From positions 1-32,468 of the forward strand of contig JAOAFY010000011.1 in the NCBI GenBank assembly GCA_026416035.1: a DNA stretch of 32,468 bases. The letters are read 5' to 3'. Every line of letters starts with the position of its first letter. Within the stretch, counting starts at the first letter, position 1. Both the position numbers and the translations under genes were made by a program. This document shows, piece by piece, positions 1 through 32,468 of this stretch. The notes beneath the pieces are model-generated. The model made no database searches, was not told the DNA's origin, and saw nothing but the letters and a program-made list of their open reading frames with translations. This DNA is from Coriobacteriia bacterium (GTDB taxonomy: Bacteria > Actinomycetota > Coriobacteriia > Anaerosomatales > Anaerosomataceae).

Positions 1-2617
1 GACCCCAGGCCACGCTGACCTCCAGTGGGACGGCGAGGTCCACCACGCCGGTCATCGCGACGCGGACCATGCCTGCCAGCCGTTCGACTTCCTCTCGCGG
101 CGCCTCGAAGACGAGCTCGTCGTGCACCTGCAGCACGAGCGTGGAGGCGAACCCTTCTTCGCGCAGGCGCCGGTCGACCTCGATCATCGCAAGCTTCATG
201 ATGTCGGCGGCCGTGCCCTGCATCGGGTGGTTCATCGCCGTGCGCTCCCCGAAGGAGCGCAGGTTGAAGTTCGACGACTTCAGCTCCGGGATCGGACGCC
301 GCCTGCCGAACATCGTCACCGCGTACCCCGTGGCGTGCGCGTCTGCGACGAGCTGGTCGAGGTACCCGCGGACGGCTGGGTAGGCCGCGAAGTAGCGGTC
401 GATCATCTCTTGCGCCTCGGCACGCGAGATGCCGAGCGACTCAGCCAGGCCGTGCGCGCTTTGGCCGTACACGATGCCGAAGTTGACGGCCTTCGCACGA
501 CGGCGCATCTCCGGAGTCACCGCATCGGGCTCCACGCCGAAGACGCGGGCCGCCGTGGCGGCATGGAAGTCCCGGCCCGAAGCGAACGCCTCGATGAGCC
601 CCTCGTCGCCCGAGAGGTGCGCCAGCACCCGGAGCTCGATCTGCGAGTAGTCGGCTGAGACGATCAGATCGCCTGGCCGCGCCGGCACGAACGCCGCACG
701 GATGCGTTGCCCGAGCGCTGAGCGCACCGGGATGTTCTGGAGGTTCGGGTTGCTGCTCGACAACCGACCCGTGGCGGCGACCGTCTGGTTGAAGGTCGTG
801 TGCAGCCGCCCATCCGCGCCCACGAGCCGCGGGAGTGCGTCGATGTAGGTGCTCTTGAGTTTCGCCACCTCGCGGTACTCGATGACCTTCGCGGCGATCG
901 GGTACGCCGGCGCGAGCGCCTGGAGCACGGAGGCGTCGGTGGAGTAGCCGGTCTTGGTGCGCTTGCCTGCCGGCAGCTGGAGCTTCTCGAACAGCGCCTC
1001 TGCCAGCTGCTTCGGCGAATCCGGGTTGAACTCGAACCCCGCCAACTCGCAGATCTCGTTGCGAAGCCGCTCGATCGATTCTGCTGCCTCGGCAGCGAGC
1101 GCATCGAGCACCTTGGTGTCCACCCCCACCCCTGCCTCCTCCATCCGGACGAGCACGGGCACGAGGGGCATCTCGATGCGCCAGAACACCGTATCCGAGC
1201 CGGTCTCCTGCAGGCGACGCTCCAGGACCGAGGCCAGCTCGGCGGCTGCCCGCGCGACCTCCGCAGCCGATGCCCCGTCCGGCAACGCGCGCCCGAGGTA
1301 CGCAGCCGCGAGCGAACCGGCATCGTACGAGGAGCGGTTCGACTCCAGCACGTATGCCGCGATGCCGCAGTCGAAGCATCGCGCCGGGTCCACGCCGTCC
1401 GCACCGCTTCCCTCACGCCGCGTCGCGCTCCCTGGCGGGTCGTCTGCCTCGAGAAGCGCCTTGAGATCGCACGCGGCGACGCGCGCGTTTGTGAGCAGTC
1501 TGCGCCAGCCGCCGGCGTGCTCGGCCGGCAGCACCGCGGCGATACCACCCACGGCGACGGCGACCTCGCACTCTTCGCAGAACAGCTGCCCGCCGTCTGC
1601 AGAAGCGACGCCGATCCACTCCTGCGGCGGGTCCGCCACAAGGGCGCTCACGCGCTCCAGCGCCTCGCGGCCCGAGAGGACCCGCCACGCGTCGGCGTGC
1701 TGCGACACAGGGACGCCGCCAGGCGCGGCAATGCCCTCGCCTGCCTTCGCGGCGGCCAGCACTCGGTCGGTGAGCGACGTGAATGCAAGCGCGGACAGCG
1801 CAGCGACCGCGGCATCAGGATCGAACGCTCCCCACTCGGCGTCGAGCGGCGCAGCGTCCAGCGGGACGTCCCGTCTGATCGTCGCCACCAGCTTGCTCGC
1901 ACGGGCGGCATCTGCGTGCGCACGCAGGTTCTCGCCCAGCTTGCCAGGAAGAGTCTCGGCCGCGGCAAGCACCGCTTCGAGGTCTCCGTGCTCGGACAGG
2001 AGCTTGGCGGCGGTCTTCTCGCCGATGCCAGGAACGCCGGGGATGTTGTCGGAGCTGTCGCCCATCAGACCGAGCAGGTCGGGAACGCGGTCAGGCGGCA
2101 CTCCGAACCGCGCCACGACCTCGTCGGGGCCGTAGACCTCGATATCCGTGAGCCCCTTGCGCGTGCGCACCACGCGCACGCCGTCCTCGATCAGCTGCAA
2201 GGCGTCCTTGTCGCCGGTGACGAGCAGCGCCTCGTCTCCCCGGCGCGCGGCCATCGAGGACAGCGTGCCGAGGACGTCGTCGCCCTCCCAGCCCTCCACC
2301 TCGACCACGGGCACGCCGAGCGTGCTCAGGAGCTCCTTGACCATCGGAAACTGCTCCTTGAGCTCCGGTGCGGTGGGGGGCCGCTGGATCTTGTACGCCG
2401 CGAGCGCCTCGGTGCGGAAGGAAGGCTTGCCCTTGTCGAACGCGACCACCACTCCGTCAGGCGCGAGGTCGGCGACCAGCTTGAGCAGCATCGTCATGAA
2501 GCCGAACACCGCGTTGGTGGGCCGCCCGTCCGGAGCGGTCATCGTCGGCGGCAGTGCGTGGAATGCGCGATGGAGCAGGCTGTTCCCGTCGACGATGGCG
2601 ATACGGCGGCCGGGCAT
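1..2617 (-). CDS. polA: DNA polymerase I (3' end cut by window edge)
   Basis: Family A DNA polymerase for Okazaki-fragment maturation and repair synthesis. 872 codons are visible and reading runs off the window at base 1. The last residues seen (PLEVSVAWG) match the usual family C-terminus, so only a few codons are missing. The N-terminal 5'-nuclease domain spans about residues 1-290 (start MPGRRIAIVDGNSLLHRAF; GDSSDNIPGVPGIGEKTA). The polymerase domain follows, with motif A (ADYSQIELR, about 655), motif B (RRRAKAVNFGIVYG, about 700-715) and motif C (VHDEL, about 829). The middle 3'-5' exonuclease region is present in length, but the usual D-x-E motif is absent, so proofreading is probably lost as in many bacterial Pol I. 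The ATG at 2615-2617 is preceded by a GGAAGGA-like site. A TAGAAT hexamer upstream could be a -10 box, but no -35 is visible. Confidence 0.97.
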   Translation of the reverse strand, partial: MPGRRIAIVDGNSLLHRAFHALPPTMTAPDGRPTNAVFGFMTMLLKLVADLAPDGVVVAFDKGKPSFRTEALAAYKIQRPPTAPELKEQFPMVKELLSTLGVPVVEVEGWEGDDVLGTLSSMAARRGDEALLVTGDKDALQLIEDGVRVVRTRKGLTDIEVYGPDEVVARFGVPPDRVPDLLGLMGDSSDNIPGVPGIGEKTAAKLLSEHGDLEAVLAAAETLPGKLGENLRAHADAARASKLVATIRRDVPLDAAPLDAEWGAFDPDAAVAALSALAFTSLTDRVLAAAKAGEGIAAPGGVPVSQHADAWRVLSGREALERVSALVADPPQEWIGVASADGGQLFCEECEVAVAVGGIAAVLPAEHAGGWRRLLTNARVAACDLKALLEADDPPGSATRREGSGADGVDPARCFDCGIAAYVLESNRSSYDAGSLAAAYLGRALPDGASAAEVARAAAELASVLERRLQETGSDTVFWRIEMPLVPVLVRMEEAGVGVDTKVLDALAAEAAESIERLRNEICELAGFEFNPDSPKQLAEALFEKLQLPAGKRTKTGYSTDASVLQALAPAYPIAAKVIEYREVAKLKSTYIDALPRLVGADGRLHTTFNQTVAATGRLSSSNPNLQNIPVRSALGQRIRAAFVPARPGDLIVSADYSQIELRVLAHLSGDEGLIEAFASGRDFHAATAARVFGVEPDAVTPEMRRRAKAVNFGIVYGQSAHGLAESLGISRAEAQEMIDRYFAAYPAVRGYLDQLVADAHATGYAVTMFGRRRPIPELKSSNFNLRSFGERTAMNHPMQGTAADIMKLAMIEVDRRLREEGFASTLVLQVHDELVFEAPREEVERLAGMVRVAMTGVVDLAVPLEVSVAWG

Positions 2618-2728
2618 GGGCGTCGGATCCTTCCCGCAGCGATGACGTGCGCTGACTGCTCGATTCTACCCGAGGCAGAGGCGGGAGGTGAGCGCCCGAG
2701 GCCAGGCGGCGGCCGGAGCCGGCCTGCG

Positions 2729-3406
2729 TCACATGCGCCAGAGGTACCCCACGTTGCGCACGGTCTCGAGCCGCGCAGCGAGTTCCGGACCGAGCTTCGC
2801 CCTGATGCGCCGCACGTGCACGTCCACGGTGCGCGCGCCGCCGAAGTAGTCGTGGCCCCACACGCGACGCAGAAGCGCCTCGCGGCTGTAGACGCGGTTG
2901 GGGTGCGTCACGAGGAAGGCGAACAGCGCGTACTCCATGTACGCGAACTCCACCGGCACGCCGGAGACGTGTGCCTGGTAGGTGGCGAGGTTCAAGGTGA
3001 GCTCACCGACGCGCACCACCGACGAGTCGCCCGCCTCTTCGCCTGGCCACAGCAACAGACGCGCCCGGGCCGCGATCTCCGCCGGCTGCGCGCTGCGGAC
3101 GACGAAGTCGCTCGGGACTCCCACGGGCAGCCGAAGCGACGAGACCGCATCCGGCTCGACGATCAGCAGCAGCGGAACCGGCTCGTCTGCGGCAGCGTGC
3201 CGCTCCGCAGCTGCGACGACGTCGCGTGCGTCGTGGCCCGCATCTGCCACGACCAGCGCGGCATCCTGCGCCTGCTCTGCGCGGATGGCCGCCTCCCGCG
3301 GCCGCTCCACGAGCACGACGTCGAGCCGCTCGAGCGCCTCACGCACGCGGGCGCCGAGGTGCGCGTCGTCGGTGCACACAGCGACTGTCTTCACACTCGC
3401 CATCAT
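2729..3406 (-). CDS. OmpR/GlnR-like winged-helix response regulator
   Basis: 225-residue DNA-binding regulator. Residues 1 to about 118 form a receiver-like domain and about 125-225 an OmpR/PhoB-type winged helix (LLRRVWGHDYFGGARTVDVH; RRIRAKLG; VRNVGYLWRM). The receiver keeps Asp13/Asp14 and an Asp (D55) near the phosphorylation site. The conserved beta-5 Lys-Pro is replaced (DFVVRSAQP), so it is an atypical receiver. No histidine kinase is adjacent. It sits directly downstream of glnA on the same strand. By gene context and architecture it resembles actinobacterial GlnR, an orphan nitrogen regulator; this is inference, and an ordinary OmpR-type regulator is possible. Two tandem ATG codons (3406 and 3403) are candidate starts, and neither has a strong ribosome site. 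Confidence 0.85.
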   Translation of the reverse strand: MMASVKTVAVCTDDAHLGARVREALERLDVVLVERPREAAIRAEQAQDAALVVADAGHDARDVVAAAERHAAADEPVPLLLIVEPDAVSSLRLPVGVPSDFVVRSAQPAEIAARARLLLWPGEEAGDSSVVRVGELTLNLATYQAHVSGVPVEFAYMEYALFAFLVTHPNRVYSREALLRRVWGHDYFGGARTVDVHVRRIRAKLGPELAARLETVRNVGYLWRM

Positions 3407-3435
3407 ACCCGCTGCCCCGCTCGTCTCTCCAACGG

Positions 3436-3467
3436 ACGGCGCCGGACGAGTACTCGCCCGGCGCCGT
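3436..3467 (-). terminator. Long GC hairpin after glnA
   Basis: Ten-base perfect arms (3436-3445 with 3458-3467), one A/C mismatch, then four further pairs around a two-base centre. It lies in the 117-bp gap between glnA and the GlnR-like gene. It has no T-run on the minus strand, so it may be a weak terminator, an RNA-stability element or a processing site that lowers regulator expression relative to glnA. Confidence 0.5.
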
Positions 3468-3523
3468 TGCCGTGTGCCCGCTGCCCTGGACCAGCGCGAT
3501 GTCCGGTCCGGCGCCGCGAGTGC

Positions 3524-4855
3524 CTAGATGATCGACAAGTACCGGTCGAGCTCCCACTTCGAGACGTACTTGATGTAGTCGGCCCACTCGGCCTTCTTGT
3601 TCTCGACGTAGAACGAGTGGATGTGCTCGCCGAGGACCTCCTTCATGAGTTCCGACTGCTCGAAGCGCTCGATCGCCTCGCCGAGGTTCTTCGGCAGCGT
3701 CTCGATGCCCGCTTCGGCAAGCTCCTCCTCGGTCATCTCGAAGATGTCGTTCGTGGCCTCGGGCATGAGCTCCAGCTCCTCCTCGATGCCCTTCAGGCCA
3801 GCGCCGAGCATGACTGCGAACGCGAGGTACGGGTTGCAGGACGGATCGGGCGAGCGGAGCTCGATGCGGGTCGCCGCCTCCTTGCCGGGCTTGTACAGAG
3901 GCACGCGCACCATCGCAGAGCGGTTGCGCTGCGCCCACGAGATGTACACCGGCGCCTCGTAGCCCGGCACGAGCCGCTTGTACGAGTTGACGAGCGGGTT
4001 GGTGACCGCGCAGAACTCGGGAGCATACTTCAGCAGACCCGCGATGTAGTGACGCGCGATCTTGGAGAGGTGCTGCGGGTCGTTTGCGTCGAAGAAGGCG
4101 TTACCGTCCTTGGTGAACAGCGACTGGTGGGTGTGCATGCCCGACCCGTTCTGCCCCTCGATCGGCTTCGGCATGAAGGTGGCGTACACGCCGTTCTGGT
4201 ACGCGATCTCCTTCACCACGAGGCGATACGTCATCACGTTGTCCGCCATCGTCAGCGCGTCGGCGTACCTGAGGTCGATCTCGTGCTGGGATGGAGCGAC
4301 CTCGTGGTGCGAGTATTCGACCGGGATGCCGAGCTTCTCGAGCGTAAGCACAGTCTCGCGACGCAGGTCGCTCGCCACGTCGAGCGGAGTGAGGTCGAAG
4401 TACCCGCCCTGGTCGAGCACCTCGGTGCCCTGATCGTTCTTGAAGTAGAAGAACTCGAGCTCGGGCCCGACGTACATCGTGTAGCCCATGCTCGCTGCCT
4501 TGTCGGTCATCCGCTTGAGCGCGTAGCGCGGGTCGCCTTCGAACGGCGAGCCGTCCGGCTGACGCACATCGCAGAACATGCGCGCGACGCCGACCTCGCC
4601 CGACCGCCAGGGCAGCACCTGGAAGGTGCTCGGGTCGGGGAAGGCCACCATGTCGGACTCCTGGATGCGGGTGTACCCGTCGATCGAGGAGCCGTCGAAG
4701 CCCATGCCCTCCTCGAACGCGCCTTCGAGCTCGCTGTCGGTGATCGCGAACGACTTCAGCACACCGAGCACGTCCGTGAACCAGAACCGGATGAACCGGA
4801 TGCCGCGCTCCTCTACGGTCTTGAGCACGTAGTCCTTGTCGAACTTGGCCGTCAT
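3524..4855 (-). CDS. glnA: Glutamine synthetase type I (GSI-alpha-like)
   Basis: 443-residue glutamine synthetase: ATP-dependent ligation of ammonia to glutamate, cytoplasmic dodecamer. Visible family features are an N-terminal beta-grasp (RFIRFWFTDVLG), a metal-binding region (GPELEFFYF), NGSGMHTHQSLF in the ATP/glutamate region, NRSAMVRVP, and RIELRSPDPSCNPYLAF. Its length and the absence of the NLYDLP adenylylation motif near residue 390 indicate the GSI-alpha type, controlled by feedback and transcription rather than adenylylation. The ATG at 4853-4855 has a strong GAGGAGGAG ribosome site. It follows the split glutamate synthase genes after 133 bp. That gap carries a GAAAC-N6-GAAAC direct repeat and may hold its own promoter. 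Confidence 0.97.
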   Translation of the reverse strand: MTAKFDKDYVLKTVEERGIRFIRFWFTDVLGVLKSFAITDSELEGAFEEGMGFDGSSIDGYTRIQESDMVAFPDPSTFQVLPWRSGEVGVARMFCDVRQPDGSPFEGDPRYALKRMTDKAASMGYTMYVGPELEFFYFKNDQGTEVLDQGGYFDLTPLDVASDLRRETVLTLEKLGIPVEYSHHEVAPSQHEIDLRYADALTMADNVMTYRLVVKEIAYQNGVYATFMPKPIEGQNGSGMHTHQSLFTKDGNAFFDANDPQHLSKIARHYIAGLLKYAPEFCAVTNPLVNSYKRLVPGYEAPVYISWAQRNRSAMVRVPLYKPGKEAATRIELRSPDPSCNPYLAFAVMLGAGLKGIEEELELMPEATNDIFEMTEEELAEAGIETLPKNLGEAIERFEQSELMKEVLGEHIHSFYVENKKAEWADYIKYVSKWELDRYLSII

Positions 4856-4930
4856 CTGCTCCTCCTCGACGCTATGTGCGCTGGACAGCCAGCGCGTCGC
4901 CTGCCTGCACCGCCATCATCGCCCGCCCGT

Positions 4931-4946
4931 GTTTCGAGCGTGTTTC
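4931..4946 (-). promoter_or_regulatory. Candidate GlnR-type operator before glnA
   Basis: On the minus strand the sequence reads GAAAC-ACGCTC-GAAAC, two identical pentamers spaced by six bases, about 76-91 bases upstream of the glnA start. Actinobacterial GlnR sites are described as gTnAc-N6-GaAAc. The second pentamer matches exactly and the first in four of five positions. A GlnR-like regulator gene lies just downstream of glnA. Assignment is inference from spacing and context. Confidence 0.45.
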
Positions 4947-4988
4947 CAAACGAAGAACTCTGCGCGGCCGAGCGCAGCGACCGCCGTA

Positions 4989-5798
4989 TCACAGGTACGC
5001 GTACATCTTCCCGTACGGCCGGTGGCTCATCGGAGCGATGCGGGTGAACGGCACGGCGAGCACCTCGTCGAGGTCCACGCCGAGCGATCCGCAGTAGTCT
5101 TCGAGGACGGGCCTCAGCGCCTTATAGTCCTCGTCGTCGGCAGGCGCGATGCCGACCTCCTTGCCGCACTGCCACGGCTCGACCTCTCCGCGCACGTAGA
5201 TGACGCCGCCGTGCATGCCTGTGCCGAGGAACGATCCCGCGACGGGGTCGTTCGGGAACTGCGTGTTCATGCCGAGCAGGACGAGCATGCCGCCTGCCAT
5301 GTACTCGCCGAAGAAATCGCGCGCCTTGCCGCCGCACACGACGATCGGCACGAGGTTCTCGTACGCCTTCATGTGGATGCCGACTCGGTAGCCGACGTCG
5401 CCGCGGACGAACACGCGCCCGCCGCGCATGCCGTAGCCGAGCACGTCGCCGGCGTCCCCGTGGACGACGACCTTGCCCGACGCCATGGTGTTGCCGACGC
5501 CGTCCTGCGCGTTGCCGAACACCTCGACTGCAGGCCCGTCCATGAACGCGGCGAGGTCGTTCCCTGCCGTCCCGCGCACCTCGATACGAAGGTCAGGCAC
5601 GCGCAGCCCTGCTCCGATGTAGCGCTGCCCGTTCGCGTTCTCGACTATCACGTGTCGGACGCCCGATGCCACGGCGTCACGTATCGCGTCGTTGAGCTGC
5701 CGATAGTACACGCCGTTCGCATCGAAGACGACCGCTTCGCCTTCGGCGCGCTTCGCCGGAGCGACCTCCCGGTATCCTTCGATCACCTGAATCGCCAT
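4989..5798 (-). CDS. Glutamate synthase GXGXG-domain subunit
   Basis: 269-residue stand-alone version of the C-terminal GXGXG beta-helix domain of GltB. In split, archaeal-type glutamate synthases this is the third subunit. Seen: repeated glycine-rich turns (YIGAGLRVPDLRIEVRGTAG; GVGNTMASGKVVVHGDAGD; GYGMRGGRVFVRGDVGYR; FLGTGMHGGVIYVRGEV) typical of the fold. The start is ATG 5796-5798 with a GAGGAGGGG ribosome site. The upstream reading frame extends further but is not needed. It lies 10 bases after the FMN subunit, so it is co-transcribed. Its role is structural in the synthase, and it has no catalytic residues of its own. Confidence 0.93.
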   Translation of the reverse strand: MAIQVIEGYREVAPAKRAEGEAVVFDANGVYYRQLNDAIRDAVASGVRHVIVENANGQRYIGAGLRVPDLRIEVRGTAGNDLAAFMDGPAVEVFGNAQDGVGNTMASGKVVVHGDAGDVLGYGMRGGRVFVRGDVGYRVGIHMKAYENLVPIVVCGGKARDFFGEYMAGGMLVLLGMNTQFPNDPVAGSFLGTGMHGGVIYVRGEVEPWQCGKEVGIAPADDEDYKALRPVLEDYCGSLGVDLDEVLAVPFTRIAPMSHRPYGKMYAYL

Positions 5799-5808
5799 GG
5801 TCCCCTCC

Positions 5809-7320
5809 TCACATGCCCGCCGGCTTGACGCCGAGGATGCGACAAGTCTGCTCATCGAGACCGATCGAGCGCAGCCGCTCACGGCTTCCGCGCAAAGACT
5901 CGATCGCGTTCACCCCGAGCGCGCCCAGGATCTCCTGGAGCTCGTGGCTCCACGCGTGGATCAGGTTGGTCACCCGCTCCGCCCCCCACTCGGGGTCGAT
6001 GCGCCGCGTGAGCTCGGGCTTCTGCGTCGTGATGCCCCACGAGCAGCTGCCGGTGTGGCAGCTCTGGCACACGTGGCAGCCGAGCGCCACGAGCGCTGCC
6101 GTGCCGATGGCCACCACGTCTGCGCCGAGCGCGATCGCCTTGGCGACGTCGGCAGACGAGCGGATGGAGCCGGCAGCCACGATCGACGCTTGGTTGCGGA
6201 TGCCTTCGTCGCGCAACCGCTGGTCGACGACGGCGATCGCGATCTCCACTGGGATGCCGACGTGGTCCCGGATCACTGCGGGCGCCGCGCCGGTGCCGCC
6301 GCGGAAGCCGTCGAGGTACACGTAGTCCGCGCCGGCGCGCACGATGCCGCTGGCGATCGCGCCGACGTTGTGCACCGCGGCGATCTTCACGCCGACGGGC
6401 TTGTACCCGCTCGCCTCCTTGAGCGCGTAGATGAGCTGCCGCAGGTCCTCGATCGAGTAGATGTCGTGGTGCGGTGCAGGAGAGATTGCGTCGGTGCCCT
6501 GAGGGATCATCCTCGTGGAGGAGACTTCCTTGTTGATCTTCTCTCCGGGCAGGTGCCCGCCGATGCCTGGCTTCGCGCCCTGTCCGATCTTGATCTCGAT
6601 CGCAGCTCCACGCTGCAGGTACTCCGGCCCGACGCCGAAACGGCCCGATGCGACCTGCACGATGACGTGGTCCTGATACGGGTACAGGTCCTCGTGCAGA
6701 CCGCCCTCGCCGGTGTTCATCAGGATGCCGCACCGCTCGGCTGCCATCGCAAGCGACTTGTGGACGTTGAGGGACACGGAGCCGTAGCTCATCGGCGAGA
6801 AGATGATCGGCGTCGCGAGCTCGATGTTGCGGCTCATCCCGCCGTCTTCAGCAAGCTTGAACCCGCCTGCGCCGTCCGGCTCCACCTTCACTGCGTCAGG
6901 CTTGCGTCCGAGGTACGTCCGAAGCTCCATCGGCTCGCGCAGCGGGTCGATGGATGGGTTCGTGACCTGGCACGCGTCGAGCAGCAGGTGGTCGAAGATG
7001 CGCGGGTAGGGTTGCGGGTTGCCCATCGAGGTGAGCAGCACCCCACCGGTCTCCGCCTGCTTCCAGACGGCCTTGCGCAAGCCGGCCGTCCAGTTGTCGT
7101 TGTCGCGGTACGCGAGCGGGTTGCGCTCGATGGTGATGCAGCGCGCCGGACAGAAGGTCACGCACCGATGGCACGCCCGGCACTTCTCGTCGTGCGGGAT
7201 GGGCCGCTCGTTGAAGTCGTACACGCCCCATCCGCACTGCTGCACGCATCGACCGCACTTGTGGCACCGGTCGTAGTCGATCTTGACCCGGAACTCGGGT
7301 TGGATGAACGTCGCTGGCAT
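5809..7320 (-). CDS. Glutamate synthase FMN-binding subunit with N-terminal ferredoxin domain
   Basis: 503 residues. Residues 15-60 carry two ferredoxin-type cysteine clusters (C19, C22, C25, C29 and C47, C50, C53, C57), enough for two 4Fe-4S clusters. The remainder is the GltB central FMN/TIM-barrel domain: SPMSYGSVS, then GQGAKPGIGGHLPGEKI, DGFRGGTGAAP, and a Cys-rich segment (CHVCQSCHTGSC) for the 3Fe-4S cluster. It converts 2-oxoglutarate plus ammonia (channelled from the amidotransferase subunit) to glutamate using electrons delivered through the iron-sulfur centres. This is the archaeal-type layout, and no NADPH-binding GltD is seen in the window. It starts one base after the TAA of the amidotransferase gene. 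Confidence 0.95.
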   Translation of the reverse strand: MPATFIQPEFRVKIDYDRCHKCGRCVQQCGWGVYDFNERPIPHDEKCRACHRCVTFCPARCITIERNPLAYRDNDNWTAGLRKAVWKQAETGGVLLTSMGNPQPYPRIFDHLLLDACQVTNPSIDPLREPMELRTYLGRKPDAVKVEPDGAGGFKLAEDGGMSRNIELATPIIFSPMSYGSVSLNVHKSLAMAAERCGILMNTGEGGLHEDLYPYQDHVIVQVASGRFGVGPEYLQRGAAIEIKIGQGAKPGIGGHLPGEKINKEVSSTRMIPQGTDAISPAPHHDIYSIEDLRQLIYALKEASGYKPVGVKIAAVHNVGAIASGIVRAGADYVYLDGFRGGTGAAPAVIRDHVGIPVEIAIAVVDQRLRDEGIRNQASIVAAGSIRSSADVAKAIALGADVVAIGTAALVALGCHVCQSCHTGSCSWGITTQKPELTRRIDPEWGAERVTNLIHAWSHELQEILGALGVNAIESLRGSRERLRSIGLDEQTCRILGVKPAGM

Positions 7321-7321
7321 C

Positions 7322-8530
7322 TTACGCGGTCACCTCCACCGCTTCGTCGCACACGTCCTCGGTGCCGAGGACCGCGCACGAGACCTGCTGAGGAGTCAGG
7401 TGCAAGTCGCCGTGAATCGGCCAAGGCATCCCCTGGACCCGCGCCACCGTCGGCTCGCCCGCCTTCGGCATCCACACGGCGTCGGGATTCGGTGCGACTG
7501 CGCGGATCGCGGCCTCCTCCGAGGCGACGATCACGATGCTCCCGGCCCGAGCCGCCACGAGCGGACGCAGCTTGATGCGGTCGTTGAGGGCCACCATGCC
7601 GCCGTTGAAGCCAAGGATGATGGCGAACGGGCCGTTGAGCATCGCCGGTCCGTACACCGCCCGAAGCGAGCGCATCAGCTCCCGCTTTTCAGGCGGCATG
7701 CGGTCGATGTCCGACCACAGCGGCGCGGCGAGCGCAGTGCACGCGAGCTCGAGCGGCAGGCCGTGACGCCGGAGCATCAGGTCGAACAGGTATGCCGCGA
7801 CCTCCGTGTCGGTGCCCAGCGTGCACTTGTACCCGAACTGCTCGAGGTAGCGCGAGTTGATGCCGTACGCCGAGATCTCGCCGTTGTGCACGATGGTCCA
7901 GTCGAGCAGCGCGAACGGGTGGGCGCCGCCCCACCAGCCGGGAGTGTTCGTCGGGAACCGGTTGTGGCCGGTCCAGGTGTGCCCCTCGTACTCCTCCAGG
8001 CGGTAGAAGTGGCCGATCTCCTCGGGGAATCCGACTCCCTTGAAGACGCCCATGTTCTTGCCTGACGACGCGACGAACGCGCCGTCCACCGTTGCGTTGA
8101 TGGTCATGACGAGCCGGACGACCATGTCTTCTTCGGACAGCTCGAGGCGTTCGATCTCTCCCGGCAGCGGCTTGAGGAAGTACCGCCACAGCAGCGGCGC
8201 ATCGCAGACGCCCTTCACCGGCCGGGTCGGCATCGGTTCGGCGAGGTCGACGACGCAGTGCTCCGCCAGCAGCGCCTCGGTCTGCTCGCGTGCGTGCTCG
8301 TCGTGGTACATGAGGTGGAACGCGAAGTGGTCAGGGAACTCGGGGTAGATGCCGTAGCCGGCGAACCCGCCGCCGAGCCCGTTGCCCCGGTCGCGCTGAA
8401 CGGCCATCGCGAGGATGATCTGCTCGCCGCTCATGACCTTCCCGCTCTCGTCGCAGATGCCGGCGAGCCCGCATCCGCCATGGATCTTGAACGGCGCCTC
8501 TTCGGCGTACCGCGGCCGCGTCGCGCTCAT
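7322..8530 (-). CDS. Glutamate synthase class II glutamine amidotransferase subunit
   Basis: 402-residue glutaminase subunit of a three-part glutamate synthase. The likely nucleophile is Cys20 in KIHGGCGLAGI, so a 19-residue propeptide would have to be removed to expose it, as in other GltB-type Ntn hydrolases. Other family motifs are GHNRFPTNT, VHNGEISAYGINSRYLEQFG, LGTDTEV and NGPFAI. Two adjacent ATGs exist: 8533 overlaps the upstream stop as ATGA, and 8530 is better spaced from the AGAGGAG site, so 8530 is chosen. The overlap with the HdrBC-like gene indicates translational coupling. Confidence 0.94.
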   Translation of the reverse strand: MSATRPRYAEEAPFKIHGGCGLAGICDESGKVMSGEQIILAMAVQRDRGNGLGGGFAGYGIYPEFPDHFAFHLMYHDEHAREQTEALLAEHCVVDLAEPMPTRPVKGVCDAPLLWRYFLKPLPGEIERLELSEEDMVVRLVMTINATVDGAFVASSGKNMGVFKGVGFPEEIGHFYRLEEYEGHTWTGHNRFPTNTPGWWGGAHPFALLDWTIVHNGEISAYGINSRYLEQFGYKCTLGTDTEVAAYLFDLMLRRHGLPLELACTALAAPLWSDIDRMPPEKRELMRSLRAVYGPAMLNGPFAIILGFNGGMVALNDRIKLRPLVAARAGSIVIVASEEAAIRAVAPNPDAVWMPKAGEPTVARVQGMPWPIHGDLHLTPQQVSCAVLGTEDVCDEAVEVTA

Positions 8531-9861
8531 CATCGCTCCTCTCCTTCCGTGGATCCAAGGAGCACGGTGAGGTCGCCGCCGCGCTCCGGAAGCGGATCGA
8601 GCCCGAGCTTCTTGCGGGCCGACTCGCGCGCAGACCCCAGAAGCCCGGTCTTGACGAAGGTCTCGTACGCGGAGACGACCTGCTCCGGACCAAGACCCGC
8701 CTCGATGGCGATCTCTTTCAGGCGCCGGAAGGCGTCTGCCATGCCGATGCGGCTCGGGCAGAGCTCCTGGCACGTGTAGCACTCCAAGCACTTCCACAGC
8801 TGCCGCTCCGCCAGCACCTCGTCGATCTCGCCAGCGAGCAGCCGCTCCATGATCTCCGTCGGCTGGAAGGCCGGGTCGATCTTGCACACCGGGCAGTCGT
8901 CCTTGCACGCCTGGCAGTTCACGCACTTGGCGAGCAAGGACACCTCGAAGAGCGCCGCGAGCCGCGCCTTGTCTGCCTGGCGCGCCTCCCAGCGCTCCAG
9001 GAAGGGCTGCACGCCGACGCGGTGCATGTCCAGCCCGATCTCCTCGGGGGCATGGCCATACGCGAGCGCGACGAGCTCCGAGAGGTACAGCACGGGCACG
9101 TGCACCTCCTCCTTCGCGCGCTGCAGGGCCGCCTGGTTCAAGTCGAACTGCTGGAAGCAGCTCGGGCACACGACGACGAGCGCATCGACTCCGTGCGCCT
9201 GCACATCGAGAAGCTTCCGCCGCGCGAAGGCGAGCGAGGTGTCGCGCTCGCCCACCCGGTCGAGCGCCCCGCCGCAGCACTGCATCTTGGTGGGGTAGTC
9301 GACGACAGTAGCGCCGAGAGCAGCCACGAGCGCCTCCACCTTCGTCGGCGACATCGGGTCGTCCCAGCGCACCGCGGGGCTCGGACGCAGCAGGTGGCAG
9401 CCGTAGTGCACCGCGATCCGCAGGCCCCACAGCGGTTTGACCGCCTTCGAGCCGACGAGACCCGCTCCGAGCACGTCCGCGAGCCACTCGGCCAGGTGCA
9501 CCACGCGGACTTCGCCATCGAAGCGCAGACCCTCGCGAGCCAGCCGCTCGTTCACGGCATCCCGAGCGCGCCAGTCGGCCGTCAGGTGGCTCTCCGCCTC
9601 CTTGAACGTCGAGTAGCAGCCGTTGCACGGCGTGACGACGTCGAGCCCCGCACGCTCGACGATCGCGAGGTTGCGGGCCGCGACCAGGTAGAACGCATCC
9701 TCGTCGTTCGACTTGACGAGCACGCCTTCGGGGCAGCAGGTGTGGCCCTCGAGCTCGTGCACCGTCGCGCCCAGGTCCTCGAACACCAGCCGCGTGGCCT
9801 TCTCGATGAAGGGGAACCGCGCAGGGATCGTGCATCCCCAGAAGACTGCGAACTCCTTCAT
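8530..9861 (-). CDS. HdrB-HdrC-like iron-sulfur fusion protein linked to glutamate synthase
   Basis: 443 residues. The N-terminal half is HdrB-like with two cysteine-rich CCG domains: first C10, C42-C43, C79 and C82 (CNGC); second GCHLLRPSP, then QCCGG, then CPSC. The C-terminal half is HdrC-like with two ferredoxin motifs (CVNCQACKDDCPVCK and CLECYTCQELCPSR). HdrB uses such cysteines for noncubane 4Fe-4S clusters that handle thiol/disulfide chemistry in methanogens. Here the order is B then C, the reverse of HdrD, and no HdrA is present. Its position as first gene of the glutamate synthase operon suggests an electron-transfer role for that enzyme (inference). ATG 9859-9861 is chosen; a GTG three codons upstream (9868-9870) is an alternative. 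Confidence 0.88.
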   Translation of the reverse strand: MKEFAVFWGCTIPARFPFIEKATRLVFEDLGATVHELEGHTCCPEGVLVKSNDEDAFYLVAARNLAIVERAGLDVVTPCNGCYSTFKEAESHLTADWRARDAVNERLAREGLRFDGEVRVVHLAEWLADVLGAGLVGSKAVKPLWGLRIAVHYGCHLLRPSPAVRWDDPMSPTKVEALVAALGATVVDYPTKMQCCGGALDRVGERDTSLAFARRKLLDVQAHGVDALVVVCPSCFQQFDLNQAALQRAKEEVHVPVLYLSELVALAYGHAPEEIGLDMHRVGVQPFLERWEARQADKARLAALFEVSLLAKCVNCQACKDDCPVCKIDPAFQPTEIMERLLAGEIDEVLAERQLWKCLECYTCQELCPSRIGMADAFRRLKEIAIEAGLGPEQVVSAYETFVKTGLLGSARESARKKLGLDPLPERGGDLTVLLGSTEGEER

Positions 9862-9892
9862 GCGTCTCACCGGTCCTTCGTCCGCGAAAACG

Positions 9893-9932
9893 AAAGCGCC
9901 CGCCGCCGGCCGAAGCCGGGGCGAGCGCCTTT
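9893..9932 (-). terminator. Leader terminator (attenuator) of the glutamate synthase operon
   Basis: On the minus strand AAAGGCGCTCGCC folds onto GGCGGGCGCTTT, with an inner CCGGC-TTCG-GCCGG stem capped by a UUCG tetraloop, followed by the T-rich run TTTCGTTTT. This is a strong intrinsic terminator. It lies after the mapped promoter and before the first gene, so it can act as an attenuator. Its 5' arm reuses the loop and 3' arm of the hairpin at 9921-9938, making the two structures mutually exclusive. Confidence 0.8.
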
Positions 9933-9938
9933 GCTCGC
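9921..9938 (-). promoter_or_regulatory. ANTAR-type hexaloop RNA hairpin (P2-like)
   Basis: The minus strand reads GCGAGC-AAAGGC-GCTCGC: a six-base-pair stem closing a six-base loop with A at position 1 and G at position 4. That is the described recognition signature of ANTAR-domain antiterminators such as EutV and NasR. The loop and 3' arm form the 5' arm of the terminator at 9893-9932, as expected of an antiterminator hairpin. An ANTAR regulator is encoded about 100 bases upstream. Confidence 0.75.
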
Positions 9939-9949
9939 TTCGTTCGATT

Positions 9950-9967
9950 CAGCACGTCATCGTGCTG
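9950..9967 (-). promoter_or_regulatory. Leader hairpin P1
   Basis: The minus strand reads CAGCACG-ATGA-CGTGCTG, a perfect seven-base-pair stem starting one base after the predicted transcription start, 11 bases before the P2-like hairpin. Its position fits the first of the paired ANTAR hairpins. Read with a six-base loop (GATGAC) it has G at position 4 but not A at position 1, so the match is only partial. Confidence 0.5.
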
Positions 9968-9974
9968 TCTGCGG

Positions 9975-10003
9975 ATTGTAGCACGCCAGACGCGCGATGG
10001 AAA
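9975..10003 (-). promoter_or_regulatory. Sigma70-type promoter of the glutamate synthase operon
   Basis: The -35 TTTCCA (9998-10003) and -10 TACAAT (9975-9980) are separated by exactly 17 bases on the minus strand, just after the stop codon of the ANTAR gene. The predicted start near A at 9968 gives a leader of about 107 nt before the HdrBC-like gene, long enough to hold two hairpins and a terminator. Confidence 0.65.
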
Positions 10004-10021
10004 CCTCGGGCGTCTACGGTG

Positions 10022-10591
10022 TCACTTCTGCGCTTCGTCGGCGAGCACGATTGCTTGGGCGACCTCCCTGAGCGTAAGCCGCCTGTCCATCGCCAGCTTC
10101 TGCAAGCGTCGGAACGCCTCCGGCTCGGTCAATCCCTGGGCCATGAGCACGCCTTTGGCGCGATCGAGGAGCTTGCGCGTCTCAAGACGCTCGGCGAGGT
10201 CTGCCGCCTCCTCCTCCAACGCACGCGCCTCTGCGAACCGCGCCACGGCCACCTGCATGGCGGGGAGGATGTCTTTCTTGGAGAACGGCTTGACGAGGTA
10301 CGCCATCGCTCCTGCAGAGCACGCTTCCTGCACGTAGTTCGCCTGCGAGAAGGCGGTGACCATGACCACCGGCGCCACGCGCTCGTCGCACAGGATCCTC
10401 GCGGCCTCGATGCCGTCCGTGCCGGGCATCTTGATGTCCATGAACACGACGTCCGGCCGAAGCTCCCGCGCCAAGCGGATCGCCTCTGCGCCATCCCGCG
10501 CTTCTGCGACGACCTCGTGGCCCTCCTCCTCGAGCATCTCGCGGAGGTCCATCCGGATGATCGCCTCATCTTCCGCGATCAACGCCCGCAC
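10022..10591 (-). CDS. ANTAR-domain response regulator (RNA-binding antiterminator)
   Basis: 189 residues. The receiver domain (about 1-120) has the acidic pocket LIAEDEA, phosphoacceptor VVFMDIKMPG and conserved Lys in YLVKPFS. A coiled linker follows, then an ANTAR domain (about 133-186: LETRKLLDRAKGVLMA, then EAFRRLQKLAMDRRLTLREV). ANTAR proteins dimerise on phosphorylation and bind paired hexaloop hairpins to block transcription terminators. GTG start at 10589-10591, seven bases after AGGAGG and one base after the kinase stop, so it is coupled to the kinase. PdtaR/NasT-like. A candidate RNA target lies immediately downstream at 9893-9967. Confidence 0.95.
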   Translation of the reverse strand: MRALIAEDEAIIRMDLREMLEEEGHEVVAEARDGAEAIRLARELRPDVVFMDIKMPGTDGIEAARILCDERVAPVVMVTAFSQANYVQEACSAGAMAYLVKPFSKKDILPAMQVAVARFAEARALEEEAADLAERLETRKLLDRAKGVLMAQGLTEPEAFRRLQKLAMDRRLTLREVAQAIVLADEAQK

Positions 10592-10592
10592 C

Positions 10593-12005
10593 TCAGTTCC
10601 TCCTGTCCTCAGCCGCCAACGGCACTCGCACCGTCACCGTCGTCCCGCGCCCGCTCGAGAACACGAGCGTCCCACGAAGGTCTTCCTCGACGACCGTGCG
10701 GACGATGGCCAGCCCGAGGTTGCCAGACGCAAGCGGGTCGAACCCCTCCGGCAGCCCAGCACCAGAATCGCGCACGACGAGCACCAGCGCCTCCGGCAGC
10801 CGGCGAAGCGTCACGGTGACCGTCCCGCTCCCGCCGCCGATCCCGTGCTCTACGGCGTTGTGGACGAGCTCTGCGAGCACGAGCGCGAGCGACGTGGCGG
10901 TCGCTGCGGGCACGAGCCCCGTCTCGCCTTCGACGATGGCGCGTGTGCGCCCGTCGCCGCCCATGCCTTTGAGCACCATGTCCACGACCGTACGCGCCAC
11001 GGCACCGAACTCCACCGCCTCTTCTGTCGCAGACGCGAGCATCTCGTGCACCACCGCCATCGAGGCGACGCGGTCGACGGCCTCAGAGAGCGCCCGGCGC
11101 GCCTCGTCGCTTGAGGCCCGCCGGGCCTGGATACGCAGCAATGAGGCGATCGTCTGCAAGTTGTTCTTCACCCGGTGGTGGACCTCGCGGATGGTCGCTT
11201 CTTTGACGCGGATCTCCTGCTCGCGCCGACGCACGTCGGTGATGTCCTCGACGAGCACGAGCGCTCCAGGGGCGAACCCGATGGCGCGGTACTTCAACAC
11301 GCGCCCCGCCACCTCGATCGTGACCGCTCGCGCCGCCCTGGCCTGGGCGACGGGAGAGATCGCGGTGGCGCCGCCCGGCAACGCGGCCGCCGGCCTCCCG
11401 AGCAGGGTGCCTTCGAAGCCCGCCAGCCGCATGATGTTGACCGCGTTGGGGCTCGCGTACGAGACCGTCCCGTCAGGTCCGATCTCCAAGACGCCATCAC
11501 CGGCACGTCTGACGGTGGAGAACGGCTCGCCGGAGTCCAGGTCGAGCACCGGGCCGTCGCACAGCAGCTGGATGACTCGTTCGGCAAGCCCCATGAACGC
11601 GACCTCCATCGCCCCGGGGCTGTCCGTCACCTGGTCCGAAAGGTTGCGTATCAGCACGCCGATGACCGCACCCTGCTCCGTGATCGGGTACGCTGCGGTG
11701 GCGTACACGATGCCGCGGGCCGTCCGCCGACGCGTGCTGCACGCTGGCAACCCGGAGCGGAACGCCTCATACGCCTCGGTCTCCTCGGTTTCGGCAAGCG
11801 TCCGTCCCACCCTGCTCGCACCGATGGCGGAGACTGCAGTTGCAGGACGAGCGTCCGCCACCACCCGCAACGCCTTCCCATCCCCGACGGCGAGGGCCAC
11901 GTCGCCATACCCCAGGTCTGCGATGAGCTGCAGGTTGTCCGCGACGTTCCGCAACCGCTCGCTTCCGAGCGGTCGCACCGATGGCGATGGAAGGCTGTCG
12001 GTCAT
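10593..12005 (-). CDS. PdtaS-like sensor histidine kinase
   Basis: 470-residue soluble sensor kinase without membrane segments. About residues 1-145 form a GAF-like histidine-kinase N-terminal sensor, about 165-265 a PAS-like domain (DGVLEIGPDGTVSYASPNAV). Then comes an HWE/HisKA_2 dimerisation helix with the phosphoacceptor His (REVHHRVKNNLQTIASLLR), and a HATPase_c domain (LAELVHNAVEHG; DSGAGLPEGFD; GLAIVRTVVEEDL). This architecture pairs with ANTAR regulators (PdtaS-PdtaR). Start chosen at ATG 12003-12005. A TATACT hexamer ends six bases upstream of it, so the message may be leaderless. Longer in-frame extensions to 12176 would run through this promoter-like region and are disfavoured. The signal sensed is unknown; the context suggests nitrogen status. 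Confidence 0.92.
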   Translation of the reverse strand: MTDSLPSPSVRPLGSERLRNVADNLQLIADLGYGDVALAVGDGKALRVVADARPATAVSAIGASRVGRTLAETEETEAYEAFRSGLPACSTRRRTARGIVYATAAYPITEQGAVIGVLIRNLSDQVTDSPGAMEVAFMGLAERVIQLLCDGPVLDLDSGEPFSTVRRAGDGVLEIGPDGTVSYASPNAVNIMRLAGFEGTLLGRPAAALPGGATAISPVAQARAARAVTIEVAGRVLKYRAIGFAPGALVLVEDITDVRRREQEIRVKEATIREVHHRVKNNLQTIASLLRIQARRASSDEARRALSEAVDRVASMAVVHEMLASATEEAVEFGAVARTVVDMVLKGMGGDGRTRAIVEGETGLVPAATATSLALVLAELVHNAVEHGIGGGSGTVTVTLRRLPEALVLVVRDSGAGLPEGFDPLASGNLGLAIVRTVVEEDLRGTLVFSSGRGTTVTVRVPLAAEDRRN

Positions 12006-12011
12006 GCAACG

Positions 12012-12017
12012 AGTATA
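12012..12017 (-). promoter_or_regulatory. Possible -10 box (TATACT) of the kinase operon
   Basis: TATACT on the minus strand lies six bases before the kinase ATG, which would place the transcription start at or next to the start codon (leaderless mRNA, common in actinobacteria). No convincing -35 is seen. Confidence 0.4.
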
Positions 12018-12116
12018 CCTGCCGGGACGCAGCGGGCGTGTGCTTACAGCACACCGACGAGAGTGCCGTCTGTCGGAATTAGGTAACCTCTCATCTCCAG
12101 AAGGCCGATAAGCCAT

Positions 12117-12131
12117 GTGACAGTCGGTCAC
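12117..12131. repeat. Small inverted repeat in the divergent promoter region
   Basis: GTGAC-AGTCG-GTCAC, two complementary five-base arms, 19 bases before the HD-GYP-like start in the 145-bp divergent gap with the kinase operon. It could be an operator, or chance. Confidence 0.25.
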
Positions 12132-12150
12132 TGAGGGGAAACGAGCGGTC

Positions 12151-13473
12151 ATGCACACGCCAGTCGAAACGGTCATCAGACGCGAGCGTCAGCTCCATGC
12201 GTTGTCGTACGTGGTCATCATCGCGTTGTGCGGGATGGCCGCCGTCTTGACGTCGGCGATCCTCAAAGGGCTCGGCGTCGGCAACGTGTGGCTCATCGAG
12301 AGCTACTACTTCAGAGTCCTTTTCCCTGGCCTGCTGGTCGCCACGGTGCTCTACATGGCTGACCAGCATCGGCGGCTGCAGAACCGGTTGCGCGAAGCTC
12401 ACGAAGCGCTCGCGACGACCGCGACTGACCTCGAGCGGTCGGTCTCCCGCCTCACTTTCGCCTACGACGTCGCACAGGCCATGGCGTCGCTTACGGTATC
12501 CAATGCGATCAACAAGACCCTCGCGAAGGCGCTCGAGCACTTCGACGCCGACGTCGCAGCCATCGTGGAAGACGACGTGGATCTGGTCCCCGGCGATGAG
12601 GCAGCCCCTGAGTCGGCAGTTGCGGCCATCATGTCGGCTGCAGTGGAGGCCGTCCGCTCGGGGAGGTCCGTGACTGCTGGCGACCGCCACACGGGCTTCA
12701 CGCTCGCTGTTCCGCTGCGCGTCACCGGACGGCTGACGTCCGTCGCGGCACTGTGGCGGAAAGAGCCTGCCTTCTCTAGCGACGACGTAGACACGCTGCT
12801 GATCGCATCCCGCCTCTTGGAGCTCGGCCTCGAGAACCGCGTGTTGCTCGAACAGGCGAACGGTCGGCTGCGCGGTCTGATGAACACCGTCGCTACGCTG
12901 GTTGCCGATCGCGTGCCCGAGTACCGCCAGCACGCCCAGTCGACCGCCGACCTCGCAGTGAACGTCGGCCTCGCCTTGGGTCTGACTCGCGAAGACATCG
13001 ACCACCTGCGCGAGGCAGCCACCCTCCTCGACGTCGGGATGCTGGACGTGCCAGCAGAGGTCATCGCGGCTCCGCGGCCGCTCACGCCGGCGGAGAGCGA
13101 GATGATCCGCGCCCATCCCGTCGCAGGCGAGAGGATCCTTGCCGAAGCCGGCTTCCATCCCCAGGTCATTTCTGCAGTGAGGGCCCATCACGAGCGCCTG
13201 GACGGATCGGGCTACCCCGACCGTGCCCGCGGTGATGAGATCCCGTTGCTCGCGCGGATCCTCGGCGTGTGCGACACCTTCGTGGCTTTGAGCTCCCCGC
13301 GGCCGCATCGACCTGCGCACTCGCTGCCTGCGGCGCTCACGCTGATCGAAGCCGAAGCGGGATCGCGTTTCGACGCGCGCGTCGTCGCGGCGCTCAAGCA
13401 GGTCCTTGGGATGCGTCCAGCCGCCGGACAGGACGTGCCTGAGATCGAGGAGCTGCTCCGGGCTGCCCAGTAG
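12151..13473 (+). CDS. Membrane-anchored degenerate HD-GYP protein
   Basis: 440 residues. Two N-terminal membrane segments (about 18-40 and 52-70) are followed by a coiled coil (about 72-100), a GAF-like domain (about 100-235), and an HD-GYP domain (about 245-415). The family hydrolyses cyclic di-GMP. The GYP part is intact (HHERLDGSGYP, residues 346-356), as are RAHP and GVCDTF. The hallmark HDxGK is LDVGM here: His293 is Leu and Lys297 is Met. Loss of a metal-ligand His predicts weak or no phosphodiesterase activity, so it may act as a c-di-GMP sensor or scaffold (inference). It is transcribed divergently from the sensor kinase. ATG start with a GAGGGG site placed rather far (12 bases) upstream. 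Confidence 0.85.
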   Translation: MHTPVETVIRRERQLHALSYVVIIALCGMAAVLTSAILKGLGVGNVWLIESYYFRVLFPGLLVATVLYMADQHRRLQNRLREAHEALATTATDLERSVSRLTFAYDVAQAMASLTVSNAINKTLAKALEHFDADVAAIVEDDVDLVPGDEAAPESAVAAIMSAAVEAVRSGRSVTAGDRHTGFTLAVPLRVTGRLTSVAALWRKEPAFSSDDVDTLLIASRLLELGLENRVLLEQANGRLRGLMNTVATLVADRVPEYRQHAQSTADLAVNVGLALGLTREDIDHLREAATLLDVGMLDVPAEVIAAPRPLTPAESEMIRAHPVAGERILAEAGFHPQVISAVRAHHERLDGSGYPDRARGDEIPLLARILGVCDTFVALSSPRPHRPAHSLPAALTLIEAEAGSRFDARVVAALKQVLGMRPAAGQDVPEIEELLRAAQ

Positions 13474-13554
13474 ACGCTCTTCAGGTGCACCCCTTCCGTA
13501 CCTGCGGTATGATGTGCCCAGGAGAAGGCCGCCTGTCCGCGCGGGAGGGATCCG

Positions 13555-14115
13555 ATGGGCTCCACGCCGTCTGCGACGTACATCTATGCGTACATCACCT
13601 TCGGATGCGTGTACCTCGCAGCCGCCGCAGCGTGCGCGATCGCTGCGTTCCGCGCAAGCTCGCGTCTAGCGAGGTGCGTCCGCCAAGAGGGCGCCGTGCA
13701 TCCGAGTGAACCGGCCGAGCGGGTCATCACTCGGGCCTTCCGGCTGCTCGACTGGGTCCAAGGTGCCGCGCTGCTCCCCATCGCGTACATAGTCGTCTCG
13801 GCCGGACTCGGCTCTTTGATCCTCAAGGGACAGCCGGCGAGCGTCATGAATATCGTGTGGGTGCTCCTCACAGCGCTCTGCGCGGGCGCCTCCGTGATGC
13901 TGGCCGTGCTCGGAACACGCGAGCTTCTGGCCATCGGACAGGCACGGCCGTCGTGCGCAGCCGACGACAGCTCCGCCCGCGACCTCGAGCGCGTCAGCAC
14001 GCGCCTCGGCGCCAGCGCCGTCGTGCTCTTGCTCGTCGGAGCATTCGTTGCGGTCAACTTGCTGTCAGTGCTGGCAGACCTCCCCCTGCTTCTGAAGACC
14101 GACTTCTTGCTGTAG
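13555..14115 (+). CDS. Small membrane protein, function unknown
   Basis: 186 residues, not recognised. Four predicted membrane segments: about 8-33 (YAYITFGCVYLAAAAACAIA), 63-90 (VQGAALLPIAYIVVSAGLGS), 96-121 and 145-175. The loop after the first segment is basic and Cys-containing. No enzymatic motif is seen. ATG 13555 follows GGGAGGG. An extended-10-like GGTATGAT at 13506-13513 could be its promoter. It lies 81 bases after the HD-GYP-like gene and just before tRNA-Leu. Confidence 0.75.
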   Translation: MGSTPSATYIYAYITFGCVYLAAAAACAIAAFRASSRLARCVRQEGAVHPSEPAERVITRAFRLLDWVQGAALLPIAYIVVSAGLGSLILKGQPASVMNIVWVLLTALCAGASVMLAVLGTRELLAIGQARPSCAADDSSARDLERVSTRLGASAVVLLLVGAFVAVNLLSVLADLPLLLKTDFLL

Positions 14116-14145
14116 CGACTGGCAGCAGCGCCAGAGCGCGGCTGC

Positions 14146-14151
14146 TATAAT
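14146..14151 (+). promoter_or_regulatory. -10 box of tRNA-Leu
   Basis: A perfect TATAAT hexamer 23 bases before the mature tRNA 5' end. No clear -35 at the expected spacing. Confidence 0.55.
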
Positions 14152-14174
14152 CCAACCCCGTGCGAGCCAGCCGT

Positions 14175-14261
14175 GCCCGGGTGGCGGAACTGGCAGACGC
14201 GTCGGTCTCAAAAACCGATGGCCGAAAGGTCGTGCGGGTTCGATTCCCGCCCCGGGCACCA
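14175..14261 (+). tRNA. tRNA-Leu (anticodon CAA)
   Basis: 87 bases including an encoded CCA. The acceptor stem GCCCGGG/CCCGGGC closes perfectly. The anticodon stem TCGGT/ACCGA holds loop CTCAAAA, giving anticodon CAA, which reads UUG. The variable arm is long (class II, as for Leu), and the T arm has the GGTTCGATTCC consensus. It stands alone, with adenine deaminase following. Confidence 0.97.
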
Positions 14262-14317
14262 CCGTTCGCACCGGCAGCACAACGCGGTACGCGATGGCGC
14301 CGAGCAAGGAGGCTCAG

Positions 14318-15337
14318 GTGCTGGACCGTGACGAGCTCAGGGCGTTCGTGCAACGCTTGCCGAAGGCGGAGCTCCACGTGCACCTCGAAGGCACGCTCGA
14401 ACCGGAGCTCGCCTTCCGCATCGCGGAGCGCAACGGCATCGTGCCTCCGTTCCCAGACGTCGACACCGCTCGCGCGGCGTACGAGTTCCAAGACCTGCAG
14501 TCGTTCCTGCAGGTGTACTACGCGATGACTTCGGTGCTGCGGACCGAGCAGGACTTCTTCGACCTCGCGTGGGCGTACCTGGCACGTTCGGCCAGCGAGA
14601 ACGTCCGGCACGTCGAGCTGTTCTTCGACCCCCAAGCGCACCTAGGGCGCGGTGTTCCTTTCGGGATCTTCGCCCCGGGGATCCTGGTGGCCCTAGAAGA
14701 CGCCGAGCAGCAGCTCGGCATCACCTCGCGTCTGATCATGTGCTTCCTCCGCGACCAGCCGCCCGAAGACGCGCTCAAGGTGCTCCGGACGGCACATCTG
14801 TACCGAGACCGCATCGCCGGAGTAGGGCTTGACTCGGCCGAGGTCGGCTACCCACCTGCGCTGTTCAAGGAAGTCTTCGCTGAGGCCGCGTCGTACGGCA
14901 TGCACCGCGTCGCACACGCAGGCGAAGAGGGCCCGGCCGAGTACGTGTCGGGCGCGCTGGATGACCTCGGTGCGGAGCGCATCGACCACGGCGTCCGCTG
15001 TCTCGAAGACCCCGCGCTGGTGGAGCGGCTCGTGCGCGAACGCGTCCCGCTGACCGTGTGCCCGCTGTCGAACGTGCGCCTCCGCGTCGTGCCGTCGATG
15101 GCGGAGCATCCCCTCAAGCGCATGATGGACGCCGGGCTCATGGTCACCGTGAACTCGGACGATCCCGCGTACCTCGGCGGCTACCTCGTGGACAACTACG
15201 TGGAGGCCGCCATCGCCCTTGGGCTGTCGCGCGATGACCTGGTCGTGCTCGCGGAGAACTCCTTCCGTGCGTCGTTCCTCGACGACGCGTCAAAGGCGCT
15301 TCACCTCGAAGCAGTCCGTCTGGCCGCATCGCTCTGA
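14318..15337 (+). CDS. Adenine deaminase (adenosine-deaminase superfamily)
   Basis: 339-residue zinc amidohydrolase. Motifs: metal site ELHVHLEGTLEPE, HAGEEGP with the catalytic Glu, RIDHGVR, and NSDDPAYLGGY. The HLEGTLEPE and SDDPAYxGGY signatures match the Aah1/adenine deaminase subgroup rather than true adenosine deaminase, so the expected reaction is adenine to hypoxanthine in purine salvage. Start chosen at GTG 14318-14320 because a perfect AAGGAGG (14306-14312) precedes it by five bases. The in-frame ATG at 14294 lies upstream of that site and lacks one of its own. Confidence 0.88.
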   Translation: MLDRDELRAFVQRLPKAELHVHLEGTLEPELAFRIAERNGIVPPFPDVDTARAAYEFQDLQSFLQVYYAMTSVLRTEQDFFDLAWAYLARSASENVRHVELFFDPQAHLGRGVPFGIFAPGILVALEDAEQQLGITSRLIMCFLRDQPPEDALKVLRTAHLYRDRIAGVGLDSAEVGYPPALFKEVFAEAASYGMHRVAHAGEEGPAEYVSGALDDLGAERIDHGVRCLEDPALVERLVRERVPLTVCPLSNVRLRVVPSMAEHPLKRMMDAGLMVTVNSDDPAYLGGYLVDNYVEAAIALGLSRDDLVVLAENSFRASFLDDASKALHLEAVRLAASL

Positions 15338-15351
15338 CGAACGCGTGTTCG
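15338..15351 (+). promoter_or_regulatory. LexA (SOS) box 1
   Basis: CGAACGCGTGTTCG fits the Gram-positive/actinobacterial LexA consensus CGAACRNRYGTTYC at 13 of 14 positions. It overlaps the -35 element of the helicase promoter, a typical repressor position. Confidence 0.85.
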
Positions 15352-15377
15352 ACAGCGCGAACGGCCTCGTGTACACT
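15349..15377 (+). promoter_or_regulatory. Promoter of the UvrD-like helicase
   Basis: The -35 TCGACA (15349-15354) and -10 TACACT (15372-15377) are separated by exactly 17 bases. SOS box 1 overlaps the -35 and SOS box 2 covers the start region. It begins 12 bases after the adenine deaminase stop codon, so the helicase is its own unit. Confidence 0.75.
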
Positions 15378-15383
15378 CCGAGA

Positions 15384-15397
15384 CGAACGCCTGTTCG
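15384..15397 (+). promoter_or_regulatory. LexA (SOS) box 2
   Basis: CGAACGCCTGTTCG is nearly identical to box 1, 46 bases downstream start to start. It lies at the predicted transcription start, 14 bases before the helicase start codon. Confidence 0.75.
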
Positions 15398-15411
15398 TAT
15401 CGGAGGTCTGG

Positions 15412-17487
15412 ATGGATGGCACGCCTCGCGACACCGACGGCCCACGGACAGACGCTGCGCTCGCCCGGCTCAACGACGAGCAGCGCGCGGCCGTGATGCA
15501 CGGCGACGGACCGTTGCTGGTGATCGCCGGTGCGGGGACTGGCAAGACGACGGTGCTGGCCTCGCGCGTGGCCGAGCTGATCGCGCGTGGAGCCGACCCT
15601 GAGCGCATCATGCTGCTCACCTTCACCCGGCGTGCCGCGGCAGAGATGCTCCGGCGCGTCGATGCGCTCCTCGCACGGACCGGAGCTGCTGCCGTCGGGC
15701 CCGCCGCTGGACGCGTGTGGGGCGGCACCTTCCACTCGGTCGCTGCCCGTCTGCTCCGCATGCACGCCTCCGCGCTCGGCCTGCCCCCGACGTTTACCGT
15801 CCTGGATCGGACGGACGCAGAGGACCTCATGCGGCTGGTGCGCGCCGACTTGAACCTCGGAAGTGCGAAGCGCCGGTTCCCGCAGCCCTCGACGTGCGTG
15901 GACATCTACTCGCGATGCGTCAACGCACGCGAGCCTTTGGAGCGTGTCCTGGCTACCCGCTTCCCATGGTGCGCCGACTCCGCGGAGGGACTGACCCGGC
16001 TGTTCGCCGCGTACACCGAGCGCAAGGAGGCCCAGCACGTCTTCGACTACGACGACCTGCTGTGGTTCTGGCACGCGTTGCTTCGCGCCGAGCCCACGGG
16101 AGACCAGGTCCGTGCACGGTTCGATGCAGTGCTCGTCGACGAGTACCAAGACACGAACGCGCTGCAAGCGGAGATCGTCGCGCTGCTCAAGCCCGACGGG
16201 CGCGGCATCACAGTCGTCGGGGACGACGCGCAGGCCATCTACGGCTTCCGCGCCGCAACCGTCGACAACATCCTGCGGTTCTCCGAACGCTTCCCTGATG
16301 CCACACGCGTCACGCTCGACCGGAACTACCGCTCGACCCAGCCGGTTCTCGACGCGGCGAACGGCATCATCGCTGGAGCGGCACGGGGATTCCGCAAGGA
16401 CCTCGTCGCGCATCGAGGCCCCGGCGAGCGCCCCAGGCTCGTGTGCTGTTCGGATGAACGTGAGCAGTCCTCGTTCGTGGCCGACGGCATCCTTGCGCAC
16501 CGCGAGGCAGGCGTGCCCCTTCGCGAGCAGGCGGTGCTGTTCCGTGCCGCACACCACTCGGCAGACCTGGAGCTCGAACTGAGGCGGAGGAACATCCCGT
16601 ACGTGAAGTACGGGGGTCTGAAGTTCCTTGAGATGGCGCACGTCAAGGACCTCGTCGCCATGCTCCGGTTGGCGGAGAACCCTCTCGACGCCACGGCCGC
16701 AGTGCGCGTGCTCCGACTCGTGCCGGGCATCGGCCCCGCGACCGCACGCAAGATGGCCGATGCGCTCGCCGCATCCGGCGGCGAGTTCTCGGCGCTCCTT
16801 CACACCGACGTGCCAGCTCACGCGTCTGCTCCGCTTCACCTCATCGCAAAGACCCTCGCTCGCCTTGCTACGGAGACGACGCTCGATGTCGGTGCACAGG
16901 TCGGCGCGGCACGAGCAGCGCTCGAGCCCCTCGTCGAGCGTGCGTACGACAACCCAGCCCCGCGCCTCGCCGACCTGGAACAGCTGGAAGTCCTCGCTGC
17001 GCGCTTCGACACACGGTCACGTTTCATCGCGGAGATGGCCCTCGATCCTCCCCGCTGGACCGAGGACCTCGCCGGCCCACCGCTCCTCGACGACGACTGG
17101 CTCGTGCTGTCGACCATGCACTCCGCGAAGGGGTTGGAGTTCGACGTCGTCTTCATCATCCACGCATCCGACGGGAACATCCCGTCGGACATGGCGACTG
17201 CGACGCCGGACGAGATCGACGAGGAACGACGGCTGTTCTACGTCGCGTGCACGCGCGCCCGCGACCACCTGTACGTCTGCTGGCCGCTCAGGTACTACGC
17301 GCCTGGTCGGACTACCGACGCGCACGGGTACGCCCAACGCACCCGGTTTCTCGAAGGACCGGCGCTCGCAGCATTCGACAGGATCTCGCCCGGCCCGGTT
17401 CCGGGCACGCCTGACGCGCCGTTCGAGGAGCGACCGGCCTTGTCTACTGCCTCGGTGCGCGAGGAGCTCGCACGCCTGTGGTCGTAG
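15412..17487 (+). CDS. UvrD/PcrA-type superfamily 1A DNA helicase
   Basis: 691-residue 3'-5' DNA helicase for repair or replication-fork processing. All superfamily-1 motifs are visible: Q motif LNDEQRAAV, Walker A GAGTGKTT, Ia TFTRRAAAEM, II VLVDEYQDTN, III GDDAQAIYGFRAA, IV NYRSTQPVL, V TMHSAKGLEFDVVF, VI DEERRLFYVACTRARDHLYV. A helix-hairpin-helix-like GIGPATARKMADAL lies near residue 440. It is slightly shorter than typical PcrA and lacks the extended C-terminal tail. ATG 15412 lies five bases after GGAGG. Two LexA boxes around its promoter indicate DNA-damage induction. Exact orthology (UvrD, PcrA or a paralogue) is unsettled. Confidence 0.93.
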   Translation: MDGTPRDTDGPRTDAALARLNDEQRAAVMHGDGPLLVIAGAGTGKTTVLASRVAELIARGADPERIMLLTFTRRAAAEMLRRVDALLARTGAAAVGPAAGRVWGGTFHSVAARLLRMHASALGLPPTFTVLDRTDAEDLMRLVRADLNLGSAKRRFPQPSTCVDIYSRCVNAREPLERVLATRFPWCADSAEGLTRLFAAYTERKEAQHVFDYDDLLWFWHALLRAEPTGDQVRARFDAVLVDEYQDTNALQAEIVALLKPDGRGITVVGDDAQAIYGFRAATVDNILRFSERFPDATRVTLDRNYRSTQPVLDAANGIIAGAARGFRKDLVAHRGPGERPRLVCCSDEREQSSFVADGILAHREAGVPLREQAVLFRAAHHSADLELELRRRNIPYVKYGGLKFLEMAHVKDLVAMLRLAENPLDATAAVRVLRLVPGIGPATARKMADALAASGGEFSALLHTDVPAHASAPLHLIAKTLARLATETTLDVGAQVGAARAALEPLVERAYDNPAPRLADLEQLEVLAARFDTRSRFIAEMALDPPRWTEDLAGPPLLDDDWLVLSTMHSAKGLEFDVVFIIHASDGNIPSDMATATPDEIDEERRLFYVACTRARDHLYVCWPLRYYAPGRTTDAHGYAQRTRFLEGPALAAFDRISPGPVPGTPDAPFEERPALSTASVREELARLWS

Positions 17488-17518
17488 GCGGCACCTCGGC
17501 CTCTGGCCGCGACCGCCT
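17486..17518. terminator. Compact bidirectional hairpin between convergent genes
   Basis: AGGCGG pairs with CCGCCT and an inner CGGCC-TCT-GGCCG forms the tip. The arms overlap both stop codons, of the helicase (17485-17487) and of the aldolase (17518-17520). No T-run on either side. A shared terminator or mRNA 3'-end stabiliser is likely. Confidence 0.5.
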
Positions 17519-18081
17519 CAGCGGCCGATCAGGTCGAGGATGCGTGCGCTCGCCTCGAGCACGCTGACGTGGTAGAAGGCCTCCTCGAGCGTCGCGCCCT
17601 TGGCAAACGCACCGTGCGAACGCAGCACTGCTACGGGACGCTCCTGCAGCGCCTCCCCGAGAAGAGCGGCGGCCTCCGCGGAGCCGATCGTCTCGCTCGC
17701 TTGCACGACCGGCACCTCTCCTACGACGTATGACCCTTCGGAATCCACCGGCACGATGGCATCAGCGCGCATCGAACGTGCGACCGCGTGCACGGGATGC
17801 GCGTGCACGACCGCACGCGCGTCGGTCCGGCGGTAGATCTCGCGATGCACGACCAGCTCCCGGCTGCACGCCTCGTCATCGGCACACGGTTCCATGCCTG
17901 TCACGACCAGGTCGGCTGCCTTCAGGCGGCCCAGCATGGATCCCCTTCGCGTGATCACGATGAGTTCGCCCGCACGGACCGAAAGGTTGCCTCCATGGCT
18001 CGAAATGAGTCCCGACAGGAAGATGTCGCGCCCGGTCTCGATGAACGAGTCGACGAACGGCGCCAGTCTGTCATCAAGCAC
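17518..18081 (-). CDS. Class II aldolase/adducin family protein
   Basis: 187-residue zinc-dependent aldolase of the L-fuculose-phosphate aldolase type. Seen: GNLSVRAGELIVITRRG for the phosphate-binding region, SRELVVHREIY with the probable catalytic Glu, zinc ligands HAHPVHA, and the third His region RSHGAFAKG. The substrate cannot be told from sequence; fuculose-1-phosphate or another sugar phosphate, or MtnB-like chemistry, are options. GTG start at 18079-18081, three bases after the phosphofructokinase stop, so it is co-transcribed with it. Confidence 0.85.
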   Translation of the reverse strand: MLDDRLAPFVDSFIETGRDIFLSGLISSHGGNLSVRAGELIVITRRGSMLGRLKAADLVVTGMEPCADDEACSRELVVHREIYRRTDARAVVHAHPVHAVARSMRADAIVPVDSEGSYVVGEVPVVQASETIGSAEAAALLGEALQERPVAVLRSHGAFAKGATLEEAFYHVSVLEASARILDLIGR

Positions 18082-18084
18082 GGC

Positions 18085-19317
18085 TCAGTCCTGTCTCGCG
18101 AGGATCCCTTGATACTCCAGCGCACGCGCCAGCCGGTAGAAGTCGCTGCCGCGGTCGATGAACCGCACGCGCGTCTTGAGCGTCGCCTCGTCGATGAGCT
18201 CCCCGAACGGCACATAGGTGAGCGACAGCTGATCGCGCACGCTTACCATGACGCCGGTGAGCCCTTCCTCGACGAGTGCACGGAACGCTCCTACGCCCAG
18301 CTGCGTTCCGAGAAGCACATCGAATGCGCTCGGTTCTGCGCAACGCGTCTCGTACCCGATCTGCTTGGAGCGCACCTTGACCTTGACTCCGGTCATCTCG
18401 CGATAGGCGCGTTCCATCGCGTCTGAAAGGATCCGCCCGACCTGCGCCTCGCCAAGCCGCACGTTGCCGTGCTCATCAGTCGTCTTCGGCCTCTGGTCGT
18501 CGGGAAGCTTGTCGGCGAGCCCCTCGGCGATGCACACGATCCCGTACTTGCGGCCATCGGCCTCGCGCTTGAGCATGAGGTCTGCAAGCTCGCGTCCCAC
18601 TGCAGCCGCATCGAACGTTCCTTCGAAGTCCTCCACGGACAGCATGCGCGTCGCCTCTCCGGCGATTCCGGCAGCGTAGGTGAGCCACCCCGCCTTCCTG
18701 CCCATGATCTCGAGCACGTACCAGGTCTGCGTAGACTTCGCATCTGCTACCAGGTTCCGGATCTCGGCGGCCGCGAAGTGGGCCGCCGAGTAGAAACCGA
18801 AGGTCCAGTCGATGCCGTAGTAGTCGTTGTCGATGGTCTTCGGCAGGTGCACGATACGCAGCCGCCTGAGGTCGGGCATGAGCTCCTGCATCCGGTACAG
18901 GTAGTTCGCCGTCTTGAGCGTATCGTCGCCGCCGATCGACACCAGCGCATCGATGCCGAGCGAATCGAACGCGCGGTACACGGCCAGCAGCCGAGCGTTC
19001 TTCTCGGGGTCGGCCAGGTCCGTGAGCGCTGCGATCGGCTTGCCCGGATTGGCCCGCGACGTGCGCAGGATGATGTCCTTGCGGTTGCGGATGCCCGAGA
19101 CGTCGTCCCTGGTCAGGACGAGGTAGTCAACCCCCTCGCGCAAGGGAGCGTCCGCGGAGAAGTCCTCGAGCCGCTCATACCCGTCGAGGAAGCCGATCGC
19201 CTCGATGCCGTTGTTGATGAACGACAGGGCCGCAGCGCAGATGACGGCGTTCGCCGCCGGAGCCGGCCCTCCACTGAACAGCATCCCTACGCGTCTGATG
19301 GAGCTTCCCGCAGCCAT
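18085..19317 (-). CDS. 6-phosphofructokinase, probably pyrophosphate-dependent
   Basis: 410-residue PfkA-family enzyme. The residues that set the phosphoryl donor are visible: IGGDDTLKTA (Asp in place of the Gly of ATP enzymes) and PKTIDND (Lys in place of Gly), the pattern of PPi-dependent enzymes. The reaction would be reversible, interconverting fructose 6-phosphate and fructose 1,6-bisphosphate in glycolysis/gluconeogenesis. Other motifs: MLFSGGPAPAANAV and VLEIMGRKAGWLTYAAG. ATG 19315-19317 is preceded by GGAGGAGGGAGGAG. It is 46 bases after accA and before the class II aldolase. Biochemistry is inferred from these residues only. Confidence 0.88.
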   Translation of the reverse strand: MAAGSSIRRVGMLFSGGPAPAANAVICAAALSFINNGIEAIGFLDGYERLEDFSADAPLREGVDYLVLTRDDVSGIRNRKDIILRTSRANPGKPIAALTDLADPEKNARLLAVYRAFDSLGIDALVSIGGDDTLKTANYLYRMQELMPDLRRLRIVHLPKTIDNDYYGIDWTFGFYSAAHFAAAEIRNLVADAKSTQTWYVLEIMGRKAGWLTYAAGIAGEATRMLSVEDFEGTFDAAAVGRELADLMLKREADGRKYGIVCIAEGLADKLPDDQRPKTTDEHGNVRLGEAQVGRILSDAMERAYREMTGVKVKVRSKQIGYETRCAEPSAFDVLLGTQLGVGAFRALVEEGLTGVMVSVRDQLSLTYVPFGELIDEATLKTRVRFIDRGSDFYRLARALEYQGILARQD

Positions 19318-19363
19318 GCTCCTCCCTCCTCCACGAGCATCCGTGCCGTGCGCGTCGCTACCA

Positions 19364-20332
19364 TCATTCCCTGACGAAAGCGGCACCGATCGCCGCGAGA
19401 CGAGCCTGCCGTCGCGTCACGAGCTCGTCACGCGGCACGCCTAGGAGGTCCCTGAGCGCCCTCGACACCGCCGCCTCGACGGCTGCGAGCACGAGCGCAG
19501 GGTCTCGGTGCGCCCCGCCGCGGGGCTCTTGGACGACCTCGTCGGCGATGCCAAGCTCCACGAGGTCCGCGGCGGTCAGCCGCAAGGCCGAGGCGGTCTC
19601 GGCGGCATGCTGCGGGTCCTTGAACAGGATCAGCGAGGCCATCTCCGGCGATATGACCGAGTAGTACGCATTCTCGAGCATGATCAGCCGATCCCCGAAT
19701 CCGATCGCGAGCGCGCCGCCGCTCCCGCCCTCGCCGATCCCCACCACCACGACCGGCGTGCGGAGCCCCGCGAGCGTCTCGAGGCACTCGGCGATGGCCC
19801 ACGCCTGACCGCGCTCCTCGGCTTCGATGCCCGGATACGCACCTGCAGTGTCGAGGAAGCTCACCACGGGCAGGCCGAACTTCTCTGCGAGCAGCATGGC
19901 CCGACGCGCCTTCCGGAACCCCTCGGGATGCGGGCTTCCGAAGTTCCGCCGGATGTTCTCGGCCGTGTTCTTGCCCTTGCGGTGCCCGATGACGACGCAC
20001 CGGACGCCATCGAGCGTCCCGAACCCGGCGAACATCGCTTCGTCGTCCCCGTAGGCGCGGTCGCCTCGGAGCTCGACGACCTCCGAGAACAGCGCAGCCA
20101 CGTAGTCCTGCGTCTTGGGTCTTTCGGGGTGCCGCGCCACCTGAACGCGCTCCCACGGCGTCAGCGCCGAGTACAGCGCGTCCTTGAGCATCTCGATCTC
20201 GGACTCGAGCCGCGCGATCTCCTCTGCAAGCTCGGGTTGAGCGCTCACATCGAGACGCTTCAAGTCCTCGAGCTGCCGCTCGAGCTCGACGATAGGACGC
20301 TCGAACTCCATCACGTGCCGCACCGCTGCCAC
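19364..20332 (-). CDS. accA: Acetyl-CoA carboxylase carboxyltransferase subunit alpha
   Basis: 322 residues. With AccD it forms the carboxyltransferase that moves CO2 from biotin to acetyl-CoA, giving malonyl-CoA for fatty-acid synthesis. Seen: N-terminal coiled coil (FERPIVELERQLEDLKRL), GHRKGKNTAENIRRNFG, FLDTAGAYPGIEAEERGQ, GEGGSGGALAIGFGDRLIML, SVISPEMASLILFKD. The GTG at 20330-20332 follows the accD stop directly and lies seven bases after GGGAGGG, so it is preferred. An internal ATG at 20309-20311 (MEFERP) is the alternative. Confidence 0.96.
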   Translation of the reverse strand: MAAVRHVMEFERPIVELERQLEDLKRLDVSAQPELAEEIARLESEIEMLKDALYSALTPWERVQVARHPERPKTQDYVAALFSEVVELRGDRAYGDDEAMFAGFGTLDGVRCVVIGHRKGKNTAENIRRNFGSPHPEGFRKARRAMLLAEKFGLPVVSFLDTAGAYPGIEAEERGQAWAIAECLETLAGLRTPVVVVGIGEGGSGGALAIGFGDRLIMLENAYYSVISPEMASLILFKDPQHAAETASALRLTAADLVELGIADEVVQEPRGGAHRDPALVLAAVEAAVSRALRDLLGVPRDELVTRRQARLAAIGAAFVRE

Positions 20333-21256
20333 CTACGATCCCTCCCCGCGCGGCACCGGGCAGGCCGCCCCTTCGGCGGCCTCAGGGACCTCTTGCGCAC
20401 ACAGGTAGTCGAGCACGCGCGCTACCGTCTGAGCGAGCTCCGTACGCGGCACCACCGCGTCTACGAACCCGTGACGCACGAGCGACTCTGCAGTCTGGAA
20501 ACCCTTCGGCAGACTCTGACGCGTCGTCTCTTCGACCAGCTTCGGCCCCGCGAAACCCACCATCGCCCCTGGCTCGGCGAGAATCACATCGGCCAACACG
20601 GGGAAACTCGCAGTGACGCCGCCGTAGGTCGGGTTCCCGAGCACGGCGACGAAGGGCAGACCGGCATCGGAGAAGCGCCGAACGGCGGCCGCGGTCTTCG
20701 CCATCTGCATGAGCGAGATCATGCCCTCCTGCATCCGCGCACCGCCAGAAGCCGTGACGAACACGACGGCCCTGCGTTCGTCGCGTGCACGGTCGAACGC
20801 GCGCGAGACCTTCTCGCCCACCACCGACCCCATCGACGCGCCGATGAACCGAAAGTCCATCGCGCCGAGCACTGCAGGATGCCCGCCCACGAGCGCCCGA
20901 CCCGTCACGACGGCCTCCGACAGCCCGGTCTTCTCGCGCGCAGCGGCAAGCGTCTCGGCGTACGGCTTGGCCGCGGTGAACCGAAGCGGATCGGTCGAGG
21001 TCATCGTCGCGTCAGTCTCTTCGAAGGTGCCGTCGTCAGCGAGCGCGAGCAGACGCTCGAACGCCGTCAGCTCCGTGTGGTGGCCGCAGTGCGGGCAGAC
21101 GTTGAGGTTCTTCTCGAGATCGCCGCGGTACACGGTGTGCTTGCACCCCGCGCACTTGAGCCACACGCCATCCGGCAGGTCCGCCGAGGCGGTCTTCGGG
21201 GAAGCGACGGTGTACCTACGCTGCTCTCGTGCTCTGAACCAATCAGATACTGGCAT
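20333..21256 (-). CDS. accD: Acetyl-CoA carboxylase carboxyltransferase subunit beta
   Basis: 307 residues. N-terminal zinc ribbon (CAGC at about 36-39 and CPHC at about 54-57) followed by the crotonase-fold carboxyltransferase domain: MDFRFIGASMGSVVGEK, TASGGARMQEGMISLMQM, NPTYGGVTASF, GFAGPKLVEETTRQSLP. Partner of AccA, directly downstream. The ribosome site of the chosen ATG (21254-21256) is weak. Confidence 0.96.
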   Translation of the reverse strand: MPVSDWFRAREQRRYTVASPKTASADLPDGVWLKCAGCKHTVYRGDLEKNLNVCPHCGHHTELTAFERLLALADDGTFEETDATMTSTDPLRFTAAKPYAETLAAAREKTGLSEAVVTGRALVGGHPAVLGAMDFRFIGASMGSVVGEKVSRAFDRARDERRAVVFVTASGGARMQEGMISLMQMAKTAAAVRRFSDAGLPFVAVLGNPTYGGVTASFPVLADVILAEPGAMVGFAGPKLVEETTRQSLPKGFQTAESLVRHGFVDAVVPRTELAQTVARVLDYLCAQEVPEAAEGAACPVPRGEGS

Positions 21257-21298
21257 GTGCCATCCAGCCGGTCGTTCGGATGCGGGTACTTAAGGATA

Positions 21299-21329
21299 GC
21301 GCGGCGCCGCCACCTGTGCGACGCCGCGC
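21299..21329 (-). terminator. GC hairpin between fructose-bisphosphate aldolase and accD
   Basis: Eight-base arms (21299-21306 with 21322-21329, GCGCGGCG/CGCCGCGC) around a 15-base loop, in the 93-bp gap. Followed on the minus strand by TATCCTT, only weakly T-rich. Likely terminates the aldolase transcript. Confidence 0.55.
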
Positions 21330-21349
21330 CGGAAGCCAGTCTCGGACTC

Positions 21350-22309
21350 CTACAGCGCGAAGTCCTTCTCGCCCTTGAACACCGCCACAGCGTCCTCGAC
21401 GCTCCAGTCGCCGAGGGTCACGGCACTGATCGCCTTCGTCAGGCGCACCGCCTCGTCGAGAGGACGCTGGTGGATGTTGCGCCCCGTAGCGTTCCCACGC
21501 GCACCGCCCACGTGGATCTGCTCCCACAGCTGGCGCAAGAACACGTCCGCCGCAACCGTGGACCCACCGGCGCACACGAGCCCGGTCCGACCGGAGGCGA
21601 GCGACGCTTCTTTCAGGAGCTCGGCAGACGACTTGTCCTCCGTGGCCTTCGGGGGGTTGACCTTCACGAAGTCCGCACCGAGGCACACCGCGGTTCCTGC
21701 CGCGCCCGCGATCAGGTGCGGATCCTTCTCGTCCGGCACGGCCCGGCCGCGCGGGTAGATCCACAGCACCACGAGCAGCCCCACCGAGTGAGCGTCCGCA
21801 ATCAGTTGGCCTGCCTCCTGCAGCATGTTGGATTCGTACTCGCTCCCGAGGTAGATCGTGTAACCGATACCGACCACATTCACGCCGTTGTCACGCAGGT
21901 CGAGCACCGTCTGCAGGTCATACAGCTGCGCCGAGTACGGATCGTCCTGGTGCTTCGCCGGATCCTTCGCCGACGACTTCACCAGGTGCGTCTTGGAGTT
22001 CATCTTCACGAGGTAGTTGATGTCGGGATAGTCAGGCGCGTACTGCGCGATCAGCCCGCGCTGACCGGCCAGCACGCCGATCACTCCCTGCGAACCGATG
22101 CGGAACAGGTGCTCCGGATCGGCGTCTTCCGGCGCGATGCCGTCGCCGTAGAAGTCGTCGTTGAGGTGCTCAATCTTCTGGTCGCACGCGAAGAGCATCA
22201 GGCGGCCGGTGCCCCGCGTGGCCTTCAGGTAGTTGTCGATGTAGGTCTCGCGCGCCTCGGCGGGCACGTCCGCAGGCACGCGGACCTGATCGCGCGTCAG
22301 TGTCGGCAT
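21350..22309 (-). CDS. Class I fructose-bisphosphate aldolase (DhnA/archaeal type)
   Basis: 319-residue TIM-barrel aldolase of the DhnA (COG1830-like) group. Expected reaction: cleavage and formation of fructose 1,6-bisphosphate. Seen: FACDQKIEHLNDDF near the N-terminus, the likely Schiff-base Lys in ADFVKVNPPK, and phosphate-binding glycines in CAGGSTVAADVF and VGGARGNATGRN. Start at ATG 22307-22309 with GGAGGG. A GGTT-CGCCT-AACC inverted repeat and a TATGCA hexamer lie upstream. It is near a PPi-type phosphofructokinase on the same strand, consistent with a central-carbon role. Confidence 0.85.
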   Translation of the reverse strand: MPTLTRDQVRVPADVPAEARETYIDNYLKATRGTGRLMLFACDQKIEHLNDDFYGDGIAPEDADPEHLFRIGSQGVIGVLAGQRGLIAQYAPDYPDINYLVKMNSKTHLVKSSAKDPAKHQDDPYSAQLYDLQTVLDLRDNGVNVVGIGYTIYLGSEYESNMLQEAGQLIADAHSVGLLVVLWIYPRGRAVPDEKDPHLIAGAAGTAVCLGADFVKVNPPKATEDKSSAELLKEASLASGRTGLVCAGGSTVAADVFLRQLWEQIHVGGARGNATGRNIHQRPLDEAVRLTKAISAVTLGDWSVEDAVAVFKGEKDFAL

Positions 22310-22414
22310 GGTTCCCTCCTCGAAAGATGGACGGTCGATGGCCACTGCATAGGTTAGGCGAACCCGTGCAGCGACGCCACACCTTATACCCGAACGCACG
22401 CATGCGAAGCGGTC

Positions 22415-22864
22415 TCAGCGAGCAGCCTCGAACCGTCGCTCCATGCGAACGTGCGGCAATCCGGTGCGACCCGTCGAAAACGGCTCGTCGCTCGTGACGA
22501 TGAAACCGAGTCGCTGGTAGAACCCCACCGCAGGAAGCCTCGCGTTGAGGTGCACGACTCCGGCACCAAGCTCGGCTGCGCGGCGGCACGCCTCCTCGAC
22601 GAGCGCGGTGCCGACGCCTGACCTCTGCCTGTCGAACGCCACCGCCACGTGACGCAGCTGCGCCTCTTCTCCGCGCACGATCAGTCGGACGTAGCCGACG
22701 ACGCGCTCGCCTTCGAGCGCGAGCAGGTGCGACGAGGCAGGATCGTCGTCGCCCCAGTCATCGTCACGGGGCACGCCGAACGGCGCCATGAGCACCTCGT
22801 GGCGCAGGTCGCAGACCGCGCGCATCCTGGCGTCGTGCGGCGCCACCCATACCAGCCGTGCCAC
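22415..22864 (-). CDS. GNAT-family N-acetyltransferase
   Basis: 149 residues. The acetyl-CoA-binding motif A is visible as LRHVAVAFDRQRSGVGTALV (about 70-90), followed by NARLPAVGFYQRLGF (about 108-122), resembling ElaA/YitI-like acetyltransferases. The acceptor substrate is unknown. GTG start at 22862-22864, three bases after the NAD synthetase stop, indicating co-transcription. Confidence 0.85.
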   Translation of the reverse strand: MARLVWVAPHDARMRAVCDLRHEVLMAPFGVPRDDDWGDDDPASSHLLALEGERVVGYVRLIVRGEEAQLRHVAVAFDRQRSGVGTALVEEACRRAAELGAGVVHLNARLPAVGFYQRLGFIVTSDEPFSTGRTGLPHVRMERRFEAAR

Positions 22865-22867
22865 GCG

Positions 22868-24466
22868 CTACCCCCGGAAGCGGTTGGTGATCGGCATGCG
22901 GCGGTCCTTGCCGAAGGCCTTCGGCGTCACTTTGATGCCGACAGGCCCTTGCCGGCGCTTGTACTCCGCACCATCCACCATGGCCGCCACGCGCTCGACG
23001 ACGACGCGGTCGTGCCCCATCGCCACGATCTCGTCAACGGACCGGTCGAGCTCGACATACTCGACCAGGATCGCGTCCAGCACGTCGTACGGCGGAAGCG
23101 TGTCCTGGTCGGTCTGGCCGGGCCGGAGCTCGGCGCTCGGGGGCTTGACGAGCGTCGATTCCGGGATCGCCGGCGAGCGGGCGTTGCGCCACCGGGCGAG
23201 CTCGTACACGCGCGTCTTGAACACGTCTTTGATGGGTGCGAACCCGCCGACCATGTCGCCGTACAGCGTGCTGTACCCCACCGACAGCTCGCTCTTGTTG
23301 CCCGTCGCAAGCACCAGCCATCCGAACTTGTTCGAAAGAGCCATCAGCAGCATCCCGCGCACACGCGCCTGGAGGTTCTCCTCCGTGACGTCGGGGGGCC
23401 GGTCGCCGAAGACGGGTGCGAGGGTATCGAGCGCCGCAGCGAACGTCGGCTCAATGCTCAGCTCCACGACGTCGATCCCGAGCGCACCAGCGAGCGCGCG
23501 AGCGTCCGCCACGCTTCCTTCCGAGGAGTACCGCGACGGCATCATCACGCCGTGCACACGCTCTGGACCGAGAGCGTCTGCCGCGAGCGTAGCCACGAAC
23601 GCCGAGTCGATGCCGCCCGACAGCCCGAGCACGACGTCGGTGAACCCGTTCTTGCGGATGTAGTCGCGCAGCCCTGCAAGCAGTGCGGCGTACATCTCCG
23701 GCTCGTGCTCGACGCGCGGCTCTACGCGCTGCACCTGTGCCGGAGCCCCGACCTCGAGGTCCACCACGAGCAGGTCTTCCTCGAACGACTTGGCCCGGCT
23801 CACCACGGTGCCGTCCGGCGCGATCACGACGGACCGGCCGTCGAACACGAGCTCGTCTTGCCCCCCGACGAGGTTGCAGTACACCACCCAGACGCCGAAC
23901 TCGAGCGCCCGGCGAACGAGCATCCGCTCGCGCGCGACGCCCTTGCCTGCGTAGAACGGCGACGCCGACAGGTTGACGATCACCTTCGCACCGATGCTGG
24001 CGAGCCGGGCGACGGGCTCGGGCTGCCACACGTCCTCGCAGATCGTCACACCGACGCCGGAACCGCCGATGTCGAGCAGCATGTTCGCGTTGCCGGGAGC
24101 AAAGTAGCGCTTCTCGTCGAACACGCTGTAGTTGGGGAGCAGCCGCTTGCGATAGACGCCCTGCACGGCGCCCCGGCGGCAATGGACGGCAGCGTTGTAC
24201 AGGGCCGACTCCTCGCCCCACGGAGTCCCGACGAGAGCCGGGCACGCGCACTCCGCGGCGAACGTCTGGACAGCAGCCATCGCACGTTCGACGAAGTGCG
24301 GCTTCGCGAGCAGGTCCTCTGGCGGATACCCTGAGATGACCAGTTCGGGAAGGACGACGAGGTCCGCCCCGGCCTGGGCTGCCTCCCGCGCGGCTTCGAG
24401 GGCGAGCACGAGGTTCCCGTCGATGTCGCCGACCGTGGGGTTCACTTGCGCAAGCGCGACACGCAT
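22868..24466 (-). CDS. nadE: Glutamine-dependent NAD+ synthetase
   Basis: 532-residue two-domain enzyme for the last step of NAD synthesis. The N-terminal nitrilase-type glutaminase (about 1-250) shows the Glu-Lys-Cys triad: LPELVISGYPPEDLL, YRKRLLPNYSVFDEKRYF, TICEDVW. The C-terminal synthetase (about 270-532) has the ATP P-loop GLSGGIDSAFVATLA, LATGNKSELSVGYSTLYGDM, and KPPSAELRPGQTDQD. ATG with GGAGGG five bases upstream. A TAGACT hexamer at 24509-24514 (minus strand) may be its -10 box. Confidence 0.97.
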   Translation of the reverse strand: MRVALAQVNPTVGDIDGNLVLALEAAREAAQAGADLVVLPELVISGYPPEDLLAKPHFVERAMAAVQTFAAECACPALVGTPWGEESALYNAAVHCRRGAVQGVYRKRLLPNYSVFDEKRYFAPGNANMLLDIGGSGVGVTICEDVWQPEPVARLASIGAKVIVNLSASPFYAGKGVARERMLVRRALEFGVWVVYCNLVGGQDELVFDGRSVVIAPDGTVVSRAKSFEEDLLVVDLEVGAPAQVQRVEPRVEHEPEMYAALLAGLRDYIRKNGFTDVVLGLSGGIDSAFVATLAADALGPERVHGVMMPSRYSSEGSVADARALAGALGIDVVELSIEPTFAAALDTLAPVFGDRPPDVTEENLQARVRGMLLMALSNKFGWLVLATGNKSELSVGYSTLYGDMVGGFAPIKDVFKTRVYELARWRNARSPAIPESTLVKPPSAELRPGQTDQDTLPPYDVLDAILVEYVELDRSVDEIVAMGHDRVVVERVAAMVDGAEYKRRQGPVGIKVTPKAFGKDRRMPITNRFRG

Positions 24467-24679
24467 GGTTGCCCTCCCGCACAGCCTCTTGAAAGCCCTC
24501 GGGTTCCCAGTCTACCGCACGAGCGCCGAACACAGCCGCATCGCGTGGACATTGCTCTGGCGGCGTGCGGTCTCCACCCGGCCTCGACGCCTCTGTGCGA
24601 AAGCGTTCTGGCACGGTACCCTTGTGACATCGAACCGGGGCGCTCGGTTCCGAGGGCGCCTGAGCAGCGAGGAGCGCAC
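24467..24679. other. Divergent intergenic region
   Basis: 213 bases between nadE (-) and the thioredoxin-like lipoprotein gene (+). It must hold promoters in both directions. A TAGACT hexamer (24509-24514, minus) and a weaker TACCCT (about 24613-24618, plus) are the only -10-like elements seen, neither with a convincing -35. No ORF or RNA gene recognised. Confidence 0.5.
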
Positions 24680-25054
24680 GTGAGACGAGCTGTAACGGCC
24701 TTGTGCATCGCCTCGATCGCAGCGGCTCTCTTCGGTTGCGCGCGCACGACCGACGACGCCAGGATCCCCACCGCCGGCAAACCCGTCCTTGTGGAGCTGT
24801 ACACCGACTGGTGACCTTCGTGCAAGGCAGTCAAGCCTGTGGTCGACAGGCTTCGAGCCGAATACCAGGACACCATCGAGTTCCGTCTGTACGATGTGGA
24901 CACCGACGAGGAAGGTCGACGCATCGCAGACGAACTGGGCGCGCAGTACGTCCCGACGTTCGTCTTTGTGAACTCCGACGGCACCGTCTTGCACATGGAA
25001 GCAGGCGCCCTTCCTGAGAAGCGGATCCGCGAGAAGCTCGATGCGCTAAGGTAG
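24680..25054 (+). CDS. Thioredoxin-fold lipoprotein with in-frame UGA (putative selenoprotein, UxxC)
   Basis: 124 residues if UGA at 24812-24814 is read as selenocysteine. GTG start at 24680 lies five bases after AGGAG. The N-terminus is a lipoprotein signal (RRAVTALCIASIAAALFGC), with Cys20 the probable lipidation site, so the protein would be membrane-anchored outside the cytoplasm. The thioredoxin fold follows: KPVLVELYTDW, Sec45, PSCK (UPSC in place of CxxC), DVDTDEEGRRIADELG, then the cis-Pro loop YVPTFVFVNSDG. The frame is open from GTG to UGA and from UGA to TAG, and the homology continues smoothly across the codon. A perfect hairpin with a GGUC apical loop follows at 24833-24853. A nonsense mutation or sequencing error (TGC to TGA) is the alternative, but would not explain the hairpin. 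Confidence 0.85.
24812..24814 (+). other. In-frame UGA, probable selenocysteine codon
   Basis: The UGA replaces the first Cys codon of the thioredoxin CxxC motif (context DW-UGA-PSCK). Position 45 of the predicted protein. Confidence 0.8.
24833..24853 (+). promoter_or_regulatory. Bacterial SECIS-like hairpin
   Basis: AAGCCUGU-GGUCG-ACAGGCUU: eight perfect base pairs closing a loop that begins GGUC, the same apical tetranucleotide as the E. coli fdhF SECIS recognised by SelB. The loop starts 26 bases after the UGA, within the range tolerated for bacterial SECIS elements. It lies inside the coding sequence, as bacterial SECIS elements must. Confidence 0.8.
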
Positions 25055-25106
25055 ACCTGGACGACAGGTGGCCGTGCTTGTGCGCCTGACGAATCGGAGG
25101 GTCAAG

Positions 25107-26960
25107 GTGCTGGAAGGTCGGCGAGCGCTACTGTGGCGTGCAGGCGTGGCGGCGCTGATCGCATTCGCCGTGTCGAGTGTCGCAGACCCGGCGCAGGCGA
25201 AGTCCTACACGATGCCGGAGGTGCGCATCCTCGCTCAGGTGGAGCCGAGCGGAGATCTGCTTGTCACGGAGGAGCGCACCTTCGATTTCTCGGGCTCGTT
25301 CTCCTTCGTGTACTGGGAGCTCGACACGACCCCTTCCAATCCAGTCTACTCCTTCGGAGGAATCGAGGTGCTGGGCGTCGCGGGTCCCGGAGGCGAGTTC
25401 GTCCGCCAGGACTCGACCGACCGCGTCCCCGGCCGCTACGCCGTCATCGACCAGGGGACCTCGGTGCGCGTCGAGGCATACCACGCCACGACCGACGCGC
25501 GCGCGACGTTCACGCTCCGCTACCTTGTGCGCGGGGCGGCCAAGCGCTGGGACGACACCGCTGAGCTCTACTGGAAGTTCATCGGTGACAGGTGGGACGT
25601 GGGGGCCGAAAGCGTCATCATCGAAGTGCGCTTCCCTCCCGGCGTCACGGAGGAGGATCTGCGGGTGTGGGCGCACGGCCCGCTCACCGGCGTCGTGTCG
25701 AGGGCCGGCGGGACGATGCGCCTTGAGGTGCGCGACCTGCCGCCGAACACGTTCGTCGAAGCGCGGGCGCTGTTCCCGCGAGACGCGCTCGCTCACGCCC
25801 CAGAGTCGCCTGGAACGCGCGAGTCTGTCGTCTTGGAAGAAGAAGCCCGCTGGGCCGAGGAGGCGAACGCTCAGCGGCGTCAGGCGCGTGCTGCTGTGGC
25901 GGCATCCGTCCTGTTCGGCGCCCTCGTGCCGTTCGTGTCGCTCGTCGCCGCATTCGTCCTGTGGCGTCGCCACGGCAAGGAGCTGCGACCGGTCTTCGAT
26001 GGCCGATACTTCCGTGAGCTTCCCGCCGATCTGCCGCCCGCCGTCGTCGGAGCGCTCATGCGCTGGGGCGCCGTCGGGGAACGGGAGATGACCGCAACGC
26101 TCATGGAGCTCTCGAACCGCGGATGGCTGCGCGTGGAGCCGGTGCAGACCACAACCTCGGGGCTGCTCGGCCCGAAGGTCAAGACCGAATGGCGGCTCAG
26201 CATCCCTGAGACGGCGCAACAAGAAGCGCTCAGCCCGGCCGAACACGCTCTGCTCGAGGCGATCTTCCGGCAGACAGAGCCCGGACGCTCGACCACGATC
26301 GACGAGATCGAACAAGAGGCGAGGGCGCACCCGCAACGGTACGTTGCAGCCATCGATCGCTGGAAGAAGGCCGTGCAAGCAGAAGCAGAGGCCCATGGGT
26401 TCTTCGAGAAGCGCGGTGTCGCGTTCGTCATCTGGTTCGTCTCGTGGGCGATACTGCTGCTCATCGCCGCGATCGCGTCGGCAGCGGCTGCTGGCGCTGC
26501 GTGGATCGCGCTCGTCGGCATCCCGTGCGCCATCGGAGTCGCCGCGATCGGCTTTTCCATGCCTCGCCGGACGCCTGCGGCAAACGAGCTGCACGCCAAG
26601 TACGAAGCGCTCAAACGCTACTTGGAGGATTTCAGCCGGCTGGACGAGGCCCCTCCCACGCACGTGGTGCTGTGGGAGCGCTTCTTGGTGCTCGCGGTGG
26701 TCTTCGGCATCGCCGAGAAAGTCATAGAAGCGCTGCGCCTTAAAGCGCCTCAGGTGCTCGAAGACCCTGCGGTGGCCCACGCTGCTTGGTGGGCGGCTCC
26801 GCAACCAGGCTTCGCCTCGCCCGCCTCGATCGTGACGAGCGGGCTCGCTTCCGCCTCGCAGGTCGCTTCCAGCCAGATGTCGAGCGCGAGCGGAGGCGGG
26901 GGTGGCTTCTCCGGCGGCGGAGGAGGCGGCGGTGGCGGCGGCGGTGGAGGCGCCGGGTGA
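25107..26960 (+). CDS. DUF2207-family membrane protein with Gly-rich tail
   Basis: 617 residues, family function unknown. A signal peptide (about 1-31, cleavage near DPAQA-K) precedes an extracytoplasmic beta-rich DUF2207 domain (about 32-250; YTMPEVRILAQVEPSGDLLV). Then a membrane segment (about 260-285), a cytoplasmic winged-helix-like region (about 304-420, ELPADLPPAVVGALMRWG), and two further membrane segments (about 438-490). A second cytoplasmic piece (YEALKRYLEDFSRLDEAPP) and a C-terminal poly-Gly/Ser tail (about 595-617) follow, typical of this family. The start is taken at GTG 25107, five bases after GGAGGG; the in-frame GTG at 25068 has no such site. It follows the thioredoxin-like gene by 52 bases on the same strand. 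Confidence 0.88.
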   Translation: MLEGRRALLWRAGVAALIAFAVSSVADPAQAKSYTMPEVRILAQVEPSGDLLVTEERTFDFSGSFSFVYWELDTTPSNPVYSFGGIEVLGVAGPGGEFVRQDSTDRVPGRYAVIDQGTSVRVEAYHATTDARATFTLRYLVRGAAKRWDDTAELYWKFIGDRWDVGAESVIIEVRFPPGVTEEDLRVWAHGPLTGVVSRAGGTMRLEVRDLPPNTFVEARALFPRDALAHAPESPGTRESVVLEEEARWAEEANAQRRQARAAVAASVLFGALVPFVSLVAAFVLWRRHGKELRPVFDGRYFRELPADLPPAVVGALMRWGAVGEREMTATLMELSNRGWLRVEPVQTTTSGLLGPKVKTEWRLSIPETAQQEALSPAEHALLEAIFRQTEPGRSTTIDEIEQEARAHPQRYVAAIDRWKKAVQAEAEAHGFFEKRGVAFVIWFVSWAILLLIAAIASAAAAGAAWIALVGIPCAIGVAAIGFSMPRRTPAANELHAKYEALKRYLEDFSRLDEAPPTHVVLWERFLVLAVVFGIAEKVIEALRLKAPQVLEDPAVAHAAWWAAPQPGFASPASIVTSGLASASQVASSQMSSASGGGGGFSGGGGGGGGGGGGGAG

Positions 26961-26969
26961 TGCCAGCGC

Positions 26970-26997
26970 GGCAGCCGCCTGAAGTCTGACGGCTGCC
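26970..26997 (+). repeat. Hairpin between DUF2207 gene and downstream gene
   Basis: GGCAGCCG pairs with CGGCTGCC around a 12-base loop. No T-run follows; the ribosome site of the next gene is just downstream. It may tune expression within the operon. Confidence 0.45.
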
Positions 26998-27014
26998 CGG
27001 CGAAAGGGGGACCG

Positions 27015-27668
27015 ATGAACGAGATCCAGACTCCGAACGGCTACCAGTTCTCGATCGCGGCCAAGATCTACCTATGCTCCGACCTTCTCTTGCCGCAAGC
27101 AGGGATGATGTTCTCGTACCCCTCGCCTGCCGGGAAGTCCATCGACGTCCGCACGCTCGCCAAGGGCATCTTCGGGTGCACATTGGATTGGCTGGAGCGC
27201 AACGGATTCGTGCAGCTGTGGCAGGAAGAACGCCGCGTCGGGCTGGCGAAGGCGCAGCTGATCTGCGTCCGTGCGGTCTACTCCGGCGCTCCGGGATTCG
27301 CCGGCAAGCTCCTCGAAGCGACCCGCTGGCAGGACACCGACTTCATGACGATGTGCATGCGGATGCTTCCGCGGACCCAGGCTCCGTTCATCGACTTCTG
27401 CGACCGCGTGCCGTACGAGTTCGAGGAGGCCGGCATCCTCACGCGCAGCGGGTACGCGGCCCATGGGAACGTCTGGAACACCGAGTGGTTCCAGTACCTG
27501 CACGACGCCTTCTATCCAGAAGCATACGAGTCGTGGATGACGGCGCACGCGCGCCCGGACTGGGACCTGATCGACCGCAACGTCATGCTCGCCGTCGCGC
27601 AAAGGCAGCACACCCCGGAGGAGACCGACGCGTGGTTCGTGTGGCACATCGGAGGCGGCGAGAAGTGA
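27015..27668 (+). CDS. Protein of unknown function between two DUF2207-related genes
   Basis: 217 residues, not recognised. Soluble and rich in aromatic residues and Met (GMMFSYPSPAGKS, DTDFMTMCMRMLP, NVWNTEWFQYLHDAFYP), with several Cys not arranged as a known cluster. The segment DVRTLAKGIFGCTLDWLERNGFVQL looks like a helical DNA- or lipid-binding element; a distant GPP34-like similarity crossed my mind but cannot be supported. ATG follows AAGGGGG. It overlaps the next gene by four bases (GTGA), so the two are translated together. Confidence 0.75.
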   Translation: MNEIQTPNGYQFSIAAKIYLCSDLLLPQAGMMFSYPSPAGKSIDVRTLAKGIFGCTLDWLERNGFVQLWQEERRVGLAKAQLICVRAVYSGAPGFAGKLLEATRWQDTDFMTMCMRMLPRTQAPFIDFCDRVPYEFEEAGILTRSGYAAHGNVWNTEWFQYLHDAFYPEAYESWMTAHARPDWDLIDRNVMLAVAQRQHTPEETDAWFVWHIGGGEK

Positions 27669-28330
27669 GCGAGGCGCTTCGCTACCTCCGCGAGATCCCG
27701 GACGACCTCGGCCCTGCCATCGCGGCCGCCGTCCGTGGACGAGGGCGGATCGGAGACGAGGCGATCATCGCCACCCTCGTGGATTGGGCGGCGCGCGGGA
27801 TCGCGACCGTGCGCACCGCGCCTAGACACGTCACCACGATCGCAGGCCCCATCGAGGAGCAGACCCTCGAGTTCGTGCTCGACGTCGACCGATGGGCCGA
27901 GCTCGACCGCACCGAGCAGGCGCTCGGCAACCTGCTGTTCACGCAGCTTGCGAGGTCAGCCGCTCTCGGGCTGCTGGATCTGAAGACCGCCATGCGGCGC
28001 GGCAAGGCGGACTACCTCAGAGGTCGCGACATCTGGCGTGCCACCGTCGTCGACGAGGCCGTGCGTCGCGGGCTGCTCCAACCAGGCGGGAAGCGCCGCA
28101 CCGAGGCAGGAGACGCGCTCGCCGAGACGCTCGATGCGCTCGAACGCTATCTCGCGGACTTCGGGGCCTTCGAGGACGATCCTGTGGCAGCGCACGTGCT
28201 CTGGGGCCGCTACCTCGCCTTCGCCGCGCTGTTCGGAGAAGCGGAGCGTGTCTTGGACGAGCTTGGGCTCGACATCCCCGGCGACCTGCACGACACCGCG
28301 CTCGCCCTCAGGGCGCTTGCGGCGCGCTAG
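27665..28330 (+). CDS. Soluble protein resembling the DUF2207 C-terminal region
   Basis: 221 residues with no signal peptide or membrane segment. Two blocks align by eye with the cytoplasmic part of the neighbouring DUF2207 protein: LREIPDDLGPAIAAAVRGRG with RELPADLPPAVVGALMRWG, and LERYLADFGAFED... HVLWGRYLAFAALFGEAERVLDEL with LKRYLEDFSRLDE... VVLWERFLVLAVVFGIAEKVIEAL. It thus appears to be a stand-alone paralogue of that cytoplasmic module. GTG start overlaps the previous stop. The 3' end overlaps trpA on the opposite strand by 23 bases. Confidence 0.8.
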   Translation: MSEALRYLREIPDDLGPAIAAAVRGRGRIGDEAIIATLVDWAARGIATVRTAPRHVTTIAGPIEEQTLEFVLDVDRWAELDRTEQALGNLLFTQLARSAALGLLDLKTAMRRGKADYLRGRDIWRATVVDEAVRRGLLQPGGKRRTEAGDALAETLDALERYLADFGAFEDDPVAAHVLWGRYLAFAALFGEAERVLDELGLDIPGDLHDTALALRALAAR

Positions 28331-29171
28331 GCAGCGCCGAACCGGAGCCGTGAACGGCCTCAGCGAGCGCGGTCACGAACGCGTGCACCGCTTCCGGGTC
28401 TGCCTGGCGGCGCACCACGGCGCTCCCCACGATCACGCCATCGGCAAGGTCAGCGACCTCGGCGGCCTGCGAGGGCGTGGAGATCCCGAAGCCGACGGCC
28501 ACCGGCAGGTCGGTGACGGCGCGCAGACGTGCGACCAGTTCGCGCACCCCGTCGGCGAGCCGGTCCCGCTCGCCGGTGACGCCGAGCGTGCTTACACAGT
28601 ACACGAAGCCCGAGGATGCCTTCGCCAGCGCCTGCAGCCGCTCAGGCGTCGAAGTAGGCGCCGCGAGGAACACGGTGTCCAGGCCATGTGATGCTGCGAG
28701 CCACGGCCGGGCGGCCTCGACCGGCATGTCAGGCACGATGACGCCGGCGATGCCAGCGCCCCGCATTCGCTCCGCCGCAGCAGCTAGCCCGAGACGCATC
28801 AGCGGATTGAGGTAGGTCATCAGCACGATGGGCGGAGCGCCCGCGCCGAGCGCGCTTCGCAGCTTCGCCGCGAGGTCGATGGTCTCCGTGAGCCCGAAGC
28901 CGCCCTCGCGTGCACACGCGACCCGCGCTGCGTCCGCAATCACCGGCCCGTCGGCGACCGGGTCGCCGTACGGCACGCCGAGCTCGATCAGGTCAGCGCC
29001 TCCTTCGGCCGCGGCGACGAGCGAGGTGAGCGAAGTCGGCGGATCCGGATACCCGGCCATCAAGTAGACGATGAGCGCTGGTCGCCCACGCTGGAAAGCC
29101 GCGGAGATCGCCGATGCGGCACGCGCACCGGCGCCGTCTGCACCGAGCCGCACCTGCTGCTCAGCCGCCAA
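28308..29171 (-). CDS. trpA: Tryptophan synthase alpha chain
   Basis: 287-residue TIM-barrel lyase that cleaves indole-3-glycerol phosphate to indole and glyceraldehyde 3-phosphate. Seen: the catalytic Glu in LIELGVPYGDP and Asp in ADGP, VIVPDMPVE, FLAAPTSTPERL, YCVSTLGVTGER and the phosphate loop VGFGISTP, VGSAVVR. The start is uncertain: TTG 29169-29171 is chosen because GGGAGG precedes it by six bases and it overlaps the trpB stop. GTG at 29151-29153 is the alternative, with no good ribosome site. Last gene of the trp operon. Confidence 0.93.
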   Translation of the reverse strand: MAAEQQVRLGADGAGARAASAISAAFQRGRPALIVYLMAGYPDPPTSLTSLVAAAEGGADLIELGVPYGDPVADGPVIADAARVACAREGGFGLTETIDLAAKLRSALGAGAPPIVLMTYLNPLMRLGLAAAAERMRGAGIAGVIVPDMPVEAARPWLAASHGLDTVFLAAPTSTPERLQALAKASSGFVYCVSTLGVTGERDRLADGVRELVARLRAVTDLPVAVGFGISTPSQAAEVADLADGVIVGSAVVRRQADPEAVHAFVTALAEAVHGSGSALPSAPQAP

Positions 29172-30396
29172 GACCCGCCTCCCGCACGATGTCCATGTCC
29201 TTGTCACCACGGCCGCTCACGTTGACGAGCACGCTCGCTTCGGGGCCGAGCTCGGCAGCCAACCGCGGCAGCATCGCGAGCGCGTGCGCTGACTCGATGG
29301 CCGGAATGATGCCTTCTGTGCGCGCCAGCAGCGCGAACGCGTCGAGCGCCTCGCGGTCGGTCACGGCCTCGTACCGCACTAGGCCCGTGTCTTTCAGGTA
29401 GCTGTGCTCCGGGCCGACGCCAGGATAGTCGAGCCCTGCCGAGATCGAGTACGCCTCCTTCGGATTGCCCGCCTCGTCTTGCAGCAGGTAGCTGTAGAAC
29501 CCGTGCAGGACGCCGGGCGTCCCCTTCGTGAGCGCCGCGCCGTGCTTGTCGGTCTCAAGGCCGAGGCCTGCCGCCTCTGCGCCGACGAGCAGCGGTCGCC
29601 TGTCTGCCGGGACGTCACGCAGGAAGGGATAGAAGATGCCGATCGCGTTCGAACCGCCACCAACGCACGCAACCACGGCATCCGGCATGTCCGCCCCCTT
29701 CGCACGCAGCTGGGCGATCGCCTCCTCGCCGATGACCTTCTGGAAGTGCCGCACGATGAGCGGGTACGGATGCGGTCCGACCGCAGAGCCCAGCACGTAG
29801 AAGGTGTCTTCGACGCGCTCGACCCAGTGCCGGAGCGCAGCCGTCACCGCGTCCGCGAGCGTCCCCGTCCCATCCGAGATGGGCACCACTTCGGCACCCA
29901 GCAGGCGCATCTTGTACACGTTGAGCGCCTGACGACGGATGTCTTCCGTGCCCATGAAGATGGAGCACTCCAGCCCCATGAGGGCGGCGGTCGTGGCAGT
30001 CGCCACCCCGTGCTGGCCTGCTCCGGTCTCCGCAATCACCCGCCGCTTGCCCATCCGCTTCGCGGGCAGGCACTGTCCGATCGTGTTGATGATCGTGGGG
30101 GCGCCGGGGGGGTTGAGGTCCTCTCGCTTCAGCCATACGGTGCCCAGTCCGACCTCTGACGCCAACCGGTCCGCCTGGTACAGCGGCGATGGCCGCCCCA
30201 CGTAGTCCGCAAGCAGCGCGTCCAGCTCGGCGGAGAAGGACGCGTCGGCCTGGGCGTCTTCGAAAGCGCGAGCGAGCTCCTCGAGCGCAGGCATGACCGT
30301 CTCTGGAACGAAGGTTCCTCCGTATGGGCCGAAGAACCCTTGCGCGTCGGGGCTCGAGTACGCCTCCTCAGCAGACGGCAGCAGCGAACCTGGCAT
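29161..30396 (-). CDS. trpB: Tryptophan synthase beta chain lacking the PLP lysine
   Basis: 411-residue canonical TrpB1, normally making tryptophan from indole and serine with PLP. Most signatures are present: FGPYGGTFVPE, AETGAGQHGVATAT, GGGSNAIG and HSYLKDTG. The PLP-binding segment, normally NHTGAHKINN, reads NPPGAPTIIN (residues 95-104), so the Schiff-base Lys (position 101) is Thr and neighbouring conserved His, Thr and Asn are also changed. Five single-base differences (four A-to-C, one A-to-T in coding sense) within 24 bases would explain it, in a G-rich run. Either a sequencing/assembly artefact or a real loss of PLP anchoring. It lies between trpF and trpA. Confidence 0.9.
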   Translation of the reverse strand: MPGSLLPSAEEAYSSPDAQGFFGPYGGTFVPETVMPALEELARAFEDAQADASFSAELDALLADYVGRPSPLYQADRLASEVGLGTVWLKREDLNPPGAPTIINTIGQCLPAKRMGKRRVIAETGAGQHGVATATTAALMGLECSIFMGTEDIRRQALNVYKMRLLGAEVVPISDGTGTLADAVTAALRHWVERVEDTFYVLGSAVGPHPYPLIVRHFQKVIGEEAIAQLRAKGADMPDAVVACVGGGSNAIGIFYPFLRDVPADRRPLLVGAEAAGLGLETDKHGAALTKGTPGVLHGFYSYLLQDEAGNPKEAYSISAGLDYPGVGPEHSYLKDTGLVRYEAVTDREALDAFALLARTEGIIPAIESAHALAMLPRLAAELGPEASVLVNVSGRGDKDMDIVREAGLGG

Positions 30397-30399
30397 CTG

Positions 30400-31032
30400 T
30401 CACCTTCCTTCGTCGGCCGCGCGCACCGCGGCTATGAACCGGTCCACCTTGACAGGATCCTTCACGCCCGGCGAAGACTCCACGCCTGAGGCGACGTCGA
30501 CCGCGTACGGCCTAAGCAGGCGCACCGCCTCGGCAACGTTGTTCGGGGTGAGCCCGCCTGCGACCACCACCGGGACCCACGCAGGCACGGCTGGCGCGAC
30601 CGCCTCCCAGTCGAACGGAATCCCCGCACCCCCACGGACACCCTCCACACGGGCGTCCAGCAGCAACGCGGCGACCGCGCCGCGGTACGCGTCGACGCCA
30701 GCAAGGTCTGCCGCGCCACGCACGCGCAGCGCCTTGAGGACCGGAACCGGTGCCGCCGCGCACGCATCGGGCGGCTCGTCGCCGTGGTACTGCACTGCGG
30801 CAAGACCGAGCAACCGCACCGCCTCGGCGACGAACGCCGAGTCCGCATCCACGAAGACGCCGACGCGCGCCACGAACGGCGGCACTCCCGCCAGCGCCTC
30901 CTCCGCCTGCGCGAGCGACACGCGACGCGGGCTGTCGGCCAGCACGACGCCGAGGGCGTCGGCGCCCGCTGCTACGGCGAGCGCCGCGTCCTCAGCCCGC
31001 GTGATGCCGCAGATCTTGACCCGCGTCCGCAC
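30400..31032 (-). CDS. trpF: Phosphoribosylanthranilate isomerase
   Basis: 210-residue TIM barrel converting phosphoribosylanthranilate to CdRP in tryptophan synthesis. Seen: TRVKICGITRAEDA with the catalytic Cys, LGVVLADSPRRVS, VQYHGDE, LLLDARVEG with the catalytic Asp, and the phosphate-binding VAGGLTPNNV and DVASGVESSPGVKD. GTG start at 31030-31032 follows AGGGGAG. The reading frame stays open upstream but has no family similarity there. Three bases separate it from trpB. Confidence 0.95.
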   Translation of the reverse strand: MRTRVKICGITRAEDAALAVAAGADALGVVLADSPRRVSLAQAEEALAGVPPFVARVGVFVDADSAFVAEAVRLLGLAAVQYHGDEPPDACAAAPVPVLKALRVRGAADLAGVDAYRGAVAALLLDARVEGVRGGAGIPFDWEAVAPAVPAWVPVVVAGGLTPNNVAEAVRLLRPYAVDVASGVESSPGVKDPVKVDRFIAAVRAADEGR

Positions 31033-31054
31033 CCCTGCTCCCCTGACGTCCGTC

Positions 31055-32398
31055 TCAGTCCTCGTGAAGCACCGTGCCAGCCGCGAAGTCGTAGTCGACA
31101 AGCCGGCCCGCAAGGTACGCCTCGTAGGCCGACAGGTCGAAGTGGCCGTGGCCGGACAGGTTGAACAGCACGGTCTTGTCCTCGCCCGCCTCTTTCGCGG
31201 CGAGCGCTTCGTCGATGGCCACGCGGATGGCGTGGCTCGACTCGGGTGCAGGCAAGATGCCCTCCGCGCGGGCGAAGGTCACCGCCGCCTCGAAGCACGC
31301 GGTCTGGTGCACCGCGACCGCCTCGATCTCGCCCGACTTGACGAGCGCCGAGACCAGCGGCGAGTCGCCGTGGTAGCGCAGCCCTCCCGCGTGGATGCCT
31401 GCGGGCACGAAGTCGTGCCCGAGCGTGTACATCATGATCTGCGGCGTCATCTTCGCTTCGTCGCCGAAGTCATAGCGGTACTCTCCCGCCGTGAGCGTCG
31501 GGCACGCCTTCGGCTCGACCGCCACCAGCCGCGCCTTGGACTGCCCGTCCAAGCGCCGCTTGTAGTACGGGAACGCGATGCCCGCGAAGTTCGAGCCGCC
31601 ACCCACGCACCCGATGACCACGTCCGGCTCCGCTTCGGCCATCTCCATCTGCTTGATCGCCTCCAGGCCGATGACGGTCTGATGCATGCATACGTGGTTG
31701 AGCACGCTGCCGAGCGAGTAGTGCGTGTCGGGGTCCTTCACCGCGACTTCGACCGCCTCAGAGATCGCGATGCCGAGCGAGCCGGTGGAGTCGGGATCCA
31801 TCGCGAGCACGTGCCGGCCGGCGTCGGTGAGGTCAGACGGCGAGGCGTGAACCGTCGCGCCATAGGTCTCCATCAAGATTCGGCGGTACGGCTTCTGTTC
31901 GTACGAGACCTTCACCATGAAGACCTCTACCTCGATCCCGAACAGCGCACCAGCGATCGACAGGGCGCTTCCCCACTGCCCAGCCCCCGTCTCCGTCGAG
32001 ATCCTCTTCACGCCTTCGAGCTTGTTGTAGTACGCCTGCGGGATCGCCGTGTTGGGCTTGTGGGAACCTGCCGGCGAGACCCCCTCGTACTTGTAGAAGA
32101 TTCTGACTCCCTCAGGCAGCCCAAGCACGCGCTCGAGGGCCTTGGCGCGGATCAGGGGCGAGGGCCTGAACGTCTTGTAGACGTCGATGACGGCGCCGGG
32201 GATGTCGATGTAGCGCTCCTGAGACACCTCCTGCTTGATGCACTCCATCGGGAAGAGCACTGCGAGCTGCTCCGGCCCCATCGGATTGCCTTGTGCATCC
32301 AGCGGAGGCGGCAGGGGCTCCTTCAGGTCGGCCTGCACGTTGTACCAGGCGGTCGGCATGTCGCGTTCATCCAGCATGAATCTCGTCCTGTCAGGCAT
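31055..32398 (-). CDS. TrpB2-type tryptophan synthase beta-like enzyme
   Basis: 447-residue PLP enzyme of the TrpB2 group. It is longer than TrpB1, with the typical N-terminal extension ([28 protein letters not shown]). The PLP Lys is intact ([13 protein letters not shown], Lys114), followed by [11 protein letters not shown] and the phosphate loop [11 protein letters not shown]. TrpB2 proteins use indole with serine or O-phosphoserine in other organisms and do not usually bind TrpA tightly. It sits in the trp operon between trpC and trpF; its ATG overlaps the trpC stop by eight bases (ATGCCTGA). It may supply the beta activity if the neighbouring trpB is really inactive. Confidence 0.93.
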
Positions 32399-32468
32399 GG
32401 CTGTTCTCCTTCCCTACGCCCGTTAGGTCCCTCACCGCGTCTTCAGGGGACGCCGCCCGCATGAGCGC
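32391..32468 (-). CDS. trpC: Indole-3-glycerol phosphate synthase, C-terminal fragment
   Basis: Only the last 25 codons are in the window ([17 protein letters not shown] then VGKENSHA and TGA). The stretch ALMRAxxPxxAVRxL matches the usual TrpC C-terminus after the final phosphate-binding glycines, and the position fits a trp operon. The stop overlaps the start of the TrpB2-type gene. The rest of the gene lies beyond the window edge. Confidence 0.7.

Follow-up and report, generated by a model that had tools for sequence, protein, structure and literature searches.

The window, a 32,468-nt stretch of DNA from a bacterium of the class Coriobacteriia, carries a two-component system, a leader and glutamate synthase and glutamine synthetase genes, all on the minus strand. 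The two-component system comprises a PdtaS-like sensor histidine kinase (10593–12176; Pfam GAF_PdtaS, HisKA_2 and HATPase_c) and a PdtaR/EutV-like response regulator (10022–10591) with the receiver and ANTAR domains (Pfam Response_reg and ANTAR) that define this regulator type. Besides the regulator gene, no ANTAR gene was found in this genome; in relatives whose locus covers the region the kinase gene also lies directly 5' of the regulator gene. Comparison with the PDB shows the regulator to be similar to solved ANTAR antiterminators; matches include 1s8n ("putative antiterminator," E 3e-63), which we take to be M. tuberculosis PdtaR, and 6wsh (E 5e-39).

The gene order is the same in the three sister genomes. 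Following the leader, the first gene encodes an HdrB/HdrC-like cysteine-rich iron-sulfur protein (8530–9870; Pfam CCG and Fer4_8, with matches to HdrB/HdrC NCBIfam models only below cut-off) whose probable start codon, supported by alignment with relatives, is the ATG at 9861. It is followed by the glutaminase (GATase) part of glutamate synthase (7322–8533; GATase_2/GATase_6 detected in the reading frame containing the gene), the FMN/ferredoxin part (5809–7320; Glu_synthase, E 7e-139), the GXGXG part (4989–5882; E 9e-33), a type I glutamine synthetase gene, glnA (3524–4855; GlnA model above cut-off), and a GlnR-like OmpR-family regulator (2729–3406; Pfam GlnR_1st and Trans_reg_C, best PDB matches 8hig/8hih). 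A first-pass annotation, made from the sequence alone, had named a glutamate synthase operon as the target of the leader. The glutamate synthase genes are indeed there, but the attenuated unit is the HdrB/HdrC-like gene together with the three-part glutamate synthase, and glnA-glnR is probably a separate unit. No GltD-type subunit was found among the adjacent operon genes examined (4989–9870 of the window); the HdrBC protein may serve as the electron-delivery partner of the glutamate synthase.

The leader begins with the only promoter-like site in the interval 9500–10400, where 0.0 are expected. This TTTCCA-N17-TACAAT promoter (9975–10003, minus strand) consists of TTTCCA at 10003–9998, a 17-nt spacer and TACAAT at 9980–9975, with an extended −10 (TGC), and predicts an RNA start at about 9968 on the same strand. 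Folding places a first hairpin, P1, at 9950–9967 (stem CAGCAC/GTGCTG, loop GATGAC) and, after a linker of 11 nt (8–18 nt in relatives), a second, P2, at 9921–9938 (stem GCGAGC/GCTCGC, loop AAAGGC), both on the minus strand. An intrinsic terminator with its T-rich tract spans 9887–9929 (minus strand). Its stem (9929–9895) has a TTCG loop and one bulged C and is followed by TTTCGTTTT, in which CG interrupts the U-tract; its 5' arm is formed from P2 loop positions 4–6 and the P2 3' arm. About 60 nt separate the end of P2 from the start codon, and the terminator lies between them. These elements, like the gene pair immediately upstream, had all been proposed in the first-pass annotation, as had the departure of P1 from the full A1/G4 rule of ANTAR hairpins: position 1 of its loop is G in this genome, not A.

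Folding of the growing transcript yields P1 and P2 at 48–60 nt and the terminator from about 70–80 nt. Over the whole leader, the fold with the terminator is ~9 kcal/mol more stable than the one in which P2 is forced (−54.7 versus −45.5 kcal/mol). Because the terminator wins once its 3' arm is made, and the two share an arm, P2 and the terminator are mutually exclusive, as had been suggested. P1 competes with neither, and in this genome an extra G-C pair would allow it an alternative 4-nt loop. The leader as a whole folds more stably than shuffled versions (z −3.4). A simple terminator scan did not detect the leader terminator, most likely owing to the bulged C; a terminator is predicted in 53 of 54 relatives' leaders, the window copy included in the set.

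We assembled the sequence 5' of the HdrBC-like gene from 55 genomes of the order, this genome included, and the dual hairpin is present in 54 of them. In the alignment of these 54 leaders the extended −10 just 5' of P1 is kept (TGnTA...T). P1 and P2 together show 41 compensatory double-change cells, compared with 12.7 in shuffles, and 91% of cells are paired; for P1 plus the terminator, 98.6% are paired, with 68 double changes. P1 varies freely in sequence and retains its pairing (the fifth pair is AU in 36 leaders, UA in 12 and GC in 3). The P2 core, GAGC/GCTC, hardly varies, which is what a double role in P2 and in the terminator would predict. Just outside this core, column 81 is strongly variable; its changes are matched by those of its pairing partner in the terminator (GC 28, AU 25) much more than by those of its P2 partner, to which it is unpaired in 17 of 52 cases. 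This comparison shows clearly that selection acts on the terminator fold, and the fixed bases of core and loop suggest that P2 is selected too. The first-pass annotation had asked for such a comparison and would have given up its reading had the hexaloop not been conserved in relatives. Loop position G4 is in fact invariant, in 54/54 leaders for P1 and 54/54 for P2, and A1 is found in 52/54 for P2 and 44/54 for P1, with G in the remaining 10, this genome among them. Judged from the alignment, conservation of the site is far beyond chance. One genome (G051, locus L032) keeps P2 and the −10, has no recognisable P1, and places the element ~200 nt before the HdrBC gene; having apparently lost P1, it offers a natural test of the need for this hairpin.

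A covariance model, R1, was built from the 54 leaders, the window copy among them. At the window site it scores E 4e-11, and it gives one strong match per genome in 54 genomes; for genomes that contributed to the model this match arises by construction, and the informative part is that no second strong match appears. ANTAR genes show the same economy: among 61 genomes including this one, 56 have exactly one, 5 have none, and none has more. Across a 296-genome sample of the class, 58 of the 59 RNA-bearing genomes have an ANTAR gene, the sole exception being a genome that is 64% complete (G050). Fisher's test gives p of about 3e-46 for this co-occurrence, a value inflated by shared ancestry. We regard as stronger evidence that both partners are retained despite separation: in some genomes as much as 14 kb lies between RNA and ANTAR gene, and in eight the two are on separate contigs. 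The pattern extends to a family outside the order that did not contribute to R1 (f17), where the target gene is likewise preceded by this RNA and its terminator (E 1e-5 and 1e-7) and the ANTAR gene is on a different contig from the RNA. In four genomes, some of them incomplete, ANTAR gene, RNA and target gene are all missing (G021, G029, G045 and G053). The R1 search did not find the RNA in six order members with an ANTAR gene (G057, G059, G116, G121, G134 and G141), for which other targets, decay or assembly gaps are possible explanations. Two of these (G057, locus L188, and G059, locus L189) keep the ANTAR gene and kinase and are missing the HdrBC target gene. Together, these comparisons suggest a one-protein, one-target circuit conserved across an order of the Coriobacteriia, a little-studied actinobacterial group.

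Could the hairpins be a mere end-of-gene terminator of the regulator gene, with the operon starting elsewhere? Their position would allow this in 19 of the 54 genomes, that of the window included, in which less than 300 nt separate the RNA from the ANTAR gene. However, the RNA stays before the HdrBC-like gene even when the regulator is distant or on another contig, the conserved −10 sits just 5' of P1, and conservation extends to P1 and the bases of the hexaloops, for which a simple terminator would have no use. We consider this explanation very improbable.

Searches for further targets returned little. In Rfam, the sole match above its gathering score was a tRNA at another place in the window, and the leader gave no meaningful match. 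The next R1 match in this genome (contig C22, E 0.002) is 30 bits weaker than that at the leader and is followed by no T-tract terminator in the sequence read; we attribute it to chance, as we do a match in G427 (E 6e-5), which lies antisense inside an open reading frame. Scanning for P2 alone gave no second convincing target, the extra matches being mostly GAGCGA variants, about as frequent as in the control, and a phylum-wide R1 scan found nothing else convincing at E 1e-4. At locus L079, where glnA adjoins the kinase-regulator pair, no ANTAR RNA was found at that place.

By its anatomy, the leader is of the ANTAR antitermination type defined in 2012. It has two hexaloop stem-loops, G4 in both loops, A1 in P2 and a short linker, all features of ANTAR-target RNAs; taken by itself, the window copy would fall outside the strict 2012 rule, which demands A1 in P1. 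For actinobacterial ANTAR RNAs, the main text of Mehta and Ramesh (2021; PMC8164766) describes A1 in P1 as a majority feature (>50%) and a curation based on two hexaloop stems with a 2–25 nt linker. On that description, the G at P1 position 1 can be read as variation within the family. Features of EutV/NasR-type antiterminators are also present, namely the exclusion between P2 and terminator and an ANTAR protein in the same genome, with RNA binding and readthrough being predicted.

The closest described relatives are the Enterococcus faecalis EutV/EutW attenuators of eutP, eutG, eutS and eutA (Ramesh et al. 2012; PMC3369931). Both systems have two hexaloop hairpins with G4 and mostly A1, a P2 overlapping the terminator, and an ANTAR response regulator with a partner kinase. 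The eut linkers measure 5–12 nt, and P2 is nearly identical to the eut 13-mer AGCAANGRRGCUY, which relatives with GAGCAATGAAGCTC match exactly. In contrast to the eut system, the target here is an HdrBC-glutamate synthase unit, the kinase is PdtaS-like, there is one detectable target per genome, and the P1 loop begins with G. The 2012 study also predicted ANTAR RNAs before glutamate synthase and other nitrogen genes. Those before glutamate synthase genes in Desulfotomaculum reducens share, as far as their description allows comparison, both RNA type and metabolic target with the leader; D. reducens is a Firmicute and has several such RNAs in its genome (PMC3369931).

We therefore do not claim a new kind of switch, or the first ANTAR RNA before glutamate synthase; what is new is an unusually well-supported circuit conserved order-wide. 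Our literature search on Coriobacteriia and ANTAR found nothing relevant among the papers listed, and the main text of PMC8164766 makes no mention of Coriobacteriia or glutamate synthase.

Conservation, covariation in P1 and terminator, protein-RNA co-occurrence and the adjacent gene pair, in combination with analogy to EutV, lead us to read the leader as an attenuator of transcription under the control of the ANTAR two-component system encoded next to it, with a probability of roughly 0.87; the first-pass annotation had arrived at the same reading. Polymerase would start at ~9968 and, by default, the 9929–9895 terminator would fold and stop it before the HdrBC-glutamate synthase genes. We infer that the PdtaR-like regulator receives a phosphoryl group from the PdtaS-like kinase; its ANTAR dimer would then bind P1 and P2, hold P2 as an antiterminator and permit readthrough. 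The direction of control, activation, is taken from the EutV model. Counting against the attenuator reading, mutation of A1 impaired EutV control (PMC3369931), and P1 of the window has G1. The CG within the U-tract, the missing P1 of G051 and the six order members with an ANTAR gene in which the RNA was not found also weigh against it.

The mycobacterial PdtaS-PdtaR system and its actinobacterial counterparts offer another mode of action. Kinase and regulator are homologous to those here and the RNAs are dual hairpins; according to PMC8164766, these RNAs often overlap the ribosome-binding site, with few before a terminator, and their predicted targets are transport, metabolism and regulators. 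Actinobacterial ANTAR RNAs are frequently regarded as regulators of translation, with diverse targets and variable RNA and protein numbers. Regulation of translation rather than termination, as is often proposed for actinobacterial ANTAR RNAs, is nevertheless improbable for this leader, given the ~60 nt between P2 and start codon and the covarying T-tract terminator that occupies them.

Which signal the attenuator would respond to is a separate matter. The first-pass label of ammonium assimilation, taken as the signal of the kinase, is unsupported; mycobacterial PdtaS responds to haem/iron and is linked to copper and c-di-GMP (PMC11537054), so an "ammonium sensor" is not to be assumed. An input of redox state, iron or haem in place of nitrogen status, compatible with the attenuator explanation, is a possibility that we hold at somewhat less than even odds. 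HdrBC and the ferredoxin domain would make the enzyme redox-dependent, a state that the kinase, with its GAF_PdtaS domain, would report, and the operon is rich in iron-sulfur proteins. Against this, most ANTAR RNAs of the 2012 report lie before nitrogen genes (PMC3369931), and the candidate GlnR-like boxes would mark the locus as nitrogen-controlled.

The first of these boxes, a degenerate GTTTC-N6-GTTTC direct repeat (9989–10004, minus strand), is a candidate GlnR-like site with 2 mismatches in the window. In 34 of the 54 leaders the exact repeat stands 5' of the −10, and TTTC-N7-TTTC occurs in 39; any other spacing tested occurs in at most 3. Before glnA, a GAAAC-N6-GAAAC repeat (4931–4946, minus strand; exact match) is a candidate GlnR box, kept in three sister genomes (L057, L058 and L059) and in L079, and glnA-glnR appears to have a GlnR-like box of its own. 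Both repeats resemble Streptomyces GlnR sites, GTnAC-n6-GTnAC or gTnAc-n6-GaAAc (PMC3087709). GlnR control of the locus is a lead that these motifs provide, and the box before the attenuator promoter suggests dual control. We speculate, tentatively, that the glutamate synthase promoter acts as a gate with two inputs: a GlnR-like activator would act at initiation through GTTTC-N6-GTTTC, and the PdtaSR-like system at elongation through the attenuator. Synthesis of the enzyme would then require both a shortage of nitrogen and a second condition, possibly of redox or iron, and the ANTAR system would be dedicated to a single target order-wide.

A covariation-supported attenuator with one ANTAR protein and one detectable target makes a clean natural system for studying PdtaS-type kinase sensing and ANTAR specificity, and the A1/G4 rule can be probed with the 54 leaders that nature provides, among them some with one purine exchanged for the other at the first position of the P1 loop. 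The same anatomy occurs in another phylum. At a deltaproteobacterial ANTAR locus (L108, IMCC39146), the regulator is 43% identical, and directly after it (5601–5700) lies an A1/G4 dual hairpin with a terminator, followed by a small gene; the downstream gene differs from that here, and the R1 score is weak (E 0.03). A dual-hairpin match also directly follows an ANTAR gene on a deltaproteobacterial contig at 1026–1070 of L106.

Follow-up and report, generated by a model that had tools for sequence, protein, structure and literature searches.

Selenocysteine (Sec) thioredoxins with the Trx domain PF00085 and a UxxC motif are listed as experimentally verified selenoproteins (PMC13188914, PMC9312934). 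A predicted Sec thiol:disulfide interchange protein (PF13098, UxxC) and DsbA-like and DsbG-like Sec proteins are also catalogued (PMC13188914, PMC1794560). Selenoproteins are named by domain and motif (PMC9312934), and the protein described here would fall under Sec-thioredoxin. This family is already known. The part not found described is the anchored and rhodanese-fused architectures present in Anaerosomatales and other Actinomycetota, for which no description was found in the catalogues and papers searched (most subscription journals lay outside the search).

The protein is encoded in the window, by which is meant the whole stretch of 32,468 nt that was analysed. By domain and motif it resembles bacterial Sec thioredoxin, with the same domain, the same UxxC position, a single putative Sec and an apparently SECIS-directed codon, but it differs in having a lipobox and in having paralogues with a membrane anchor and a rhodanese domain, and its score with the thioredoxin equivalog TIGR01068 was 59.4 bits, under the cut-off of 96.8. 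With the Sec interchange, DsbA-like and DsbG-like proteins it shares a Sec in a thioredoxin fold of a usually extracytoplasmic kind; however, its best Pfam match was PF00085 (57.1 bits against a cut-off of 23.5) with PF13098 second, and no DsbA or DsbG match was found. ResA, TlpA, DsbE (CcmG) and Bacteroides fragilis TrxP (3hxs) are similar in thioredoxin fold and probable location, and TrxP is 32-34% identical to the window protein over the structural match. Unlike in these proteins, Sec would replace Cys in the window protein, and the DsbE (34.8 of 123) and ResA (29 of 170) models were under their NCBIfam cut-offs. SaoT and TsoB are likewise thioredoxin-like selenoproteins, and in the rhodanese/DsbD-like TsoB a rhodanese domain is also linked to one of thioredoxin type, but the scores of the window family were far under both cut-offs (SaoT, NF040730, 19.9 of 65; TsoB, NF045694, 22-36 of 805). 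Overall, no NCBIfam model reached its cut-off for either the short or the rhodanese-fused form. The AlphaFold2 model showed a thioredoxin fold with a mean pLDDT of 89 (about 97-98 over the domain), and Foldseek matched this predicted model with solved thioredoxins.

The in-frame UGA codon and its homologues

The features of the gene, all on the + strand, are as follows.

24669..24674, + strand: likely Shine-Dalgarno sequence GAGGAG, 5 nt upstream of the GTG, from sequence reading alone
24680..25054, + strand: selenoprotein gene for a 124-aa thioredoxin-fold protein with GTG start, TAG stop and in-frame UGA at codon 45, from translation with TGA=U, Pfam PF00085 (2e-15) and a TGA-bearing orthologue
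24680..24739, + strand: signal peptide and lipobox L17-F18-G19-C20 (LFGC) with predicted lipidated Cys20, read by eye and pattern and from the lipoboxes of relatives
24812..24814, + strand: UGA, putative selenocysteine 45, first position of the U-P-S-C redox motif, from the alignment of homologues with only TGA, TGC or TGT
24821..24823, + strand: Cys48, resolving cysteine of UPSC, Cys in 117 of 117 homologues and invariant in alignment A2
24833..24853, + strand: SECIS stem-loop with an 8-bp stem and a 5-nt GGUCG loop starting 19 nt past the UGA, from covariation, a synonymous-codon null and bSECIS constraints
24953..24955, + strand: Pro92, presumed cis-proline (YVPTF) facing the active site, invariant in A2, with the cis conformation taken from the family

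Translation with TGA=U produced ...ELYTDW-U-PSCKAVKPVVDRL... around the codon, and the frame is terminated by the TAG at 25052-25054. Matches from 298 genomes of the class, extra loci and further contig matches gave 117 distinct homologous sequences. Homologues with a single in-frame TGA were found throughout the order of the window among the 298 class genomes, and a phylum-wide search found TGA homologues outside the class in other Actinomycetota. The first-pass annotation had placed an in-frame UGA at the first CxxC position with the frame conserved on both sides, and this was borne out by sequence reading and by 85 other distinct sequences. It had also proposed a check for Cys or Sec at position 45, and here the homologues had only TGA (86, that of the window included), TGC (20) or TGT (11), while the second CxxC cysteine was found in every one. 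An alignment of 62 sequences read through the UGA showed that positions 45, 48, Pro92 and Gly109 were invariant. An orthologue with 60% identity in another genus of the family (G025) also has the TGA, at the same locus. The homologue of Coriobacteriaceae bacterium EMTCatB1 (L049) was identical in sequence and position to the match in G003, which belongs to the genus of the window. One homologue (L129; G107:C17:4786-5106) has an extra in-frame stop near the Sec codon (one TGA and one TAG), which could be error or decay.

The UGA would be called a stop by standard annotation, and it could be a true stop, produced by sequencing error or nonsense mutation in a broken gene. The source assembly is a draft of 115 contigs, and unusual substitutions clustered in trpB (within about 30010-30129) may be a sign of errors or decay in this region. 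However, the same TGA is found in the 85 other distinct sequences from genomes that were assembled separately, the region past the UGA is under purifying selection in comparison with the nearest orthologue L020 (pS 0.63, pN 0.19), and the SECIS element covaries. The order-wide conservation of the TGA refutes a broken gene in practice, and its probability is negligible. Dozens of related bacteria, most of them uncultured, carry this hidden gene.

An open and conserved frame on either side of the UGA would also be expected if the codon was decoded as an ordinary amino acid by code reassignment or readthrough. This reading is highly improbable and was rejected, as the UGA aligns with Cys only, Sec machinery and a SECIS are present, and UGA is a terminator in other genes of the family. 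Several homologous genes, L020 included, use UGA both as Sec codon and as terminator, which shows that UGA is not simply reassigned. The UGA is almost certainly read as Sec, a reading for which the support is about as good as sequence by itself can give. These genes add a widespread selenoprotein group in a mostly uncultured order, and gene callers would split or drop them.

All four genes that the first-pass annotation named for a search, selA, selB, selC and selD, are present in the genome of the window (G000; 115 contigs, 92% complete). The tRNA-Sec scored 74 bits and was called SeC with anticodon TCA by ARAGORN. Matches were found for selA (E 5e-158), selB (3e-116, above the cut-off) and selD (2e-110), which lie close together on contig 18 (L078). 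In addition, selD is itself a UGA gene, with an in-frame UGA in STKSGUAAK at the Sec position, in agreement with UxxK, the motif given for Sec in SelD (PMC9312934). UGA is therefore very probably decoded as Sec elsewhere in the organism too. Among genomes, selA co-occurred positively with the TGA gene (48 of 60 genomes with it against 94 of 238), although the association is confounded by lineage and incomplete assemblies. Most of the 12 genomes that carried a TGA homologue and had no selA match are incomplete or fragmented; G047 and G051 are 96-98% complete and had neither a selA nor a tRNA-Sec match. A selB-like fragment was found at a contig end in G047, and no selB match was found in G051 at 1e-40.

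The stem-loop downstream of the UGA codon

Direct reading showed the hairpin AAGCCUGU-GGUCG-ACAGGCUU at 24833-24853, with the loop beginning 26 nt past the UGA. The perfect 8-bp hairpin described in the first-pass annotation is found in the window; among homologues, however, the outermost A-U pair (often with the next) is not conserved, and the core is six to seven bp. Folding of 24812-24866 recovered the 8-bp stem, and the overall fold energy of this region was ordinary (z = -1.66 against shuffles). A stem of this kind with 8 bp occurred near 3 of the 647 TGAs on both strands of the window, and one of at least 7 bp near 12. The hairpin alone is therefore weak evidence, but it is raised above chance because the TGA, the two-sided frame and the stem recur in the 85 other distinct sequences.

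With the register held fixed, a mean of 6.53 Watson-Crick pairs out of 8 was found in the Sec genes, against 4.68 (sd 0.11) in 1000 draws in which synonymous codons were redrawn and the protein sequence was kept. In the same test the Cys homologues were at the null, with 2.90 pairs against 3.11 after redrawing. The difference in best local hairpin energy between Sec and Cys genes was modest (p 0.006), and the fixed-register test was far sharper. The loop was GGUCG in 62 of the 86 TGA genes, and the Pro codon 53 matched the Arg or Gly codon 57 in 81 of them. The pairs were CCT-AGG (Arg) in 47, CCC-GGG (Gly) in 31 and CCG-CGG (Arg) in 3, and mixtures were almost absent. At this codon pair, where the SECIS stem crosses the gene, the synonymous codon used for Pro follows the identity of its partner, Arg or Gly, a clear example of constraint on a protein by an RNA signal.

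Compensatory changes were found in five of the eight stem pairs among 39 chosen sequences, with a covariation score of 0.307, above all shuffles (0.128), and RNAalifold returned the inner six stem pairs unprompted. The covariation is partly shared by descent, and relatedness inflates the pair counts. On the best protein tree, built with the hairpin codons excluded, the trait changed about 10-11 times, with only two independent pairs on well-supported branches, a count that is underpowered. Stem pairs were kept in this register in the four loci read outside the class, with seven of eight in L171 and L173, five in L172 and two in L170.

The SECIS loop of E. coli fdhF begins with GGUC. The window hairpin is similar in lying closely downstream of the UGA and in its loop start, but differs in having a 5-nt GGUCG loop and a stem of 7-8 bp lying across the codons for KPVVDRL. 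A search of 24700-25000 in Rfam with E up to 10 gave no match. The bSECIS model has an apical loop of 3-9 nt with a G in the first two positions, an upper stem of 4-16 bp and a loop 16-37 nt past the UGA (PMC13188914). A search of 24812-24870 for a bacterial SECIS had been suggested, and the window hairpin, with its 5-nt GGUCG loop, 8 bp and 26 nt, agrees with these published constraints, in addition to the covariation of its stem.

Export, gene architecture and possible function

The lipoprotein signal in the first-pass annotation held up, as the lipobox LFGC with Cys20 was read directly, by eye and pattern, and short-form relatives have LAGC, LGGC, VAGC or LAAC in the corresponding position. 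The protein is very probably exported, and a lipid probably anchors it to the outer side of the cytoplasmic membrane. Alternatively, it may stay on the cytoplasmic side, with the N-terminal hydrophobic stretch being a mere membrane anchor or the result of a mis-called putative start. LspA was not found in the 92% complete assembly, and LFGC is imperfect, with a Phe at -2 that is not ideal; this reading is nevertheless unlikely, as standard lipoboxes follow immediately on a signal-peptide-like stretch in the short-form relatives at this locus. Taken jointly, the window gene very probably encodes a Sec-decoded and exported thioredoxin. If the location is right, selenium chemistry would take place at the outer surface of a cell that probably has a single membrane. 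The earlier statement that this is an unusual place for a Sec redox enzyme was overstated. Selenium thioredoxins are established and Sec thiol:disulfide interchange, DsbA-like and DsbG-like proteins are catalogued (PMC13188914, PMC9312934, PMC1794560), and an extracytoplasmic location is therefore not in itself unusual for a thioredoxin-fold protein with Sec.

Two forms were found among the homologues. The short form, found beside nadE, consists of a signal-peptide-like stretch, a lipobox and the thioredoxin domain; in the other, a membrane anchor or lipobox is followed by rhodanese and then by the UPxC thioredoxin. Of the 86 TGA genes, 40 were classed as rhodanese fusions by a pattern-based classifier, and several of those it missed are visibly fusions. 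The genome of the window has a second Sec-thioredoxin gene of this kind (G000:C37:36224-36538; L077:7361-8542), with a UPTC motif behind a membrane anchor and rhodanese domain. Neighbour clustering showed that about a dozen short forms adjoin nadE, several of which are also near trpA and DUF2207 genes. The window gene lies between nadE and DUF2207, as does the orthologue in G025. No adjacent redox partner gene was found by all-against-all neighbour clustering, in which spurious antisense frames of high-GC DNA made up many of the clusters.

Sec decoding, the thioredoxin fold and a conserved SECIS are well supported. Beyond these, we infer lipidation, the direction of electron flow, the CcdA partnership, the substrates and the reduction of extracytoplasmic disulfides. 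In the proposed mechanism, SelB and Sec-tRNA(Sec) would decode the UGA at codon 45, guided by the stem-loop that starts 19 nt downstream. The product would have a thioredoxin fold of the ordinary type, with the presumed cis-Pro92, except that its redox motif would be U-P-S-C. In exported proteins, disulfides or other forms of oxidised sulfur would be attacked by Sec45, and the resulting selenenylsulfide would be resolved by Cys48. Electrons would most likely be cytoplasmic and be passed through a CcdA/DsbD-type membrane protein, for which the genome of the window has two candidates, the DsbD_TM proteins at C47 and C88. This role as a CcdA-fed reductase is somewhat favoured.

The UPxC thioredoxin is fused to rhodanese in many relatives and in the second copy in the genome of the window, and because of these fusions, sulfur-transfer chemistry has to be considered, in which the Sec thioredoxin would be an extracellular oxidase or sulfur-transfer partner and not a CcdA-fed reductase. 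In that case the rhodanese-fused paralogues would point to persulfide or sulfane-sulfur chemistry. This is a rather improbable role, as rhodanese is absent from the short form in the window, DsbD_TM proteins are present in the genome and a low-potential selenolate is better suited to reduction than to oxidation. For the reductase, cytochrome c maturation is a possible use, given that a multiheme cytochrome-like frame with many CxxCH-like motifs adjoins the tRNA-Sec gene (L001). More tentatively, Anaerosomatales and some other Actinomycetota may have a selenium redox system outside the cytoplasm that has gone unrecognised. Its components would be short Sec-thioredoxin lipoproteins encoded beside nadE and membrane-anchored rhodanese-Sec-thioredoxin fusions, both SECIS-encoded, and the two might jointly act on disulfides or sulfane sulfur beyond the membrane.

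A 217-aa frame at 27015-27668 of the window, adjoining DUF2207, had no Pfam match, and similar frames were found near the gene in relatives. Finally, the substitutions in trpB (29161-30396, - strand) turn the conserved NHTGAHKINN into NPPGAPTIIN and remove the catalytic lysine motif of the tryptophan synthase PLP site, by assembly error or decay.
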